This document shows positions 1-64,000 of a DNA stretch of 64,000 nt, piece by piece (the stretch's first letter is position 1; each line of letters begins with the position of its first letter). This DNA comes from Sinorhizobium sojae CCBAU 05684. Lineage in GTDB: Bacteria > Pseudomonadota > Alphaproteobacteria > Rhizobiales > Rhizobiaceae. A program made the position numbers and the translations under genes. The notes beneath the pieces were generated by a model. The model did not search any database. It had not been told where the DNA came from and saw only the letters and a list, made by a program, of their open reading frames with translations. The stretch covers positions 124,001 through 188,000 of the forward strand of contig NZ_CP023067.1 of assembly GCF_002288525.1 (NCBI RefSeq), in the 5' to 3' direction.

Positions 1-456
1 TACGAAAACGTCGCCTACGGTCCACGCATACACGGCCTGGCCTCCAGGAAGTCGGACCTCGATGACATTGTCGCCTCCGCCCTTCAGAAAGCCGGCCTTT
101 GGAACGAAGTGAAGGATCGCCTGGACGCTCCGGGTACCGGCCTCTCCGGCGGCCAGCAGCAGCGCCTTTGCATTGCTCGCGCCGTCGCCGTCAGCCCGGA
201 AGTCATCCTCATGGATGAACCCTGCTCGGCACTTGATCCGATCGCCACCGCCAAGGTCGAGGAACTGATCCACGAGCTTCGCGAGAACTTCACCATCGTT
301 ATTGTAACCCACTCGATGCAGCAGGCGGCACGCGTGTCGCAGCGTACGGCGATGTTCCACCTTGGCAATCTGGTTGAAGTGGACGACACCGATAAGATCT
401 TCACCAATCCGGACGACCAACGCACGCAGGACTACATCATGGGCCGGTTCGGCTAA
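1..456 (+). CDS. pstB: Phosphate ABC transporter ATP-binding protein PstB (5' end missing)
   Basis: ATPase of the PstSCAB high-affinity phosphate importer, on the cytoplasmic face of the inner membrane. The gene enters from the left edge, so the reading frame is open from base 1 and the Walker A region is missing. Visible are the ABC signature LSGGQQQR, Walker B VILMDEP, the D-loop SALD, the switch histidine in [11 protein letters not shown], and the PstB-like ending DYIMGRFG. The ATG at 109 lies inside the conserved domain and is not the start. phoU and phoB follow on the same strand, the usual rhizobial pst-phoU-phoB order, so transcription from a PhoB-activated promoter upstream of the window is likely. 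Identification is secure. Confidence 0.95.
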
Positions 457-523
457 GCGGAACCGCTCGCATACGCCCGCTAACCTGTTGGAACCGATCG
501 AGCGCGTTCCCGAGGAATAGAAG

Positions 524-1237
524 ATGACTCATCCACACATCATGTCCGCCTTCGACGAAGAGTTGAAGTATCTCACGCGCCGTATCTCCGAGATGGGTGG
601 GCTGGCCGAGCAAATGGTGGCCGACTCCGTGCGGGCACTGGTCAATTCCGACTTGGCGCTCGCCCAGAAGGTCATTTCGGACGATGCCATGCTCGACGAG
701 GCCGAACGCCAGATCGGCGAGAAGGCGATCGTCACCATAGCCAAGCGCCAGCCCATGGCCGCGGACCTGCGCGAAATCATGGGCTCCATCCGCATTGCGG
801 CCGACCTGGAGCGCGTCGGCGATCTTGGCAAGAACACGGCGAAGCGCGTGATCGCGGTAGCCGGCTCTGGAATTCCGCGCAAGCTCGCGCGGGGCCTTGA
901 GCATCTGGCCGAACTCGCTCTGGTCCAGCTCAAGGAAGTACTTGACGTCTTTGCTTCCCGCTCGCCGGAGAAGGCAAACAGCATCCGCCAGCGGGACGAA
1001 GAGATCGATGCGATCTACACGTCGCTTTTCCGGGAATTGCTCACCTATATGATGGAGGACCCGCGCAACATCACACCTTGCACGCATCTTCTTTTCTGCG
1101 CCAAGAACATCGAGCGGATCGGCGACCATGCGACCAATATTGCCGAGACGATCTACTATATGGCGACTGGTGCCCAGCCGCAGGGCGAGCGGCCGAAGGA
1201 CGATACGACAGCGACAATGGGGTCGGTGACAGACTGA
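524..1237 (+). CDS. phoU: Phosphate signalling protein PhoU
   Basis: Negative modulator linking the Pst transporter to the PhoR/PhoB system; cytoplasmic and peripheral to the membrane. The 237-residue protein is normal length and made of two PhoU three-helix repeats. Each repeat has the metal-binding E-R-x-G-D motif: LERVGDLGKNTAKR in the first and IERIGDHATNIAE in the second. The ATG follows a purine-rich CGAGGA about 8 bases upstream. The gene sits 67 bp after pstB and 62 bp before phoB, so the three probably form one operon. Loss of PhoU typically gives constitutive Pho expression; that is family knowledge, not visible here. Confidence 0.95.
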   Translation: MTHPHIMSAFDEELKYLTRRISEMGGLAEQMVADSVRALVNSDLALAQKVISDDAMLDEAERQIGEKAIVTIAKRQPMAADLREIMGSIRIAADLERVGDLGKNTAKRVIAVAGSGIPRKLARGLEHLAELALVQLKEVLDVFASRSPEKANSIRQRDEEIDAIYTSLFRELLTYMMEDPRNITPCTHLLFCAKNIERIGDHATNIAETIYYMATGAQPQGERPKDDTTATMGSVTD

Positions 1238-1299
1238 AGCGGAGAAGGAGAGGGGGGCGCCTTTCAACTGATGGATTGAGGCAAGGAGTTGTAGCTTAG

Positions 1300-1983
1300 A
1301 TGTTGCCGAAGATAGCTGTTGTTGAAGACGAGGAAGCATTGAGCGTATTGCTGCGCTACAACCTCGAAGCCGAAGGCTTCGAGGTCGATACGATCCTTCG
1401 CGGCGACGAGGCTGAAATCCGCCTGCAGGAACGGCTGCCCGACCTCTTGATCCTCGATTGGATGTTGCCAGGCGTCTCCGGCATCGAGCTTTGCCGCAGG
1501 CTCCGACAAAGGCCGGAAACGGAGCGTTTGCCGATCATCATGCTGACGGCGCGCGGCGAGGAGAGCGAGCGCGTGCGGGGGCTCGCAACCGGCGCCGACG
1601 ACTATGTCGTCAAACCATTTTCGACGCCGGAACTGATGGCGCGGGTCAAGGCGATGCTCAGGCGCGCCAAACCGGAGGTCCTGTCGACGGTGCTTCGCTG
1701 CGGCGACATCGAACTCGATCGCGAGACGCATCGCGTCCATCGCCGCAGCCGCGAGGTCCGGCTCGGACCGACGGAGTTCCGGCTGCTTGAGTTCCTCATG
1801 TCTTCGCCGGGACGGGTGTTCTCCCGCTCACAACTGCTAGACGGCGTCTGGGGCCATGACATCTACGTCGACGAGCGCACGGTCGACGTCCATGTCGGCC
1901 GCCTGCGCAAGGCGCTGAACTTTTCAAACATGCCCGACGTGATCAGGACGGTGCGCGGCGCCGGTTATTCGCTCGAAGGGTAG
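1300..1983 (+). CDS. phoB: Phosphate regulon response regulator PhoB
   Basis: OmpR-family response regulator that activates Pho-box promoters when phosphate is scarce. It has an N-terminal receiver domain (about residues 4-115) with acidic residues E9/D10, phosphoacceptor D53 in LLILDWMLPG and the conserved lysine in YVVKPF. A C-terminal winged-helix domain (about 130-227) ends VRTVRGAGYSLEG, typical of OmpR/PhoB proteins. The 227-residue length matches PhoB. The start is the ATG 11 bases after AAGGAG. It is the last gene of the pstB-phoU-phoB run and is closed by a hairpin terminator. The cognate kinase PhoR is not in the window. Confidence 0.95.
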   Translation: MLPKIAVVEDEEALSVLLRYNLEAEGFEVDTILRGDEAEIRLQERLPDLLILDWMLPGVSGIELCRRLRQRPETERLPIIMLTARGEESERVRGLATGADDYVVKPFSTPELMARVKAMLRRAKPEVLSTVLRCGDIELDRETHRVHRRSREVRLGPTEFRLLEFLMSSPGRVFSRSQLLDGVWGHDIYVDERTVDVHVGRLRKALNFSNMPDVIRTVRGAGYSLEG

Positions 1984-2012
1984 GCTCCAATTCAATGCGA
2001 GTTGCCAAGAAA

Positions 2013-2033
2013 AAAGGGCCCGTGGGGCCCTTT
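2013..2033. terminator. Bidirectional intrinsic terminator between phoB and gcrA
   Basis: Perfect 9-bp stem AAAGGGCCC / GGGCCCTTT with a GTG loop, preceded by an A-run and followed by T residues. It lies between the convergent phoB and gcrA genes, so it can end transcripts from either side. The A-run gives the better U-tract on the minus strand (gcrA side). Confidence 0.85.
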
Positions 2034-2072
2034 CAGCGTTGCTTCGTGATCGAGATTTTTCGAGATCGAACG

Positions 2073-2591
2073 TCAGCGGATGCGCCGGCGTTCCGCCGAA
2101 GGCTGGTAGGCAAGCCGCGCATGATAGCTGCAATAGGGCGAGGATTCCGGCGAGTCGTTGCCGCAGAAGTGAAACTCCTCCTTCAGCGGATCACCGATCG
2201 GCCACTTGCACGTCCGCTCGGTGAGCTGCGTCAGCTCCAAGCGGCGCGACATCGGCACGACGATATTCGCTGCGAGTTCGAATTCCTGTTCGGCCACCAG
2301 GTCGACGGCGACCTCTTCTTTGAGGACCGTCGCACCGGAAGGGCGGGCGACAGTGCGGGTGACGGCGCGAGCGGCGTAGTTCGGTGCACGCGGCGCCGAG
2401 GTCGTCCGCTTGGGACGCGCGGGCGTGGTGGTCCCTCCCGCCTTTGCGCGGCCCGGCAGGCTCAACCGGTGTACCTTGCCGATGACGGCATTGCGGCTGA
2501 CGCCGCCCAATTGCGCCGCAATCTGGCTGGCGCTCAGGCCCTCGGACCACAGCTTCTTCAGTTTCTCGACCCGCTCGTCCGTCCAGTTCAT
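2073..2591 (-). CDS. gcrA: Cell-cycle regulator GcrA
   Basis: Alphaproteobacterial master cell-cycle regulator. In Caulobacter it binds the sigma-70 holoenzyme and promoters with CcrM-methylated GANTC sites. The 172-residue protein starts MNWTDERVEKLKKLW, the conserved GcrA helix-turn-helix N-terminus, followed by GLSASQIAAQLGGVSRNAVIG. A low-complexity Ala/Thr/Arg linker leads to a C-terminal sigma-interacting domain with CKWPIGDP, FCG and SPYCSYH. An in-frame start 15 codons upstream was rejected: the GcrA N-terminus is invariant at MNW and GGGGAG lies just ahead of that ATG. The gene diverges from argD across a region with many GANTC sites, which suggests autoregulation. Confidence 0.95.
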   Translation of the reverse strand: MNWTDERVEKLKKLWSEGLSASQIAAQLGGVSRNAVIGKVHRLSLPGRAKAGGTTTPARPKRTTSAPRAPNYAARAVTRTVARPSGATVLKEEVAVDLVAEQEFELAANIVVPMSRRLELTQLTERTCKWPIGDPLKEEFHFCGNDSPESSPYCSYHARLAYQPSAERRRIR

Positions 2592-2625
2592 ATCTGCACT
2601 CCCCGTTCTCGGCGTTGGGATGGCA

Positions 2626-2857
2626 GAATCCATCACCGTCCCCCCAGAAAAAACCTGGAGTTACAACGCGATAACCATTTTGGTGACTAGGTCCGCCGCA
2701 TGCGTCTAGTAATTAAATCTTAACCTACCGGCAGGGTGACTCCGTGGCAAGAGTCGCTGGAATCGCGCCGAATCGATTTCGCAGTTTTCCCCAACTTGCT
2801 GTCTCATAGTTGCATTTTTGCAAGCCCCGTGACGCGAATTTTTCGCACTACGGAATC
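2626..2857. promoter_or_regulatory. GANTC (CcrM methylation) site cluster between gcrA and argD
   Basis: Six GANTC sequences fall in 232 bp: 2626-2630 (GAATC), 2738-2742 (GACTC), 2751-2755 (GAGTC), 2760-2764 (GAATC), 2770-2774 (GAATC) and 2853-2857 (GAATC). Four lie within 37 bp. Random expectation is about one per 256 bp. GANTC is the substrate of CcrM, and GcrA acts at methylated GANTC promoters, so the position beside gcrA suggests a methylation-sensitive control region. Two TTAA tetramers at 2713 and 2720 are three bases apart, not the seven expected of a CtrA box. The rest of the 417-bp gap holds the argD leader. Confidence 0.6.
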
Positions 2858-2891
2858 TGCTCTCCCCGAGCGGCCGCAGGCCTTGGTTTTG

Positions 2892-2920
2892 TTGACATTG
2901 CGCTGCGAAATAGGAATAGT
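2892..2920 (+). promoter_or_regulatory. Candidate sigma-70 promoter of argD
   Basis: A perfect -35 TTGACA (2892-2897) is followed after 17 bp by AATAGT (2915-2920), a weak -10. The predicted start near 2927 would coincide with the leader hairpin. The -35 is convincing and the -10 is not, so the exact promoter is uncertain. Confidence 0.45.
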
Positions 2921-2926
2921 GCCAGC

Positions 2927-2956
2927 GCCGCCGAAAGGCGGCATTTTGATTTTTTT
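2927..2956 (+). terminator. Terminator-like hairpin in the argD leader
   Basis: Stem GCCGCC / GGCGGC with a GAAA tetraloop (2927-2942) is followed directly by ATTTTGATTTTTTT. It has the form of an intrinsic terminator but stands about 52 bases before the argD start codon and faces argD. It could be an attenuator, a roadblock for upstream transcription, or a 5' stabilising stem if transcription starts at about 2927. No leader peptide with a run of arginine codons was seen. Confidence 0.55.
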
Positions 2957-3008
2957 CAGGCAGACAATCGAACAGTCCGATAGTGATGCCGAGGAAGGAG
3001 AAGCCCAA

Positions 3009-4208
3009 ATGGCCGCAACAACGCCGCTCTACGACACCTATTTGCGCGCGCCGTTGCGTTTCGAGCGAGGTGAGGGCGTCTGGCTGGTCGCCGAAGACGG
3101 GACGCGCTATCTCGATTTCGCCGCCGGAGTCGCCGTCAACTCGCTCGGCCATGCCCATCCGCATCTCGTCGAGGCGCTGAAGGCCCAGGCGGAGAAACTC
3201 TGGCACGTTTCCAATCTCTATGACGTTCCGGGGCAGGAAAGCCTTGCGCGGCGGCTGACGGCGGTCACCTTCGCCGACCGGGTGTTCTTCACCAATTCGG
3301 GCGCCGAGGCGCTAGAGTGTGCGATCAAGACGGCGCGCCGCTACCATTTCGCCAAGGGTCATCCGGAGCGGTTCCATATCATCACGTTCGAGGGGGCCTT
3401 CCACGGCCGCACCATCGCTACGATCGCCGCCGGCGGTCAGCAGAAATACATCGAAGGCTTCGGACCGAAGGCGCCCGGCTTCTATCAGGTGCCGTTCGGG
3501 GACATCGCCGCCGTCAAGAGCGCGATCAACGACGAGACCGCGGCGATCCTGGTCGAGCCTATCCAGGGCGAGGGTGGGGTGCGTCTGGCGTCAAAGGAGT
3601 TCCTGCAGGAGCTGCGTGCCCTCTGCGACGAATTCGGCCTCATGTTGATCCTGGATGAAGTGCAGTGCGGTGTGGGCCGCACCGGCAAGCTCTTCGCCTA
3701 TGAGTGGGCAGGCATCCGGCCCGACATCATGGCCGTCGCCAAGGGGATTGGCGGCGGCTTTCCGCTCGGCGCATGCCTGGCGACGGAGGCGGCCGCCGCA
3801 GGCATGTTGGCCGGCACGCACGGCTCGACCTATGGCGGCAATCCGCTGGCGATGGCCGTCGGCAACGCGGTGCTCGACGTGGTCCTTGCCGAGGGCTTCC
3901 TCGACAATGTGCGCGACGTCGCACTCGTCTTCCGCCAAGGGCTCGCTTCGCTCAAGGATCGCTTCCCCGACGTTATCGAAGAGGTCCGCGGCGACGGCCT
4001 GATGCTCGGCATCAAGGCGAAAGTGCCCTCCACCGACCTTCTGAAGGCGATCCGGGCCGAAAGGTTGCTCGCGGTTCCGGCCGGCGAAAACGTACTGCGC
4101 CTCTTGCCTCCGCTGATCGTCACGGCGGCTGAGGCAAGGGAGGGGCTCGCGCGGGTCGAGCGCGCCGCCGAGGCAGTGAGGGCCGCAGGCGGCACAGCCG
4201 CCGCTTGA
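3009..4208 (+). CDS. argD: Acetylornithine/succinylornithine aminotransferase
   Basis: PLP-dependent class III aminotransferase of arginine biosynthesis. It interconverts N-acetylglutamate semialdehyde and N-acetylornithine, and often also acts on succinyldiaminopimelate. The 399-residue protein is the family's usual size. It has [17 protein letters not shown] (cofactor phosphate region), [13 protein letters not shown] (aspartate to the PLP ring nitrogen), Schiff-base lysine K245 in [13 protein letters not shown], and [13 protein letters not shown] longer open frame upstream was rejected because the ATG follows GGAAGGAG and the preceding codons look non-coding. argF follows after 71 bp on the same strand, and the two catalyse nearby steps. 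Confidence 0.95.
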
Positions 4209-4279
4209 GGCTGCGACGAGCCGCTCCGGCGGGCGCCGGGGCCACATGACTAGGGAATTACGACAGGAAATACAGACAC

Positions 4280-5197
4280 ATGACCGCCACCAGACATTTT
4301 CTCGATCTTTCGGCCATGACGTCCGCCGATCTCAGGATCATCATTGACGATGCCCGCATGCGCAAGTCGGCGACCAAGGCCGGAACGGCCGACAAGCCGC
4401 TCGCCGGCAAGATGCTGGCGATGATCTTCGAGAAGCCGTCGACCCGTACGCGCGTCTCCTTCGACGTCGGGATGCGCCAGCTCGGCGGCGAGACGCTGTT
4501 TCTTTCGGGCACGGAAATGCAACTGGGCCGGGCCGAAACCATCGGCGACACGGCGAAGGTTCTCTCGCGCTACGTCGATGCGATCATGATTCGCACGACC
4601 GACCATCGCCGGCTCCTTGAAATGGCCGAGCACGCGACCGTGCCGGTCATCAATGGCCTGACTGACGACACGCATCCCTGTCAGATAATGGCCGACATCA
4701 TGACCTTCGAGGAGCACCGCGGGCCGGTCACAGGCAAGACGATTGCCTGGACGGGCGACGGCAACAACGTGCTGCATTCGCTCATCGAAGGTACGGCGCG
4801 CTTCGGCTACCGGATGAACATGGCGGTTCCGTTCGGCTCCGAGCCGCAGGACAAGTTCCTCAACTGGGCTCGGAACAACGGCGGAGAGGTCCTGCTTTGC
4901 CACGAGCCGGAACAGGCCATTGCCGGTGCCGATTGCGTCGTCACCGACACCTGGATCTCAATGAATCAGGAGCACCGCGCCCGCGGCCACAATGTCTTCC
5001 AGCCCTATCAGGTCAACGAGGCGTTGATGAAGCATGCGGCACCCGACGCGCTGTTCATGCATTGCCTGCCTGCACATCGCGGCGAGGAGGTCACGGATGA
5101 GGTGATCGACGGCCCGCAATCGGTCGTCTTCGACGAGGCGGAAAATCGGCTGCATGCGCAAAAATCGATCCTCGCCTGGTGCCTTGGCGCTGTTTGA
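4280..5197 (+). CDS. argF: Ornithine carbamoyltransferase
   Basis: Anabolic ornithine transcarbamylase: carbamoyl phosphate plus ornithine gives citrulline. The 305-residue protein carries the carbamoyl-phosphate motif [20 protein letters not shown] (HPCQ), the ornithine-binding SMNQE and the catalytic [13 protein letters not shown] (HCLP). The N-terminus [13 protein letters not shown] is typical of rhizobial ArgF. It lies between argD and hslO on the plus strand. argD-argF-hslO is a familiar rhizobial gene order and probably an operon. The following 286 bp hold no convincing gene or signal. Confidence 0.95.
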
Positions 5198-5483
5198 CGG
5201 CGTCTCGGGCCAGTTGAGATGAAGAGGACGGCGGAGGCTTGAATCCGGCTCGGTCCGACACAATCTAGACGATATGGAGGGCGGCTCCGGCATGAGTGCC
5301 GCGCGCGCAGCCCAGGGGGCCAGGGTCCAGACGGTCGAGGCTGCGTTTGCAGAGGCACCGGCGAAGGGCTGCGACCTCTGGACAAATCCGTTCACAGCGG
5401 GATCAAATGGGATAACGGGCAGGTTGCACGGGGGCGGTCGATGCCCTCGTGGCGACCGGCGACTGCGAGACAAGGAGCAAGCA

Positions 5484-6476
5484 ATGACAGAGATAGCACC
5501 GGGGCTGGGCGAGTTCGATTTCGCCGGTGACGATCATGTCGTGCCTTTTCATGTCGAGGGTCTCGACGTCCGCGGCCGCGCCGTTCAACTCGGTCCGATG
5601 CTCGACACTATCCTCGAGCGGCACAACTATCCGCTTCCGGTTGCACGGCTCCTTGCCGAAACGGTAGTGCTGACGGTTTTGCTCGGCACCTCGCTGAAAT
5701 TCGAAGGCAAGCTCATCGTGCAGACGCAGAGTGATGGGCCGGTCGACCTCGTCGTTGCCGATTTTTCGACTCCCGACCGAGTCCGTGCCTATGCGCGCTT
5801 CGATGAGGAGGCGCTCGCCGCCGCCGAGAAGGGCGGCCGCACACAGCCGCACGAGCTGCTAGGCAAGGGCATTCTTGCCTTCACCATCGATCAGGGCGCC
5901 CATACGCAGCGCTATCAGGGAATCGTCGCCCTCGATGGTGCGACGCTCGAGGAGATCGCCGACGTCTATTTTCGCCAGTCGGAGCAGATCCCGACGAAGG
6001 TGCGCCTGGGCGTTGCCGAACTTCTAGACCGGGACGAAAACGGCAGGCCGCGGCACCGCTGGCGCGCCGGCGGCGTGGTGGCGCAATTCCTGCCCGAAGC
6101 TCCAGAGCGGATGCGCCAACCGGACCTGCACGGCGGCGATGGCGACGATGGCAGCAACGGCATCTTCGAGGAGGATGATCTCTGGACGGAAGCCAAGGTA
6201 ATGGTCGAAACGGTCGATACCGACGAACTCACCGACCCGACCGTCGGCACCGAACGGTTGCTCTACCGGCTGTTTCATGAGCGCGGTGTCCGGGTCTACC
6301 AGCCTCAGGCGGTTTATGACCGCTGCAGCTGCTCGCGCGACAAGATCCGAAATGTGCTGGAGGGACTGAGCCAGGAGGACATCGACAGCAGCATCGAGGA
6401 CGGGCTGATCAAGGTGACCTGCGAATTCTGCTCCACCACCTACCGTTTCGAGGCGACCGAGGTGCGGTCTCATTAA
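5484..6476 (+). CDS. hslO: Redox-regulated chaperone Hsp33
   Basis: Cytosolic holdase activated by oxidation, when zinc is released from a four-cysteine centre. The 330-residue protein has the N-terminal Hsp33 fold and the C-terminal redox switch CSC-x29-CEFC, so all four zinc cysteines are present. The chosen ATG follows AAGGAG by 9 bases. A longer open frame from 5274 was rejected: its extra 70 codons have no Hsp33 similarity I recognise. The acidic, glycine-rich insert around DLHGGDGDDGSNG is a feature of rhizobial Hsp33 proteins. Its position after argF is probably organisational rather than functional. Confidence 0.93.
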   Translation: MTEIAPGLGEFDFAGDDHVVPFHVEGLDVRGRAVQLGPMLDTILERHNYPLPVARLLAETVVLTVLLGTSLKFEGKLIVQTQSDGPVDLVVADFSTPDRVRAYARFDEEALAAAEKGGRTQPHELLGKGILAFTIDQGAHTQRYQGIVALDGATLEEIADVYFRQSEQIPTKVRLGVAELLDRDENGRPRHRWRAGGVVAQFLPEAPERMRQPDLHGGDGDDGSNGIFEEDDLWTEAKVMVETVDTDELTDPTVGTERLLYRLFHERGVRVYQPQAVYDRCSCSRDKIRNVLEGLSQEDIDSSIEDGLIKVTCEFCSTTYRFEATEVRSH

Positions 6477-6519
6477 CAGAGGCGGGGCGCATGTGCGACC
6501 CGCGACAGCTCGCGAAACG

Positions 6520-6912
6520 TCAGTTCAGTGTCCGCACTTGCCCGGGCGTATCCAGCGAAAAGGCCGGGATCGCGACGTTGAAGGTCTCCCCGTCCTCACT
6601 CTCCATACTGTAGTGGCCGAACATGACACCGGACGGTGTGTCCAGCGGGCAGCCGGAAGAATATTCGTAAGTGTCGCCCGGATTCAGCAGCGGCTGTTCG
6701 CCGATCACGCCGGGGCCGCTGACCTCGTCCACCTGACCGTTCTCGTCGGTGATATGCCAATAGCGGGTCATCAGTCGAACCGCGATGTCGGAATGGTTCG
6801 ATATGACGATGCGGTACCCCCAGACGTAACGGCTGTCGTCGGGGTCAGACTGCTCTTCCAGATAGTACGGCTCTACCGTGACTTCTATGTCGCGAGTGAG
6901 TGCGCGGTACAT
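6520..6912 (-). CDS. apaG: ApaG (Co2+/Mg2+ efflux-associated) protein
   Basis: Small beta-sandwich protein of the ApaG/DUF525 family, whose biochemical role is unsettled. The 130-residue length and the sequence [18 protein letters not shown] are family-typical, as are [35 protein letters not shown] and [10 protein letters not shown]. In-frame codons upstream are unlikely to be used because the family begins at MYRA. It converges on hslO (43 bp apart) and diverges from the CDP-alcohol phosphatidyltransferase gene. In enterobacteria apaG sits with apaH and ksgA; that context is absent here. Confidence 0.93.
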
Positions 6913-7025
6913 GTTTCGACATCCTGTTCCAATTCCGTGCAGATATCCTATAGCAATAAGGTTTCGTGAAGAATAACGGCAAGATCGCCCGAGTCGTATA
7001 CAATTTTCACTTGAAGGAGAGGGAC

Positions 7026-7640
7026 ATGCTCGACGGGGCTGTGCGCAGGCGGCTCGAACCAATACTGGATCGGATCGGCATGGCGCTGGCAAACCATGGC
7101 GTCGGCGCCGATATGGTGACCATTTCGGGCCTTCTGCTCGGCTTTGTGGCCGCCATCCTCATTGCCTTTGAATCCTATCTCTCCGGCGCGGCCTTCATCC
7201 TGTTCAGCCGGCTATGCGACGGGCTCGACGGTGCAGTCGCCCGCGCCAGCCGCAAGACCGATTTCGGGGGCTTTCTCGACATCGTCCTCGACTTCGCCTT
7301 CTACGGCGCGATCCCGCTCGCCTTCGTAATCGCGGACCCGTCAGCCAACGGCCTGGCTGGCGGCTTTCTGCTGTTTGCCTTCTATGTCAACGGCTCGACT
7401 TTCCTCGCCTTTGCCGTCATGGCGGAAAAGCGGGCGATGACGACAGAGGTGCGGGGCGCAAAGTCGCTTTATTTCACGACGGGGATTGCCGAGGCGACGG
7501 AGACGATCGTCTTCCTACTCGCCTGCTGTCTTTTTCCTTCCTGGTTCCCGGCTCTTGCCGCGCTCTTCGCCGCCGTCTGCCTTTACACCGCTTTGGCGCG
7601 GATCGTGCTGGCGCGCCTCGCTTTCCAAGGCAAACAATGA
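7026..7640 (+). CDS. CDP-alcohol phosphatidyltransferase family membrane protein
   Basis: Integral membrane enzyme that transfers a phosphatidyl group from a CDP-alcohol to a second alcohol. The catalytic motif is complete: D-x2-D-G-x2-A-R in DGLDGAVAR, then G-x3-D-x3-D in GGFLDIVLD. The 204-residue protein has several hydrophobic segments (about residues 30-55, 95-125 and 150-195). The ATG at 7026 is preceded by AAGGAGAGG; an in-frame GTG 60 bases upstream lacks a ribosome site. The acceptor substrate (inositol, glycerol phosphate, serine or other) cannot be read from sequence. It lies between apaG and metZ with no obvious functional partner. Confidence 0.85.
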
Positions 7641-7642
7641 AA

Positions 7643-7669
7643 AGCCGCCCGCAAGAAACGCGGGCGGCT
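7643..7669 (-). terminator. Intrinsic terminator downstream of metZ
   Basis: A 10-bp stem AGCCGCCCGC / GCGGGCGGCT with a 7-base loop lies between the convergent phosphatidyltransferase and metZ genes. On the minus strand it is followed by TTT, so it best serves metZ. It may also stop plus-strand readthrough, though there is no U-tract in that direction. Confidence 0.75.
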
Positions 7670-7678
7670 AAAACACTC

Positions 7679-8863
7679 TCAGGCTTTGACGCCCTTCAGC
7701 GCCTGCGCGAAATCCTCGATGAGGTCGTCGCCATCCTCGATGCCCGCCGAAAGGCGGACCGTGCCGGCGGAAATGCCGAGTTCGGCACGGGCTTCGTCGG
7801 AGAGGTTCTTGTGCGTCGTCGTGGCCGGATGCGTGATCAGGCTCTTGGCATCGCCGAGATTGTTGGAGATTCTCACGATCTCGAGCGCATTCTGCAGCGC
7901 GAAGGCCGCCTCTTTGCCGCCCTTGAGTTCGAAGGCCACAAGCGTCGAACCGCCGCTCATCTGCTTGGCGATGATGTCGGCCTGCGGATGATCCTTGCGG
8001 CCCGGATAGAGGACACGAGCGACCTGCGGCTGCTCGGCGAGGAAATCTGCGATGCGACGGGCATTATCCGTCTGCTGCCTTACACGCAGCGGCAGGGTTT
8101 CGATGCCCTTCAGCAGTGTCCAGGCATTGAAGGGCGACATGGCCGGACCGGTGTGGCGGAAATAATCGTGCAGGTTCTCGTCGATCCACGCCTTGCTGGA
8201 GAGCACCACGCCGCCAAGGCAGCGGCCCTGGCCGTCAATGTGCTTCGTCGCGGAATAGACGACGACATGGGCGCCGAGCTCCAACGGTTTCTGGAAGAGC
8301 GGCGTCGCGAAAACGTTGTCGACCACCAGCTTGGCGTCGATCTGCTCGGCGAGCCGGGCGACGCCGGCGATGTCGATGACTTCCAGCGTGGGATTGGTCG
8401 GGCTTTCGAGGAAGAAGACCTTGGTGTTCGGGCGGATCGCCTTTTCCCAATTGGCAAGATCGCGGCCGTCGACGAGCGTGCATTCGACGCCGTATTTCGG
8501 CGCCAGCGTCTCCACCACCCAGCGACAGGAGCCGAACAGCGCACGTGCGGCAACGATGTGGTCGCCGGCCTTCACCTGGCAGAGGATCGCCGCGGAAACC
8601 GCCGCCATGCCGGAGGCGGTGGCGCGCGCGTCCTCGGCGCCCTCGAGCATGCACATGCGCTTCTCGAACATGTCGTTGGTCGGGCTGCCGTAGCGCGCGT
8701 ATATGAAACCGTCGGTCTCGCCCTTGAAGCGCGCTTCCGCGGCTTCCGAGTTCTCGTAGACGAAGCCTTGCGTCAGAAAGATCGCTTCGGAGGTCTCGCC
8801 GTGTTGGGAGCGGATGGTCCCGCCATGGACGAGTTGGGTTGCCGGGCGCCAGTTCTTGCTCAT
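7679..8863 (-). CDS. metZ: O-succinylhomoserine sulfhydrylase
   Basis: PLP enzyme of the Cys/Met-metabolism (gamma) family that makes homocysteine from O-succinylhomoserine and sulfide, the direct sulfhydrylation route to methionine. The 394-residue protein has RYGSPTNDMFE, TASGMAAVSAA, FFLESPTNPTLEVIDI, Schiff-base lysine K207 in VYSATKHIDGQGR, and RVLYPG. Related gamma-family enzymes (cystathionine gamma-synthase/lyase) share these motifs, but the N-terminus and the SAM-II leader favour MetZ. Expression is almost certainly controlled by the riboswitch and attenuator immediately upstream. It converges on the phosphatidyltransferase gene, with a terminator between. Confidence 0.93.
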   Translation of the reverse strand: MSKNWRPATQLVHGGTIRSQHGETSEAIFLTQGFVYENSEAAEARFKGETDGFIYARYGSPTNDMFEKRMCMLEGAEDARATASGMAAVSAAILCQVKAGDHIVAARALFGSCRWVVETLAPKYGVECTLVDGRDLANWEKAIRPNTKVFFLESPTNPTLEVIDIAGVARLAEQIDAKLVVDNVFATPLFQKPLELGAHVVVYSATKHIDGQGRCLGGVVLSSKAWIDENLHDYFRHTGPAMSPFNAWTLLKGIETLPLRVRQQTDNARRIADFLAEQPQVARVLYPGRKDHPQADIIAKQMSGGSTLVAFELKGGKEAAFALQNALEIVRISNNLGDAKSLITHPATTTHKNLSDEARAELGISAGTVRLSAGIEDGDDLIEDFAQALKGVKA

Positions 8864-8880
8864 CGGACAATCACTTTCAA

Positions 8881-8911
8881 AAACAAAAAACCGGCCGCAA
8901 AACGGCCGGTT
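8881..8911 (-). terminator. metZ leader attenuator (terminator hairpin of the SAM-II switch)
   Basis: Read on the minus strand, the stem AACCGGCCG / CGGCCGGTT with a five-base loop is followed by TTTTTTGTTTTT, just 17 bases before the metZ ATG. It is a strong intrinsic terminator placed to stop transcription before the gene. Its first arm (8904-8909) can instead pair with GGCCGG at 8918-8923, giving a competing anti-terminator next to the riboswitch. Confidence 0.85.
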
Positions 8912-8919
8912 CGAAACCC

Positions 8920-8978
8920 GGCCTTTTTAGCTATTTGTTTAACGTGGCTGCAAGCCGACCGGCCAAATCACCACGGGA
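8920..8978 (-). promoter_or_regulatory. SAM-II riboswitch of metZ
   Basis: The minus strand matches the SAM-II (metA motif) aptamer as I recall it. P1 is CGTGG (8971-8975) with CCACG (8943-8947). The conserved loop TGATTTGGCC follows, then TTGCAGCCACG, TTAAACAA and AGCTAAAAAGGCC. The pseudoknot would pair loop GGCC (8961-8964) with 3' GGCC (8920-8923). SAM-II is an alphaproteobacterial S-adenosylmethionine sensor found upstream of met genes, so methionine sufficiency should reduce metZ expression. The fit of aptamer, promoter and terminator makes this call strong without a covariance-model search. Confidence 0.9.
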
Positions 8979-8985
8979 TAAAGCT

Positions 8986-9014
8986 CCAATACTGCTTGGC
9001 TGTGCTTGCGTCAA
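8986..9014 (-). promoter_or_regulatory. Promoter of the metZ riboswitch transcript
   Basis: Minus strand -35 TTGACG (9009-9014), 17-bp spacer, -10 TATTGG (8986-8991). The predicted start, near 8979, coincides with the first base of the SAM-II aptamer, as expected for a riboswitch leader. Confidence 0.65.
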
Positions 9015-9059
9015 TTCCCGGAGTTTGGTTTTGTCTGGCAGGTTGACAAGAGGATCGCA

Positions 9060-10157
9060 ATGGCCCGGGAAACAGGGATTTTGGCGGACCGCGCGATTGC
9101 CGCGCTGCATGCGTCGGGACGGTTGAAGAGCGAAAGGGCGCTGGATCATGACCAGATCCAGCCGGCCAGCCTGGATCTTCGCCTTGGTTCCAGGGCATTC
9201 CGGGTGCGTGCGAGTTTCATGCCGGGGCCGGCCCATCTGGTAGCCGACAAGCTCGATCGACTGAAGCTGCACGTCGTCGATCTCAGCGAAGGTGCGGTAC
9301 TGGAAACGGGTTGCGTCTACATCGTGCCGCTGATGGAGAGCCTTGCACTTACGGAAAACATGTCGGCCTCGGCCAATCCGAAGAGCTCGACCGGACGGCT
9401 GGATATCTTTACCCGCGTCATCACCGACCGGGCACAGGAGTTCGACAAGATTCCGGCCGGCTATAGCGGCCCGCTCTATCTCGAAATCAGCCCGCGGACC
9501 TTCCCGATCGTCGTGCGGCGCGGCTCGCGGCTCTCGCAAATCCGCTTCCGTGTAGGGCAATCGGTGCTCTCCGAACAGGAGTTGCTGGCGCTGCACGAGA
9601 GCGATACGCTCGTTGCCAGCGAGCGGCCAAACATCACCGGCGGCGGCATCGCGCTTTCGATCGACCTCAAGGGCACCGGCCCGGATGGGCTGATCGGCTA
9701 TCGCGGCAAGCACCACACCTCGGTCGTCGACGTCGACAAGAAAGCCCAACACCCGGTCTTCGACTTCTGGGAACCGCTCTATAGCCGCGGTCGTGACGAT
9801 CTGATCCTCGATCCGGACGAATTCTACATCCTCGTCTCGCGCGAGGCAGTGCACGTGCCGCCGCTTTACGCTGCCGAGATGACGCCCTTCGATCCGCTCG
9901 TCGGCGAATTCCGCGTCCACTATGCCGGCTTTTTCGATCCTGGCTTCGGCCATGCCTCCGCGGGCGGCAGCGGCAGCCGCGCCGTGCTCGAGGTCCGCAG
10001 CCACGAGGTACCCTTCATTCTCGAACACGGGCAGATCGTCGGCCGCCTGATCTACGAGCACATGCTGGAGCGGCCCGACGGGCTTTACGGTCTCGATCTC
10101 GGGTCGAATTATCAGGCGCAGGGGCTCAAGCTCTCCAAGCATTTTCGCGCCGAGTGA
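9060..10157 (+). CDS. dcd: 2'-deoxycytidine 5'-triphosphate deaminase (long form)
   Basis: Deaminates dCTP to dUTP on the route to thymidylate. At 365 residues it is about twice the length of E. coli Dcd and matches the alphaproteobacterial long form, which carries two trimeric-dUTPase-like halves. Visible markers are the N-terminal GILADRAIAALHASGRL, the DQIQPASLDLRLGSRAFRV block shared with Dcd/dUTPase folds, NPKSSTGRLDIFTRVITD (substrate-binding S-S-T-G-R), and a second half with GYRGKHHT and VLEVRSHEVPFILEHGQ. The ATG at 9060 is preceded by AAGAGGA; an in-frame ATG 54 bases upstream was rejected. tRNA-Gly follows closely. Confidence 0.88.
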   Translation: MARETGILADRAIAALHASGRLKSERALDHDQIQPASLDLRLGSRAFRVRASFMPGPAHLVADKLDRLKLHVVDLSEGAVLETGCVYIVPLMESLALTENMSASANPKSSTGRLDIFTRVITDRAQEFDKIPAGYSGPLYLEISPRTFPIVVRRGSRLSQIRFRVGQSVLSEQELLALHESDTLVASERPNITGGGIALSIDLKGTGPDGLIGYRGKHHTSVVDVDKKAQHPVFDFWEPLYSRGRDDLILDPDEFYILVSREAVHVPPLYAAEMTPFDPLVGEFRVHYAGFFDPGFGHASAGGSGSRAVLEVRSHEVPFILEHGQIVGRLIYEHMLERPDGLYGLDLGSNYQAQGLKLSKHFRAE

Positions 10158-10206
10158 GCATTGTGCTTGACAGATCGCGGCCATTGAGGAAATTTCCGCT
10201 TCTGAC

Positions 10207-10281
10207 GCGGGTGTAGTTCAGTGGTAGAACGCCAGCTTCCCAAGCTTGATGTCGTCGGTTCGATCCCGATCACCCGCTCCA
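10207..10281 (+). tRNA. tRNA-Gly, anticodon CCC
   Basis: Complete cloverleaf: acceptor GCGGGTG / CACCCGC, D-arm GTTC / GAAC, anticodon loop TTCCCAA (anticodon CCC, reading GGG), T-arm GTCGG-TTCGATC-CCGAT, discriminator T and encoded CCA. The anticodon stem CCAGC / GCTTG has one C-U mismatch at the second pair. TTGACA at 10167-10172 may be its -35, but the -10 is poor. The following binding-protein gene begins about 26 bp later. Confidence 0.95.
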
Positions 10282-10307
10282 TTTTTCCTGCCGGTGACCG
10301 TTTGAGC

Positions 10308-11168
10308 GTGGCAAATCGAATCCATGCCCTGTTTTGGGCGATGCTGGGTCTCCTGACCGTTTGCGCGTCGCTTGCGGCCGGTGGGGCGCTCGCCGAGTCG
10401 AAGGACCTCCCTCTGCTTTTCGACGCCCGCGAGCGCATCGCCAAACCCGACTTGAGCGCCTTGCCGCGTTTGCGCTTCCTCACCACCGTCGATTTCCCGC
10501 CCTTCAATTTTATCGACCAGTCCGGAAAGCTCTCGGGCTTCCATGTCGACCTCGCCCGCGAAATCTGCCGGGAGCTTGAAATCGAGCCGAAATGCCAGAT
10601 CCAGGCGGTGACCTATGAGGAACTGGCGCCCGCGCTGGAAGAGGGGCGTGGCGAGGCGATCGCCGCCGGCGTAGCCGTCACGCCGGAGCTCAGGCAGCGT
10701 TTTGCCTTTTCCCGGGCCTTCATGCAATTGCCGGCGCGGTTCGCCCTCAACACCAAGGCGGCAAATGGCGTGGAAAGCCCGGCCGACCTCGCCGGCAAGC
10801 CTGTAGGCGTTGTCTCCGGCACGACGCACGAAGCCATGTTCAAGGCCTTCTTCCCTCGGCTCAGAGCCATGGCCTTTCCCGATCGGGAAGCAATGCTCTC
10901 TGCGCTGCGGGAGGGCAGGGTTGTGGCCGCCTTTTCAGACGGCATGCAACTCTCCTTCTGGGTTTCCGGCGGCGTGGCCGCAGGCTGCTGCGGTCTGATG
11001 GACGGCGCCTATTTTTCGCGCCGCTTCCTTGGCGAAGGGCTGACGATCGTCAACCGAAAGAGCGAGCCCGCCCTGACCCAGGCGATCGACCATGCCCTGC
11101 TGGCACTCTCGCGCAGCGGCAGGCTCGAGGAGATCTACCTGCGCTATTTTCCGAACGGGATCTATTGA
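10308..11168 (+). CDS. Periplasmic amino-acid-type substrate-binding protein (family 3), orphan
   Basis: Extracytoplasmic solute-binding protein with a signal peptide (hydrophobic FWAMLGLLTVCASLAAGGALA, cleavage after ALA). The mature domain begins RLRFLTTVDFPPFNFIDQSGKLSGFHVDLAREICRE in two adjoining blocks, the classic SBP_bac_3 opening, and continues through VGVVSGTTHEAM to a C-terminal GRLEEIYLRYF. Length is 286 residues from the GTG chosen. The start is uncertain: a TTG at 10302 and an ATG at 10341 are in frame, none with a strong ribosome site. Frames reaching into the tRNA are not credible. No permease or ATPase genes adjoin it, so the ligand and partners are unknown. Confidence 0.8.
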   Translation: MANRIHALFWAMLGLLTVCASLAAGGALAESKDLPLLFDARERIAKPDLSALPRLRFLTTVDFPPFNFIDQSGKLSGFHVDLAREICRELEIEPKCQIQAVTYEELAPALEEGRGEAIAAGVAVTPELRQRFAFSRAFMQLPARFALNTKAANGVESPADLAGKPVGVVSGTTHEAMFKAFFPRLRAMAFPDREAMLSALREGRVVAAFSDGMQLSFWVSGGVAAGCCGLMDGAYFSRRFLGEGLTIVNRKSEPALTQAIDHALLALSRSGRLEEIYLRYFPNGIY

Positions 11169-11212
11169 GCGGCTGAATGCCCGAGCCTGCAGCAAAGAGA
11201 CATGCAGCAGCA

Positions 11213-12037
11213 CTACTTCCGTCGAAATGGCAGGATCAGCGACCAGACGAGCTTTGTCGGGTCGAGCCGCCCATAGGCCTTCAGGCCCGTTTCGATCGCG
11301 TCGTCACCGCTTGCAGGATGTGCGATATAGGTCGCGAACAGTCGGTCCCAGATGGAGAGATTGAAGCCATAGTTGGAATTGGTTTCGCCGCTCTCGACGG
11401 AATGGTGAATGCGGTGCATGTCCGGCGTGACGATAAGCCGCCGCAAGAGCCGGTCGGCCCTGCGTGACAGCCGCAGATTGGCGTGGTTGAACATTGCGCA
11501 GACGTTGAGAACGATCTCGAAGATCAGGACGGCGAGCGCCGGGGCGCCGAGCAGGATAATGACCAACCCCTTCCAGGCCATCGAGATCAGGATTTCCAGC
11601 GGATGGAAGCGAAGCGCCGTCGTGACGTCCACCCCGGGATCGCTGTGATGGACCCGGTGGGCGCGCCACAGCAGAGGAACTTTGTGGAATACTACGTGCT
11701 CCAGCCAGACGGCGAAGTCGAGCGCAACGAAGGCGATGATCCCGGCGAGAAACGGCGAAACGCCGAAGCCGGGTAGAACGCCGATCCCACGCGCTTCAGC
11801 CCAGATCGCGACGCCGACGGCGGCCGCCGGAAAGGCGATGCGCAATAGCATGGACGACGCAACGAGAATTGCCAGGTTCGTCGCCCAGCGACGGGCCTTG
11901 AGCATGCGCATCAGTTCCGGCCGCTCAAGCCGCGGATGCAAGAGCTCAAGGACTGCCAGCGCGGCAAAGGCGGCCGCAAAGGCGGCCAGCCGCCAAACCG
12001 GCTCCGCGACACCGAAGAATAGCAGCTCGTCTGTCAT
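11213..12037 (-). CDS. Sterol desaturase / fatty acid hydroxylase family protein
   Basis: Membrane di-iron oxygenase of the fatty acid hydroxylase superfamily. The 274-residue protein has hydrophobic N-terminal segments and the histidine clusters that bind iron: HVVFH, HRVHH, and MHRIHH near the C-terminus, with HANLRL between. The substrate (sterol-like, hopanoid, fatty acid or carotenoid) cannot be deduced. A terminal RIME-like scrap, CAAAGAGACATGCAG, lies at 11193-11207 just past the stop codon. Neighbours give no pathway hint. Confidence 0.85.
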   Translation of the reverse strand: MTDELLFFGVAEPVWRLAAFAAAFAALAVLELLHPRLERPELMRMLKARRWATNLAILVASSMLLRIAFPAAAVGVAIWAEARGIGVLPGFGVSPFLAGIIAFVALDFAVWLEHVVFHKVPLLWRAHRVHHSDPGVDVTTALRFHPLEILISMAWKGLVIILLGAPALAVLIFEIVLNVCAMFNHANLRLSRRADRLLRRLIVTPDMHRIHHSVESGETNSNYGFNLSIWDRLFATYIAHPASGDDAIETGLKAYGRLDPTKLVWSLILPFRRK

Positions 12038-12097
12038 TCACCATCACCCCGGTCGCCGATAGGGCGCCGCGCCGCGTGCTGTCAACGGATGATGCAC

Positions 12098-12194
12098 ACA
12101 GCGCCGCGCGTCTTGTCAGACGCGCAATGTCACTGTGGCACTTTGAATAGCTGCATGTCCTGTTCTTAAATCGAGGTCGATGAAAGGAGATATG
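12098..12194 (+). repeat. RIME-like two-palindrome intergenic repeat, copy 1
   Basis: Palindrome 1 is ACAGCGCCGCGCGTCT / AGACGCGC...CACTGT, with GTC at the tip. After the linker CACTTTGAATAG comes palindrome 2, opening CTGCATGTC and closing GGAGATATG, with TTAAATCG / TCGATGAA inside. The second palindrome is somewhat decayed. The design matches the rhizobial RIME elements as I recall them: about 100 bp, two large palindromes, intergenic. It sits between the minus-strand desaturase and TerB-like genes. Confidence 0.8.
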
Positions 12195-12214
12195 GGTAGC
12201 CGGTTCGCCAGCGG

Positions 12215-12625
12215 CTATTTGCGGAAGCGTGCGATAGCGCCGCGCTCGATCGCAGCACAGGTGAGCTTGTCCAGCTGGAACCGGTCACGCAGCAATTGCA
12301 GGAGGCGGATCTCCTCGTTGCGGATGCGCTGATCGGCGGCAGCGATCTCTACGGCAAGCGCATAGGCGGTATCGTATAGCCGTTGCGGCAGTGCCTCGCG
12401 CACCATCTCCAGCGTCACGTCGAGGCCCTCCGGGGCGGCAAGCTGGGTCGCGCACTCGCGGCCGATATGAATCAGTTCGTTCTCATCAAAGCCATCGAAG
12501 GCCGGCAGAAAGCGCACGAGCCCGCCTATACGCGCGAATTCGTCGTCGGTCATGTCGCGGTCGACGGCGGACATCATCACCATGACGTAGACAAGGGCTT
12601 CATGTTGGCTGAGCTTTGAGGGCAT
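12215..12625 (-). CDS. TerB-like (tellurite resistance TerB family) protein
   Basis: A 136-residue all-helical protein of the TerB / DjlA N-terminal type. Its blocks are EALVYVMVMMSAVDRDMTDDE, FARIGGLVRFLPAFDGFDEN and a second DRDMT-like turn, AAADQRIRNEEIRLLQLL. These acidic turns (D-x-D / AADQRIRxEE) are the putative metal-binding feature of the fold. The ATG follows GGAG. The link to tellurite is inherited from the family name and is not supported here, since no ter operon is present. The nearest gene on the same strand is the nuclease-like protein 28 bp upstream. Confidence 0.82.
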   Translation of the reverse strand: MPSKLSQHEALVYVMVMMSAVDRDMTDDEFARIGGLVRFLPAFDGFDENELIHIGRECATQLAAPEGLDVTLEMVREALPQRLYDTAYALAVEIAAADQRIRNEEIRLLQLLRDRFQLDKLTCAAIERGAIARFRK

Positions 12626-12652
12626 TGGGTCACTCCAAGGAAGTTGCAGCGG

Positions 12653-13456
12653 TTAGTTGGGAACTTCGCTTCCGGCTTGCAAGCCTCCTGCGTTCGATCC
12701 GCGATTGAGATCCCGCGGGTCCTCGCCGTAAAAGCCGCGTCTTGCTTTTCGGGCGGCGTTCGTTGCCGCCTCGAGCGAAGTGCCGGGCAGAGCAATGGCC
12801 CAGCCATTGGTCGCAAGCCATTCGGCAGCGTTCTGGCCACCGACGGTGCAGGTGGCGACGGTGGCGCCGTCCCGCTTCTCTTCCATGTGATCGCAGACGA
12901 GCGCGCGGCCCCTGAGGAAATTACGGAACGCCGTGCGCGCGATCATGCCGCAGGGCCAGGTCTCGCCACTTTCACCACAGACCTTTTCGGCGCTTTCCTG
13001 ATCTATCTCCCTGAACTGAAGGGTCATGTCGCCGGATCGGACTAGTCCCGCGGCTAGCGCAACCGGGCGGTGAAGGACAATCGTCGCGGGCTTCTGGTCT
13101 ATCTGCGGCCCGGAGAGTGGAGGGCGCGGTGCAACGCGTTCGAGCGGCCGCGCAAGGTCGTCTTCCGGAAGAGCGAAGAGACCGGGCTCGACGGATCGTA
13201 CGGGCAGGCGGGCGCTCTTTACGGCTGCGCCCTGTCCGGGGGAGTCCTTTTCGGCAGCGGGCGGTGGGGGCGAGACGGGTATGCCCTGCACAGGGGCGGC
13301 CTTTTCCGTCGCAGCCAGATCCGGGACTTCAAGAACGAAATCAGGCGATACGGCGCTGTCGCGGTCGCGAATGGCGGCAACGCCGCCCATCAGGAGGCCG
13401 GCGAAGACTAGGATGGCGGCGAGGTTGCCGGCGATGGTGACGAGTTGCTGCCGCAT
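12653..13456 (-). CDS. Membrane-anchored thermonuclease-fold protein, probably degenerate
   Basis: The 267-residue protein has an N-terminal signal anchor (ITIAGNLAAILVFAGLLMGG-type segment at about residues 6-26). A proline- and alanine-rich linker follows to about 130, then a C-terminal domain resembling staphylococcal nuclease: TLQFREIDQES, CGMIARTAFRNFLRG, ATCTVGGQNAAEWLATNGWAIAL. The active-site pattern (R-x-x-G-I-D-x-P-E and the later arginine) is not intact, so catalysis is doubtful. Several cysteines in the domain fit periplasmic disulfides. The start is the ATG 13 bp after the S24 gene's stop, suggesting co-transcription; 14 extra in-frame codons overlapping that gene were rejected. 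Confidence 0.72.
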   Translation of the reverse strand: MRQQLVTIAGNLAAILVFAGLLMGGVAAIRDRDSAVSPDFVLEVPDLAATEKAAPVQGIPVSPPPPAAEKDSPGQGAAVKSARLPVRSVEPGLFALPEDDLARPLERVAPRPPLSGPQIDQKPATIVLHRPVALAAGLVRSGDMTLQFREIDQESAEKVCGESGETWPCGMIARTAFRNFLRGRALVCDHMEEKRDGATVATCTVGGQNAAEWLATNGWAIALPGTSLEAATNAARKARRGFYGEDPRDLNRGSNAGGLQAGSEVPN

Positions 13457-13469
13457 TGGCAAGAATGTC

Positions 13470-14117
13470 CTACTGGCTGGCCCAGAGGATCCGGGCAATC
13501 CATTCGACGTCCTTCATCTCGAAACTGCGATTGGGATGTTCGGGGTTGAGCGATAGGAGGTCTATGCCGCGGGGCGTCAGTCGCGCCAGCACCTTGGCCA
13601 TGACCTCGCCCGCCTGCGTCTTGACGACGACGCGGTCGCCACGCCGCACTTGCGCGCTCGGGTCGACGATCAGGATATCGCCGTCCCGGTAAAGCGGCAA
13701 CATGCTGTCGCCCTGGACCTCGAGCGCATAGACGCCCGCCCGGTTCTCCTCGGCGACGGGAAAGTCGATCTGGTCCCAGCCTTGCCCGGCCGGAAAGCCG
13801 CCGTCATCGAAATAGCCGCCCGCGCCGGCCTGGGCAAAGCCGAGCAGCGGAATTCCCGGTGTACGCCCTGGGAACATAGCCCCACTCCCGGGCTGCAGGA
13901 GTGCCATGAACTGCTCGACCGTCGCGCCCGTTGCATCGAGGACTTTCGAGATCGATTCCGTCGAGGGCCAGCGATCGCGGCCGTCGGCGGACTTGCGCTT
14001 TGAGCGGTTGAAGGAGGTCGGATCGAGACCGGCCCTGCGCGCAAGCCCGGACGGCGAAAGCCGATGACGCTCTGCCAGCGCGTCGATCGCGCGCCAGATG
14101 CTGTCATGTGAGAGCAT
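13470..14117 (-). CDS. HTH / S24 peptidase-fold transcriptional regulator (LexA- or phage-repressor-like)
   Basis: The 215-residue regulator has an N-terminal XRE-type helix-turn-helix (LSPSGLARRAGLDPTSFNRS). Its C-terminal S24 domain keeps the catalytic pair S138 in VQGDSMLPLY and K175 in EVMAKVL. Residues 95-101 (AQAGAGG) offer an Ala-Gly bond where LexA/CI-type proteins self-cleave, so RecA-stimulated or ligand-triggered self-cleavage is possible. The start at MLSHDSIW was preferred over an ATG four codons earlier on family pattern; neither has a strong ribosome site. The nuclease-like gene follows closely. No phage genes surround it. The 341 bp upstream hold only a RIME fragment. Confidence 0.82.
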   Translation of the reverse strand: MLSHDSIWRAIDALAERHRLSPSGLARRAGLDPTSFNRSKRKSADGRDRWPSTESISKVLDATGATVEQFMALLQPGSGAMFPGRTPGIPLLGFAQAGAGGYFDDGGFPAGQGWDQIDFPVAEENRAGVYALEVQGDSMLPLYRDGDILIVDPSAQVRRGDRVVVKTQAGEVMAKVLARLTPRGIDLLSLNPEHPNRSFEMKDVEWIARILWASQ

Positions 14118-14416
14118 GTCGAATTCCATCCCTGAAGGTGGTCGACGCCGTCCCTTGCCGTTGCTCCAATGCAGGTCGCCCGTATGTGTGTAGCGTTCGC
14201 GGGGAGACGAAGTGCATAGAACTGATGCGCCTTTCGATCCGATCAGAGGTGACGCCTTACAGCGCACCGAGGATCCCTTCGGACGCACCGAGGGCGCTGT
14301 GGAAATCTACCCATCCGAAAATCAGGTCCAATTTCCTGGCCGATGCGCTAGACTATCCGAGCAGGGGAAGGTCGTAAAGAACGCAAAGGAAAATAGTCCT
14401 CGAGAAACTGCCGGCC

Positions 14417-14452
14417 TACAGCGCCGCGCGTCTGAAAAGAGGCGCAAAGCTC
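14417..14452 (+). repeat. RIME-like fragment, copy 2 (palindrome 1 only)
   Basis: TACAGCGCCGCGCGTCTG then AAAAGAGGCGCAAAGCTC: the first palindrome of the repeat with a decayed right arm and no second palindrome. It ends 6 bp from the HxlR stop codon and may act as a terminator for that gene. Nothing else was recognised between 14118 and 14458. Confidence 0.6.
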
Positions 14453-14458
14453 CATGCG

Positions 14459-14986
14459 CTATCCGCCGGTTTCGGCAGACTCCTGCTGCTTCGCCTTGCG
14501 GGCGACAACGTCCTCATAGGCCGACTGCAGGACCTGCCGAACCGAAATCGCCTCCGGCGACCTCACGGCCGTGCCGAGATGTTCGACCCTGAGTTCGTCC
14601 ATGAAGCGCTGCCACAGCGCCGGCCCACCTTCCTCCATCAGTTGCGCGCGGATGCTGAGCTCTGCGCTCACTGGCAGGTAACGCCGGCCCCAGGCGCCGA
14701 GATGCGCCATGATCGGCACCAGCGCGATCGTCTTTTCCGTCAGGCTGTAGATTGCCTTCTGCTTATGGCTGGGGTCGTCGCTCTTCGTCAGCATGCCCAT
14801 CTCCGTGAGCGTCCTCAGCCGGTCGGCGAGGATATTGGAGGAAATGCCTTCCTCGGAGCGCAACAGCTCGCGGAAATGCCGTTTGCCTCCGAAGATCATG
14901 TCGCGGATGATCAAGAGGCTCCACTTGTCGCCGAAGACTTCGAGCGAGAGGTTGATCGGGCATCCCGAGCGGTGGTCGTCAGTCAT
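14459..14986 (-). CDS. HxlR-family winged-helix transcriptional regulator
   Basis: Winged-helix regulator of the HxlR (MarR-like) family, 175 residues. It opens SGCPINLSLEVFGDKWSLLIIRDM, with the family-defining N-terminal cysteine and W-S-L-L-I-I-R-D-x-x-F-G block. GISSNILADRLRTLTEMGML (recognition helix and wing) and YSLTEKTIALVPIMAHLGAW follow. HxlR proteins are often redox- or aldehyde-responsive and control an adjacent gene. Here the closest upstream genes are the fad operon beyond a RIME copy, and no target is evident. The C-terminal extension past residue 110 is longer than the minimal family. Confidence 0.88.
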   Translation of the reverse strand: MTDDHRSGCPINLSLEVFGDKWSLLIIRDMIFGGKRHFRELLRSEEGISSNILADRLRTLTEMGMLTKSDDPSHKQKAIYSLTEKTIALVPIMAHLGAWGRRYLPVSAELSIRAQLMEEGGPALWQRFMDELRVEHLGTAVRSPEAISVRQVLQSAYEDVVARKAKQQESAETGG

Positions 14987-15089
14987 GTTGGCCTCCGGGC
15001 GAACGGCGCTGCCTACTGTTGCCCACGCCGCTCAGAACTGCTTGCAGTATTGCATCGGTTTGGAATCCCTGCAATGGCATTCGACCGGC

Positions 15090-15219
15090 TACAGACGCCG
15101 CGCGTCTTATAAGACGCTGAGGCGCCGCGTGTCTTTTCAGACGCGCGAAGGTCGCTGTAGCACTCTGCATTGCTGCATGTCTTTGCCCTTATCGCGAGTT
15201 CGATTCAAAGAGACATGCA
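15090..15219 (+). repeat. RIME-like repeat, copy 3 (with extra half palindrome)
   Basis: A partial first palindrome (TACAGACGCCGCGCGTCTTATAAGACGC) is followed by a second version (GGCGCCGCGTGTCTTTTCAGACGCGCG...CGCTGTAG), the linker CACTCTGCATTG and palindrome 2 closing AGAGACATGCA. It looks like a copy with an internal duplication of palindrome 1. It lies in the 370-bp gap between the hxlR start and the fad terminator. Confidence 0.75.
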
Positions 15220-15306
15220 CTGTCCTAGCCGCCAGCCGAGATCAGACTACGGTTGCAAGCGCTTTGCCGCTAATCGATTTGATCCGGGTCGATCTTCATG
15301 CGGTGC

Positions 15307-15335
15307 AAAAAAAGGCCGCACCTGATGGGCGGCCC
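15307..15335 (-). terminator. Intrinsic terminator of the fad operon
   Basis: Read on the minus strand, a GGCCGC-type stem (15314-15319 with 15329-15334) is followed by seven T residues. It lies 22 bp past the fadB stop codon and closes the three-gene operon. Confidence 0.85.
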
Positions 15336-15356
15336 TTCGCTGTAGGGGGTGCGAAG

Positions 15357-17570
15357 CTAGGCCGCCCGCTGCGCCTCTCCATAGGGGTTGAAGCGGCCAT
15401 AGAAGGTCTCGCCCTTTTCGGCCATCTCCTTCAAAAGCGGCGTCGGCTTGAAGTGGTGGCCGTAGTCCTTGGCGAGCTTGTCGCAGAGTTCGACGAAGGT
15501 TTTGACGCCCATCCCGTCAATGTAAGAGAGCGTGCCGCCGGTATAGGGCGCAAAACCGAAGCCGAGGATCGAGCCGACATCCGCCTCGCGCGGGTCGGTG
15601 ACGATGCCTTCCTCCATGGTGCGGGCAGCCTCGAGCGCGATCGTTGCGAGGAAGCGCTGCTTCAGCACCTCAACATCGATCTTGGCGGCATCCTTCTGCG
15701 GATAGAGTTCCTTCAGGCCCGGCCAGAGATATTTCCTAGCCGGCCTTGCCGGATACTCGTAAAAGCCCTTGCCGTTCTTGCGGCCGCGACGATCCAGTTC
15801 GTCGACCATCTTGTCGATCAACGCCATGTGGCGCGGATCGACGGCTTTCTCGCCGAGATCGGCAACCGTTGCCTTCAGGATCTTCTGGCTGAGGTCAATC
15901 GCCACTTCGTCGTTGAGCGACAGCGGCCCGACGGGCATTCCGGCCATCTTGGCGGCGTTCTCGATCATCGCCGGCGGCACGCCCTCGATCAGCATGTCAT
16001 AGGCTTCGTGGATATAGCGAAAGACGCAGCGGTTGACGTAGAAGCCGCGCGTGTCGTTGACGACGATCGGCGTCTTCTTGATCGCCGCGACATAGTCGAG
16101 AGCCGCGGCAAGCGCTCGGTCGCCGGTCTCCTTGCCGAGGATCACTTCCGTCAGCATCATTTTCTCGACCGGCGAGAAGAAATGGATACCGATAAACTGG
16201 TCGGGACGCTTGGAATTCTTGGCAAGGCCGGTGATCGGCAGCGTCGAGGTGTTCGATGCGAAGATCGTGTCCTCGGTGATCACCGCTTCCACTTTCTCGA
16301 TTACATCCTTCTTCACCTGCCGGTCTTCGAAGACCGCCTCGATCACAAGGCTTGCATCCTTGAGATCGTCATAGTCGGCCGACGGCGTGATGCGCGAAAG
16401 CAGGGCCTCGCCCTCTTCCTTCGTCAGTCTGCCCTTGCCGATCGAATCCTTGACCAGCCCCTCCGAATGCGCCTTGCCCTTCCCAGCCGCCTCCATGTCG
16501 CGGTCGATGAGGGTGACGCGAATCCCGGCGGCGGCCGTCACGTAAGCGATCGATGCCCCCATGAAGCCGGCGCCTATGACGCCGACCTTCTTCAGCTCCG
16601 TCTTCGGCACGCCGTCCGGTCGGCGGGCGCCCTTGCCGAGCTCCTGCATCGAGATGAACAGCGAGCGGATCATCGAGAAGGCTTCGGTCGTCTGCAGGAT
16701 CTGGGTGAAATAGCGCTGCTCGATCCTGAGGGCCGTATCGAAGGGAACCTGCAGCCCCTCGTAGACGCTCTTCAGGATGGCAATGGCGCCCGGATAATTG
16801 CCATAGGTCTCGCGGCGCAGGATGGCGGAGGCTGCGGGCCAGAGCTGCGCGGAAGCCGGCGTCCAGATGCCGCCGCCCGGCAGCTTGAAACCCTTTTCGT
16901 CCCAGGCCTGAACCGGCTTCAGGCCGTTCTTGATCATCGCCTTGGCGGCGTCGATCAGCTTATCCGGATCGACCACCTCGTGGACGAGACCCATGGCCTT
17001 GGCGCGTGCGGCCGTCAGCGACGAGCCGGTCGTCATCATCTGGAGCGCGTCCTGCGTGTTGGTCAGGCGCGGCACGCGCTGAGTGCCGCCGGCACCGGGA
17101 AAGATGCCGACCTTGACCTCGGGCAGCGCGATCTTCACCGACTTCGCATTCGAAGCGACGCGGCCGTGGCAGGCAAGCGACAGCTCGAAGGCACCGCCCA
17201 TGCAGGTGCCGTTGATTGCCGAGACCCAGGGCCTGCCGGAGGTTTCGAGCTTGCGGAAGAGGCCGCTCAGGCGGCCGGCGAGATCGAACAGCTTTTGCGC
17301 CGCATTGGCCGGGTCCTTCGCCTTTTCTTCGGCCTGGAGCGCGAACATCGACTTGATCATCGTGAGGTCGGCACCGCCGGAGAAGGAGGATTTGCCGGAG
17401 GTGATGACGACACCCTTGACGGCCGGGTCGCCACTCGTCTGATCGACAATGGCGTCGAGCTCCGCCATCACCTCCTGAGTGAAGACGTTCATCGACCTCT
17501 CGGGCATGTCCCAGGTGACCAGCACGATGCCGTCGGCGTCGGTTTCGATCTTGAAGTTCGTGTAAGACAT
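15357..17570 (-). CDS. fadB: Fatty-acid oxidation multifunctional protein (enoyl-CoA hydratase / 3-hydroxyacyl-CoA dehydrogenase)
   Basis: Bifunctional beta-oxidation subunit of 737 residues. The N-terminal crotonase domain (about 1-200) has oxyanion-hole SSFSGGADL and catalytic glutamates E129 in MGGAFEL and E151 in LPEVKVGIFPGAGGTQR. The NAD-binding dehydrogenase domain begins at about 327 with KVGVIGAGFMGASIAY and contains HFFSPVEKMML and the two C-terminal 3HCDH domains (VNRCVFRYIHEAYDML; GFGFAPYTGG). The length equals FadB/FadJ alpha subunits. fadA lies 21 bp upstream and the acyl-CoA dehydrogenase before that, giving three successive enzymes of the spiral in one operon. Confidence 0.94.
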   Translation of the reverse strand: MSYTNFKIETDADGIVLVTWDMPERSMNVFTQEVMAELDAIVDQTSGDPAVKGVVITSGKSSFSGGADLTMIKSMFALQAEEKAKDPANAAQKLFDLAGRLSGLFRKLETSGRPWVSAINGTCMGGAFELSLACHGRVASNAKSVKIALPEVKVGIFPGAGGTQRVPRLTNTQDALQMMTTGSSLTAARAKAMGLVHEVVDPDKLIDAAKAMIKNGLKPVQAWDEKGFKLPGGGIWTPASAQLWPAASAILRRETYGNYPGAIAILKSVYEGLQVPFDTALRIEQRYFTQILQTTEAFSMIRSLFISMQELGKGARRPDGVPKTELKKVGVIGAGFMGASIAYVTAAAGIRVTLIDRDMEAAGKGKAHSEGLVKDSIGKGRLTKEEGEALLSRITPSADYDDLKDASLVIEAVFEDRQVKKDVIEKVEAVITEDTIFASNTSTLPITGLAKNSKRPDQFIGIHFFSPVEKMMLTEVILGKETGDRALAAALDYVAAIKKTPIVVNDTRGFYVNRCVFRYIHEAYDMLIEGVPPAMIENAAKMAGMPVGPLSLNDEVAIDLSQKILKATVADLGEKAVDPRHMALIDKMVDELDRRGRKNGKGFYEYPARPARKYLWPGLKELYPQKDAAKIDVEVLKQRFLATIALEAARTMEEGIVTDPREADVGSILGFGFAPYTGGTLSYIDGMGVKTFVELCDKLAKDYGHHFKPTPLLKEMAEKGETFYGRFNPYGEAQRAA

Positions 17571-17591
17571 ATTCTCTCTCCCGGGATCGGA

Positions 17592-18800
17592 TCAGACGCG
17601 TTCGATGATCGTGGCGGTGCCCATGCCGGCGCCGATGCAGAGCGTCACTAGAGCGGTGTTGAGGTCGCGGCGCTCGAGTTCATCGAGCACGGTGCCGAGG
17701 ATCATGGCGCCGGTAGCACCGAGCGGATGGCCCATGGCGATCGCACCACCATTGACGTTGATCTGGTCGTGGGGGATGTCGAAGGCCTGCATGAAGCGGA
17801 GCACGACGGCCGCAAAGGCCTCGTTGAGCTCGAAGAGATCGATGTCGGAGAGCTTCATGTCCGCGCGCTTCAGGAGCTTCTCGGTGACGTCCACCGGCCC
17901 GGTCAGCATCAGCGCCGGGTCGGAGCCGATATTGGCGAAGGCGCGGATCCGGGCGCGGGGTTTCAACCCCATGCATTCGCCGCCGGCCTTCGAGCCGAGC
18001 AGCACCGCCGCGGCGCCATCGACGATGCCGGAGGAGTTACCGGCGTGATGGACGTAATTGATCCGCTCGATTTCCGGATGCGCCTGGATCGCGACGGCCT
18101 CGAAGCCGCCCATCTCGCCGGGCATCTGGAAGGACGGATTGAGCGAGGCGAGCGCCTGCATGTCGGTCCCCGGTCGCATATGCTCGTCTCGGTCGAGAAT
18201 AGTCAGGCCGTTCTGGTCCTTGACGGGGATGACCGAGTCCTTGAAGTAGCCGTTGTCCCAGGCATGCGCCGCGCGCTTCTGGCTCTCGACAGCGTAGGCG
18301 TCGACGTCATCACGGGAGAAGCCGAATTTGGTGGCGATCAGGTCGGCAGAGACACCCTGTGGCATGAAGTAGGCCGGCAGGTTGACGGAAGGATCCATGA
18401 ACCAGGCGCCGCCGGACATGCCGAGCCCGACACGCGACATCGACTCGACGCCTCCGGCGATGACGATTTCGTCCGCCCCTTGCGCGATTTTTGCGCTGCC
18501 GAAATTGACCGCATCGAGACCGGAGGCGCAGAAGCGGGAAATCTGCATGCCGGGCGCCCGCGTCGAATAGCCGGCCTCGAAGGCAGCCGCCTTCGGGATC
18601 ACCGCGCCTGCGTCCATGACCGGATCGACGCAGCCCATTATGATGTCGTCGACAGTCGCGGTATCGAGCCCGTTGCGGTCACGCACGGCCTCGAGCACCT
18701 TGGCCGCGAGGCGGACGGAGGGCACCTCATGTAGCGCACCGTCCTTCTTGCCGCGGCCGCGCGGCGTGCGCACGTGGTCGTAAACGAAGACTTTCGTCAT
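17592..18800 (-). CDS. fadA: Acetyl-CoA C-acyltransferase (3-ketoacyl-CoA thiolase)
   Basis: Thiolase that cleaves 3-ketoacyl-CoA to acetyl-CoA. The 402-residue protein has acyl-enzyme cysteine C91 in RFCASGLDAVNF, catalytic H358 in AIAMGHPLGATGA and the general-acid cysteine C388 in LCIGAGMGTA. The start is the ATG preceded by AAGGGAG; 16 extra in-frame codons upstream were rejected. Family annotation alone cannot fully separate degradative thiolase from biosynthetic acetyl-CoA acetyltransferase, but position between fadB and an acyl-CoA dehydrogenase supports beta-oxidation. It probably forms an alpha/beta complex with the downstream FadB. Confidence 0.93.
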   Translation of the reverse strand: MTKVFVYDHVRTPRGRGKKDGALHEVPSVRLAAKVLEAVRDRNGLDTATVDDIIMGCVDPVMDAGAVIPKAAAFEAGYSTRAPGMQISRFCASGLDAVNFGSAKIAQGADEIVIAGGVESMSRVGLGMSGGAWFMDPSVNLPAYFMPQGVSADLIATKFGFSRDDVDAYAVESQKRAAHAWDNGYFKDSVIPVKDQNGLTILDRDEHMRPGTDMQALASLNPSFQMPGEMGGFEAVAIQAHPEIERINYVHHAGNSSGIVDGAAAVLLGSKAGGECMGLKPRARIRAFANIGSDPALMLTGPVDVTEKLLKRADMKLSDIDLFELNEAFAAVVLRFMQAFDIPHDQINVNGGAIAMGHPLGATGAMILGTVLDELERRDLNTALVTLCIGAGMGTATIIERV

Positions 18801-18908
18801 CTCTTGATCTCCCTTTCGGCGGCACCCCGGGCGCCAGCATATGAACATTGGAGCGGGATGCGGGCGGAATACCGCGGCACAAGTCTCTCATCCAACCCCA
18901 GCTTGAAA

Positions 18909-20705
18909 TCAGAATGCGGCGGCGTCCAGAGCCATCATCGTGTCGGCACCGGTTTCGATGCGGGCCTTACGAAGCGCCGTCTCCGGCATGATGCGTTCCA
19001 TGAAGAAACGCGCCGTGATCAGCTTGTTCCTGAGATAATCGGCATTGCCGGCCCCTCCTGCCGCGAGTCTCTCCTCCGCGGTCTTCGCGATCTTCGCCCA
19101 CATGTAGCCGAGCACGACGAGGCCGAAGAGGTGCATGTAGTCAGTCGAACCGGCGCCGGCATTTTCGGGCTTGGCCATCGCGTTCTGCATGAACCACATC
19201 GTGGCGGCCTGCAGGTCGTTCAGGCCTTTCTTGAGAGCCTTGGTGTAGGCGGAGAGCCTGTCGTCGCCACGGTTCTCCTCGCAGAAATCGCCTATTTCCT
19301 TGAACAGAGCCATAACGGCGCGGCCGCCATTCATCGCCAGCTTGCGGCCGACGAGGTCGAGTGCCTGGATACCGTTCGCGCCCTCGTAGATCATGGCGAT
19401 GCGGGCGTCGCGCACATACTGGCTCATACCGTGCTCTTCGATATAGCCGTGGCCGCCAAAGACCTGCTGCGCCATGACCGCGTGATCGAAACCCTTGTCG
19501 GTCAGTACGCCCTTCAGGATCGGCGTCATCAGGCTGAGCAGGTCATCGGCCGTTTGCCGGTCCGCCTCTTTGTCGGAACGGTGGGCGATGTCGGATTGCA
19601 GCGCCGTCCAGAGGGTGAAGGCCCGGCCCGCCTCGTTGAAGGCCTTGATCGTCATCAGCGTGCGGCGAATGTCGGGATGGACGATGATCGGATCCGCCTT
19701 CTTGTCCGGCTCCTTGGCGCCGGAAAGCGACCGCCCCTGCAGGCGCTCGCGGGCATAGTTCGCGGCATTCTGGTAGGCGATCTCGGCGATCGCCAACCCC
19801 TGCATGCCGACGCCGAGGCGAGCCTCGTTCATCATCACGAACATGGCGTTGAGGCCCTTGTTTTCCGCACCGATCAAGTAACCGGTCGCCTCGTCGTAAT
19901 TCATGACGCAGGTGGCGTTGCCGTGAATGCCCATTTTGTGTTCGATCGCACCGCAAGAGACGCTGTTGCGCTCGCCCGGCTCTCCATTCTCGGTGAGCTT
20001 GAACTTCGGCACGATGAAGAGCGAGATGCCTTTGACGCCTTCCGGGGCGCCTTCGATCCGTGCCAGCACGAGATGGATGATGTTCTCCGACATGTCGTGC
20101 TCGCCGGCGGAGATGAAGATCTTCTGCCCGGAAATCCGATAGCTTCCATCACCGTCCGGCACGGCCTTGGTGCGCAGGAGTCCGAGGTCGGTGCCGCAAT
20201 GCGGCTCGGTGAGATTCATTGTTCCGGTCCAGGTGCCGTCCACCATTTTTGGCAGGTAGGCCTGCTTCTGTTCGTCAGAACCATGTGCCAGGATGGCGGC
20301 GATCGCGCCCTGCGTCAGGCCGGGATACATCATCAGCGCCATATTGGCCGAAGACATGTATTCGCCGACGGCCGTGTGCAGCGTATAGGGCAGGCCCTGT
20401 CCGCCGAACTCCTCCGGCACGGCCAGCCCGAGCCAGCCGGCCTCACGGTAGAGATCATAGGCCTCCTTGAACCCCTTCGGCACGGTGACCGATCCGTGCT
20501 CATGGCGTTTGCAGCCTTCCTCGTCGCCGGAGAGATTGACCGGGAAGAGCGCCTCCTCAGAAAGCTTCGCCGCTTCGCCGATGATCGCTGCAAGCATGTC
20601 GGGGCTCGCATCGGCGAATCCCGGCAGGTTGTGGTAGCGCTCGATCCCGAGCACGTCGTTGAGGATGAACAGGGTGTCTTCAACCGGAGCCTTGTAGATG
20701 GGCAT
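18909..20705 (-). CDS. Acyl-CoA dehydrogenase, large (about 600-residue) type
   Basis: FAD enzyme catalysing the first oxidation of acyl-CoA. At 598 residues it belongs to the large class with a C-terminal extension rather than the 380-residue short form. Blocks seen are [27 protein letters not shown] (FAD/substrate loop), [28 protein letters not shown] and the catalytic glutamate region [18 protein letters not shown]. The ATG has GAGGAAAG upstream. It is the first gene of the fad operon and starts about 94 bp from a 24-bp palindrome that may be its operator. podJ is divergent on the other side. Chain-length preference cannot be read. Confidence 0.92.
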
Positions 20706-20798
20706 TCTTTCCTCGCCTCGATATCCCCTCGGGCCGCGCCGCGCGGCTTGCCCGATTCCTGCTGCCCGTGCGGCAGCGTCGGAATGATGCTACAAAAC

Positions 20799-20822
20799 TT
20801 TGACGTTTGCGTAAACGTCAAA
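20799..20822. promoter_or_regulatory. 24-bp palindromic operator candidate of the fad operon
   Basis: Perfect inverted repeat TTTGACGTTT - GCGT - AAACGTCAAA, upstream of the acyl-CoA dehydrogenase gene. On the minus strand it contains a TTGACG -35-like hexamer. The size and the TTGACGTTTxCGxAAACGTCAA form recall operators described for MerR-family (LiuR-type) regulators of acyl-CoA catabolism; that parallel is from memory. TetR-type FadR/PsrA operators would be the alternative. No regulator gene is adjacent. Confidence 0.65.
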
Positions 20823-20877
20823 AATTCCGCTATGAAAACTTTCGTGCAGCGCGCCTCGCGGACCTATGCTTCCTGAT

Positions 20878-20916
20878 GAATCGTTAAAAATCGTACCGGT
20901 TAACGGCTTGTTTACC
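20878..20916 (+). promoter_or_regulatory. Candidate CtrA box and GANTC site upstream of podJ
   Basis: A GAATC (20878-20882) precedes TTAA-N7-TTTA (20900-20914), one base off the CtrA consensus TTAA-N7-TTAA, about 160 bp before the podJ start. Cell-cycle control of podJ is known in related species, so the site is plausible. The rest of the 368-bp intergenic region shows nothing else I can name. Confidence 0.4.
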
Positions 20917-21073
20917 ACGTTCACTGAATTGTGCGCTCTGAGATGGTCAAAGCTGCAACCGGTCCGATTCGCCCGTGTTGCGGCTTTGCCCGCATCGGCT
21001 GAACCGCTTCACGATGAGGGCATTCCCCTCCCATGGCGCTTCCGATGATGGTCGACGACAGAGGCGAGAGACA

Positions 21074-24000
21074 ATGAACGGATCGCGATCCAATTCTCAG
21101 CGCATGGGCAACCCGTCCTATGGCGACAGGTCCTCGCTCGATGCCCTCAATCGCACCATCGAGGGGCTTGAGGCACGCATCGAAGGCCTGATGAGCAGCG
21201 TCAGCCGTGAGCCGCGTCAGCCGGAGAGGCCGCACGCACCGGCCAACAATCCGGTGTCCGAGATCCTCCAGCGCCAACGCGTACTTAGTGCCGGTCGCGA
21301 GCGCTCGCCATTGCGAGAGCATCTGGCCGCGCGCGAAGCAGAGCGTTCGGCTCCCGCCAGGCACCCGGAAGCGCGATTTCAGCCGCATTCGCCTGTGCCG
21401 GCACCGGCCCGAACCTCCGCGGCTAACGAGATCGCCGAGGCGCTCGTGGGTTTGCGGCAGGATCTGAAGCGCGAGATCAGCGACGGTCTTGTACGGGAGA
21501 TGCATACGCTTCACTCCGAAATCCGCGGCATCAGGTCCGAGGTGGCACAGGACCGCGGCTTTGCCGCTGACGTCCGGTCCGACATGCAGCGCCTCGCCGA
21601 AAGCATCAACCAGCTCGGCCGGCTTGCACCCTCGGCCCAGGCGGACGCGTTGAGGGCCGAGTTTGACGACCTTCGCGCGACGCTTGACGGTTTGGCGCGC
21701 GAAGACAGCATGCGCCGCATGGAGAACCGCTGGAGCGGGGTCGAGGACCGGCTGAACGCCTTCGACCAGAACCGCGACGATGAACTCGTGGCGCTCGCCT
21801 ATCGGCTCGACGAGATCAAGACGCAGATCACGTCGCTGAACAAGGGCCCCGCGATCGACGCCTTGGAGGATAAGCTGGTGGCGGTTGCCCAGGCGGTCGA
21901 GCAGCTCGGACGCCAGATGCAACCGGACGATCGCCGCCTGGCTTCGCAATTTGCCGAGCTCGATGCGCGGCTCGACGAAATCAGCCGGGCGATTGCAGTC
22001 AACGGCCGCAGTTCCGGCACGGACACGACCTTCGTCAATCGCCTCGAAAGCAGGCTCGGCGATCTCTCGCGTCAGATCGACAGTCTCTCCCGCCCCTACG
22101 ATACCGGCCTCGGTTCCAGGATCGAGGCGCTGACGGCGCGCGTCGAGGATCTGGCCGGCGAGAGGGCGGCCGCCCGGCTCGAGGAGCGCCTCGACCACCT
22201 CTCAGCTGTTCTGGAGCGCGGCCAGCGCAGTGCCGATCCGGAGCTCACCGGTTATCTTGCCGAAATCTCGCGCAAGATAGAAGCGCTTGACCAGGGGAGC
22301 CTAAACGACGCGCTCGTCGAAAGGCTCGATTACCTCGCCCGCCGCATCGACGAACTGGATGCACAAGCCGAAGCGCCGATAAGCGATACCCGCTTCGACC
22401 GGCTCGAAGACCGACTTGCCGACATCGCGCAGCGCCTGGAGGAAACGCAGGCTGCTCCCTTCGACGATCGCGAAGCCCTGCGCAATCTCGAAGCGCAGAT
22501 CAGCAATCTCTCTACGCTTGTGAGCCAGTCGCATGGGGAGCCCGGTCGGGCGGCGCCGGCGGAGTTCGAAAGCCGCATGAATGCGCTTGAAGACTATCTG
22601 GCCACCAGCGACGAATACATCATCGAAGCCGCTCGGCAGGCGGCTGAAGCGGTGATGGAGGCCTATTCCAAGAACGTCTCTTCGCAGGCGGCGACAGGAT
22701 CCGACATGGCCGCAATCTCTGCGCTTGCCGAAGACCTGCGCGCGCTCGAGGAGCTCAGCCGTTCGAGCGACGACAGGACTGCACGTACCTTCGAAGCCCT
22801 GCATGACACGCTCGTCCACATCGCCGAAAAGCTGGAGCGCCTGGAAGAGGGGCGGCCGCAACAGGGGCACGCCGCACCGGCAATGCCGAAGGCCGCCCAA
22901 CCCGAATTCGAAGGTCCGCTTACGGCTGCCGATCCCGACCATGGCCATGGCGAGGTGCAGCGCAACGTACGGGCGCTGGAGGCGGAGGATAAGGATTTCG
23001 TTGCGGAACCCGTTGCGGCCGAGGCCACGGCTTCGGTGGATATTTCGATCGTAGAGCGGGCCGAGCAACGGGTGGAGGCACAGCCCGCAAAGGCAGGTCT
23101 GCTGGCAGGCCTGACCCGGCGTTTTTCTTCCAGGCGCAACGCGGCGCCTCCGGCGCAGGCGCGCCGGCTCGTCGAGCCGACTCCGTCGATCGACCCCTCC
23201 GAAATGCTCGCCCCCGAGGAGGCCAATCTGCTTCTTGAGCCCGGCTCCGGAGCTCCGGATGTCAAAAAGATCCTCGAGCGGGTCCGGGCCGGTCAAATGG
23301 CGCGTGGCGGCCAGCAGGCGCCCGGTGGCGACAAGGCGGATTTCATCGCCGCTGCACGCCGTGCGGCACAACTTGCCGTCGAGGAGGCCGACACGCTGAA
23401 CCGGGCCAAGGACAACAAGGCGCCCTCGGCGCTGCGTGGCGCATTGGTCCGCCATCGCCGCCCGATCCTCATGGCTGTCGGCGCCGTGCTGTTGGCGATC
23501 ATGTCCTATCCGCTCGTCAGCACGGTGCTGAAGGGCAACGAGACACCGGGCGCCCAACCGACCGTCATGATCGAGCGGCAGGTTGAAGTTGAAGGCGCTC
23601 AGCAGAAAACCGTCAACACGGCAGAAGCCGTTCCCGCCGCAGCCTCCGAGAAGACCGCTGAAAAGCCGGCGCTCGAGGCGGGCGAGACACCGGCAGAGTC
23701 CGTGCAGGCCGCCTCCGCCACCGGGCAGGACGATGCTGCAAGTCCCGCCGCGGGTAGCGCGGGCGCTGCACCTCTGCTGCAGCCGCGGGTAGAGGCAATG
23801 GGTCCTGTTTCATCATTCGAACCCTCCCCGCAGGCCGTGGTTACCGCGCCCGAGCATGCTAAGGTGACCGACGTCGTTCTGCCGGATGGATTTGGTCCGC
23901 CTGCACTCGTGACGGCAGCCAAGGGCGGTGATCCGCTGGCCTTCTACGAGATCGGCGCACGCTTCACCGAGGGCCGAGGCGTGAAGGAGGATTTAACCGA

Positions 24001-24727
24001 GGCGGCCAAATGGTATCAGCGTGCGGCCGATGCAGGTGTCGTGCCGGCGGACTACAGGCTCGCCAATCTTTACGAAAAAGGGGCTGGCGTCGAGCGCGAC
24101 ACCGCCAAGGCAAAGGCGCTCTACCTGAAGGCTGCGGAAGCGGGCAATGCGAGTGCGATCCACAACCTCGCCGTCATGCTGGCGAGCGGACGCGACGGCG
24201 CTCCGGATTTCGTGGAGGCGGGTAAGTGGTTCGAGAAGGCCGCCAATTTCGGCGTCCGCGACAGCCAGTTCAATCTCGCAGTGCTCTATGCCCGCGGCAA
24301 CGGCGTCGCCCAGAGTCTCGAGGAGTCCTACAAGTGGTTTGCCATCGCAGCCGGTGGCGGCGACAAGGACGCCGCCGAAAAGCGGGACGAGATCGCCAGG
24401 GCGATGAAGCCCGAAGAGCTTTCGAGCGCCAAGGCGAAGGCCGAAGCATGGAAGGCACAGCCGGTCGATGCCAAGGCCAATACGGTCGAGGTGCCGGACG
24501 CCTGGGTCGGGCCCTCAACCAAAACGGCATCGATCGACATGACCAAGGCTGTGCGCAACATCCAGGCCATCCTCAACAATAACGGCTTCGATGCCGGCCC
24601 GGCGGATGGGCAGATGGGCAAGAAGACGATCGCCGCGATCAAGGCCTTCCAGAAATCGATCGACCAGGAACCGACCGGGGAGATCACGGACGCGCTGGTG
24701 AGGGAGCTGTTGAAGCGCAATTCCTAG
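21074..24727 (+). CDS. podJ: Polar organelle development protein PodJ
   Basis: Large polarity scaffold that marks a cell pole and organises cell-division or envelope proteins. The 1,217-residue protein shows PodJ architecture. A long cytoplasmic coiled-coil region (about 20-640) has repeated E-x-R-L-D-x-L-A / RIDELD heptads. An Ala/Pro-rich part follows, then a single transmembrane helix at about 796-815 (ILMAVGAVLLAIMSYPLVS). The periplasmic part has Sel1/TPR-like repeats at about 935-1110 (KEDLTEAAKWYQRAADAG and three similar units) and a C-terminal peptidoglycan-binding domain (1156-1217; NNNGFDAGPADGQMGKKTI). MNGSRS was taken as start after GAGGCGAGAG. Neighbouring fad genes match the arrangement I recall around S. 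meliloti podJ1. Confidence 0.88.
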   Translation: MNGSRSNSQRMGNPSYGDRSSLDALNRTIEGLEARIEGLMSSVSREPRQPERPHAPANNPVSEILQRQRVLSAGRERSPLREHLAAREAERSAPARHPEARFQPHSPVPAPARTSAANEIAEALVGLRQDLKREISDGLVREMHTLHSEIRGIRSEVAQDRGFAADVRSDMQRLAESINQLGRLAPSAQADALRAEFDDLRATLDGLAREDSMRRMENRWSGVEDRLNAFDQNRDDELVALAYRLDEIKTQITSLNKGPAIDALEDKLVAVAQAVEQLGRQMQPDDRRLASQFAELDARLDEISRAIAVNGRSSGTDTTFVNRLESRLGDLSRQIDSLSRPYDTGLGSRIEALTARVEDLAGERAAARLEERLDHLSAVLERGQRSADPELTGYLAEISRKIEALDQGSLNDALVERLDYLARRIDELDAQAEAPISDTRFDRLEDRLADIAQRLEETQAAPFDDREALRNLEAQISNLSTLVSQSHGEPGRAAPAEFESRMNALEDYLATSDEYIIEAARQAAEAVMEAYSKNVSSQAATGSDMAAISALAEDLRALEELSRSSDDRTARTFEALHDTLVHIAEKLERLEEGRPQQGHAAPAMPKAAQPEFEGPLTAADPDHGHGEVQRNVRALEAEDKDFVAEPVAAEATASVDISIVERAEQRVEAQPAKAGLLAGLTRRFSSRRNAAPPAQARRLVEPTPSIDPSEMLAPEEANLLLEPGSGAPDVKKILERVRAGQMARGGQQAPGGDKADFIAAARRAAQLAVEEADTLNRAKDNKAPSALRGALVRHRRPILMAVGAVLLAIMSYPLVSTVLKGNETPGAQPTVMIERQVEVEGAQQKTVNTAEAVPAAASEKTAEKPALEAGETPAESVQAASATGQDDAASPAAGSAGAAPLLQPRVEAMGPVSSFEPSPQAVVTAPEHAKVTDVVLPDGFGPPALVTAAKGGDPLAFYEIGARFTEGRGVKEDLTEAAKWYQRAADAGVVPADYRLANLYEKGAGVERDTAKAKALYLKAAEAGNASAIHNLAVMLASGRDGAPDFVEAGKWFEKAANFGVRDSQFNLAVLYARGNGVAQSLEESYKWFAIAAGGGDKDAAEKRDEIARAMKPEELSSAKAKAEAWKAQPVDAKANTVEVPDAWVGPSTKTASIDMTKAVRNIQAILNNNGFDAGPADGQMGKKTIAAIKAFQKSIDQEPTGEITDALVRELLKRNS

Positions 24728-24769
24728 CATCGGCCCGAAGAACGCATCCGATTTTCGGAAAGCTCGGTG

Positions 24770-24829
24770 TGCAGATTCAAAGAGTTGCAGCGATCTTTGC
24801 GCGTCTGAAAAGACGCGCGGCGCTGTAAC
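24770..24829 (-). repeat. RIME-like fragment, copy 4 (reverse orientation)
   Basis: Reverse-oriented copy: GTGCAGATTCAAAGAG (linker) followed by palindrome 1, TTGCAGCG...GCGCGTCT-GAAA-AGACGCGC...GCGCTGTAA. The second palindrome is missing. It lies 42 bp past podJ and its GCGCGTCT / AGACGCGC hairpin could act as a transcription stop. Confidence 0.7.
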
Positions 24830-25265
24830 GTCCGGCATTACCAATTCCCGCAAAAGGCGTGTTTCCTGGCCGTGATAGCGCTTGCGCTTCGGGCTGGGTC
24901 GCCTTCTTCCCTTCGATGCGAGATACGCCCCAATAATGCCGCAGATCGGCGCGACAGGGCTATCAGCACGGAAGTTGCGCGCCATCTGCGTGCCATCGTG
25001 CCCGGCAAGGTTGACAGCTCCGGGCTCGGGGCGCATGAGGGGAGACGCAGTCTGCTATCCTCCGGAGGTGGGCCGTCTGCCGCTTACATCCCTGCTCGTG
25101 GTGAATCACCATCCGCTTCGACGCATCGCGCCGGGCCTTCTTTAAGGCGTGAGGCATGCGGAGAATTCAGGGTATGCACGATTCCTAAATCGTTTCCGGT
25201 TTAGGGGTTGTGAAGTTGCAATTGCCGCCCGCGCCGCCGGGCTGTTGAGACATCGAGGTTCGGCC
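24830..25265. other. Intergenic region between podJ repeat and the first TSUP gene
   Basis: No gene was recognised in these 436 bases. The short open frames lack family motifs and ribosome sites. The only structure noted is an inverted repeat CCTAAA-N10-TTTAGG at 25184-25205, about 60 bp before the TSUP start, which could be an operator or chance. Confidence 0.5.
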
Positions 25266-26192
25266 GTGACGGTCTATCTGCCCATCGCAGAGTTGTCGGT
25301 GAATATCTTCGTCATTCTCGGCATGGGCGCGGCTGTCGGTTTTCTGTCCGGCATGTTCGGGGTTGGCGGCGGGTTCCTGATCACGCCGCTGCTGATCTTC
25401 TACAACATTCCGCCGGTGGTGGCAGTGGCGACCGGCGCCAACCAGGTGGTCGCCTCGTCGATCTCCGGCGCGATCACGCATTTCCGCCGCGGCACGATCG
25501 ACGTCAAGCTCGGCACCGTGCTTCTCGGTGGCGGCCTTGTGGGGGCCACCGTCGGCGTCTGGCTGTTCTCGCTGCTGCGCCGCATGGGCCAGCTGGATCT
25601 GGTGATCTCGCTGCTCTATGTCGTGCTGCTCGGCTCGGTCGGCGGGTTGATGCTCTGGGAGAGCGTGGGCGCCATGCGCAAGGCCGCCAAGAACCTGCCG
25701 ACCGCCCTGCGCCGGCCCGGACAGCATATCTGGATCCACGGCTTGCCGCTGAAGATGCGCTTCAAGAAGTCGAAGATCTATCTGAGCGTCATTCCGGTCG
25801 CCACGCTCGGCTTCTTCATCGGCATGCTGACCTCGATCATGGGCGTCGGCGGCGGCTTCATCATGGTGCCGGCGATGATCTATCTGTTGCGCATCCCGAC
25901 CAATGTCGTCGTCGGCACTTCGCTGTTCCAGATCGTCTTCGTTTCCGCCTACACCGTCCTCGTCCAGGCGTCGACGAACTACACGGTCGACATCGTGCTC
26001 GCCTTCGTGCTGATGATCGCCGGCGTCATCGGGGCGCAATACGGCGTGCGCGTGGGCCAGCGGCTGCGCGGCGAACAGTTGCGGGCGCTGCTGGCGCTGC
26101 TCGTGCTCGCCGTCGGCATCCGTCTCGCCATCGATCTCGTCATTCCGCCGGAGGATGTCTATTCGGTCGTCTCAGCGGGGTTCGGCTACTGA
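25266..26192 (+). CDS. TSUP (TauE/SafE) family sulfite/organosulfonate exporter, copy 1
   Basis: Inner-membrane permease of the TSUP family; members move sulfite, sulfate, sulfoacetate or related anions. The 308-residue protein has about eight hydrophobic helices and the twofold family signature: GFLSGMFGVGGGFLITPLL in the first half and GMLTSIMGVGGGFIMVPAM in the second. It starts at GTG (VTVYLPIAELSVN); ATG-type extensions upstream have no family match. Its stop overlaps the next gene's ATG (TGATG), so the pair is translationally coupled. From codon 3 on it is identical to the second copy 5,478 bp downstream; only residue 2 differs (T here, N there). Confidence 0.88.
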   Translation: MTVYLPIAELSVNIFVILGMGAAVGFLSGMFGVGGGFLITPLLIFYNIPPVVAVATGANQVVASSISGAITHFRRGTIDVKLGTVLLGGGLVGATVGVWLFSLLRRMGQLDLVISLLYVVLLGSVGGLMLWESVGAMRKAAKNLPTALRRPGQHIWIHGLPLKMRFKKSKIYLSVIPVATLGFFIGMLTSIMGVGGGFIMVPAMIYLLRIPTNVVVGTSLFQIVFVSAYTVLVQASTNYTVDIVLAFVLMIAGVIGAQYGVRVGQRLRGEQLRALLALLVLAVGIRLAIDLVIPPEDVYSVVSAGFGY

Positions 26193-27007
26193 TGGTCGCA
26201 TGCCTCCGCCTTCCCCTGACAGCCCTCGTTCTCGCCGTCGCCGCGCCGGCCGCGGCACAGGCGCCGGCGCGGCCCCTGGAGCGGCAGACCACGAACTTCA
26301 ACGAGAAGCTGGAGATCGGCATCTCCACCGACGAGATCGCCATCACCTCCGACTTTCGCGGTGCGGACCTGACGATCTTCGGCGCAATCGACGGCTTCGA
26401 TCCCAACCTTCTCGCCCAGGGCAAATACAACATCGTCGTCACGCTCGAGGGCCCGAAGGACAATGCGACGGTGCGCAAGAAGGAACGCGTCTTCGGCATC
26501 TGGGTCAACATGCAGTCGATGACCTTCGAGCTGGTTCCCGAGGCCTATTCGCTGTCGAGCACGCGCGACATCGGCACGATCGCGCCGCCGCGCGACATTG
26601 CCAATATGGGGATCGGCGTCGATCACATGCGCCTGGTGCCGCTCGGCTTCTTCGGCGACGGCAGCAACCTCGGCGAGTTCCGCAACGCCTTCCGGCGCCT
26701 GCGGGAGGAAACCGGCGTCTACCAGCGCGATCCGGGCGGCGTGCAGTTCATCAGTTCGAGCCTGTTCAAGGCCTCGGTGCGGCTGCCGGCCAACGTGCCG
26801 AACGGCATTCACGTCGTGCGTGGCTATCTGTTCCGGGATGGGCTGTTCGTCGCCGCCAAGGCGCTGTCGCTGCGGGTCGTCAAGACCGGTCTCGAACAGG
26901 CGATCACCCGGGCCGCACATGACCAGCCCGTCGCCTACGGCCTCTTCGCCGTGGCGCTGGCGGTCATCACCGGTTGGGGCGCAAGCCTGCTCTTCCGCAA
27001 GGATTAG
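25272..27007 (+). repeat. Direct repeat R1 (1,736 bp), left copy
   Basis: The segment from codon 3 of the TSUP gene to the last base of the TIGR02186 stop codon recurs at 30750-32485 at a constant offset of 5,478. No mismatch was found in the stretches compared, and translations in several reading frames agree throughout. Sequence diverges at once beyond both ends (GGGC versus CTTG on the right). There is no transposase, inverted terminal repeat or visible target-site duplication, so this is not an insertion sequence. Confidence 0.95.
26192..27007 (+). CDS. TIGR02186 family membrane-anchored protein, copy 1
   Basis: A 271-residue protein of the uncharacterised TIGR02186 family, which regularly follows TSUP permease genes. 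It has a signal peptide (LRLPLTALVLAVAAPAAAQA), a periplasmic beta-rich domain (ISTDEIAITSDFRGADLTIFG; GPKDNATVRKKERVFGIWVN) and a C-terminal transmembrane helix (YGLFAVALAVITGWGASLLF) ending RKD. It probably assists the TSUP transporter, for instance as a periplasmic partner; no biochemical role is known to me. The ATG overlaps the TSUP stop. The whole gene is duplicated without visible change downstream. Confidence 0.85.
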   Translation: MVACLRLPLTALVLAVAAPAAAQAPARPLERQTTNFNEKLEIGISTDEIAITSDFRGADLTIFGAIDGFDPNLLAQGKYNIVVTLEGPKDNATVRKKERVFGIWVNMQSMTFELVPEAYSLSSTRDIGTIAPPRDIANMGIGVDHMRLVPLGFFGDGSNLGEFRNAFRRLREETGVYQRDPGGVQFISSSLFKASVRLPANVPNGIHVVRGYLFRDGLFVAAKALSLRVVKTGLEQAITRAAHDQPVAYGLFAVALAVITGWGASLLFRKD

Positions 27008-27039
27008 GGCATTTTGCGTATTTTGATTCTCAGCGCTCC

Positions 27040-27104
27040 TACAGCGCCGCGTCTTATCGGACGCGCAAGGCACGTTGAAGGGGTCGGTCTAAGGAGACAT
27101 GCAG
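27040..27104 (+). repeat. RIME-like repeat, copy 5 (internally deleted)
   Basis: Palindrome 1 (TACAGCGCCGCGTCTTATCGGACGCGC) runs straight into the end of palindrome 2 (GGTCGGTCTAAGGAGACATGCAG); the linker and left arm of palindrome 2 are missing. It begins 33 bp after R1 ends, at the left junction of the choline-sulfate module. Bases 27089-27104 also encode the last residues and stop codon of the LysR gene on the minus strand. Confidence 0.75.
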
Positions 27105-28015
27105 TGAAGCCCGACTGCAGCTTTCGCCTCGCTCACTAACCAGTTGCCGAGGCGGCTGACAGGTTGGCTCGCTCGCTCAGGCTGGATCAGACAGTAGCCG
27201 CGCTCGCGGACCTCGAGAGTGGGGCCGACGGGCACCAGAAGGCCCGAGGAAATGTGTTCATCCACGAGGCCCTTCCACCCGATCGCGATGCCTTGGCCGC
27301 CGACCGCGGCCTGCACGACGAGCGAATAGGTGTTGAAGCTGAGATCGACATGTCCCGACTGTACAGCTCTGACCGCCTTGAAATGCGATAAATAGGTGCG
27401 CCATTCGAACCAGGGCGAGGGTGCGGAACTGTCGAGATGGATCAGGGTCGATCTTGCAAGCGACGAGACATCTCCGAATGGGCCGTGATGTTCGGCGAAA
27501 GCGGGGGTACACACGGGCATGACCGCTTCCGGCAAGAGCAAGATGACATCGTCGCCGAAGTCGCGCTGCGCGCCGAAGGCGACTGCGATATCGTTTTCTC
27601 TCAACAGCTCCCGCTCAAGTCTTTGCGTTGCAACGATCTGGATGTCCAGCTCCGGATACAGCAGCCGGAAACTATGCATTCGAGGCATCAGCCAGAGCGA
27701 AGCAAACGCGTAATCCGTCAGCAAGCGGATCGTCGATCTTTCCTGGTCGGCGCGAAAAACGCGAACGGCGTCGTCGATTTCGTCGATCGCCCGTTTCGCA
27801 ATATCGTAAAGCCTCTGGCCCGCGGACGTGAGTTCGACGCCCCGGTGCACGCGGGCCAGCAGATCCACGCCGATCTGATCCTCTATCCGTCGAATTTGAT
27901 AGCTGATCGCCGGCTGCGAAATTTTCAGGGCAGCCGCAGCGGATGTCAGGTTGCCACGCTTTGCCACCTCCACAAACAGCCGCAGCCAGCCGAGATCCAC
28001 CAGTCGTTGTCTCAT
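27089..28015 (-). CDS. LysR-family regulator of choline-sulfate utilisation
   Basis: LysR-type regulator, 308 residues. The N-terminal winged helix reads LRLFVEVAKRGNLTSAAAAL and KISQPAISYQIRRIEDQIGV, with an effector-binding domain after about residue 90. Genomic position, divergent from a ChoX-like protein and a choline sulfatase, matches the regulator family annotated for choline-sulfate use. The protein should bind in the 100-bp AT-rich divergent region (28016-28115). The last residues (HCMSP) and the stop lie inside a RIME-like repeat, so the natural C-terminus may have been replaced or extended. The inducer (choline sulfate or choline) is inferred. Confidence 0.85.
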   Translation of the reverse strand: MRQRLVDLGWLRLFVEVAKRGNLTSAAAALKISQPAISYQIRRIEDQIGVDLLARVHRGVELTSAGQRLYDIAKRAIDEIDDAVRVFRADQERSTIRLLTDYAFASLWLMPRMHSFRLLYPELDIQIVATQRLERELLRENDIAVAFGAQRDFGDDVILLLPEAVMPVCTPAFAEHHGPFGDVSSLARSTLIHLDSSAPSPWFEWRTYLSHFKAVRAVQSGHVDLSFNTYSLVVQAAVGGQGIAIGWKGLVDEHISSGLLVPVGPTLEVRERGYCLIQPERASQPVSRLGNWLVSEAKAAVGLHCMSP

Positions 28016-28115
28016 AGAAAAACCTTATGGGAAAGATCAAGAAAACCCGACTTCACAGGGATTTAGAATAGCGGCAGGAATACGGAAATCAAATAGTTCA
28101 GGGAGTAACACGAAC

Positions 28116-29060
28116 ATGAATTCAGTTTGCGCCCGCTTCGCGATCGGGCTGTTTCTGTCGCTTGCCGGTATGGCGCCACTCCACGCTGCAGAGCACGAGG
28201 CCTGCAAGGTGATCCGCATGTCCGACCCGGGCTGGACGGACATCACTGCAACGAATGCCGTCGCGAGCGTCCTGCTCGAGGCACTGGGCTATGAGCCTGA
28301 CATCAAAACGCTCTCCGTGCCTATCGGCTACGAGTCGATGAAGAACGGGGATATCGACGTCTTCCTCGGCAACTGGATGCCGGCCCAGAGCGCCTTCGTC
28401 GAGGACCTGAAGAAGGCTGACGCCGTCGAGATCGTCAACCGCAATCTTGAGGGAGCCAAGTTCACACTGGCTGTACCTTCCTATGTCGCGGAACGCGGCA
28501 TCAAGGACTTCTCCGATCTCCAAAAGTATGGTGAAGAGTTCGAGCGCCTGATCTATGGTATCGAGGCGGGCGCGCCGGCCAATGCCAGCATCGAAAAAAT
28601 GATCGAGGCTAACGATTTCGGCCTCGGTGATTGGCAGCTGGTAGCCTCCAGCGAACAGGGGATGCTTTCCCAGGTGGATCGAGCGGCAGCGAAGAAAGGG
28701 TACATCGTCTTTCTCGCCTGGGCGCCGCATCCCATGAACAACCGTTTTGATATCACCTATCTGTCCGGTGGCGACGTCTATTTCGGGCCCAATTACGGTG
28801 GCGCGGAGGTCTACACGCTTGCACGGACCGGTTGGCCGAAGATGTGCCCCAACGGTGCCACCCTGTTCAAGAATCTGACCTTTGACATAGCAATGGAAAA
28901 CATGCTGATGGGCAAGATCCTGGAAGGCGAGGAACCGAAGGAAGCCGCAGCAGCTTGGCTCAACGAAAATCCGCAATCGCTCGAAAAGTGGCTCGCGGGC
29001 GTTACGACCTTCGACGGCGGTCCTGGATTGGCCAGCGTCAAGGCATCTCTCGGACTCTAA
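28116..29060 (+). CDS. Choline-type ABC transporter substrate-binding protein (ChoX-like)
   Basis: Periplasmic binding protein of the OpuAC/ChoX type, 314 residues. The signal peptide (FAIGLFLSLAGMAPLHA) is followed by cysteine-containing CKVIRMSDPGWTDITATN. The aromatic cage expected for quaternary amines is present at W40, W87 (FLGNWMPAQ) and W202 (AWAPHPMN), with D42 beside the first. Aligning by the constant offset of three to S. meliloti ChoX (W43, D45, W90, W205, from memory) puts F116 where ChoX has a tyrosine. No ChoW permease or ChoV ATPase gene is near, so it must borrow a membrane complex. betC lies 116 bp downstream. The start follows GGGAG. Confidence 0.87.
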   Translation: MNSVCARFAIGLFLSLAGMAPLHAAEHEACKVIRMSDPGWTDITATNAVASVLLEALGYEPDIKTLSVPIGYESMKNGDIDVFLGNWMPAQSAFVEDLKKADAVEIVNRNLEGAKFTLAVPSYVAERGIKDFSDLQKYGEEFERLIYGIEAGAPANASIEKMIEANDFGLGDWQLVASSEQGMLSQVDRAAAKKGYIVFLAWAPHPMNNRFDITYLSGGDVYFGPNYGGAEVYTLARTGWPKMCPNGATLFKNLTFDIAMENMLMGKILEGEEPKEAAAAWLNENPQSLEKWLAGVTTFDGGPGLASVKASLGL

Positions 29061-29176
29061 GCGGACTTGCGTGGCTTCGCGCGCACCATCTGCTTGGTGT
29101 TTTGTTTTGTCGCAGGTTTTGTCGGAAAGCCGTCGGACGCCGTTCCGAAACCTGCTTAGACTGAAGGAAGAATCCA

Positions 29177-30688
29177 ATGACGCGGCCAAACATCCTGATC
29201 CTTATGGTCGACCAGTTCAACGGAACTCTGTTTCCTGATGGTCCCGCCGATTTTCTGCATGCGCCTCATCTCAAGGCCTTGGCAGAGCGGTCGGTTCGCT
29301 TTGCCAGTGCCTACACTGCCAGTCCGCTTTGCGCTCCGGCGCGGGCATCCTTCATGTCCGGTCAGCTCCCAAGCCGCACGCGCGTCTACGACAACGCGGC
29401 CGAATTTGCCTCGGACATACCGACCTATGCGCACCACCTCAGAGCCGCAGGATATCAGACTTGCCTCTCGGGAAAGATGCACTTCGTCGGGCCAGATCAA
29501 CTGCATGGTTTTGAAGAACGGCTGACGACGGATATCTATCCGGCGGATTTCGGCTGGACGCCGGACTACCGCAAACCGGGGGAGCGCATCGACTGGTGGT
29601 ATCACAATCTCGGTTCCGTCACCGGTGCCGGGGTTGCCGAGATCACCAATCAGATGGAATACGACGACGAAGTGGCCTACAACGCAACCCGCAAGCTCTA
29701 CGACCTTGCGCGCGGAAATGACGATCGACCGTGGAGCCTGACGGTCAGCTTCACGCATCCGCACGATCCCTATGTGGCTCGCAAGCGCTTCTGGGATCTC
29801 TACCAGGATTGTGCTGCGCTTGACCCGAAGATCGGGCCCATTCCCTTTGAGCAGCAGGATCCGCATTCCCAGCGCCTATTGGAGGCTTGCGACCACCGGT
29901 CATTCGACATTTCGGCGGATGACGTACGGCGCGCACGGCGCGGATATTTCGCCAGCATCTCCTACGTGGACGAGAAAATCGGCGAGATTCTCGACGTGCT
30001 CGAGCGCACCGGCATGGCCGAGAATACCGCCATACTTTTCGTCTCCGACCATGGCGACATGCTGGGAGAACGTGGCCTCTGGTTCAAGATGAGCTTCTTC
30101 GAAGGCTCGGCGCGCGTGCCGCTGATGATATCGGCGCCTGGCTGGAAGCCCGGCAGGCTAGATGCTCCGGTGTCGACGCTCGACGTGACGCCTACGGTCG
30201 CCTCCATCGCCGGCTTGGACATCACCTCGATCCTCCCTTGGACCGATGGCGAGGATCTCGCGCCGGTGGTGCGTGGTGAGACCGACCGGGGTCCCGTGCC
30301 GATGGAATACGCGGCAGAAGGGTCGGTGGCGCCGCTCGTCGGACTGCGATCGGGAGCATACAAATTGACGCTCTGCGACAAGGACCCGCCGCTGCTGTTC
30401 GACGTCAGCTCAGATCCTGATGAATTGACGGACCTTGCGCAGGACGCGGATCACAGGGAAGCCCTTACCAGCTTGCTGGCCGAAGCAAATAGGCGTTGGA
30501 GCCTCGCTGCCTTTGACGCCGCAGTGCGTGAAAGCCAAGCCCGTCGCTGGGTGGTGTATCCGGCGCTCAGGAACGGCTCCTATTACCCATGGGATTTCCA
30601 GCCGTTGCAGAAGGCCTCCGAGCGATACATGCGCAACCATATGGATCTCAACGTGCTTGAGGAAAAGCAGCGGTACCCTCGGGATTGA
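29177..30688 (+). CDS. betC: Choline sulfatase
   Basis: Alkaline-phosphatase-fold sulfatase that hydrolyses choline-O-sulfate to choline and sulfate, feeding glycine-betaine synthesis and sulfur supply. The 503-residue protein has metal-binding D12 in LMVDQFNGTLFPDG. The formylglycine signature is C52-A-P-A-R in SPLCAPARAS, with HPHDPY and DHGDMLGERGLWFK also present. The choline-sulfatase C-terminal tail YYPWDFQPLQKASERYMRNH separates it from other sulfatases. In S. meliloti betC normally lies in betICBA; here it is with a regulator and binding protein and without betB/betA. The TSUP gene of R2 starts 55 bp downstream, so co-transcription is possible. Confidence 0.94.
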   Translation: MTRPNILILMVDQFNGTLFPDGPADFLHAPHLKALAERSVRFASAYTASPLCAPARASFMSGQLPSRTRVYDNAAEFASDIPTYAHHLRAAGYQTCLSGKMHFVGPDQLHGFEERLTTDIYPADFGWTPDYRKPGERIDWWYHNLGSVTGAGVAEITNQMEYDDEVAYNATRKLYDLARGNDDRPWSLTVSFTHPHDPYVARKRFWDLYQDCAALDPKIGPIPFEQQDPHSQRLLEACDHRSFDISADDVRRARRGYFASISYVDEKIGEILDVLERTGMAENTAILFVSDHGDMLGERGLWFKMSFFEGSARVPLMISAPGWKPGRLDAPVSTLDVTPTVASIAGLDITSILPWTDGEDLAPVVRGETDRGPVPMEYAAEGSVAPLVGLRSGAYKLTLCDKDPPLLFDVSSDPDELTDLAQDADHREALTSLLAEANRRWSLAAFDAAVRESQARRWVVYPALRNGSYYPWDFQPLQKASERYMRNHMDLNVLEEKQRYPRD

Positions 30689-30743
30689 GGCGGACGCGAT
30701 GCTCGTCCCATAGAGATCATTCCACGTCATCGGGATCCCGCCA

Positions 30744-31670
30744 GTGAACGTCTATCTGCCCATCGCAGAGTTGTCGGTGAATATCTTCGTCATTCTCGGC
30801 ATGGGCGCGGCTGTCGGTTTTCTGTCCGGCATGTTCGGGGTTGGCGGCGGGTTCCTGATCACGCCGCTGCTGATCTTCTACAACATTCCGCCGGTGGTGG
30901 CAGTGGCGACCGGCGCCAACCAGGTGGTCGCCTCGTCGATCTCCGGCGCGATCACGCATTTCCGCCGCGGCACGATCGACGTCAAGCTCGGCACCGTGCT
31001 TCTCGGTGGCGGCCTTGTGGGGGCCACCGTCGGCGTCTGGCTGTTCTCGCTGCTGCGCCGCATGGGCCAGCTGGATCTGGTGATCTCGCTGCTCTATGTC
31101 GTGCTGCTCGGCTCGGTCGGCGGGTTGATGCTCTGGGAGAGCGTGGGCGCCATGCGCAAGGCCGCCAAGAACCTGCCGACCGCCCTGCGCCGGCCCGGAC
31201 AGCATATCTGGATCCACGGCTTGCCGCTGAAGATGCGCTTCAAGAAGTCGAAGATCTATCTGAGCGTCATTCCGGTCGCCACGCTCGGCTTCTTCATCGG
31301 CATGCTGACCTCGATCATGGGCGTCGGCGGCGGCTTCATCATGGTGCCGGCGATGATCTATCTGTTGCGCATCCCGACCAATGTCGTCGTCGGCACTTCG
31401 CTGTTCCAGATCGTCTTCGTTTCCGCCTACACCGTCCTCGTCCAGGCGTCGACGAACTACACGGTCGACATCGTGCTCGCCTTCGTGCTGATGATCGCCG
31501 GCGTCATCGGGGCGCAATACGGCGTGCGCGTGGGCCAGCGGCTGCGCGGCGAACAGTTGCGGGCGCTGCTGGCGCTGCTCGTGCTCGCCGTCGGCATCCG
31601 TCTCGCCATCGATCTCGTCATTCCGCCGGAGGATGTCTATTCGGTCGTCTCAGCGGGGTTCGGCTACTGA
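30744..31670 (+). CDS. TSUP (TauE/SafE) family sulfite/organosulfonate exporter, copy 2
   Basis: Second copy of the TSUP permease, 308 residues, identical to copy 1 from codon 3 onward; residue 2 is Asn instead of Thr. It has the same two G-V-G-G-G signature loops. It starts at GTG within CCAGTGAAC, without a recognisable ribosome site, 55 bp after betC on the same strand. Placed here, it could export sulfate or sulfite released by choline-sulfate breakdown, but that substrate is inferred from neighbourhood only. The stop overlaps the following ATG exactly as in copy 1. Confidence 0.88.
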   Translation: MNVYLPIAELSVNIFVILGMGAAVGFLSGMFGVGGGFLITPLLIFYNIPPVVAVATGANQVVASSISGAITHFRRGTIDVKLGTVLLGGGLVGATVGVWLFSLLRRMGQLDLVISLLYVVLLGSVGGLMLWESVGAMRKAAKNLPTALRRPGQHIWIHGLPLKMRFKKSKIYLSVIPVATLGFFIGMLTSIMGVGGGFIMVPAMIYLLRIPTNVVVGTSLFQIVFVSAYTVLVQASTNYTVDIVLAFVLMIAGVIGAQYGVRVGQRLRGEQLRALLALLVLAVGIRLAIDLVIPPEDVYSVVSAGFGY

Positions 31671-32485
31671 TGGTCGCATGCCTCCGCCTTCCCCTGACAG
31701 CCCTCGTTCTCGCCGTCGCCGCGCCGGCCGCGGCACAGGCGCCGGCGCGGCCCCTGGAGCGGCAGACCACGAACTTCAACGAGAAGCTGGAGATCGGCAT
31801 CTCCACCGACGAGATCGCCATCACCTCCGACTTTCGCGGTGCGGACCTGACGATCTTCGGCGCAATCGACGGCTTCGATCCCAACCTTCTCGCCCAGGGC
31901 AAATACAACATCGTCGTCACGCTCGAGGGCCCGAAGGACAATGCGACGGTGCGCAAGAAGGAACGCGTCTTCGGCATCTGGGTCAACATGCAGTCGATGA
32001 CCTTCGAGCTGGTTCCCGAGGCCTATTCGCTGTCGAGCACGCGCGACATCGGCACGATCGCGCCGCCGCGCGACATTGCCAATATGGGGATCGGCGTCGA
32101 TCACATGCGCCTGGTGCCGCTCGGCTTCTTCGGCGACGGCAGCAACCTCGGCGAGTTCCGCAACGCCTTCCGGCGCCTGCGGGAGGAAACCGGCGTCTAC
32201 CAGCGCGATCCGGGCGGCGTGCAGTTCATCAGTTCGAGCCTGTTCAAGGCCTCGGTGCGGCTGCCGGCCAACGTGCCGAACGGCATTCACGTCGTGCGTG
32301 GCTATCTGTTCCGGGATGGGCTGTTCGTCGCCGCCAAGGCGCTGTCGCTGCGGGTCGTCAAGACCGGTCTCGAACAGGCGATCACCCGGGCCGCACATGA
32401 CCAGCCCGTCGCCTACGGCCTCTTCGCCGTGGCGCTGGCGGTCATCACCGGTTGGGGCGCAAGCCTGCTCTTCCGCAAGGATTAG
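30750..32485 (+). repeat. Direct repeat R2 (1,736 bp), right copy
   Basis: Right-hand copy of R1 in the same orientation. Between the copies lie 3,742 bp holding the LysR, ChoX-like and betC genes. The right edge continues into the AsnC-domain gene region, probably the ancestral continuation of the locus. The left edge joins the 3' flank of betC within a few bases of the TSUP start codon. The high identity implies recent duplication or ongoing gene conversion. Confidence 0.95.
31670..32485 (+). CDS. TIGR02186 family membrane-anchored protein, copy 2
   Basis: Second copy of the TIGR02186 gene, 271 residues, with no amino-acid difference from copy 1: signal peptide, periplasmic domain and C-terminal helix are the same. 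It ends exactly at the repeat border, so the two copies share no 3' flank. It is coupled by overlap to the upstream TSUP gene. Two unaltered copies suggest either very recent duplication or homogenisation. Confidence 0.85.
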   Translation: MVACLRLPLTALVLAVAAPAAAQAPARPLERQTTNFNEKLEIGISTDEIAITSDFRGADLTIFGAIDGFDPNLLAQGKYNIVVTLEGPKDNATVRKKERVFGIWVNMQSMTFELVPEAYSLSSTRDIGTIAPPRDIANMGIGVDHMRLVPLGFFGDGSNLGEFRNAFRRLREETGVYQRDPGGVQFISSSLFKASVRLPANVPNGIHVVRGYLFRDGLFVAAKALSLRVVKTGLEQAITRAAHDQPVAYGLFAVALAVITGWGASLLFRKD

Positions 32486-32658
32486 CTTGGCGCCTCATCC
32501 GGCTGGCCGGTAGCGCCGCGGCGAAGAGGCCGGCATTTCCTTTTGCCCTGTTGCGGTTTATGGAAGCGCGCGACAGTATCGAGCGACAACCTGACCGATC
32601 GAAGAGGCGGGAGAAGCGCCATGCAGCCGCGCCCGCGCCCGGAAAGCAGAGGAACCCC

Positions 32659-32895
32659 ATGAAGCCGATTTTCGTGCAATTGCAATGCGCCCCCGGCAAG
32701 ACCTACGAAGTGGCAGACGAGATCTACCGCAAGGAAATCGTCTCGGAGATGTATTCGACCAGCGGCGATTATGACCTGCTTCTGAAGATCTATGTCGAGG
32801 AGGGCCAGGACGTCGGCAAGTTCATCAACGACAATATCGCCAGCGTTCCGGGCATCTCCCGTTCGTTGACGACGCTCACCTTCAACGCGTTCTGA
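32659..32895 (+). CDS. Stand-alone Lrp/AsnC effector-binding (RAM) domain protein
   Basis: A 78-residue protein made only of the AsnC-type ligand-binding alpha-beta fold: MKPIFVQLQCAPGKTYEVAD, YSTSGDYDLLLKIYVEEGQD and a C-terminal SRSLTTLTFNAF. The DNA-binding helix-turn-helix of full Lrp proteins is absent. Such stand-alone domains may sense amino acids and associate with full-length Lrp proteins. The ATG is preceded by AGAGGA. It follows R2 by 173 bp, where nothing else was recognised, and converges on pdeM. Confidence 0.85.
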   Translation: MKPIFVQLQCAPGKTYEVADEIYRKEIVSEMYSTSGDYDLLLKIYVEEGQDVGKFINDNIASVPGISRSLTTLTFNAF

Positions 32896-32901
32896 GAGCC
32901 T

Positions 32902-33624
32902 TTATCCGAGTAGGTTTGCGAAGCGGACCGAGTAGATCCGGTCGCGCCCCATCATGTGGGCGACAAGGTGCTGGCGGTCGAATATTCCGTTCATGGCGCG
33001 GTGCCTGAGGTCCAGTGCGCCGGTGGTGACGCCGAAGGCAGGCATGAGCAGCCGTTTGCCGTCCGTCGCAAAACAGGCCCGGCGAACCGATCTCTCCCGG
33101 CGCCGGACGGTGGCCGAGGGATGCAGGTGGCCGGCGATCTCGCCGACGCCGTCCACCCTTGACGGCTCGTGCCGGAAGACGAGCCCCGCATGGCGGAGCT
33201 CGTCCATCGAGGCGCCGGGCAGTCCGTGTGCGCCATCGGGGTCGTGATTGCCATTGATCCAGATCCACTCGCGGCCTTGCGCCATTGAGCAGATCACCTG
33301 GCGAAAGTTCTCCGGCATTGCCGCCGATCCGGTGCGATCATGGAAGTTGTCGCCGAGGCTGATCACGGTCGCTGGATCGTGGCGGGCAATGACCGCCTCG
33401 AGGATACGCAGCGTCGCGATCGTGTCATAGGGCGGCAGCATCATGCCGCGGCGGGCGAAGGCGGAGCCTTTTTCCAGGTGAAGGTCGGAGACGACCAGGG
33501 TTCGGCTCTCGGGCAGATAGAGGCCCCCCAGCGCATCGCAGATGGCGGCGACGCCGTTGATCGTCGTGCGTGCCTGGAAAAAGGCGTTCGCCGGGGCCGA
33601 TGCCGCATGGACGAGCCGATGCAT
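32902..33624 (-). CDS. pdeM: Ligase-associated DNA damage response endonuclease PdeM
   Basis: Metallophosphoesterase of the PdeM type, 240 residues. The full set of metal ligands is visible: VVSDLHLEKG (D-x-H), SLGDNFHD (G-D), INGNHDPDG (G-N-H-D) and AGHLHPSA (G-H-x-H). The ATG at 33624 is 8 bp after the helicase stop and preceded by a purine-rich AGGACAGGA. PdeM genes typically form a unit with a DEXH helicase, an exonuclease and an ATP-dependent DNA ligase; only the helicase is present here. The role in DNA repair is inferred from that family association. Confidence 0.87.
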   Translation of the reverse strand: MHRLVHAASAPANAFFQARTTINGVAAICDALGGLYLPESRTLVVSDLHLEKGSAFARRGMMLPPYDTIATLRILEAVIARHDPATVISLGDNFHDRTGSAAMPENFRQVICSMAQGREWIWINGNHDPDGAHGLPGASMDELRHAGLVFRHEPSRVDGVGEIAGHLHPSATVRRRERSVRRACFATDGKRLLMPAFGVTTGALDLRHRAMNGIFDRQHLVAHMMGRDRIYSVRFANLLG

Positions 33625-33631
33625 TCCTGTC

Positions 33632-36211
33632 CTATTCCTCCTTGAGGCCCATTGCCTCGCTGATAAGCTCATCGGCCGCTTCCGTGAGCAGGAAGTCCTG
33701 CGCTTCTCCATGAACCGATTCCCGCCCGATTTCCAGCATCACCGGCACGGCGAGCGGCGAGATGCGGTCGAGTCGGCGATGGCTGACGTGACCTTTGATC
33801 CGCTTCAGCATGGAGCCGAGCCGGTCGATGTCCAGGAGGCCCGTCGCCGCGTCGTTCCTGGTCGCCTCCAGGAGAATGTGGTCCGGCTCGTGCATCCGCA
33901 ATACGTCGTAAATGAGGTCGGCGGAAACCGTGATCTGCCGGCCGGTCTTCTCCTTGCCCGGGTGGCGTTGATCGATGAGGCCTGCGATGACTGCGCAATT
34001 GCGGAACGTACGCTTCAGAAGGAAGGATTCGTTCAGCCAGGCCTCGAGATCGTCCCCCAGCATGTCCTCGTCGAGGAGTTCCGCGAGCGAAGGCGCCCCG
34101 GTCCGGAAGGCCGCGCCCAAATCGTCGAGCGCCCAGACGGCGAGCGAATAGTCGGTGGCGACGAAGCCGAGCGGCTTCAGCCCGGCGCGATCGAGCCGGC
34201 GGGTGATGAGCATGCCGAGCGTCTGGTGTGCGAGCCGGCCTTCGAAGGCATAGATCACCATGTAATGGCGGCTGCCGCGCGGGAAGGTCTCGACCAGGAG
34301 CTCGTCCTCGCGCGGGAGCATAGAGACGTCCTCTTGCAGCGCCAGCCAGTCGCGCACCTGGTCCGGAAGTGGCCCGCGGCGGATGGGCTCGGCGAGCATT
34401 TTTCGCACCTGCGCCGCGAGATAGGTCGAAAGCGGGAACTTGCCGCCGGCATAGCTCGGCACCTTCGGATCGAAGGAAAAGGCCGGCGAGACGAGGCACT
34501 CGTTCTCGCGGATACCCTCGAAGCGCAGAACCTTGCCGGAGAAGAGAAACGTGTCGCCTGGCGATAGCATTTCAAGGAAATACTCTTCCACCTTGCCGAG
34601 AGACATGCCGCCCCGGCGGAGCGAGCCGCGCGCATTGCGCTTCACCAGACGGACGTTCAGCATCGGCGATTCCACGATCGTCCCGACATTCAGCCGGTAT
34701 TGCTGCGCCACCATCGGGTTCGACACCCGCCAGAGCCCTTCCTTCGTCTTGCGGATGCGGGCGTAACGCTCATAGGTCCTGAGCGCATAGCCGCCGGTGG
34801 CGACGAGATCGACGACCCGTTCGAAGGTTTCCCAGGAGAGGGCGCGGTAGGGCAGGGCGCTGGCGATCTCCGCGTGCAGTTCGACCGCGTCGAAGGGACT
34901 GGCGCAGGCCATGCCGAGCACATGTTGCGCGAGCACGTCGAGCGCACCCCTGCCGATCGGCGGCGTATCCTGCGCGCCGATATAGTTGGCGTCCAGCGCC
35001 GCCTGGCATTCCATCACCTCGAATCGGTTGGCCGGAACGAGGATGGCGCGGCTCGGCTCGTCCATGCGATGATTGGCGCGGCCGATGCGCTGGGCGAGAC
35101 GACTAGCGCCTTTCGGCGCGCCGACATGGACGACCAGATCGACATCACCCCAATCGATGCCGAGATCGAGCGTCGAGGTGGCGACGACGGCGCGCAGACG
35201 GTTCTCGGCCATTGCCGCCTCCACCCTGCGGCGCTGGGCCACATCGAGCGAGCCGTGGTGCAGTGCGATCGGGAGGTTGTCGTCGTTGATGGTCCAGAGC
35301 TCCTGGAACAGCATTTCCGCCTGGCTGCGTGTATTGACGAAGAGCAACGTCGTGCCATGCGCCTTGATCGCTTCGTAAACATCGGCGATCGCGTAGCGGG
35401 CAGAATGCCCGGCCCAAGGCACGTGATTGTCGCTGCGCAGGACGGAAATCTCCGGCTTGGCGCCGCCGGAAACGGTGATCAGTCCGGCATGGTCGTCGCT
35501 GTCGGGAGCTTGCGCCACCAGCCAGCGCTGCAGTTCCATCGGCTCGGCGACCGTTGCCGAAAGCCCGATCGACTGCAGGCGGGGTGCGAGCCGCCGTAGC
35601 CGCGCGATGCCGAGGGAAAGCAGATGCCCTCGCTTCGACGTCACCAGCGAGTGCAATTCATCAAGCACGACATAGCGCAGGTCCTTGAAGAAGCGTTCCG
35701 CCTCCGCATCGGCGAGAAGCAGCGCGAGCTGCTCGGGGGTCGTCAGCAATATGTCGGGCGGGTTCAGCTTCTGCCGCTGGCGCTTGCCCTGCGGCGTGTC
35801 GCCGGTGCGGTTTTCGACCCGGACGGGGAGGTCCATCTCACCGACGGGCTTCATCAGGTTGCGCTCGATGTCCACGGCGAGCGCCTTCAGCGGAGAGATA
35901 TAGAGCGTGTGGATGCCGACAAAGGCCGAGCCCGGCGGCATCCTGCCGCGCCGGGTGAGGTCGACGAGGGAGGGCAGGAAGCCGGCAAGCGTCTTGCCAG
36001 CGCCGGTCGGCGCGATCAGAAGCGTGCTTTCCCCCGCTTCCGCATGGGAGAGCAATTCGAGCTGATGGGTGCGCGGTCGCCAGCCCTTGTCGGCAAACCA
36101 CCGGCGAAAGGGCGCCGGCAACGTCAGAGCGTCACTATCGCGCAATGGGGAATCGATCCTGTCCACGGGGAACAAAGGTAGATCATGTCCGGCAAAAGAG
36201 AAGCCGTTCAA
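33632..36211 (-). CDS. Ligase-associated DNA damage response DEXH-box helicase (Lhr-like)
   Basis: Superfamily 2 helicase of 859 residues. Motifs include Walker A APTGAGKTLAGFLPSL, VLDELHSL (DELH box), GLSATVAEP (motif III), TSTLDLGIDWGDVDLVVHVG and RLAQRIGRANHR (motif VI). A large C-terminal Lhr-like region follows. The length fits the ligase-associated helicase class and not the 1,500-residue Lhr. The start is a TTG with CGGCGGA upstream; a GTG 15 codons in is an alternative. It is probably co-transcribed with pdeM (7-bp gap). The matching ligase and exonuclease genes are not in the window. Confidence 0.9.
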   Translation of the reverse strand: MNGFSFAGHDLPLFPVDRIDSPLRDSDALTLPAPFRRWFADKGWRPRTHQLELLSHAEAGESTLLIAPTGAGKTLAGFLPSLVDLTRRGRMPPGSAFVGIHTLYISPLKALAVDIERNLMKPVGEMDLPVRVENRTGDTPQGKRQRQKLNPPDILLTTPEQLALLLADAEAERFFKDLRYVVLDELHSLVTSKRGHLLSLGIARLRRLAPRLQSIGLSATVAEPMELQRWLVAQAPDSDDHAGLITVSGGAKPEISVLRSDNHVPWAGHSARYAIADVYEAIKAHGTTLLFVNTRSQAEMLFQELWTINDDNLPIALHHGSLDVAQRRRVEAAMAENRLRAVVATSTLDLGIDWGDVDLVVHVGAPKGASRLAQRIGRANHRMDEPSRAILVPANRFEVMECQAALDANYIGAQDTPPIGRGALDVLAQHVLGMACASPFDAVELHAEIASALPYRALSWETFERVVDLVATGGYALRTYERYARIRKTKEGLWRVSNPMVAQQYRLNVGTIVESPMLNVRLVKRNARGSLRRGGMSLGKVEEYFLEMLSPGDTFLFSGKVLRFEGIRENECLVSPAFSFDPKVPSYAGGKFPLSTYLAAQVRKMLAEPIRRGPLPDQVRDWLALQEDVSMLPREDELLVETFPRGSRHYMVIYAFEGRLAHQTLGMLITRRLDRAGLKPLGFVATDYSLAVWALDDLGAAFRTGAPSLAELLDEDMLGDDLEAWLNESFLLKRTFRNCAVIAGLIDQRHPGKEKTGRQITVSADLIYDVLRMHEPDHILLEATRNDAATGLLDIDRLGSMLKRIKGHVSHRRLDRISPLAVPVMLEIGRESVHGEAQDFLLTEAADELISEAMGLKEE

Positions 36212-36260
36212 TCCGCCGATGATCGAGCTGGTGTATTTACCGCGGCTGGCCGCCTATGCT

Positions 36261-36896
36261 TCAGAGCGCGATGTAGCGATCGGCGCGGTGGTTGATGGCC
36301 ACGAAGAGATTGAGGACGATCGCGCCAAGCACCGACCAGGCGACGATCCAGGGCGTTGTGACCGCGAAGGCGACGGCGAGAACGGCCATGTCGATTACGA
36401 GCTGGACCAGCCCGGCACGAATGCCGACGCGCTCCTGCAGATAAATGCCGAGGATGCCGACGCCGCCGAGGCTGGCGCGATGGCGGTAGAGCGCCAGCAA
36501 GCCATATCCGAGCAGAAGGCCGCCGATGAGCGCGGCCCAGCCCGGATGGATCTCGCCGATCTGGAAAAGCCGCGATTGCGCATCCGTGAGAAACGAGGTG
36601 AGTCCGATGGCGATGAAGGTTTTGATGGTGAAAGCGGGGCCCAGCCGCTTCAGCGACAGGTAGAAGAAGGGCAGGTTGACGAGGAAGAAGGCGAGACCGA
36701 AATTCGCGCCGGTTGCGTAATGCAGCAAAAATGCGACGCCGGCGGTGCTGCCGGTCAGAAGGCCGGCGCTTGCCAGAAAATAGAGGCCGAGAGCGGCAAC
36801 GAAGCTGCCGGAAAAGATGCCCTGAGCATCCTCCATCGGCGTATGCCTGGTGGGACGGGTGTTCCAGAGCCCGAAAACGCTGCCGCCTTGCCCCAT
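36261..36896 (-). CDS. YitT family integral membrane protein
   Basis: The 211-residue membrane protein has about five to six hydrophobic helices (GIFSGSFVAALGLYFLASAG; GLAFFLVNLPFFYLSL; AALIGGLLLGYGLLALY; LVIDMAVLAVAFAV). The YitT/DUF161 signature is TGSTAGVAFLLHYATGANFG, and the duplicated half reads LGGVGILGIYLQERVGIRAG. Function in this family is unknown. Start: ATG preceded by AGGGGAT; a TTG two codons earlier is possible. It lies between the helicase and a methyltransferase, all on the minus strand, but the spacing does not suggest one operon. Confidence 0.85.
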   Translation of the reverse strand: MGQGGSVFGLWNTRPTRHTPMEDAQGIFSGSFVAALGLYFLASAGLLTGSTAGVAFLLHYATGANFGLAFFLVNLPFFYLSLKRLGPAFTIKTFIAIGLTSFLTDAQSRLFQIGEIHPGWAALIGGLLLGYGLLALYRHRASLGGVGILGIYLQERVGIRAGLVQLVIDMAVLAVAFAVTTPWIVAWSVLGAIVLNLFVAINHRADRYIAL

Positions 36897-37000
36897 GACC
36901 AATCCCCTGATCGTAATGCCACGACAATGCTGCGCTGCACAAAATTAATCAAGTAAATATGTAAGCAATGCTGACCTATTTTGCATGGCAGCCTTGTGCC

Positions 37001-37939
37001 TCATGCCTCTTTGCGGGCGAGAAACAGGATGCCGGACACCGGCAGGCCGGCATCCATGCGAATGACCGTATGTTCGACCGCCGTCAGCGAAAGTCGGTGT
37101 CCGGCGCAGAGAGACGCGACATAAGGCTCGGCATGCGCGTAACGCATCGACGGGCGGAGCACGAAGCCTTCTTCCGCTGCGGCCTTTTCGACCGAGAAGG
37201 CGAAAAGGCCGTCCGGCCTCAGCAGCCGGTCGATGATGAGGAACACGCTTTCGAGATTGCCGAGATACATCATCACATCCGCGGCGCTGGCGAGGTCGGT
37301 GCGCTCTTGCGCCAGTTCGCCGAACAGCCCGGACGCCTCCGGCAGCAAGGAGAGGTCCGCCTGGCCCAGTCGGTCGTAGATCGCCTTCCCCTCTGCCTTG
37401 GCGAGCATGTTGGCCGAAAGATCGAAGCCCTCGAGGAAGTCCGCGCGATCGCGGACCCGCTCGCCAAAGAGCCCCGTTCCGCAGCCGAGGTCGGTGACGT
37501 GACGGAAGCGTTGTCTGCCGCTCGTGCGATCGATGAGCGCGGCGAGCTTTTCCGGCACGCTGTAGTCGAGCTTCTCGGTCAGGGCCTCATCGAATCGGTC
37601 GGCATAGTCGTCGAAGAGCCGCTCGACATAGGTGCTCGGCGGCTGCTCCGGCGTCTCGGCGGCGCCAAGGAGGGCGAGCTTGAGGCTGGCGCCGAAAATG
37701 TCGTCCGGGTTGAGGCGGAGCGTCTTGCCAAATGCGTCTATGGCCGCCTCTTTTCGGCCCGATTTCTCTTCATAGTCCGCCAGCCGGAACCAGCCGGCCG
37801 CCCAGTTCGGCGCGAGTTCGAGGGCCTGTGCCATGAGTTCGGCCGCGCCCTGCAGTTCGCCGCTTTCGGCGAGCAGCCTTGCGTAGTCGGCACGTCGGTC
37901 GGCGATCAAGTCACCGGAGGAAAGCTGGTTGATGGTCAT
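37001..37939 (-). CDS. TPR-containing SAM-dependent methyltransferase
   Basis: The 312-residue protein has an N-terminal pair of TPR-like helices (about 18-90; DYARLLAESGELQGAAELMA, GWFRLADYEEKSGRKEAAI). A class I methyltransferase domain follows, with the SAM motif TDLGCGTGLFGERV at about residue 150, then FDLSANMLAKAE and DRLLRPDGLFAFSVEK. The start MTINQL was chosen because the 61 upstream in-frame codons look non-coding. The substrate is unknown; TPRs suggest a protein or complex partner. It diverges from the DUF6460 gene, with 143 bp between. Confidence 0.83.
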   Translation of the reverse strand: MTINQLSSGDLIADRRADYARLLAESGELQGAAELMAQALELAPNWAAGWFRLADYEEKSGRKEAAIDAFGKTLRLNPDDIFGASLKLALLGAAETPEQPPSTYVERLFDDYADRFDEALTEKLDYSVPEKLAALIDRTSGRQRFRHVTDLGCGTGLFGERVRDRADFLEGFDLSANMLAKAEGKAIYDRLGQADLSLLPEASGLFGELAQERTDLASAADVMMYLGNLESVFLIIDRLLRPDGLFAFSVEKAAAEEGFVLRPSMRYAHAEPYVASLCAGHRLSLTAVEHTVIRMDAGLPVSGILFLARKEA

Positions 37940-38082
37940 GAGGGTGGCGGGCTCGTTGCGACGGACGCTTCTGGCGCCGGACGCGACAAAACACAAGCGG
38001 AATCTGGAAAGCTGCCTTGCTCGCGGGTTGCGGGCGCGGAAATGGCGGCTTATGTGAGGGAAAACAGGAGAACTCATCGCCC

Positions 38083-38349
38083 ATGTCGGACGGCATAAAC
38101 AGATTCCTGGGTGACTCGCCACTGCGCGTGCTGGTCAAGCTCGTCGTCGTGTCGATCCTGGTCGGCTTCGTCATGACCATCTTCGACTGGTATCCTGTCG
38201 ACATCTATTACGGCATCCGCAGTTTCCTGCTTGACGTCTGGCACAAGGGCTTCGCCGCGCTCGGCCGGGTCGGCGACTACCTGCTCATCGGCGCCGCGGT
38301 CGTCATTCCCGCCTTCCTCATCCTTCGCATCCTGAGCTATCGGCGGTAG
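38083..38349 (+). CDS. Small inner-membrane protein (DUF6460 type)
   Basis: An 88-residue protein with two hydrophobic helices, VLVKLVVVSILVGFVMTIF and YLLIGAAVVIPAFLILRIL, separated by DWYPVDIYYGIRSF. It resembles the rhizobial DUF6460 family, which has no known function. The ATG has AGGAG about 12 bases ahead, rather far. The stop is two bases before the next gene's start, so it is probably co-transcribed with the lipoprotein gene. Confidence 0.75.
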   Translation: MSDGINRFLGDSPLRVLVKLVVVSILVGFVMTIFDWYPVDIYYGIRSFLLDVWHKGFAALGRVGDYLLIGAAVVIPAFLILRILSYRR

Positions 38350-38351
38350 GC

Positions 38352-38855
38352 ATGCAGGATTCGCTTTGCCTTCTCCGCAGACGGTTGATTCTGAGCGCCG
38401 GTGCCGTGATCTCACTCGGCTTCGTAGCCGGCTGCTCGACCTATGATGGGCTTGTCCCCGACGACGGCGCGCGCAGCGACCAGACGGAGCCGACGCTCGG
38501 CTATGTCAATACGCTGCGCCAGGGGAGGGGGCTCTCGGCGCTCGCGCGCGATCCGGCGGCGTCCATTGCGGCGATGCACCAGGCCGTGCGAATGGCTAGA
38601 GCCGGCAAGATGCAGCACAATATAGGCTGGCGCGACGATTTCTACGACCGCATGAAGGGCCAGGGCGTCACGCTGCCCGCGGCCGAAAATATCGCCATGG
38701 GCCAGGAAGACGCCGAGCGCGCCTATCGGGCCTGGGTCACTTCGCCGAGCCATCTGAAAAACATGCTCGGCAACTATCGTGGTCTCGGCGTCGCAATGGC
38801 GCAAAATTCGGCTTCCGGTAATCGTCCCTATTGGGCCATGGTGCTCTGCGGCTGA
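38352..38855 (+). CDS. CAP/SCP domain lipoprotein
   Basis: The 167-residue lipoprotein has an N-terminal basic stretch and hydrophobic segment, then lipobox VAGC, so it should be lipidated at the cysteine in AGCSTYDG. The mature CAP (SCP/PR1-like) domain shows ENIAMGQ, AWVTSPSHLKNMLG (the H-x-x-N-M-L core), GLGVAMAQNS and PYWAMVLCG. Bacterial CAP proteins are secreted or envelope-attached, with poorly known roles. It starts two bases after the DUF6460 stop, indicating translational coupling. Confidence 0.87.
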   Translation: MQDSLCLLRRRLILSAGAVISLGFVAGCSTYDGLVPDDGARSDQTEPTLGYVNTLRQGRGLSALARDPAASIAAMHQAVRMARAGKMQHNIGWRDDFYDRMKGQGVTLPAAENIAMGQEDAERAYRAWVTSPSHLKNMLGNYRGLGVAMAQNSASGNRPYWAMVLCG

Positions 38856-38911
38856 ATTGATTCCCGAACGGACCTTGCGGGAGCGGCTGCAAGGATGGAA
38901 CCAAGACTGCC

Positions 38912-40270
38912 ATGGAAAGCTTGAAGCGCATGGGCGACGCCGGTGGTGCCGGCCCCTTTCACGTCACCAATCGGCTGATCTTTTCGATCGCCCTGCCGAT
39001 GACGCTCGGTTTCCTGACGACGCCGCTGCTCGGTCTTGTCGATACCGCTGTGGTCGGCCGGCTTGGCCGGGCGGAGATGCTCGCCGGACTTGCGGTCGGC
39101 GCAGTCATGTTCGACCTGATCTTCACCACCTTCAATTTCCTGCGCGCCGCCACAACCGGCCTCGTCGCTCAGGCCTATGGTCGAGGCGACCAACGCGAGC
39201 AGCAGGCGGTGTTCTGGCGCTCAATGGCGATCGCGCTTGTTTGCGGGCTCGCAATCGTGCTCCTGTCTCCGCTGCTGCTCACAATCGGTCTGTGGCTGAT
39301 GGCGCCCGGGCCGGAGGTCGCGGCCGTCACCAGCACCTATTTTCTCTATCGCATCCTCTCGGGTCCGGCGGCGCTCGCCAATTACGCGATTCTCGGCTTC
39401 GTTCTCGGCCGCGGCCAAGGGACCCTTGGCCTCTTACTGCAGACGATCATCAACGGCACGAATATCGTGCTGTCGATCCTGCTAGGACTCGTTCTCGGCT
39501 GGGGCGTGGCCGGCGTCGCGATTGCGACAGTGACGGGCGAGGTGGTCGGAGCGATCCTGGGCTTCCTGATCGTCTTTGGCCGCTTCGACCGGCAGGACGC
39601 GCCCGACTGGGCGGCGGTCTTCGCGCGGGACCGCCTGAAAGCACTCTTTGGTCTCAACGGCGACATCATGATCCGCTCTTTCGTGCTTCTCGCCGCCTTT
39701 GCGCTGATGACACGGATCGGTACCGCGCTCGGGCCGGTGATCTTGGCAGCGAATGCAGTGCTGATGAGCATCTTCCTGGTCGCCGGTTACTATCTCGACG
39801 GCCTTGCCAATGCGGTCGAGCAATTGACGGGGCGCTCGATCGGGGCTGCCTACCGGCCGGCTTTTGATCGTGCCCTTCGGATGACCGCCTCCTGGGCGCT
39901 GGGCCTTGCAGCGGTGACGACGCTCGCGTTTCTCGCCTTTGGCAATGCGCTTGTCGATCTGCTGACGACGGTGGCGGAGGTGCGCGCCGTCGCCTACGAA
40001 TACATGCCCTGGGCGGCAACCACGGCGCTGACCGGCGCGCTCGCCTTCCTGATGGACGGCGTCTTCATCGGCGCCACCTGGTCGCGCGACATGCGCAACA
40101 TGATGCTTGCCGCCTTCATCGCCTATTGCGCCTCACTTGCCTTGCTCGTGCCCTTGTTCGGCAATCACGGCCTCTGGGCCGGGCTCAACCTTTTCCTGCT
40201 GATGCGCGGCCTGTTCCTCCTGATATTGGTGCCGCGGCGCGCCGCTCAGACCTTCCGTCCGGCCCAATAG
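38912..40270 (+). CDS. MATE family efflux transporter
   Basis: Sodium- or proton-coupled multidrug/toxin extrusion protein, 452 residues with about twelve transmembrane helices in two similar halves. The first half opens ALPMTLGFLTTPLLGLVDTAVVG (MATE signature), with VGAVMFDLIFTTFNFLRAAT; the second half has the equivalent MTRIGTALGPVILAANAV. It looks like the DinF subgroup. AAGGA lies upstream of the ATG. Its last 25 bases overlap the 3' end of pyrD on the opposite strand. Substrates cannot be predicted. Confidence 0.92.
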   Translation: MESLKRMGDAGGAGPFHVTNRLIFSIALPMTLGFLTTPLLGLVDTAVVGRLGRAEMLAGLAVGAVMFDLIFTTFNFLRAATTGLVAQAYGRGDQREQQAVFWRSMAIALVCGLAIVLLSPLLLTIGLWLMAPGPEVAAVTSTYFLYRILSGPAALANYAILGFVLGRGQGTLGLLLQTIINGTNIVLSILLGLVLGWGVAGVAIATVTGEVVGAILGFLIVFGRFDRQDAPDWAAVFARDRLKALFGLNGDIMIRSFVLLAAFALMTRIGTALGPVILAANAVLMSIFLVAGYYLDGLANAVEQLTGRSIGAAYRPAFDRALRMTASWALGLAAVTTLAFLAFGNALVDLLTTVAEVRAVAYEYMPWAATTALTGALAFLMDGVFIGATWSRDMRNMMLAAFIAYCASLALLVPLFGNHGLWAGLNLFLLMRGLFLLILVPRRAAQTFRPAQ

Positions 40271-41334
40271 TCGACGCGGCTGTCGCGAATGTCGCGGATC
40301 GAGGTGAGCTTCTCTCGGTCGCAGAGCGCGGAAAGGCCGCGGACGATCCGCCCCGGCAGGCCGGGTCCCTCGTAGACCATACAGGAATAGAGTTGGACGA
40401 GATCGGCTCCGGCTCGGATCTTTTCCGCCGCCGTTTCAGCCGAGCCGACACCGCCGACGCCGATGATCGGCATGTTGGGCCCGACGCGTTTGCGCATTCG
40501 CGCAAGCACCGCCGTCGACTTCTCGAAGAGCGGCCTGCCGGAAAGCCCGCCTGTCTCTTTCGCCTGCCGCTGGTCCTTGAGCCCCTCGCGCGAGAGCGTG
40601 GTGTTCGACACGATCAATCCATCGAGATCGTGCGCCAGCACCTCTGCGGCGATGTCTTCCATCCCCTCCTCGGTTAAGTCCGGGGCGATCTTGAGGAAGA
40701 CGGGAGTCCGCTTGCCGGCTTTCCCGGCTTCTTCGTCGCGCGCTGCAAGGACGGCCGAAAGAAGCGCCGCCAGGCTCTCGCGCGCCTGCAGATCGCGCAG
40801 GCCCGGTGTGTTGGGCGAGGAGATGTTGGCGGTGAAATAGCGCGCGACCGGGTAGAAGGTGCGAATGCCCGCAACATAGTCGGCGATGCGATCGGCACTG
40901 TCCTTGTTGGCGCCGATATTGACGCCGACCAGGGCCTGGCTGGAGCAGCCTCGAAGCCGCGCCAGTGCCGCCCCGTGCCCTTCATTGTTGAAGCCGAGCC
41001 TGTTGATCACCGCCTCGTCTTCCACGAGGCGGAACAGCCGAGGCTTGTCGTTGCCCGCCTGCGGACGCGGCGTGACCGTGCCGATCTCGGTAAAACCGAA
41101 TCCGAGATTGAGGATTGCCTCCGGTACCTCGGCATTCTTGTCATAGCCCGCGGCCATGCCGATTGGATTGGCAAAGGTAAGTCCCGCTACGGTTTGCACC
41201 AGCCTTCTATCGACGGGCGCTGCACAGCTCGGGACGAAGCCGCTCTTCAACGCCCGGATCGAGAGGCCATGCGCGGCCTCGGGATCGAGCAGGAACAGAC
41301 CGCGGCGGGCGAGGCTTTCGAAAGGTCTGGTCAT
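40246..41334 (-). CDS. pyrD: Dihydroorotate dehydrogenase (quinone), class 2
   Basis: Membrane-associated FMN enzyme that oxidises dihydroorotate to orotate with quinone in pyrimidine synthesis. The 362-residue protein has an N-terminal helical membrane-association region (LFLLDPEAAHGLSIRALK) and GFGFTEIGTVTPRPQAGN. The catalytic serine lies in NISSPNTPGLRDLQ, with FLKIAPDLTEEG and IIGVGGVGSAETAAEKIRAG further on. The serine base and N-terminal extension mark class 2. Its ATG overlaps the stop of the DUF952 gene (ATGA), so the two are coupled. It converges on the MATE gene. Confidence 0.95.
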   Translation of the reverse strand: MTRPFESLARRGLFLLDPEAAHGLSIRALKSGFVPSCAAPVDRRLVQTVAGLTFANPIGMAAGYDKNAEVPEAILNLGFGFTEIGTVTPRPQAGNDKPRLFRLVEDEAVINRLGFNNEGHGAALARLRGCSSQALVGVNIGANKDSADRIADYVAGIRTFYPVARYFTANISSPNTPGLRDLQARESLAALLSAVLAARDEEAGKAGKRTPVFLKIAPDLTEEGMEDIAAEVLAHDLDGLIVSNTTLSREGLKDQRQAKETGGLSGRPLFEKSTAVLARMRKRVGPNMPIIGVGGVGSAETAAEKIRAGADLVQLYSCMVYEGPGLPGRIVRGLSALCDREKLTSIRDIRDSRVDYWAGRKV

Positions 41335-41678
41335 GCGGCAAGCTCTGGAAGAACGTGTTTGCCGTCATTGCCGAGCGGCAGTGGCTTTTCCCACAGCACC
41401 GCGTCGAGCGTGAGCGGCGCATAGAGATGCGGAAAAAGTGCCCCGCCGCGCGACGGTTCATAGGCCAGCTTGTTCCCGAGCGCGGCCGCGTCCACCGCGA
41501 CGAGGAGGAGGTCCGTTTGTCCTTCGAAATGGCGTGAGGCCGTTTCGGCCACCTGATCGCGGGTCGAGAAATGGATGAAGCCGTCCGCGAGGTCGACAGG
41601 TGCGCCGTCGAATCGTCCCGTGCGCCGCGCCTCCTGCCAAAGCAGTGCCGGAACGATCTTGTATATGGTAGCGTTCAT
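41331..41678 (-). CDS. DUF952 family protein
   Basis: A 115-residue cytosolic protein of the DUF952 family: IYKIVPALLWQEARRTGRF, GAPVDLADGFIHFSTRDQVAE (the conserved D-G-F-I-H-F-S), LLLVAVDAAAL and FPHLYAPLTLDAVLW. Function is unknown; the fold recalls ADP-ribosylation-like proteins, but that is weak. The start MNATIY was preferred to an ATG 25 codons upstream, whose extra residues look non-coding. Its TGA overlaps pyrD's ATG. Confidence 0.88.
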   Translation of the reverse strand: MNATIYKIVPALLWQEARRTGRFDGAPVDLADGFIHFSTRDQVAETASRHFEGQTDLLLVAVDAAALGNKLAYEPSRGGALFPHLYAPLTLDAVLWEKPLPLGNDGKHVLPELAA

Positions 41679-41842
41679 CCTGTCCGCTCGCCCGTCATGA
41701 AAACCGAGCCATGGCCTTGCCGCAAATATTGCAGCATGTCCACCGTGGAACATCAGATCGAGGCGGATTTCTCTACGGCGCCGGCGCCCCGTCGGGCGTG
41801 AGCAGATCGCCGTAGCACAGGAGCATCCATGGAGAGGGTGTC

Positions 41843-42277
41843 ATGAAGCATCCAACCGCAGCATTGGCATTCGGGCTGAGCCTTCTATGGCCGCTGTCGG
41901 CGACCGCCCAGGACCCGTCGCCGGGTCGTTACACAATGCAGAAAGCCGAGACGGGATTTGCCCGGCTCGACACCGAAACCGGTGAGGTTGACCTCTGCCA
42001 GGAGAAGAACGGCGAACTCGTTTGCCGGATGGCGGCCGACGAGCGCGCAGCTTTTGAGCGGGAGCTCGATCTTCTCACAAGGCGCGTCGAAGCCCTGGAA
42101 AAGGCAGTTGGGCGTGGTGTGGCAGCAGTCAAACCGGATCTCCCGACTGACGAAGAGATTGACCGCACAATGAGCATCATGGAAAGAATGATGCGGAAGT
42201 TCATGGAGATCGTGAAGGAGTTCGAACGGGGCGACTCGCCCGCCGAGCAGGGTGGGCAGGTACCCGACAGGACGTGA
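41843..42277 (+). CDS. Small periplasmic protein with coiled coil, unknown function
   Basis: The 144-residue protein is not recognised as a named family. It has a signal peptide (ALAFGLSLLWPLSATAQ). A short domain YTMQKAETGFARLDTETGEVDL then C-Q-E-K-N-G-E-L-V-C resembles proteins with a conserved paired-cysteine turn. After this come a heptad-rich helix (FERELDLLTRRVEALEKAVG) and a methionine-rich helix (MSIMERMMRKFMEIVKEFE). GAGAGGGTG precedes the ATG. It is likely an envelope-associated oligomer; codon use resembles its neighbours. Confidence 0.7.
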   Translation: MKHPTAALAFGLSLLWPLSATAQDPSPGRYTMQKAETGFARLDTETGEVDLCQEKNGELVCRMAADERAAFERELDLLTRRVEALEKAVGRGVAAVKPDLPTDEEIDRTMSIMERMMRKFMEIVKEFERGDSPAEQGGQVPDRT

Positions 42278-42397
42278 AGTCTCGCTGATCGGCGGTGCGG
42301 CTGCTGCATGCATCCTTATGTCGACGCCGATTCGGTGGTAATAAGATCCTGTAGCACATATTGTTGCAGTTGAGGCTCTTGGGGAGGGGGCGTCACC

Positions 42398-43042
42398 ATG
42401 CCGGACATGACCATCATCATTGCCGACGACCATCCGCTATTTCGAGGCGCGATGCGCCAGGCGCTCAGCGGCATGACCGGTGCCCCTGCCATTGTCGAGG
42501 CAGGCGATTTTGCGGCGGCGCGAAAGGCCGCGGCGGACCACGCAGACGCGGATCTGATGCTCCTGGACCTCACGATGCCGGGTGTCAGCGGTCTCTCCGG
42601 CCTGATTTCGCTGCGGGCCGAATTCCCCAGCCTGCCGGTCATGATCGTCTCCGCCCATGACGATCCGGCTACGATTCACCGCGCCATAGATCTCGGTGCT
42701 GCGGGCTTCCTGTCGAAATCCGCGGGCATCGAGGAGATTCGTCAAGGCATCGCCAAGGTGATGGCCGGCGAAGTCTTCGTGCCGGCCGGCTACGAGCAGA
42801 ACCAGCAATACGAGCCGGAGATGGCCGACCTGATGCACCGGCTGCAGACCCTGACGCCGCAGCAGTCTCGCGTGTTGTCGATGCTTGCGGAGGGCCTGCT
42901 CAACAAGCAGATCGCCTACGAGCTCGGCGTATCCGAGGCGACGATCAAAGCGCATGTCTCAGCGATCCTGCTGAAGCTGAATGTCGACAGCCGCACCCAG
43001 GCCGTCATCCAGCTACAGAAGCTCGGGAACGTCGCCGCCTGA
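42398..43042 (+). CDS. NarL/LuxR-family response regulator
   Basis: The 214-residue response regulator has a receiver domain at about 4-120 (acidic pair IIADDHPL, phosphoacceptor D57 in LMLLDLTMPG, lysine in FLSKSAG). A LuxR-type helix-turn-helix at about 145-210 reads LTPQQSRVLSMLAEGLLNKQ, then VSEATIKAHVSAIL. It converges on a large transporter-fused hybrid kinase whose stop is 38 bp away, so the two are the natural signalling pair. The controlled genes are unknown. Confidence 0.9.
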   Translation: MPDMTIIIADDHPLFRGAMRQALSGMTGAPAIVEAGDFAAARKAAADHADADLMLLDLTMPGVSGLSGLISLRAEFPSLPVMIVSAHDDPATIHRAIDLGAAGFLSKSAGIEEIRQGIAKVMAGEVFVPAGYEQNQQYEPEMADLMHRLQTLTPQQSRVLSMLAEGLLNKQIAYELGVSEATIKAHVSAILLKLNVDSRTQAVIQLQKLGNVAA

Positions 43043-43080
43043 GTGTGTCCAGGCACCCGGCCGAACATACAACGGCGACA

Positions 43081-46000
43081 CTATTCCGCCGCCGCCCTTG
43101 ACGCGGCGGCGAGCCGCGTTAGCCATGCACGCAGGGCGGCGGGGCGTACCGGCTTGTGCTGCAGCGAGACGCCATCGCGTTCGGCGGCGCCGCGGACTTC
43201 CGCGGTGCGGTCAGCCGTCACCAACAAGGCAGGGATGCTCTCCTTCCAGAGCGCGCGGATGCAGGCGATTGCCTCAATGCCCGTGCCGTCGCCGAGGTGA
43301 TAGTCGGCGACGATGGCGTCTGGCCGCGCGGTAAGCTTCTCGGGGTCCATGCCCGCACAGGCGGAGAGTGATTCCGCCGTGGTCACCGTGCAGCCCCAGC
43401 CGCCGAGGAGCAGTGCCATGCCCTCGATGATCTTCAGTTCGTTGTCGATACACAGCACGTTCAGCCCGGTGAGCGCATCGGCTGACCTGGTGGCTGCGAT
43501 CGGCTGGGATACCGCCCCTTTGCCGGCACTCATGGCCATCGGAACGCTCACCTTGAAACGGGTGCCCTTGCCCGGCTCTGATTGCAGGACGACAGGATGA
43601 TTGAGTACGCGGGAGATGCGGTCGACGATCGACAGGCCGAGCCCGAGCCCGGAGGCTGTGCGCGCGCCCTCATCAAGTCGCGCGAACTCCTTGAACACGG
43701 TTCGGAATTTCGTGGGGGGAATGCCGATGCCGGAGTCGAGCACCTCGATGATCGCCATTTGTCCACGCCGGCGAACCCCGAGCAGCACCTTGCCCTGGAG
43801 CGTGTATTTTATGGCATTGGAGACGAGGTTCTGGACGACGCGCCGCAGGAGATTTGGATCGCTATGGACGACAAGCGAAGTCGGCATGACCACCAGTTCT
43901 ATCTCTTTCGCCCGCGCCATTGGCGCGAAATCCGTCTCGATACGCTTGAAGAGTTCGTTGAGCGGCAACGATTGCAGCCGCGGTTTCATCGCGCCGGTGT
44001 CGAGACGTGAAATGTCGAGAACGGCGCCGAGAATAGCCTCCACCGATTCCAGCGATGAATCGATATTCTGCACCAGTGCCCGGTTGTCGGAGTCGCCGAG
44101 CCGCTCGACAAGCGAGGAGGAATAGAGGCGCGCGGCATTCAAGGGCTGCAGTATGTCGTGCCCGGCGGCGGCGAAGAAGCGAGTCTTGCCGATATTGGCC
44201 TCTTCGGCCGCTGCGCGCGCCTCTGCCAATTCCCGATTCACCAGCGTCAATTCCCCCGTCCGTTCGGCGACACGAATTTCCAGCGTCTCGTTCGCCTGTT
44301 TCAGCGCCATGTCGGCGGCTACGCGCTGGGTGATATCGGTATAGGTCGTGACGATGCCCTTGTCGGGCATGGCGTTGGTCCGCACTTCGATGATGCGCGC
44401 ACCATTGGCGAGTTCCAGCAGGAAGGGTTTGTCAAGCGTCAGGAAGTTGGCGATCAGCGCCCTCTCGTCCTCCTTGCGCAGATCGCCGCGGCGGGCGAGG
44501 ATCGCAACGATGTCGGCGAGTGGGAAGCCGACCTGGCCGGCGGTTTCGGGCAGGTCGAGCAATTGACGGAAGCGGCGGTTCCAGATGATCAGGTTGTTGG
44601 CGTTGTCGAAGACGGCGATGCCCTGATCCATCTGCGAGAGTGCCGTATGCAGCATGTCCTGGTTATATTGCAGCGCCTCGCTTGCCTGGTCGAGCAGCCA
44701 GGCCGTGTCCGAAGAGGCATCGTCCACGCGCTGGAGCACGAGCGAGAGTACCAGTCGCGCGGATGAGGAGCCAATGGCGCTGCCGAGCAATTGCTCGGAG
44801 AAATGCACGAGGGCCATGTCGGCGGAGGCGTTTTCGTCGAGCCAACGGCCGGACTGCTGCTCATAGGTGTGGAACGAGCGCTGCATGCGTTCCTCGCCCA
44901 TGTAGCGGGCGATCGTGGTCTTCAGGTCGCGCACCGTCACCTTGGTCTTGCGCCCGCGGAAGGTCCCTTCCGTGCGCGACCGGCGGGTAATGAAGACGCC
45001 GGCCTGAATGCGCTCCAGGGGCTTCGGCGCGCGCGTGAGCGAGCCGAGCACGTAGGCTGACGCGTTGACGAGCATGCTCAACGCCGTTGCGTTGACGAGC
45101 GGATCCGACTGCGGCCCGGAGAATAGATCGGTGAAAGGCAGCAGGAAGCTCAACACCGTCGAGGCGACGTGGGAATTGTCCGGGCCGCCGAGGCTCGGCA
45201 GGAACAAAAGGTACGCCCAGACAAGAAAGCCCGACACCATCCCGGCGATAGCGCCGCGGGAGTTCGCCTGCCGCCAGACGAGGCCGCCGAAGAGCGCCGG
45301 TGCCATCTGCGAGACTGCGGCGAAGGATAGCAGGCCCAGCGAGGCAAGGCCGGCACTGATGTCGGCGGAGCGGTAATAGCCATAGCCGAGCAGCAACACG
45401 ACGAGGATTGCCGTGCGGCGGATATTGAGGAGCGTGCCGGCCATGTCCTCCTGCAGTGAGCCGCGGGTTCCCAGCCGACGGCGCAGGAACACGGGCATGA
45501 CGATATCGTTGGAGACCATGATCGACAGGGCGACCGAGGCGACGATGACCATGGCGGTTGCTGCGGAGAAGCCGCCGATGAACGTCGTCAATGTCAGGAG
45601 CGGAAGGTCGCTCGCCAGCGGCAGCGTCAAGAGGTAAAGGTCCGCGTCGCCGGAGCCGGAAAACGCAAGAATTCCGGCAATCGCGATCGGCAGCACGAAG
45701 AGATTGATCGCGATCAGGTACAGCGGAAAGAGGATGCCGGCGGTGCGCAGCTCCGTGTCGGTGCGGTTCTCGACGACGGTGACATGGAACTGCCGCGGCA
45801 GCAAGATGACGGCGAAGGCCGACAACGCAATCAGCAGGATCCAGCGCGCTGCCGGCGTCTGGTAGGCAAGCGCGGAGAGGACATCGGGGCTTTGCCGTGC
45901 CCTTTCCAGCAGTTCGGCAGGGCCGCCGAAGAGCACGAAGACGACATAGACGCCGACCGCGAGCATGGCCGCGAGCTTCACCACCGATTCCATCGCGATC

Positions 46001-46587
46001 GCAAGGATCAGGCCGTCCTGGTGCTCCGTCGCATCCGTGTGGCGGGTGCCGAACACGATTGCGAAACAGGCGAGGAAGAGCGTGACCAGCAGAGGCAGAT
46101 CTATGAAGTTCTCCCCTGAACCGATGCCGTATTCGCTGGTGTCGATCATGGCGGCGACCGAGCTCGATACGGCCTTGAGCTGAAGGGCGATGTAGGGGAC
46201 CGCACCAACCAGCGAGATCAAGGCGACGATCGCTGCGACGGTCGGGTTCTTTCCATAGCGTGCGGCCAGGAAATCGGCGACCGAAGTCAGCCTCTCCGCC
46301 TTGGCGAGCCGGACGATGCGGCGGATCAGCGGCAGGCCAAGGGTGAACATCAGGATGGGGCCAACATAGATGCCGGTGAATTCGAGGCCGCGTTCGGCCG
46401 CGAGTCCGACGCCGCCGAAATAGGTCCAGGAGGTGCAATAGATCGCCAGGCTCAGCGCATAGACCAGCGGCCTGCCCTTGCTGGCGATCTTGTTTCTTCC
46501 GGCCTGCCGGTCGCCAAAGCTTGCGACCGCAAAGAGCAGCAGCAGATAGGCGAAAGCGGAGGCAAATATGATTGAACCCGAGAGCAT
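43081..46587 (-). CDS. Sodium/solute symporter-domain hybrid sensor histidine kinase
   Basis: Fusion sensor of 1,168 residues. The N-terminal part (about 1-500) is a sodium/solute symporter (SSF) domain of about 13 helices (YALSLAIYCTSWTYFGGVGL is the family opening). A linker and PAS domain (about 640-750; GIAVFDNANNLIIWNRRFRQL) and a coiled coil (RVAERTGELTLVNRELAEAR) follow. The kinase core has FAAAGHDILQPLNAARLY (phospho-His) and an ATPase with LVSNAIKYTLQGK and GLGLGLSIVDRI. A C-terminal receiver holds the Asp in AIVADYHLGDG. The architecture recalls CbrA-type sensors. GAGGAG precedes the chosen ATG; 25 more in-frame codons were rejected. Confidence 0.9.
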   Translation of the reverse strand: MLSGSIIFASAFAYLLLLFAVASFGDRQAGRNKIASKGRPLVYALSLAIYCTSWTYFGGVGLAAERGLEFTGIYVGPILMFTLGLPLIRRIVRLAKAERLTSVADFLAARYGKNPTVAAIVALISLVGAVPYIALQLKAVSSSVAAMIDTSEYGIGSGENFIDLPLLVTLFLACFAIVFGTRHTDATEHQDGLILAIAMESVVKLAAMLAVGVYVVFVLFGGPAELLERARQSPDVLSALAYQTPAARWILLIALSAFAVILLPRQFHVTVVENRTDTELRTAGILFPLYLIAINLFVLPIAIAGILAFSGSGDADLYLLTLPLASDLPLLTLTTFIGGFSAATAMVIVASVALSIMVSNDIVMPVFLRRRLGTRGSLQEDMAGTLLNIRRTAILVVLLLGYGYYRSADISAGLASLGLLSFAAVSQMAPALFGGLVWRQANSRGAIAGMVSGFLVWAYLLFLPSLGGPDNSHVASTVLSFLLPFTDLFSGPQSDPLVNATALSMLVNASAYVLGSLTRAPKPLERIQAGVFITRRSRTEGTFRGRKTKVTVRDLKTTIARYMGEERMQRSFHTYEQQSGRWLDENASADMALVHFSEQLLGSAIGSSSARLVLSLVLQRVDDASSDTAWLLDQASEALQYNQDMLHTALSQMDQGIAVFDNANNLIIWNRRFRQLLDLPETAGQVGFPLADIVAILARRGDLRKEDERALIANFLTLDKPFLLELANGARIIEVRTNAMPDKGIVTTYTDITQRVAADMALKQANETLEIRVAERTGELTLVNRELAEARAAAEEANIGKTRFFAAAGHDILQPLNAARLYSSSLVERLGDSDNRALVQNIDSSLESVEAILGAVLDISRLDTGAMKPRLQSLPLNELFKRIETDFAPMARAKEIELVVMPTSLVVHSDPNLLRRVVQNLVSNAIKYTLQGKVLLGVRRRGQMAIIEVLDSGIGIPPTKFRTVFKEFARLDEGARTASGLGLGLSIVDRISRVLNHPVVLQSEPGKGTRFKVSVPMAMSAGKGAVSQPIAATRSADALTGLNVLCIDNELKIIEGMALLLGGWGCTVTTAESLSACAGMDPEKLTARPDAIVADYHLGDGTGIEAIACIRALWKESIPALLVTADRTAEVRGAAERDGVSLQHKPVRPAALRAWLTRLAAASRAAAE

Positions 46588-46813
46588 GCCACACTCCTCG
46601 ACGGGCAGCATAGGGCAAGTCCATCCCGTTGAGAATTGGTTGCTTATTCGTCTTAAGTCCAAGACCGCACGGAGTCCCGACTGGGCTCGTCGGGACCGGT
46701 TGCTGCACGTGCGTGAAGGGCAATTCCATCGCGCCCGCCTCTGGTCTAAGGTCCTGCCACCGGTTGCCGGCGGATCAGGCGGCGATCGCTGGTAACCTTA
46801 CGGAGAGGTGTGC

Positions 46814-47242
46814 ATGCTGAACGAATTCAAGGAGTTTATCGCCCGCGGCAATGTGATCGACCTCGCGGTCGGCGTGATCATCGGCGCCGCGTTCAGCAAG
46901 ATCGTCGATTCGGTCGTTAACGACCTCGTCATGCCGATCGTCGGGGCAATCACCGGCGGCGGCTTCGACTTTTCCGATTACTTCGTGGCACTTTCGGCGA
47001 ATGTCACGGCGCCGACCCTTGCCGCTGCCCGTGAGCAGGGCGCAGTCTTCGCCTATGGCAGCTTCATCACCGTGCTTATCAATTTCGTCATCCTCGCCTG
47101 GATCATTTTCCTGATGATCAAGGTCGTGAACCGCGCCCGCGCCTCCATGGAAAAAGAAAAGGCACCCGAACCGGCTACACCGCCGCCTCAGGACATCCTG
47201 CTCTTGTCGGAAATTCGCGATCTCCTGAAGCAACGGGCGTGA
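46814..47242 (+). CDS. mscL: Large-conductance mechanosensitive channel MscL
   Basis: Inner-membrane channel that opens on hypo-osmotic shock. The 142-residue protein has the signature first helix [20 protein letters not shown] (pore-lining TM1), a periplasmic loop and the second helix [20 protein letters not shown], ending in the cytoplasmic bundle [23 protein letters not shown] lies just upstream. A GTG two codons earlier is in frame but unnecessary. It stands alone, followed by about 100 bp of featureless sequence and a RIME copy. Confidence 0.95.
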
Positions 47243-47338
47243 GCGAGGCCAGTTTTCGCGCACGCATCACAAAAATCGATCGTTAGGTCAGAGAAAATCG
47301 TGTGATCGGGGGCGCGAAAGCGTCTAGAACGCGGGCAC

Positions 47339-47441
47339 TACAGCGTAACGCGTGCTATCAGACGCGCAAGGCTCGTTGTAGAAGTTCGAATTGCTACATG
47401 TCTTCGTCCCTGAATAAAGGTCGATCTAAGGAGACATGCAG
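47339..47441 (+). repeat. RIME-like repeat, copy 6 (full length)
   Basis: Both palindromes are present. Palindrome 1 runs TACAGCG...GACGCGC...CGTTGTA with a slightly altered left arm (TAACGCGTGC). The linker is GAAGTTCGAATTG. Palindrome 2 opens CTACATGTC and closes AGGAGACATGCAG. It lies between mscL and the aminotransferase, 14 bp before the latter's ATG, so its second hairpin may fall in the mRNA leader. Confidence 0.8.
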
Positions 47442-47454
47442 TAGGAGCCCGCCG

Positions 47455-48621
47455 ATGACGATCATGTCCAGCCTCAGCCCGCGTTCCCTTTCGGCGCCCG
47501 AAAGCGGCATTGTCGAGGTCGTGAACTATGCGCGCGGTCGCGAAGGACTCATCCCGCTCTGGGTCGGCGAAGGCGATCTTCCGACGCCCGATTTCATCAG
47601 CCGCGCCGCCGCAGATGCCCTGATGGCCGGCGAGACCTTCTACACCTGGCAGCGCGGCATCCCGCTGCTCCGCGAAGCGCTGGTACGCTATTACGAGCGC
47701 CGCTTCCAGAAAACCCTGTCGCAGGAGAATTTCTACGTCACCGGATCGGGCATGCAGGCAATCAAGCTTGCGATAGAGGCGACTGCCTCGCCGGGCGACG
47801 AGATGGTTTTGCTGACGCCGGCCTGGCCCAACTTCGCAGCCGCGGCCGACCTCTCGGGCGTACGCCCCGTCTCCGTACCCCTGCGTTTCCAGCATGGCAA
47901 ATGGCAGCTCGAGCTTGATCGGCTCGAGGCGGCGATTGGGAAGAAGACGCGCGCTCTCTTCATCAACACGCCGTCCAATCCGACCGGCTGGACCGCATCT
48001 CGTGAAGACCTCGAGGGGATTCTCGCCCTGGCGCGAAAGCATGGACTCTGGATCATCGCCGACGAGATCTATGCGCTCTACTATTATCTGGGCGGGCGGG
48101 CGCCATCCTTCCTCGACATCGCGGCGAAGGAGGATCGCATCCTTTTCGTCAATTCCTTCTCGAAGAATTGGGCGATGACCGGCTGGCGGGTCGGCTGGAT
48201 CGTCGCGCCGCCGGCCATGGGGCAGGTGCTCGAAAACCTGATCCAATATTCGACCTCCGGCGTGGCACAGTTCATGCAGCGAGGCGCCGTCCTGGCCCTC
48301 GAGGGCGGGGACGGCTTTGTCGATGAGAACGTCGCCAGGGCGAGCGCCAATCGCGACCTTTTCTGCGATGCGCTGATCGCGACCAATCGTGTCGAAACGC
48401 TCAAGCCCGACGGGGCGCTTTACGCCTTCATGAAAATCGACGGCGTCACGGACTCGCGCCGGGCGGCGATCGAGATCGTCGACCAAACGGGCGTCGGCCT
48501 CGCTCCCGGGACAGCCTTCGGCAAGGGCGGCGAACTCTTTATGCGCGCCTGTTTCCTGCGCGATCCGGCTCAGATCGCCGAGGCGGCGGAGCGCCTGCGC
48601 GCCCATATTCTTGCTCGCTGA
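47455..48621 (+). CDS. Class I/II PLP-dependent aminotransferase
   Basis: The 388-residue aminotransferase has IPLWVGEGDLPTPDF, GETFYTWQRGIPLLREAL, TGSGMQAIKLA, FINTPSNPTGW (N-P-T-G, cofactor-binding Asn), IIADEIYALYYY and Schiff-base lysine in NSFSKNWAMTGWRVGW. The substrate (aspartate, aromatic or other) is not determined by these motifs. The start at MTIMSS was taken because upstream codons lie within a RIME-like repeat; an ATG three codons later is equally possible. No biosynthetic neighbour narrows its role. Confidence 0.87.
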   Translation: MTIMSSLSPRSLSAPESGIVEVVNYARGREGLIPLWVGEGDLPTPDFISRAAADALMAGETFYTWQRGIPLLREALVRYYERRFQKTLSQENFYVTGSGMQAIKLAIEATASPGDEMVLLTPAWPNFAAAADLSGVRPVSVPLRFQHGKWQLELDRLEAAIGKKTRALFINTPSNPTGWTASREDLEGILALARKHGLWIIADEIYALYYYLGGRAPSFLDIAAKEDRILFVNSFSKNWAMTGWRVGWIVAPPAMGQVLENLIQYSTSGVAQFMQRGAVLALEGGDGFVDENVARASANRDLFCDALIATNRVETLKPDGALYAFMKIDGVTDSRRAAIEIVDQTGVGLAPGTAFGKGGELFMRACFLRDPAQIAEAAERLRAHILAR

Positions 48622-48778
48622 GACCGATCGATAAAATGTGATTGTTTTCCCAAGGTGTGGCTTAACCACGCCAGCGAGAATAGGCGGCGAAGCCCGGCCG
48701 AGCCCGACGGTTTTACCAATTCTGAAAGCATCGCCCGTCTTTCCTATTCCCGGGTTCATAGGGGGCGGAAGGCAATCA

Positions 48779-49813
48779 ATGACCGTATTGGTGACGGGCG
48801 GGGCGGGCTATATAGGCAGCCACATGGTCTGGTCGCTGCTCGATGCAGGTGAGCGTGTCGTCGTGCTTGACAGCTTGACGACCGGATTTCGCTGGGCAGT
48901 GGCGCCTGAGGCGCGATTCTATTTCGGCGATGTGGGCGACCGGTCCGTTCTTGCGCGGATCTTTGCCGAGAACGAGATCGATGCGGTGGTCCATTTCGCC
49001 GGGTCGGCGGTGGTGCCGGAGTCGGTGGCCAATCCGCTCGCCTATTACGACAACAACACGGCAAGGACGCGCGCGCTCATCGCCGCGACCATAGACGTCG
49101 GCATACGTCACTTCGTCTTCTCTTCGACCGCTGCCGTCTACGGTACTCAGGACACGTCAGATCCGGTCACGGAAGCAGCGACCCTGCGTCCCCAAAGCCC
49201 CTATGGCCGCTCGAAGCTCATGTCCGAGATGATGCTCGAGGACGCGGCTGCGGCCCACGACTTCAGCTATGTGGCGCTCCGATACTTCAACGTGGCGGGG
49301 GCCGATCCGCTCGGTCGTGCCGGACAGTCGACCCTGGGCGCCACCCATCTCATCAAAGTCGCCTGCGAGACGGCGCTCGGCAAGCGCCGCAAGGTGGATG
49401 TCTTCGGCACCGATTATCCAACGGCCGACGGAACCGGGGTTCGCGACTATATCCATGTCAGCGACCTGGTTGAGGCACATGGAAGCGCACTCGAATATCT
49501 GAGAGGCGGCGGCGAGCCCCTGGTCCTGAATTGCGGCTACGGCGAAGGCTTCTCGGTGCTGCAGGTGCTCGATGCGGTGCGGCGGGTTTCGGGCCGGGAT
49601 TTCCGCGTCAACTACGCGCCGCGGCGGCCGGGCGATGCCGCGCAGGTCGTGGCCGATCCATCGCTTGCGAGGCTCAAGCTCGATTGGGTGCCCACCCATG
49701 CGAGCCTTGAGCACATCGTCCAGAGCGCCTTCGATTGGGAGAGTTATCTCAGTCGGAAAAACAGCTTCGACGAGGGCCCGGAGGAGAACGGGCGGCTCGT
49801 CGTCAACGGCTGA
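48779..49813 (+). CDS. galE: UDP-glucose 4-epimerase
   Basis: Short-chain dehydrogenase-fold epimerase interconverting UDP-glucose and UDP-galactose, which supplies exopolysaccharide and LPS precursors. The 344-residue protein has TVLVTGGAGYIGSHMV (NAD-binding GxxGxxG), FAGSAVVPESV, the catalytic serine region VFSSTAAVYG, Y-x-x-x-K in SPYGRSKLM, LRYFNVAGADP and GVRDYIHVSDLVEAH. The ATG is 7 bases from GGGGGCGGAAGG. A 47-codon in-frame extension upstream was rejected. Rhizobia often carry a second galE (exoB) elsewhere. Confidence 0.93.
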   Translation: MTVLVTGGAGYIGSHMVWSLLDAGERVVVLDSLTTGFRWAVAPEARFYFGDVGDRSVLARIFAENEIDAVVHFAGSAVVPESVANPLAYYDNNTARTRALIAATIDVGIRHFVFSSTAAVYGTQDTSDPVTEAATLRPQSPYGRSKLMSEMMLEDAAAAHDFSYVALRYFNVAGADPLGRAGQSTLGATHLIKVACETALGKRRKVDVFGTDYPTADGTGVRDYIHVSDLVEAHGSALEYLRGGGEPLVLNCGYGEGFSVLQVLDAVRRVSGRDFRVNYAPRRPGDAAQVVADPSLARLKLDWVPTHASLEHIVQSAFDWESYLSRKNSFDEGPEENGRLVVNG

Positions 49814-49845
49814 TCCGAGCGGCTGTCACGCGCGACGCGCGCGCC

Positions 49846-50151
49846 TCAAGCCTCGTCTTCACCGAGGAGCTTGCGCTCCTGGGCGATCGAGTGGTCGATG
49901 AGTTGTGCCCATAGCCGCTCGTAGAAATCCGGTTCCAGGCCGAGCTCGATCGCATTTCTGCCGGCGTTTTCCCTGACCTCGGCAACGCGCGCCGGAATGT
50001 CCGCCTTCAGCTTCAGCGGGCGTTTGATCTCAGCCGCGCGGTTGATGTAGCCCCAGCGTTCGGCAAACAGCATCATCAGAGCGCGGTCGAGGCGATCGAT
50101 CTCGGTACGCACATCCGCCATTGTCGTGCACTCTGCGGGGGTCTTCTGCAT
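49846..50151 (-). CDS. Chorismate mutase (AroQ type)
   Basis: The 101-residue all-helical AroQ-class enzyme converts chorismate to prephenate, the branch to phenylalanine and tyrosine. Active-site positions typical of AroQ are visible: R-x-E-I-D-R-L-D (VRTEIDRLDRALMMLFAER), the helix with AAEIKRPLKLKADIPARVAEV, and late E-R-L-W-x-x-L-I-D-H. Its first codons begin just 11 bp from a RIME-like repeat, which therefore forms the upstream region. It converges on galE. Confidence 0.9.
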   Translation of the reverse strand: MQKTPAECTTMADVRTEIDRLDRALMMLFAERWGYINRAAEIKRPLKLKADIPARVAEVRENAGRNAIELGLEPDFYERLWAQLIDHSIAQERKLLGEDEA

Positions 50152-50162
50152 GTCCGGCTCCT

Positions 50163-50264
50163 TACAGCGCCGCGCGTATCATCAGACGCGCGAAGCCCGC
50201 TGTTGCACTTTGAATTGCTGCATCTCTTTGTCCCGGATCGAGCACGATCCAAGGAGATATGCAG
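50163..50264 (+). repeat. RIME-like repeat, copy 7 (full length)
   Basis: TACAGCGCCGCGCGTATCATCAGACGCGCG...CGCTGT (palindrome 1), linker TGCACTTTGAATTG, then palindrome 2 from CTGCATCTC with GGATCG / CGATCC inside and AAGGAGATATGCAG at the end. It occupies the region directly upstream of chorismate mutase, so that gene's promoter must lie within or beyond it. Bases 50265-50494 show nothing else. Confidence 0.8.
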
Positions 50265-50494
50265 TAGAGCGGATGCGCTCACATGCGTTTGCGCCACCGC
50301 TCTGGATGTTTGGCTGCGCCGACTTGCTAGCAAAGGGGATGGCGACTGAGAAGGGGTAAAAGGACCGCTGTGCCGGATATGGTCACCTCGGCGGGCGATC
50401 ATCCGGGGGAGTAGGGTGCGGTCCTGTCTCCATCCGGCGATCGCCTGCCGACGTGTTTGAAAACGATAGCCTTGCGAGCTTGAGCGGAGCTTTC

Positions 50495-50611
50495 TTAATT
50501 CCCGAGCACCAGCTTTATCGCCAACCCAACTACGGTGACGGCGGCGACGCCAGCCAGCCACAGGCCGACGAACCAGAGGAGTTTTCGGCCGAGGCCGTCC
50601 GCGCCGCTCAA
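50495..50611 (-). CDS. DUF2474-like small membrane protein of the bd oxidase operon
   Basis: A 38-residue open frame begins at TTG overlapping the cydB stop codon (ATTGA) and ends TAA. It reads SGADGLGRKLLWFVGLWLAG then VAAVTVVGLAIKLVLGN, a single hydrophobic helix with a basic N-terminal side. Size, position immediately after cydB and the W-F-x-G-L-W pattern match the DUF2474 family of cyd-operon peptides, the likely counterpart of CydX. No ATG is available, so the start depends on coupling to cydB termination. Confidence 0.72.
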   Translation of the reverse strand: MSGADGLGRKLLWFVGLWLAGVAAVTVVGLAIKLVLGN

Positions 50612-51612
50612 TGGTAGCCCTCCTCTGGATCGACCTTGCCGCGGAAAACCCAATAGGCATAGGCGGTATAGGCGAGAATGATCGGCACCAGGATGAGGGC
50701 GCCGACGAGCAGGAAGGCGAGACTGTCATCCGGAGCCGCGGCGTCCCAGATGGTCAGCGACGGCGGCACGATGAAGGGATAGAAGCTGATGCCGATGCCG
50801 ATATAGCCAAGCACGAAGAGACCGAGGGCGGCGATGAAAGGCTGGGTGTCGTGCCGGTCGCGTATGCCCTTCAGCAGCAGATACAGGCCCCCGAGCACGA
50901 GCAGCGGCACGATGACGCTGAAGATCGCCGTCGGCCAGCCGAACCAACGCTCGAGATAGACCGGCTCGAGAAACGGCGTCCAGAGGCTGACGATGCCCAT
51001 CGCCGCGACGGTGGCGAAAGAGCAGCGCAGCGCAATGGTGCGAGCGCTGTCGGCAAGCACGCCGCGGGTCTTCATGATCAGCCACGTTGCGCCGAGCAGG
51101 GCATAGCCGACGACGATGGCAAGGCCCGTCATGATCGAGAAGGGCGTCAGCCAATCCCACCAGCCGCCGGCATAGGCGCGATCTTCAACAGGGATGCCCT
51201 GGACCAAAGCGCCCAGCGCCAGCCCTTGCGCGAAGGCGGCAAGCGTGGAGCCGCCGGCAAAAGCCCAGTTCCACAGGAACTCGCCGCGGCGCGTCCGCCA
51301 GCGATATTCGAAGGCGACGCCGCGGAAAATGAGGCCGAGCAGCATCGCGATGATCGGCGCGTAGAGCGCCGGCAGGACCGTGGCGTAGGCGAGGGGAAAC
51401 ACCGCCATGAGCCCGCCGCCGCCGAGCACCAGCCAGGTTTCATTGCCGTCCCACACGGGGGCGACGGAATTCATCATCACGTCACGGTCGTGTTTTTCCG
51501 GAAAGAGCGGAAAGAGGATTCCGACGCCGAGATCGAAGCCGTCGAGAACGACGTAAGCGAGAACGGAGAAGGCGATGAGGCCGGCCCAGATCAGCGGCAG
51601 GTCAATGTCCAT
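50608..51612 (-). CDS. cydB: Cytochrome bd-type quinol oxidase subunit II (CydB/CioB)
   Basis: Membrane subunit of the bd-type terminal oxidase, 334 residues with about eight to nine helices. The N-terminal block is DLPLIWAGLIAFSVLAYVVLDGFDLGVGIL, in two adjoining parts, followed by VWDGNETWLVLGGGGLMAVFPLAYA, typical of CydB/CioB. The ATG lies inside the last 11 bases of cydA, so the two are translationally coupled; the longer in-frame start upstream was rejected. The small DUF2474-like gene follows by overlap. Together they form a compact oxidase operon for low oxygen or cyanide/stress respiration. Confidence 0.94.
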   Translation of the reverse strand: MDIDLPLIWAGLIAFSVLAYVVLDGFDLGVGILFPLFPEKHDRDVMMNSVAPVWDGNETWLVLGGGGLMAVFPLAYATVLPALYAPIIAMLLGLIFRGVAFEYRWRTRRGEFLWNWAFAGGSTLAAFAQGLALGALVQGIPVEDRAYAGGWWDWLTPFSIMTGLAIVVGYALLGATWLIMKTRGVLADSARTIALRCSFATVAAMGIVSLWTPFLEPVYLERWFGWPTAIFSVIVPLLVLGGLYLLLKGIRDRHDTQPFIAALGLFVLGYIGIGISFYPFIVPPSLTIWDAAAPDDSLAFLLVGALILVPIILAYTAYAYWVFRGKVDPEEGYH

Positions 51613-53011
51613 GTTGGCCTCCATGGGGTTGAGCCGGGCCGGGCGTGACGCCGGCGGTACGTATCGGTCCCTCACCGAGTTCCGGTAAGGTGTCGCGCGG
51701 CAGGCGTGCCATCAGCCGCAGGATGTAGAAAGTACCGGCCCCGAAGACGAAAAAATAGACGATGATGAAGGCAATGAGCGAGGCACCGACGGCCGGGGCT
51801 CCGATCGGCGAGATCGAATCGGCCGTCAGCAGGTGGCCATAAACCGTGTAGGGCTGGCGCCCGACTTCGGTGGTGATCCAGCCCGCGAGCACGGCCACGA
51901 AGCCGGACGGCCCCATGAGGACAGCGATGCGATGCAGCCGGTCATTCGTGTGGAGCGTGCCGCGATAGCGGCACCAGAGGCTCCAGAGGCCCAGGCCGAG
52001 CATGGAGAACCCCATGAGCAGCATGACGCGGAAGGACCAGAAGACGATGGCGACCGGCGGCTGCAACTCTTCGGGAACCGTGTCGAGCCCGGCAAGCGGC
52101 GCATCGAGCGAGTGCTTCAGGATGAGGCTCGACAGCTTCGGGATTTCGATCGCGTAATCCACCCGCTTCTCAGCGGAATTGGGAATGCCGAAGAGGATCA
52201 GCGGTGCGCCATCGGGATGACTCTGGTAGTGGCCCTCCATGGCCATCACCTTGGCCGGCTGGTGCTCGAGGGTGTTGAGCCCGTGCTGGTCGCCGGCGAA
52301 GATCTGGACCGGCGCCACGATCGCCGCCATCCACATAGCCATGGAAAACATGGCGCGGGCGCGGCGCGGCGCCGTGTTGCGCAGGAGGTGCCATGCCCCG
52401 CAGGCACCGACTACGAAGGCGGTCGTCAAATAGGCGGCGAGCACCATATGCACCAGCCTGTAGGGGAAGGACGGATTGAAGATCACCGCCCACCAGTCGT
52501 CGGGAACGAATTGGCCCGCCTCGTTCACGGAGAAGCCGGCCGGCGTCTGCATCCACGAATTCACCGCCAGAATCCAGGTGGCCGAGATCAGCGTGCCGAA
52601 AGCGACCATCACCGTTGCGAGAAAATGCAGCCTCGGACCGACCCGGTTCAGGCCGAACAGCATGACGCCGAGGAATCCGGCCTCGAGGAAAAAGGCCGTC
52701 AACACCTCATAGCCCATCAGCGGTCCGATGACCGGACCTGCCTTGTCGGAGAACACGCTCCAGTTTGTGCCGAACTGGTATGACATGACAATGCCGGACA
52801 CCACGCCCATGCCGAAGGCGACGGCAAAGATCGTCTTCCAGAAGTTGAACAGTTCCAGGTAGACCTCGTCGTTTTTCCAGAGCCAGAGCGCTTCGAGAAC
52901 GGCGAGATAGCTTGCGAGACCGATGGAGAAGGCAGGAAATATGATGTGAAAAGAGACGGTGAATGCAAATTGTACGCGTGCGAGCAGAGTTGCATCAAAG
53001 GCTTCGAACAC
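51602..53011 (-). CDS. cydA: Cytochrome bd-type quinol oxidase subunit I (CydA, cyanide-insensitive type)
   Basis: Haem-carrying subunit that reduces oxygen with quinol electrons. The 469-residue protein begins VFEAFDATLLARVQFAFTVS, with the haem-ligand histidine in FHIIFPAFSIGL. A second histidine lies in YRLVHMVLAAYL and the methionine ligand in FRVMLLMGFSMLG. WITTEVGRQPYTVYG is the quinol-oxidase signature. A short Q-loop and overall length mark the CIO/short-Q-loop group. GTG at 53011 with AAAGGATC seven bases ahead was chosen over two ATGs further upstream (53065 and 53131), because homologues start at this point. Confidence 0.92.
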   Translation of the reverse strand: MFEAFDATLLARVQFAFTVSFHIIFPAFSIGLASYLAVLEALWLWKNDEVYLELFNFWKTIFAVAFGMGVVSGIVMSYQFGTNWSVFSDKAGPVIGPLMGYEVLTAFFLEAGFLGVMLFGLNRVGPRLHFLATVMVAFGTLISATWILAVNSWMQTPAGFSVNEAGQFVPDDWWAVIFNPSFPYRLVHMVLAAYLTTAFVVGACGAWHLLRNTAPRRARAMFSMAMWMAAIVAPVQIFAGDQHGLNTLEHQPAKVMAMEGHYQSHPDGAPLILFGIPNSAEKRVDYAIEIPKLSSLILKHSLDAPLAGLDTVPEELQPPVAIVFWSFRVMLLMGFSMLGLGLWSLWCRYRGTLHTNDRLHRIAVLMGPSGFVAVLAGWITTEVGRQPYTVYGHLLTADSISPIGAPAVGASLIAFIIVYFFVFGAGTFYILRLMARLPRDTLPELGEGPIRTAGVTPGPAQPHGGQHGH

Positions 53012-53210
53012 GGCGGGATCCTTTCGGCGCAAGAGGACTAGGTCCGTCCCGGCATTGTCGCTCATCGGCGCCGCAACCCCGTCGACGCCGTCGATTTCAT
53101 CGTGTGATTGAATCTGAGGGAAAATTGCCAAAGGTCAATGACGGCCCGGCCGCCACGTTGTCACACTGCGGCAATCTTTCGCCTGCGGCATTTGGACCGG
53201 GAGATCGAGA

Positions 53211-54380
53211 TCAAGGACGCGCGAGATAGGCCTCTGCGAGTTCCGTCCAGAATGCGGCGCCGATCGGCAGCAGGTCGTCGTTGAAATCGTAGCCCGGGTG
53301 GTGGAGCGGCTTCTCCTCGCCCTTCACCCGCGATCCGAGGAAGAAATAGGTGCCCGGCCTTTCCTTGAGCATATAGGCGAAGTCCTCGCTGCCCATATAG
53401 GGACGGGCAAGATCGATGACCTTGTCCGCTCCGGCAAAGCGGATGGCGAGGTCGCGGACGAAGTCCGTCTCCGCCTTGTGGTTGAAGGTCGCATCGTAGC
53501 TGCGCTCGTAGTCGACGGTTGCGCGCATGCCGTAGCTTTCCGCCTGTGCTCCCGCGATCGTGCGGATGCGGCGTTCGAGTTCGTCGCGCACGGCAGCATC
53601 GAAAGAGCGAATGCCGACGACGATCTCGGCCCGTTCCGGAATGATGTTGCTCGCCGAGCCCGCGTGAAACGCGCCGACCGTGACGACCGCCGGGTCCATC
53701 GGGTGGATGTTGCGCGATATGATCGATTGCAGCGCCATGACGATGCTGGTGCCGCAGATGATCGGATCGGCCGTCTCCTGCGGCTCGGCGCCGTGGCCGC
53801 CGCGGCCGTGGACGGTGATCCGCGCCTCGTCGACCGCCGCCATCACCGGACCTTCGCGCAAGGCGAAGTAGCCAAAGGGCAGGTTCGGCTCATTGTGGAG
53901 CGCGAAAACTGCGTCGCATGGGAATTTGTCAAACAGACCCTCTTCGACCATGATCTTTGCGCCGCCGAAATTCTCTTCGGCCGGCTGGAAGATGAGGTGG
54001 ATCGTGCCGTCGAAGTTCTTCCGCTCGGCAAGCGCGCGGGCCGCCCCGAGCAGCATTGCCGTGTGGCCGTCATGGCCGCAGGCATGCATCAGCCCCGGCG
54101 TCTTGCTCGCATAGCCGAGCCCGGTCTCCTCGTGGATCGGCAGGGCGTCGATATCGGCGCGGATGCTGATGGAGCGGGAGCCGGTGCCGTTTGTCAGCGT
54201 GCCGACGACGCCGGTCTTCGCAAGTCCCGTGGTCACACGGTAGCCCAGCGCCTCGAGATGACGCGCGATGAAGGCCGATGTTCGCCTCTCCTCTAGTCCG
54301 AGTTCCGGATGGGCATGCAAATCCCTGCGGATGGCGACGAGTTCCGGCATGGCATTGTCGATGGCGGCAGTGAGTTTCAT
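53211..54380 (-). CDS. M20-family amidohydrolase (aminoacylase/hippurate-hydrolase type)
   Basis: Zinc-dependent amidohydrolase of peptidase family M20D, 389 residues. Metal and catalytic motifs: IRRDLHAHPELGLEE, IRADIDALPI, MHACGHDGHTAMLLGAA, FQPAEENFGGAK (catalytic E-E), ALHNEPNLPFGYFAL and GSEDFAYMLKERPG. Members hydrolyse N-acyl amino acids or related amides. It starts one base after the stop of an amino-acid ABC permease, so it belongs to the transport operon and probably acts on the imported compound, perhaps an N-acylated amino acid. The precise substrate is unknown. Confidence 0.9.
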   Translation of the reverse strand: MKLTAAIDNAMPELVAIRRDLHAHPELGLEERRTSAFIARHLEALGYRVTTGLAKTGVVGTLTNGTGSRSISIRADIDALPIHEETGLGYASKTPGLMHACGHDGHTAMLLGAARALAERKNFDGTIHLIFQPAEENFGGAKIMVEEGLFDKFPCDAVFALHNEPNLPFGYFALREGPVMAAVDEARITVHGRGGHGAEPQETADPIICGTSIVMALQSIISRNIHPMDPAVVTVGAFHAGSASNIIPERAEIVVGIRSFDAAVRDELERRIRTIAGAQAESYGMRATVDYERSYDATFNHKAETDFVRDLAIRFAGADKVIDLARPYMGSEDFAYMLKERPGTYFFLGSRVKGEEKPLHHPGYDFNDDLLPIGAAFWTELAEAYLARP

Positions 54381-54381
54381 G

Positions 54382-55206
54382 TCAGGCACCACGGGTTGGT
54401 ATGCGGTTTTCGAGATAGCGGAAGGCAAGCACCAGAAGGCCCGTCAAGCACATATAGACGAGTGCGAGCAGGAGCAGCGGCTCGTAGGTCAGGTAGGTCT
54501 CCTGCCGCACTTTGGAGATCACCGCATAGACGTCGACAACGGTGATCGTTGCCACCAGCGGCGTGGATTTGAGTTGCAATACGGTTTCGCCGGTTAGCGT
54601 CGGCAGCGCCCGGTGCACGGCGCGCGGCAGCCAGATGCGCCGGAACAGCGTCCATCGGCCCATTCCGTAGGCGTGTGCCGCCTCCAATTCCCCCTTGGGC
54701 ACGCCTGCGAAAGCGCCGCGCATCACCTCGCCCTCATAGGCGGCAAAGGAGATCGTCAGTGCCGCGATGCCATAGGGCCAGGCCTCACGGAGATAGGGCC
54801 AGAGGAAGGACTGGCGAATTGCCGGAAACTGCGGAAAAAGCGAACCGAGCCCGTAATAGAGGAGCCAGAGCTGCAGGAGCAATGGCGTGCCGCGAATGAC
54901 GGTACAGAAAAGACGGGCCGGAACCTTCAGGAACCACGGCCCGGTCACCTGCGCGAGTCCGAGCGGGACCGCTATCAGGAAGCCGAGGAGCGATGTTGTG
55001 AACAGCATCGCCAGGCTGACGAGGATGCCGTTCCCCAGCTGCGGGAGGTAGCGCGGCAGCCAATCCCAGCGCATGAGGATCGCGATGGAAAGAACCAGGC
55101 CCACGAAGAGGATAATCAGCACGATCCGATGCGGCTTGAAGAAGCTCTCCGCCTTGGGGATATCCTCGGGAGACAAGGCGAGCGCGTGGGTGGTTTCGTT
55201 GTTCAT
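54382..55206 (-). CDS. Polar amino-acid ABC transporter permease (HisM/OccM type)
   Basis: Inner-membrane permease, 274 residues with an N-terminal soluble segment and five to six helices. It has GNGILVSLAMLFTTSLLGFL, the EAA-type loop YEGEVMRGAFAGVPKGELEAA then AYGMGRWTLFRRI, and a C-terminal helix ENRIPTRGA. The ATG overlaps the stop of the partner permease (ATGA). The basic/polar amino-acid class is supported by the GVPKGELEAA signature. A much longer open frame upstream in this phase is antisense noise within the other permease. Confidence 0.9.
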   Translation of the reverse strand: MNNETTHALALSPEDIPKAESFFKPHRIVLIILFVGLVLSIAILMRWDWLPRYLPQLGNGILVSLAMLFTTSLLGFLIAVPLGLAQVTGPWFLKVPARLFCTVIRGTPLLLQLWLLYYGLGSLFPQFPAIRQSFLWPYLREAWPYGIAALTISFAAYEGEVMRGAFAGVPKGELEAAHAYGMGRWTLFRRIWLPRAVHRALPTLTGETVLQLKSTPLVATITVVDVYAVISKVRQETYLTYEPLLLLALVYMCLTGLLVLAFRYLENRIPTRGA

Positions 55207-55922
55207 CGCTGCTCCACGAACCCCTGGCGGGCATGCCGTTCGATGACGCCGATGACGAGGTTGGAAACGAGTGTCAGCGCCAGATAGAGCGCGCCGGCCG
55301 CGCAGAAGAAGAGGAAATAGGCCTTGGTCGCACCGGCCGCCTGGCGGGTCACGAGCGTCAGTTCGGCAAAGCCGACGACGGCGAGCAACGCCGTGTCCTT
55401 GGTTGCGATCAGCCAGAGGTTGGCGAGACCGGGAATGGCGTGGGGCAGCATCGCCGGCAGGGTGATGCGCCTCAGAACCTTGGCCGGCGACATGCCGTAG
55501 GCGCGCGCCGCCTCGATCTGACCCGCCGGCACCGCCTTGATTGCGCCGCGTAGCACCTCCGTCGAATAGGCGCCCTGGACAACACCGATGACGAAGACAC
55601 CCGCCATCAGGCCGCTGATGTCGACCGTCCCGAGCCCGACAAGGCCGAGCAGTTGGTTCAGGAGATCGGTGCCCGCATAGTAGAGGAGCAGGATCAGCAC
55701 GAGCTCTGGTACGGCCCGCACCACGGTCGTATAGCACTCGAGCAAATCGCGCAGCACCGGACCGCCATAGAGCTTGCCGAAGGCGCCGCCGACGCCGAGC
55801 AGGAGCCCGAGCGCATAGCCGCCGAGGGCGATTTCGATCGAGTGGAGGAAGCCCTGCAGCAGAACGCCGCCCCAGCCCGGGGCCGAGAGAGCAAGCAGGC
55901 TCCAGTTGACGAAGGAATCCAT
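55203..55922 (-). CDS. Polar amino-acid ABC transporter permease (HisQ/OccQ type)
   Basis: Second permease subunit, 239 residues: WGGVLLQGFLHSIEIALGGYA, ELVLILLLYYAGTDLL and the EAA loop GAYSTEVLRGAIKAVPAGQIEAARAYGMSPAKV in adjoining blocks. It matches the HisQ/ArtQ/OccQ group used for arginine, ornithine, histidine or opines. MDSFVN was chosen as start; a TTG three codons earlier is possible. It pairs with the following permease to form a heterodimer, coupled by a 4-base overlap. Confidence 0.9.
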   Translation of the reverse strand: MDSFVNWSLLALSAPGWGGVLLQGFLHSIEIALGGYALGLLLGVGGAFGKLYGGPVLRDLLECYTTVVRAVPELVLILLLYYAGTDLLNQLLGLVGLGTVDISGLMAGVFVIGVVQGAYSTEVLRGAIKAVPAGQIEAARAYGMSPAKVLRRITLPAMLPHAIPGLANLWLIATKDTALLAVVGFAELTLVTRQAAGATKAYFLFFCAAGALYLALTLVSNLVIGVIERHARQGFVEQR

Positions 55923-55979
55923 GGCGGTCAACTCCGAACGCTTCGGCCGGCGGTCCTGTAACCGCCGGCCAATTGCGGA

Positions 55980-56759
55980 TCAGCCGCCATAGATGTCGAA
56001 GTCGAAATACTTCTTGGAGAAGGCCTCGTAGGTGCCGTTCTCACGGATCGCCTTGATCGCCGCGTTGATCTTGTCCTTGAGTTCTGTCTCCCCTTGGCGC
56101 AGACCGACGCCGACGCCGGGGCCGAGCACCTGGACATCCTGGGCAACGTCGCCCTTGTATTCGCAGCAAGCCTTGCCCTGGTCGCTCTCGAGGAAAGCGT
56201 CGAGCGCGATCGCATCGGCTTGCACGGCATCGAGGCGACCGGCGGCGAGGTCCTGGTTTGCCTCGTCCTGCGTCTGGTATTCCTTGATCTCGACGCCGGC
56301 AGGGGCGAAATGCTTGGTCGCATAGGCTTGGTGCACGGTCGAGACCTGCACACCCAGCGTTTTGCCGGCAAGGCCTTCCGGCGTCGGCTTGATGTCCTCG
56401 CCCTTGGCGCCGATGATCCCGGTTGGCGTGTTGTAGTACTTGTCGGAGAAGTCGATCGTCTTCAATCGTTCCTCGGTGATCGACATCGAACCGACGATCA
56501 GGTCTATCTTTTTCGCGTTGAGTGCCGGAATGATGCCGTCCCAGGCAACCGGCGTGACCACGCAATCGAGTTTGGCCTCGGCACAGATCGCCTTCATGAA
56601 CTCGATTTCCCAGCCCTCCCAATCGCCGTTGGCGTCGGGCGAGGTGAAGGGCGGGTAGGGTTCGGCGGCGATGCCGACCTTGACCGTTTCAGCCGAGGCG
56701 GCGGCGCCGGTAATCGACAGTGCGGCGGCCAGCGCCAGGAGCTTCAATGTCTTCTTCAT
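55980..56759 (-). CDS. Polar (probably basic) amino-acid binding protein, family 3
   Basis: Periplasmic binding protein of 259 residues. The signal peptide KTLKLLALAAALSITGAAASA is followed by VKVGIAAEPYPPFTSPDANGDW and EGWEIEFMKAICAEAKLDCV, very like lysine/arginine/ornithine-binding proteins. The classic ligand loop reads IVGSMSITEERLKTIDFSDKYY. Two cysteine groups (LDC and ACCEY) may form disulfides. Together with two permeases and an ATPase it makes a full importer. Arginine as ligand is supported by the adjacent aruH/aruI-like genes, but other basic amino acids or conjugates remain possible. Confidence 0.9.
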   Translation of the reverse strand: MKKTLKLLALAAALSITGAAASAETVKVGIAAEPYPPFTSPDANGDWEGWEIEFMKAICAEAKLDCVVTPVAWDGIIPALNAKKIDLIVGSMSITEERLKTIDFSDKYYNTPTGIIGAKGEDIKPTPEGLAGKTLGVQVSTVHQAYATKHFAPAGVEIKEYQTQDEANQDLAAGRLDAVQADAIALDAFLESDQGKACCEYKGDVAQDVQVLGPGVGVGLRQGETELKDKINAAIKAIRENGTYEAFSKKYFDFDIYGG

Positions 56760-56795
56760 GCTGTTCCCCTTTGTGGTTGTTGAGCATTCAGGAAT

Positions 56796-57569
56796 TCAAT
56801 GAATTGAGCTGATGAACTTCTTGAGCCTTTCGGATCTAGGCGTGCCGAAGATCGCGTCCGGCGGTCCTTGTTCCTCGATGATGCCGTTGTGCAGGAAGAC
56901 GATGTGGTTTGCGACGTTGCGGGCGAACTTCATCTCGTGGGTGACGAGGATCATCGTCCGCTTCTCGCGCGCAAGATCGCCGATCACGGAAAGCACCTCG
57001 CCGACGAGCTCCGGATCGAGCGCTGAGGTCGGCTCGTCGAAGAGCATGACGAGCGGCTGGATTGCGAGCGCCCGGGCGATCGCCGCACGCTGCTGCTGGC
57101 CCCCTGAAAGGAAGGCCGGATAGGCGTCGCGCTTGTCGTGGAGCCCGACCCGCTTGAGCAGCGCTTCGGCCATCTCTACGGCTTCGGCCTTGGATCTGCC
57201 GAGCACATGTACCGGCGCCTCGATGACATTGTCGAGGATCGTCATATGTTGCCAGAGATTAAAGCTCTGAAAGACCATACCGAGCTGGGTGCGGATGCGC
57301 TGGACCTGCTTGCGGTCCGCCGGCACCAGTCCGCCCCTGCCGTCGGATTTCATCCGGATCTCTTCGCCGTGAACGCTGATCCGTCCGGCCGAGGGCAATT
57401 CCAGCATGTTGATGCAGCGCAACAGCGTCGACTTGCCCGAGCCGCTGCCGCCGATGATCGCAATGACGTCGCCCGGGCGCGCCGTCAGGGATACGCCTTT
57501 CAGCACTTCCAGCGGCCCGAAACGCTTATGGAGGTCACTGACAGCAATTGCCTCGGCCGCCTCCGTCAT
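56796..57569 (-). CDS. Polar amino-acid ABC transporter ATPase (HisP/GlnQ type)
   Basis: The 257-residue ATPase has Walker A IIGGSGSGKSTLLRCIN, Q-loop FQSFNLWQHMTILDNV, signature [16 protein letters not shown], Walker B VMLFDEPTSALDPE and H-loop LVTHEMKFA. The basic motif insert EEIRMKSDGRGG is typical of HisP/OccP proteins for basic amino acids or opines. The start MTEAAE was chosen; 39 upstream in-frame codons overlap the regulatory region. It is the first gene of the minus-strand transport operon and diverges from the TetR gene. Confidence 0.92.
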   Translation of the reverse strand: MTEAAEAIAVSDLHKRFGPLEVLKGVSLTARPGDVIAIIGGSGSGKSTLLRCINMLELPSAGRISVHGEEIRMKSDGRGGLVPADRKQVQRIRTQLGMVFQSFNLWQHMTILDNVIEAPVHVLGRSKAEAVEMAEALLKRVGLHDKRDAYPAFLSGGQQQRAAIARALAIQPLVMLFDEPTSALDPELVGEVLSVIGDLAREKRTMILVTHEMKFARNVANHIVFLHNGIIEEQGPPDAIFGTPRSERLKKFISSIH

Positions 57570-57683
57570 CGGTGTGCGGTTCCCGTGGTTGGCGGGCTTC
57601 TCAAAAGCATGAAAACAGTTCCCCTCGTGTGGCTGTCGTGCAGCATTTTTCGGCTTTTTCGCTGTTTCCTGGCAGTATGCTGG

Positions 57684-57714
57684 CACTTGTGTCGTTATTG
57701 TTCAAGTGTATAAT
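57684..57714 (+). promoter_or_regulatory. Promoter with inverted-repeat operator upstream of the TetR gene
   Basis: TTGTGT (57687-57692), 16-bp spacer and a perfect TATAAT (57709-57714) make a good sigma-70 promoter towards the TetR gene. The inverted repeat CACTTG-N13-CAAGTG (57684-57708) overlaps the -35 and spacer, the usual place for a TetR-family autorepressor. The divergent transport operon begins about 115 bp to the left and could share the operator. Confidence 0.55.
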
Positions 57715-57840
57715 AACGGCGCCGCCCAAAATTTCTGGCGGGACTCCCGCTTGAACGAGCCCGCCGCAGGAGCAGCTAATGAGCCTATCCGGTTGGAACG
57801 AACCGATTTGGTCGGCAGACGCCGGGATCCGGGGGCGGCC

Positions 57841-58455
57841 GTGAGGCGCCGCAGCTTTCACCGCGCTCCGGAAGGCGAACGCCGGCAGGAACTGATCGAG
57901 GCGACGCTCGACTGTATATCCGAATTCGGTCTCAAGGGTGCCACCGTCCGCCAGATCGCGGTCCGCGCCGGCGTCACCGCTGGGCTCGTCCGGCACTATT
58001 TCGACTCCAAGGATCAGATGGTCGCGGAGGCTTATCGCGCCGTAATCGCCTCGCTGACGGAAAAGGCGAAGAATGTCGAGGGCGATCCGGCGACGCGTCT
58101 CAAGGACTTCATCGCCATCAATCTCAGCGAGCCGGTGGCCGACAGTCGCAGCGTCTCGCTGTGGGCAGCCTTCATCAGCCAGGTGAGGGTCGATCCTGTC
58201 CTCGCGGAGATTCACCGCGAGGGCTATCTCGCCTTCCGCAACGCCCTGCAGGCCCTATTGAGCGATTTCCTCGCGGCGAAGGGCAGACCCGCTAGCGATG
58301 AGTTCTGTCGCCGCTACGCCATAGCAATCAATGGCCTGGTCGACGGTCTCTGGATCGAAGGCTGCCTTGCCGGCGACCTCTTCCGCGAGGGAGAGCTGAT
58401 CAGCATCGCCATGGCCTCGGTCGAATCGTTGCTCGGTCTGCCTTTAGAGGAATAA
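57841..58455 (+). CDS. TetR-family (BetI-like) transcriptional regulator
   Basis: One-component repressor, 204 residues from the GTG chosen. The N-terminal helix-turn-helix is RRQELIEATLDCISEFGLKG, then VRQIAVRAGVTAGLVRHYFDSK, close to BetI in layout. The C-terminal ligand domain has WAAFISQVRVDPVLAEIH and INGLVDGLWIEGCLAGD, also BetI-like. An in-frame GTG at 57706 overlaps the TATAAT promoter and was rejected. Between the ABC operon and the aminotransferase, it probably controls both. The effector may be arginine or a catabolite. Confidence 0.87.
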   Translation: MRRRSFHRAPEGERRQELIEATLDCISEFGLKGATVRQIAVRAGVTAGLVRHYFDSKDQMVAEAYRAVIASLTEKAKNVEGDPATRLKDFIAINLSEPVADSRSVSLWAAFISQVRVDPVLAEIHREGYLAFRNALQALLSDFLAAKGRPASDEFCRRYAIAINGLVDGLWIEGCLAGDLFREGELISIAMASVESLLGLPLEE

Positions 58456-58472
58456 CGAACGGGAGAAATCAC

Positions 58473-59663
58473 ATGCGCTATGCGTCGATCACGTCGCGGC
58501 TGGCCGACCTTGGTTCCGGCAAGTGGTCGCTGCACATTCGTGCGCGGCAATTGAAGGCGAGCGGTGCCGACATCATCGAACTGACGATCGGCGAACCGGA
58601 CCTGCCGCCCGATCGCGCCCTCCTCGAGGAGTGCCAGCGCGCCATGAACGCGGGTCGGTACCGTTACTCTAACGGCCGCGGCGAGCCAGCCGTGGTTTCG
58701 GCGCTTGCGGAAAAATACCGTCGCCGCCGAGCCGACGTGACGGCGAAGAATGTCCTCTGTTTCCCCGGCACGCAGACGGCGCTTTTTACCGTGATGCTGG
58801 GGCTTGCCGAGACCGGCGACGGCGTGCTCGTCGGCGATCCGCTCTACGCGACCTATGAAGGCGTCATTCGTGCGGCCGGCGCCGATCCGGTATTCGTGCC
58901 GCTGAAATCTGATATGGGCTTTCACATGCAGGCGGAGGATCTGGAAAGGTCGGTCACGGCCGAATGCCGCGTGCTGCTGCTCAACACGCCGCACAACCCG
59001 ACCGGCGCCGTGCTTACGGCCGCCGAAATCGCGGCGATCGGCGAAGTGGCCCGCCGCCACGACCTCTGGATTGTCTGCGATGAGGTCTATGAGGAGCTAG
59101 TCTTCGGGGGTACGTTCGCTTCGCCCTTCGACGATCCGGACCTCGCCGAACGCACGATCGTGGTCTCGTCGATTTCGAAGTCCCATGCCGCGCCCGGATT
59201 CCGCAGCGGCTGGGCGGTCGGGCCGGCAGAGTTTACCCGGCGACTCCTGCCGGTTTCGGAAACCATGCTGTTCGGACAGCAGCCTTTCATTGCGGACATG
59301 ACGGCCCATGCCTTGACGCATGAGATCGATACCGCACGGCAGATGCGGGAGGCCTATGGGCGGCGCGCCGGCCTTATAGTCGACGGTCTCTCCCATGCAC
59401 CGGGCATCGCAGTCCTACCGCCGGAAGCGGGTATGTTTGCGCTGATCGACGTTGCGGGAACCGGCCTCTCCGGCGATGCCTTTGCCTGGGCGCTGCTCGA
59501 AGAGGAGCGCGTGGCGGTGATGCCGGGGTCGTCCTTCGGCAGGCAGGCGGAGGACTTCCTGCGCGTGAGCCTAACGGTTGCGGACGAGACCATCGACGAA
59601 GCCTGCCGCCGCATTGCCGCTTTGGCCGAGCGCTGCATGACCCGAAGGGAGCGCCGCGCATGA
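58473..59663 (+). CDS. Class I/II aminotransferase, probably arginine:pyruvate transaminase (AruH-like)
   Basis: The 396-residue PLP aminotransferase has ELTIGEPDLPPDRAL, RYSNGRGEPAVVSALA, FPGTQTALFTVMLGLAE, LLNTPHNPTGAVL (N-P-T-G), IVCDEVYEELVF and Schiff-base lysine in SSISKSHAAPGFRSGW. Alone these motifs do not fix the substrate. The next gene, a 5-guanidino-2-oxopentanoate decarboxylase-like enzyme overlapping by ATGA, points to arginine plus pyruvate giving 5-guanidino-2-oxopentanoate. It is 17 bp downstream of the TetR gene, so the three form one operon. Confidence 0.85.
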   Translation: MRYASITSRLADLGSGKWSLHIRARQLKASGADIIELTIGEPDLPPDRALLEECQRAMNAGRYRYSNGRGEPAVVSALAEKYRRRRADVTAKNVLCFPGTQTALFTVMLGLAETGDGVLVGDPLYATYEGVIRAAGADPVFVPLKSDMGFHMQAEDLERSVTAECRVLLLNTPHNPTGAVLTAAEIAAIGEVARRHDLWIVCDEVYEELVFGGTFASPFDDPDLAERTIVVSSISKSHAAPGFRSGWAVGPAEFTRRLLPVSETMLFGQQPFIADMTAHALTHEIDTARQMREAYGRRAGLIVDGLSHAPGIAVLPPEAGMFALIDVAGTGLSGDAFAWALLEEERVAVMPGSSFGRQAEDFLRVSLTVADETIDEACRRIAALAERCMTRRERRA

Positions 59664-61270
59664 GTGTTGCGATGAGAACCGTCGGCGAAGCTCTCGTCGG
59701 TCTCCTCGAGGCAAACGGGGTCGACGTGGTCTTCGGCATCCCCGGCGTGCACACGGTTGAGCTTTATCGCGGTCTTGCGGCTTCGAAAATCCGCCACATC
59801 ACCCCACGCCATGAGCAGGGCGCCGGCTTCATGGCCGACGCCTATGCGCGCGTCAGCGGCAAGCCGGGCGTTGCGCTGGTCATCACGGGCCCTGGTCTCA
59901 CCAATACGATCACCGCCATGGCGCAGGCCCGGCAGGATTCGATCCCCATGCTGGTGATCTCCGGCGTCAACCGCCGCGACTCGCTCGGGCATGGCCGCGG
60001 CCTGCTGCACGAACTGCCCGATCAGCATGGAATGATGACGACGCTGGCGCTCTATTCGCATACGCTGCTCAATCCGGTCGACTTGCCGCTGGTCATCGAC
60101 CGGGCCTTTGCCGTGCTGTTATCCGGCCGCCCGGGTCCCGTCCACATAGAGATTCCTACCGACGTGATGGCTGAAACGGTCGGGAGCCAAGCGGCAAAGC
60201 CGGCCTTGGCGACCCGCCCGCACGCTGACGGAGAAACGCTGCAGAGGGCGGCCATCCTCTGCGCCGACGCGTCGCGGCCGGCGATCCTTTGCGGCGGCGG
60301 CGCGCTGGCTGCCGAAGCGGAACTGCGCGTATTGGCGGAACGGATCGGGGCACCGGTGGTCACGACCGTCAACGCCCGTGGTCTGTTGGCGGGCCACCCA
60401 TTGCGCGTGCCCGCAAGCCCGAGCCTAAAGGCCGTGCGCGCCCTGCTTCGGGACGCGGATCTCGTGCTGGCGCTCGGCACCGAAATGGGGCAAACAGATT
60501 ACGATCTCTATGCCGACGGCGGTTTCCCTGAACTGCGAAATCTCATCCGCATCGATATCGATGCGGCGCAGCTTGCGCGGGGGCCGCGCGCTTCGCTCTC
60601 GATCCTCTCCGGCGCGAAGGCTGCGACCGCGGGAATGGTCGGCTTCCTCCCCGATCGAGTCGCCAAGAACGGCGCTACGCGGGCCGAGGCGTCGCGAAAG
60701 GCAGCGGTCAAGGAATTGACACCGAAGATGCAGGCGGAGGTGGGCGTCATCCATGCGATATATGAGGCGCTGCCGGATTGCACCATTGTCGGGGATTCGA
60801 CTCAGGCGGTCTATGCCGGCAATCTCTATTGCGACGCGCCGCGGCCGCGCGCCTGGTTCAACTCGGCCACGGGCTACGGCTCCCTCGGCTATGCGCCGCC
60901 AGCAGCCGTCGGCGCGGCGATTGCCGATGGCGGACGGCCGGTCGTCTGCCTTGTCGGCGATGGCGGCCTTCAATTTTCGCTGGCCGAGATCGGTTCTGCA
61001 GTCGATGCCGAGGCAAGGGTGATCTTCCTCGTCTGGAACAATGACGGCTACCGGGAGATCGAAACCCACATGCTGGAGGCCGGCATCGTCCCGCGAGGCG
61101 TCAACCCTACGGCTCCGGATTTCCTGCTGACGGCCAAAGCCTACGACGTCCCGGCGGAGCGATTGGCCGACGTTGAGGAGCTTCCGCGCGCCCTCGCCGA
61201 CGCGGCCGCGCGAAAGGGTCCGTCGCTGATCGAAATTCACCAGGCAAGGACCATCGGCGCCACCGCCTGA
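59660..61270 (+). CDS. ThDP-dependent decarboxylase, probably 5-guanidino-2-oxopentanoate decarboxylase (AruI-like)
   Basis: The 536-residue thiamine-diphosphate enzyme of the acetolactate-synthase/decarboxylase fold has a pyrimidine-domain glutamate, E52, in RHEQGAGFMADAYAR. Others are VITGPGLTNTITAMAQA, a central Rossmann domain (AILCGGGALAAEAELRVLAERIG) and the ThDP/Mg motif GDGGLQFSLAEI...WNNDGYREIE. Pairing with an aminotransferase and a basic-amino-acid importer fits AruI of the arginine transaminase pathway (product 4-guanidinobutyraldehyde). An acetolactate synthase is less likely: no small subunit and this context. The downstream dehydrogenase and guanidinobutyrase are not here. Confidence 0.85.
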   Translation: MSVAMRTVGEALVGLLEANGVDVVFGIPGVHTVELYRGLAASKIRHITPRHEQGAGFMADAYARVSGKPGVALVITGPGLTNTITAMAQARQDSIPMLVISGVNRRDSLGHGRGLLHELPDQHGMMTTLALYSHTLLNPVDLPLVIDRAFAVLLSGRPGPVHIEIPTDVMAETVGSQAAKPALATRPHADGETLQRAAILCADASRPAILCGGGALAAEAELRVLAERIGAPVVTTVNARGLLAGHPLRVPASPSLKAVRALLRDADLVLALGTEMGQTDYDLYADGGFPELRNLIRIDIDAAQLARGPRASLSILSGAKAATAGMVGFLPDRVAKNGATRAEASRKAAVKELTPKMQAEVGVIHAIYEALPDCTIVGDSTQAVYAGNLYCDAPRPRAWFNSATGYGSLGYAPPAAVGAAIADGGRPVVCLVGDGGLQFSLAEIGSAVDAEARVIFLVWNNDGYREIETHMLEAGIVPRGVNPTAPDFLLTAKAYDVPAERLADVEELPRALADAAARKGPSLIEIHQARTIGATA

Positions 61271-61488
61271 TGGAGAGCGAATGAGGGAATATGTGAGCGG
61301 TTTGCTGGGGCGTCTCAGTCTTTCAGGATCAAGGCTGCAACAGCCAAGCGGGATTTGACATTTGCTGCCCGGAATGGTGTTAAGGGCGCCGGCGTTCGAA
61401 TCCGGCCACGTTCTTGTGTTAATCGCCGGGTATCGGGTCAATTCGTCTCATGGGCGCCTGGCGCCGAGAGAAAGGGATCGTGTCCTCA

Positions 61489-61914
61489 ATGGACCTCCTG
61501 GGTGGTGGCAGCAAGAGCATGCAAGCGGGCCGGCTTCTTGCCGTGCTGTGGCTGTTCTGCGCCTCCTTTTCCGTACCGGCGATCGCGGTCGGGCAAAGCG
61601 TTGCGGGTCGGATCGGCCCGGGGGCGCAGACCGGCGATGTCGCCGCGCGGGATACGGGATCTTCCGATCGGCCGGTGGCGCGCCAGGTCTCGAGGGCCGT
61701 CGCCTTGCCCGACTTTCGCTTCATCGGCGCGCGGGCGGAGGGAAAGGCGACCCTCGGCGGCGATCCCGATCCGGCTCTTCCGCTCGCCTTTTCCGTTCTG
61801 CCTGCGGTTGTCGGTGATCGGCCGGCGCCGGTCACGCAAACGCAAATCGTCGTCCAGGCATCGCGCCAGAGCGATCGCATTCGTGCCCCGCCCGCGGCCC
61901 GGATCATCCTTTAA
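61489..61914 (+). CDS. Hypothetical secreted protein
   Basis: Open frame of about 141 residues, not recognised as a family. It has a signal-peptide-like segment (MQAGRLLAVLWLFCASFSVP then AIAVGQS) and a low-complexity mature part ending RAPPAARIIL. Start candidates are ATGs at 61489 and 61519, and a GTG at 61480; none has a strong ribosome site. The signal peptide argues for a real gene, the compositional bias and lack of motifs against. It precedes secDF by 98 bp. The 218 bp between aruI and this frame show nothing definite. Confidence 0.42.
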   Translation: MDLLGGGSKSMQAGRLLAVLWLFCASFSVPAIAVGQSVAGRIGPGAQTGDVAARDTGSSDRPVARQVSRAVALPDFRFIGARAEGKATLGGDPDPALPLAFSVLPAVVGDRPAPVTQTQIVVQASRQSDRIRAPPAARIIL

Positions 61915-62012
61915 ACACCTGGGCTGATCTAACTTTCGGCTCTGCCCGGCAGATGAAAACTCAGGCCCGGACTTGCCGGAGAGGCGCGTTCAGGCGGTCA
62001 TGGAATTTCCAA

Positions 62013-64000
62013 ATGCATACACCCAGATGGGCGATCCTCGCCTATGTCGCGATCGTTATCTTCGGCTGCCTCGCGGCGCTGCCGAGCATGCTGCCGTCGG
62101 CGATGCGGCAGCAATTCACTTCCGTTCTGCCGTTCGAGCCGGTCACGCTCGGCCTTGACCTCAAGGGCGGCTCGCATCTCGTGCTCGAAGTCGACGGCGC
62201 CGGCCTGCAAAAGGCACGGCTCAACACCCTTCTTGACGATACCCGACGCGTGTTGCGCGGCGAGCGTGTTTCCGCCTCTTCGGCTCGCATCAGCGGTAAC
62301 ACGGTGACCGTGAGCATCCCCGATCCTGCGGATCGGGAAAAGGTGCTGCCGAAGCTGCAGGAACTGGCGACGCCCGTCAGCGTCATCGGCTTCGGCGCCT
62401 CGGCGCCGGAGGTCGAGGTCACGACCGCCGGCGACGTCGTCACGCTGTCGCTCACTGAAGCCGGCCTCGCCGACCGCATGACCAAGGCGGTCGAGCAGAG
62501 CCTGGAGATCATCCGCAACCGTGTCGACCAGGTCGGCGTTGCCGAGCCGTTGATCCAGCGCATCGGATCGAACCGCATTCTCGTCCAGCTTCCGGGCCTT
62601 CAAGATCCGACGCGCCTTCGTGAGCTCCTCGGCTCCACCGCTCAGATGAGCTTCCATATGCTCGATCAGACCGTGGACGTGACGCAGCCGGCGCCGCGCG
62701 GCGTCGAGATCCTTCCCGGTGCCGATGACGGCAACCGCTATCCGGTCGAAAGCCGCGTCGCGATTTCCGGTGAACGACTGGCCGATGCCAAGGTCGGTTT
62801 CGACCAGCGTACGAACCAGCCGGTCGTGGATTTCAGCTTCGACTCGCTCGGCGCTCGCCAGTTCGCCGAGATCACCCGGGAGAATGTCGGCCGGCCCTTT
62901 GCGGTCGTCCTCGACGGCAAGGTCTTGACGGCGCCCGTCATCAACGAGCCGATCCTCGGCGGCCGCGGCCAGATCAGCGGCAACTTCACGGTCGAGGAAG
63001 CAACTGTCCTTTCGGCGCTGTTGCGTTCCGGCGCCCTGCCGGCGCCGCTGACTATCATCGAGGAGCGCTCCGTCGGCCCGAATCTCGGCAGCGATTCGAT
63101 CCGCATGGGTCTCTATACCGGCCTCGTCGGCTTCGGTCTCGTCATCGCCCTGATGGTCGTCCTCTACGGCGCCTGGGGCCTGATCGCCAACGTCGGGCTG
63201 ATGCTGCACACCGTCATGACCATCGGCGTTCTCGCATTGATCGGCTCGACGCTGACCCTTCCCGGCATTGCCGGTATCATCCTCGGCATCGGCATGGCGG
63301 TTGATGCCAACATTCTCATCAACGCCCGCATTCGGGAGGAAACGGAAAACGGCGCCGGGGCGATGAAGGCCCTGGATCTCGGCTTCAACAAGGCATACGC
63401 CACCATCATCGATGCCAACATCACCACGCTCACCGGCACGATCCTGCTGTTCTGGCTCGGTAGCGGTCCGGTCCGGGGCTTCGCGGTGACGATGATGCTC
63501 GGCATCGCCATCTCGATGTTCACGTCCGTCACGATCGTGCGCTTGCTGATGCGTGAAGTCGTCGTTCGCCGGAAGATGAAGAAGCTGGAGATTCCGTCGC
63601 TCTTCGGGCGGGTGCCGAAGCTTCCGACTATCTCCTTCATGAAACGGCGCTACCAGGCGATCGGCCTTTCGGCTTTCCTGTCGATCAGTTCGGTCATCCT
63701 GTTCTTCACGCCTGGCCTAAACTACGGCATCGATTTCATTGGTGGCATTCAGGTCGAGGCCGTGTCGAAGGACAGGATTTCCCTGCCGACGCTGCGCCAA
63801 AGCCTGGAAGAACTCGACCTCGGCGAAGTGGCACTGCAGGACTTCGGTGGCGGCCAATCGGTGCTGATCCGGGTCCAGCGTCAGCCGGGCGGTGAAAAGG
63901 AGCAGACGGCAGCGCTGAGCCGCATCAAGGATGCGGTGACGGCCGCCGTGCCTGACGCAACCTTGGAGCGGACCGAGGTTGTCGGCCCGACGATCAGTTC
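62013..64000 (+). CDS. secDF: Protein translocase SecDF, fused (3' end missing)
   Basis: Proton-driven accessory of the Sec translocon that pulls preproteins out on the periplasmic side. The frame is open to the window edge. After TM1 (WAILAYVAIVIFGCLAALPS) come the SecD signature LGLDLKGGSHLVLEVD, the periplasmic P1 domain with RNRVDQVGVAEPLIQRIG, the SecD membrane block GIILGIGMAVDANILINARI, and TTLTGTILLFWLGSGPVRGF. From about residue 540 a SecF half begins (KRRYQAIGLSAFLSISSVIL; LNYGIDFIGGIQVE), so SecD and SecF are one polypeptide. The start ATG is in frame with the conserved domain; its ribosome site is weak. Confidence 0.93.
   Translation, partial: MHTPRWAILAYVAIVIFGCLAALPSMLPSAMRQQFTSVLPFEPVTLGLDLKGGSHLVLEVDGAGLQKARLNTLLDDTRRVLRGERVSASSARISGNTVTVSIPDPADREKVLPKLQELATPVSVIGFGASAPEVEVTTAGDVVTLSLTEAGLADRMTKAVEQSLEIIRNRVDQVGVAEPLIQRIGSNRILVQLPGLQDPTRLRELLGSTAQMSFHMLDQTVDVTQPAPRGVEILPGADDGNRYPVESRVAISGERLADAKVGFDQRTNQPVVDFSFDSLGARQFAEITRENVGRPFAVVLDGKVLTAPVINEPILGGRGQISGNFTVEEATVLSALLRSGALPAPLTIIEERSVGPNLGSDSIRMGLYTGLVGFGLVIALMVVLYGAWGLIANVGLMLHTVMTIGVLALIGSTLTLPGIAGIILGIGMAVDANILINARIREETENGAGAMKALDLGFNKAYATIIDANITTLTGTILLFWLGSGPVRGFAVTMMLGIAISMFTSVTIVRLLMREVVVRRKMKKLEIPSLFGRVPKLPTISFMKRRYQAIGLSAFLSISSVILFFTPGLNYGIDFIGGIQVEAVSKDRISLPTLRQSLEELDLGEVALQDFGGGQSVLIRVQRQPGGEKEQTAALSRIKDAVTAAVPDATLERTEVVGPTIS

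Follow-up and report, generated by a model that had tools for sequence, protein, structure and literature searches.

Identical TSUP-TIGR02186 gene pairs around a choline-sulfate module in Sinorhizobium sojae probably reflect gene conversion after an old insertion

The locus lies in a 64-kb stretch of the Sinorhizobium sojae genome, all of which was analyzed and which we call the window. Two copies of a two-gene unit (R_A and R_B, each encoding a TSUP protein and a TIGR02186 protein) stand on either side of an insert (I), with conserved neighbors upstream (U) and downstream (D), as follows.

20975..24727, + strand: U, large Sel1-repeat/peptidoglycan-binding protein gene, conserved upstream neighbor (Pfam Sel1 and PG_binding_1; 5' of R at 44 no-insert loci)
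25266..26192, + strand: R_A gene 1, TSUP (TauE/SafE), resident copy (PF01925, 4.3e-51; clusters with the core-locus R of the clade)
26192..27007, + strand: R_A gene 2, TIGR02186/PF09608 protein, resident copy (TIGR02186, 405.3 bits, cutoff 255.25; PF09608)
27008..27088, no strand: left junction, from the R_A stop codon to lysR (length and sequence differ between relatives)
27089..28015, - strand: LysR regulator of choline sulfate use (TIGR03418, 329.1 bits, cutoff 324.8)
28116..29060, + strand: choX-type choline substrate-binding protein (TIGR03414, 431.4 bits, cutoff 379.05)
29177..30688, + strand: betC choline sulfatase (TIGR03417, 879.8 bits, cutoff 433.45)
30689..30743, no strand: betC-R_B spacer, 55 bp (near-identical in contig C230, recognizable in the G003 module)
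30744..31670, + strand: R_B gene 1, TSUP, in the usual R position of the modules (R_A sequence except codon 2)
31670..32485, + strand: R_B gene 2, TIGR02186 protein (same as R_A up to and including the stop codon)
32659..32895, + strand: D, Lrp/AsnC ligand-binding-domain protein, conserved downstream neighbor (Pfam AsnC_trans_reg on the longer ORF 32452-32895; LrpA matches below cutoff)
32902..33711, - strand: D, PdeM-like phosphoesterase, conserved downstream neighbor (TIGR04123, 216.7 bits, cutoff 150)

Profile matches confirmed the gene content given in the preliminary description, TSUP and TIGR02186 genes around LysR, ChoX-like, and betC genes. The regulator, binding protein, and sulfatase of the insert all scored above their NCBIfam cutoffs and make up a choline-sulfate utilization module. 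A composite transposon was considered and rejected, as the flanking repeats encode TauE/SafE and TIGR02186 proteins and no transposase.

The same description had reported a 1,736-bp direct duplication at an offset of 5,478 bp with 3,742 bp between the copies, and base-by-base comparison bore this out: positions 25272-27007 and 30750-32485 were equal at 1,736 of 1,736 bases. Counted from the GTG starts (25266 and 30744), 1,740 of 1,742 bases were equal, and both mismatches fell in TSUP codon 2 (ACG versus AAC), the sole difference between R_A and R_B. Identity thus runs from that codon through the final base of the TIGR02186 stop codon, and the DNA on either side is unrelated. These limits are those of the two-gene coding unit, a coincidence not remarked on earlier, and an arbitrary duplication would not be expected to leave a tract that fits the unit so tightly. 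No other repeat family was reported across the window (20-bp seed, 40-bp minimum), and the 6.09-Mb genome (3 contigs) holds exactly two copies of R, both at this locus.

The preliminary description had proposed a search of sister strains for the same site without the insert. Of the 52 named loci at which a TIGR02186 relative lies, 44 have this empty site, showing U-R-D and no module; at some of them, other DNA separates R from the AsnC gene. (In relatives, choX was placed by DNA matches and the AsnC gene by position only.) The remaining eight loci belong to Ensifer sp. LCM 4579, S. kostiense, the metagenome-assembled genome (MAG) contig C305, contig C230, S. shofinae, Rhizobium sp. J15, Ensifer sp. 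IC4062, whose entry is a second R, and a distant Marinicaulis (33%). R itself was present in all 33 genus genomes, the window genome included. In LCM 4579, G017, S. kostiense, and C305 (n=4) the order is U-R-I-D, with R_A only and betC followed directly by D. Two diverged copies in every relative, a pattern named in advance as telling against a duplication in the window, were therefore not seen.

Modules with an R of their own directly 3' of betC occur in G003, E. aridi, J15, and S. shofinae. G003 and E. aridi each carry an empty U-R-D locus plus a separate I-R module (on G003:C1 and E. aridi C23), the J15 module lies at another place, and the S. shofinae locus reads U-gap-I-R-D. Contig C230 contains the end of choX, betC, and R. 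A copy of R stands behind betC there and in other modules, and none does so at the four U-R-I-D loci. The G019 module has no R, yet its spacer sequence is kept to about the start codon. Among modules outside this locus, a left flank is common to E. aridi and J15 only, and a common right flank was sought among four such modules and not found. None of the 269 matching records of a plasmid collection covered 80% of the locus. In a family sample of 297 genomes, with at most two candidates scored for each, a contiguous betC-R match appeared only in the window genome among the matches listed.

The module appears to have taken over from a native choline sulfatase. A second betC type, with 70 to 74% identity to module betC, is found in 28 of the 33 genus genomes; the genomes without it (G000, G009, which is 70% complete, G015, G017, and G029) all have module betC, and both types occur in G003, G019, G024, and E. 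aridi. In the window genome betB and betA (both above their NCBIfam cutoffs) come after betI with no betC between, and module betC is the only choline-sulfatase match. Comparison with G003 revealed the same betC gap in the bet cluster of LCM 4579. A bet cluster lacking betC in a genome that carries module betC is what points to replacement.

R_B starts 55 bp after betC on the same strand, and no terminator-like site was listed between them; the two are likely cotranscribed. A terminator-like site at 29083-29100, between choX and betC, speaks against cotranscription of that pair, with the caveat that neither promoter- nor terminator-like sites exceeded their numbers in shuffled sequence (1 versus a mean of 1.9 and 5 versus a mean of 5.9). 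TSUP proteins include sulfite and sulfonate exporters. Judged by family and neighborhood, R_B may export sulfate or sulfite released by choline-sulfate use, a reasonable role given that choline sulfatase frees sulfate.

The module is kept at all five core loci of the window clade. Trees of U and of D each united the window, LCM 4579, G017, C305, and S. kostiense (support 100), and the betC tree grouped the same five loci with C230 and with G019, the latter without a settled position. Because these trees group the module-bearing loci, the module has probably been at this locus since before the clade split. The length and sequence of the R_A-lysR junction vary within the clade, and with left junctions that differ, separate insertions among its members are conceivable, if less likely. 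On the right, the 55-bp betC-R spacer is nearly the same in C230, recognizable in G003, and partly kept in G019. In the R tree (42 of 43 rows; IC4062_C89 left out), both window copies and C230 branched among the resident R copies of the clade (100/99), and the module R of E. aridi and J15 formed a separate branch.

These results bear on two earlier suggestions. An incomplete duplication is not supported: five core loci belonging to a single clade have the module, and R_B occupies the usual R position of such modules. For a repeat proposed to be "recent or homogenized," the spread of the module across those five loci likewise counts against recent origin, and homogenization is favored.

Evidence for homogenization comes from C230, a 3.7-kb metagenome contig from a relative at 96 to 97%, which has the same betC-R_B junction as the window. 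Its R is nonresident and partly module-like over the first ∼46 bp and resident-type over the rest: against the window, 13 of the first 50 columns mismatched, compared with 35 of the next 1,595 (Fisher, 3e-10), a mosaic with a sharp switch. At 15 positions of this 5' end, 8 bases occur in the E. aridi/J15 module R and 2 in the clade core R; adding the betC-adjacent R of G003 and S. shofinae raises the former count to 11 of 15, and 4 of these 11 are frequent in core R beyond the clade as well. The mosaic state is known from this one contig, which is short and has a low coverage of 5.25. Other contigs of this neighborhood in its MAG bin are 77 to 88% similar to the window, and C230 is probably misbinned, deriving from another, closer organism.

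Had R_A and R_B last been alike when the window and C230 lineages split, 38 differences would be expected, and none was seen (P of about 3e-17). R_B was therefore made equal to R_A after that split, and, with the betC-R_B junction common to C230, the place of the copy is older than its sequence identity. Constraint does not explain the identity, since TSUP codon differences from relatives are mostly synonymous (21 synonymous versus 9 other, 38 versus 5, and 50 versus 6). At 53 sites that separate core from module R, 8 of which lie before column 900 in the TSUP gene, window R_B is module-like in codon 2 only, bar isolated sites found also in R_A.

A second case of near identity was found in G003, where module R and core R differ by 9 mismatches in 1,727 (99.48%) even though they lie on separate contigs of 2.3 and 3.8 Mb; the tract there runs from codons 2-3 to the stop codon, much as in the window. 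In E. aridi, by contrast, the pair is unhomogenized (84.63%; 264 of 1,718 positions differ). In S. shofinae, single-N gaps lie 12 bases into R_A and inside R, so that the scaffold cannot be read there. No remnant of R was found in the ∼1 kb from U to lysR, a 220-bp overlap inside R shows a single mismatch, and contig C183 ends in a third R 3' piece (239 bp, 97.9%). Scaffold breaks of this kind are what collapsed near-identical copies would give, and they are only suggestive of a third homogenization case.

We consider it probable that an old module insertion was followed by gene conversion of R_B from R_A, and that the repeat is not a recent duplication. The TSUP-TIGR02186 pair would have been resident at a conserved U-R-D locus, where a choline-sulfate module with its own R behind betC would have joined the resident R before the clade diversified, giving U-R_A-I-R_B-D. 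Arrival by a homologous crossover at one end and an illegitimate joint just past the R stop codon would fit this anatomy. R_B would then have been lost in several relatives; from the direct passage of betC to D at the four U-R-I-D loci, we infer two near-precise losses. The window lineage would have kept R_B, and R_A would have overwritten it by conversion out to the homology limits, codon 2 and the stop codon. One protein pair would then be encoded twice, by R_A following the resident upstream region and by R_B starting 55 bp after betC, with conversion keeping both protein pairs alike while their upstream regions differ. In this account the positions, the identity, the common junctions, the C230 mosaic, the trees, and the lack of betC in the betI-betB-betA cluster are observed; we infer that the process was conversion, which way it went, how old R_B is, the operon, and the transported substance.

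A late gain of R_B is unlikely but is the most serious alternative. The ancestor would have been U-R-I-D, and the window/C230 lineage would have acquired R_B by copying R_A or by recombining with an incoming betC-R fragment. One gain would replace two losses on the clade tree, and the perfect identity of R_A and R_B would follow directly. However, modules of G003, E. aridi, J15, and S. shofinae all place R after betC, with a remnant in G019, and a plain copy of R_A would not bring the differing 5' end seen in C230. Moreover, D comes after R_B just as it comes after R where there is no insert, an order that U-R-I-D presumably could not supply by homology.

The preliminary description had read the layout as a single crossover of a circle carrying the insert and R into a resident R. 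Part of this stands: the empty site exists, separate I-R modules occur in G003, E. aridi, and J15, and the window is resident R plus added I-R, showing the Campbell-type trait of an insert between direct repeats of its target. A fresh crossover of this kind, with no later conversion, would account for the R-I-R layout and also predicts a downstream copy with a nonresident front and resident back, as in C230. It equally predicts an upstream copy that is module-type at its back, but the longest module-type run in any of the five R_A copies is 2 of 53 diagnostic sites, and no reciprocal hybrid repeats were found. A plain circle crossover predicts a hybrid R_A, which none of the five loci shows, unless conversion erased it. 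As the module is common to the clade and yet the copies are identical, we regard a fresh crossover as very improbable.

Least credible is an assembly artefact, either a false duplicate or one collapsed consensus for two copies (the S. shofinae gaps fit such a collapse, which could in principle also explain the missing interior differences), given that the copies differ in codon 2, that the 5' end adjoins unique DNA where short reads could presumably place it, and that a false layout is unlikely because the U-R_A and R_A-lysR junctions recur in the four U-R-I-D loci and the betC-R_B junction in C230, and because relatives with no insert also have R then D (gene order only, the R-D spacer being too diverged among relatives for base-by-base comparison).

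Returning to insertion followed by conversion, a broader reading is possible, though we hold it only tentatively. R may be a homology landing place for choline-sulfate modules, with U-R-D reached at least twice (in the window clade and in S. shofinae) and conversion rewriting the incoming exporter pair with the host version, even between distant loci, as in G003. If so, a foreign module would get native membrane proteins and keep its own place behind betC. The graded set of conversion states described next suggests a domestication route for a moving catabolic module, in which the enzyme replaces native betC and the transporter genes adopt native sequence.

Gene conversion is a known process, and on our reading the window adds a new natural case of it, one that includes intermediate states: unconverted in E. 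aridi, nearly complete with a 5' remnant in C230, and complete in the window and, with its few differences, in G003. In one study, crossover between nifH direct repeats in Rhizobium etli loses the insert, and conversion keeps the insert and equalizes the repeats (PMC10932983). That system is comparable in that it concerns direct repeats in a related genus; unlike the R. etli experimental construct with induced breaks, the window has a natural gene pair known by comparison. Literature searches on the TIGR02186/PF09608 names and on the exporter-sulfatase combination found no paper, and at the level of titles and abstract openings the arrangement was not described in the literature searched. The locus ties the uncharacterized TIGR02186 family, together with the TSUP partner, to the use of sulfate esters, a link that is testable.

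PMC12442346 describes a Sinorhizobium meliloti betICBA operon in which choline sulfatase feeds betaine synthesis, and a LysR-controlled betC away from betBA in Pseudomonas. Unlike the operon so described, the window genome has betC in a LysR-choX-betC-R module, and betB and betA directly follow betI. The LysR regulator with betC apart from betBA is as in Pseudomonas, with the difference that R follows betC in the window. In Paracoccus aminovorans, a chloride channel gene stands in place of R after lysR-choX-betC.

The bet operon lacks betC both in the genome of the window (G000:C1:568000-576000, L125) and in Ensifer sp. LCM 4579 (G015:C2:293000-301000, L126), and in each genome the sole match to a choline-sulfatase query was the betC of the lysR-choX-betC module. 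The module also occurs in G019, a genome from another clade, where it matches the window at 84 to 88% (G019:C1:3163719-3167185, L096), is not accompanied by the TSUP-TIGR02186 gene pair (R), and lies at a site unrelated to the window's locus. Horizontal transfer of the module is therefore likely. At the core locus of S. kostiense (L048/L095), the module is without choX, and 11 bp separate the lysR and betC matches.

The public S. shofinae scaffold (L047) contains single-N gaps at 4564 and 10204, one of them 12 bases into the resident copy R_A and the other inside R, as well as a 220-bp overlap, together suggesting that it probably conceals two near-identical R copies. Contig C230 of the metagenome-assembled genome G009 (L034/L044) shares 96 to 97% similarity with the window, whereas the bin's other contigs from this neighborhood reach only 77 to 88%. 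Thus, C230 was probably mis-binned, its likely source being an organism closely related to the species of the window.

We also observed an interspersed repeat of ∼100 bp (window 24727-24828), which we take to resemble a rhizobial RIME-type element. Approximately 40 stretches match it (77 to 94%) within G009 alone, and a copy sits between choX and betC in LCM 4579 and in the congeneric genome G017.
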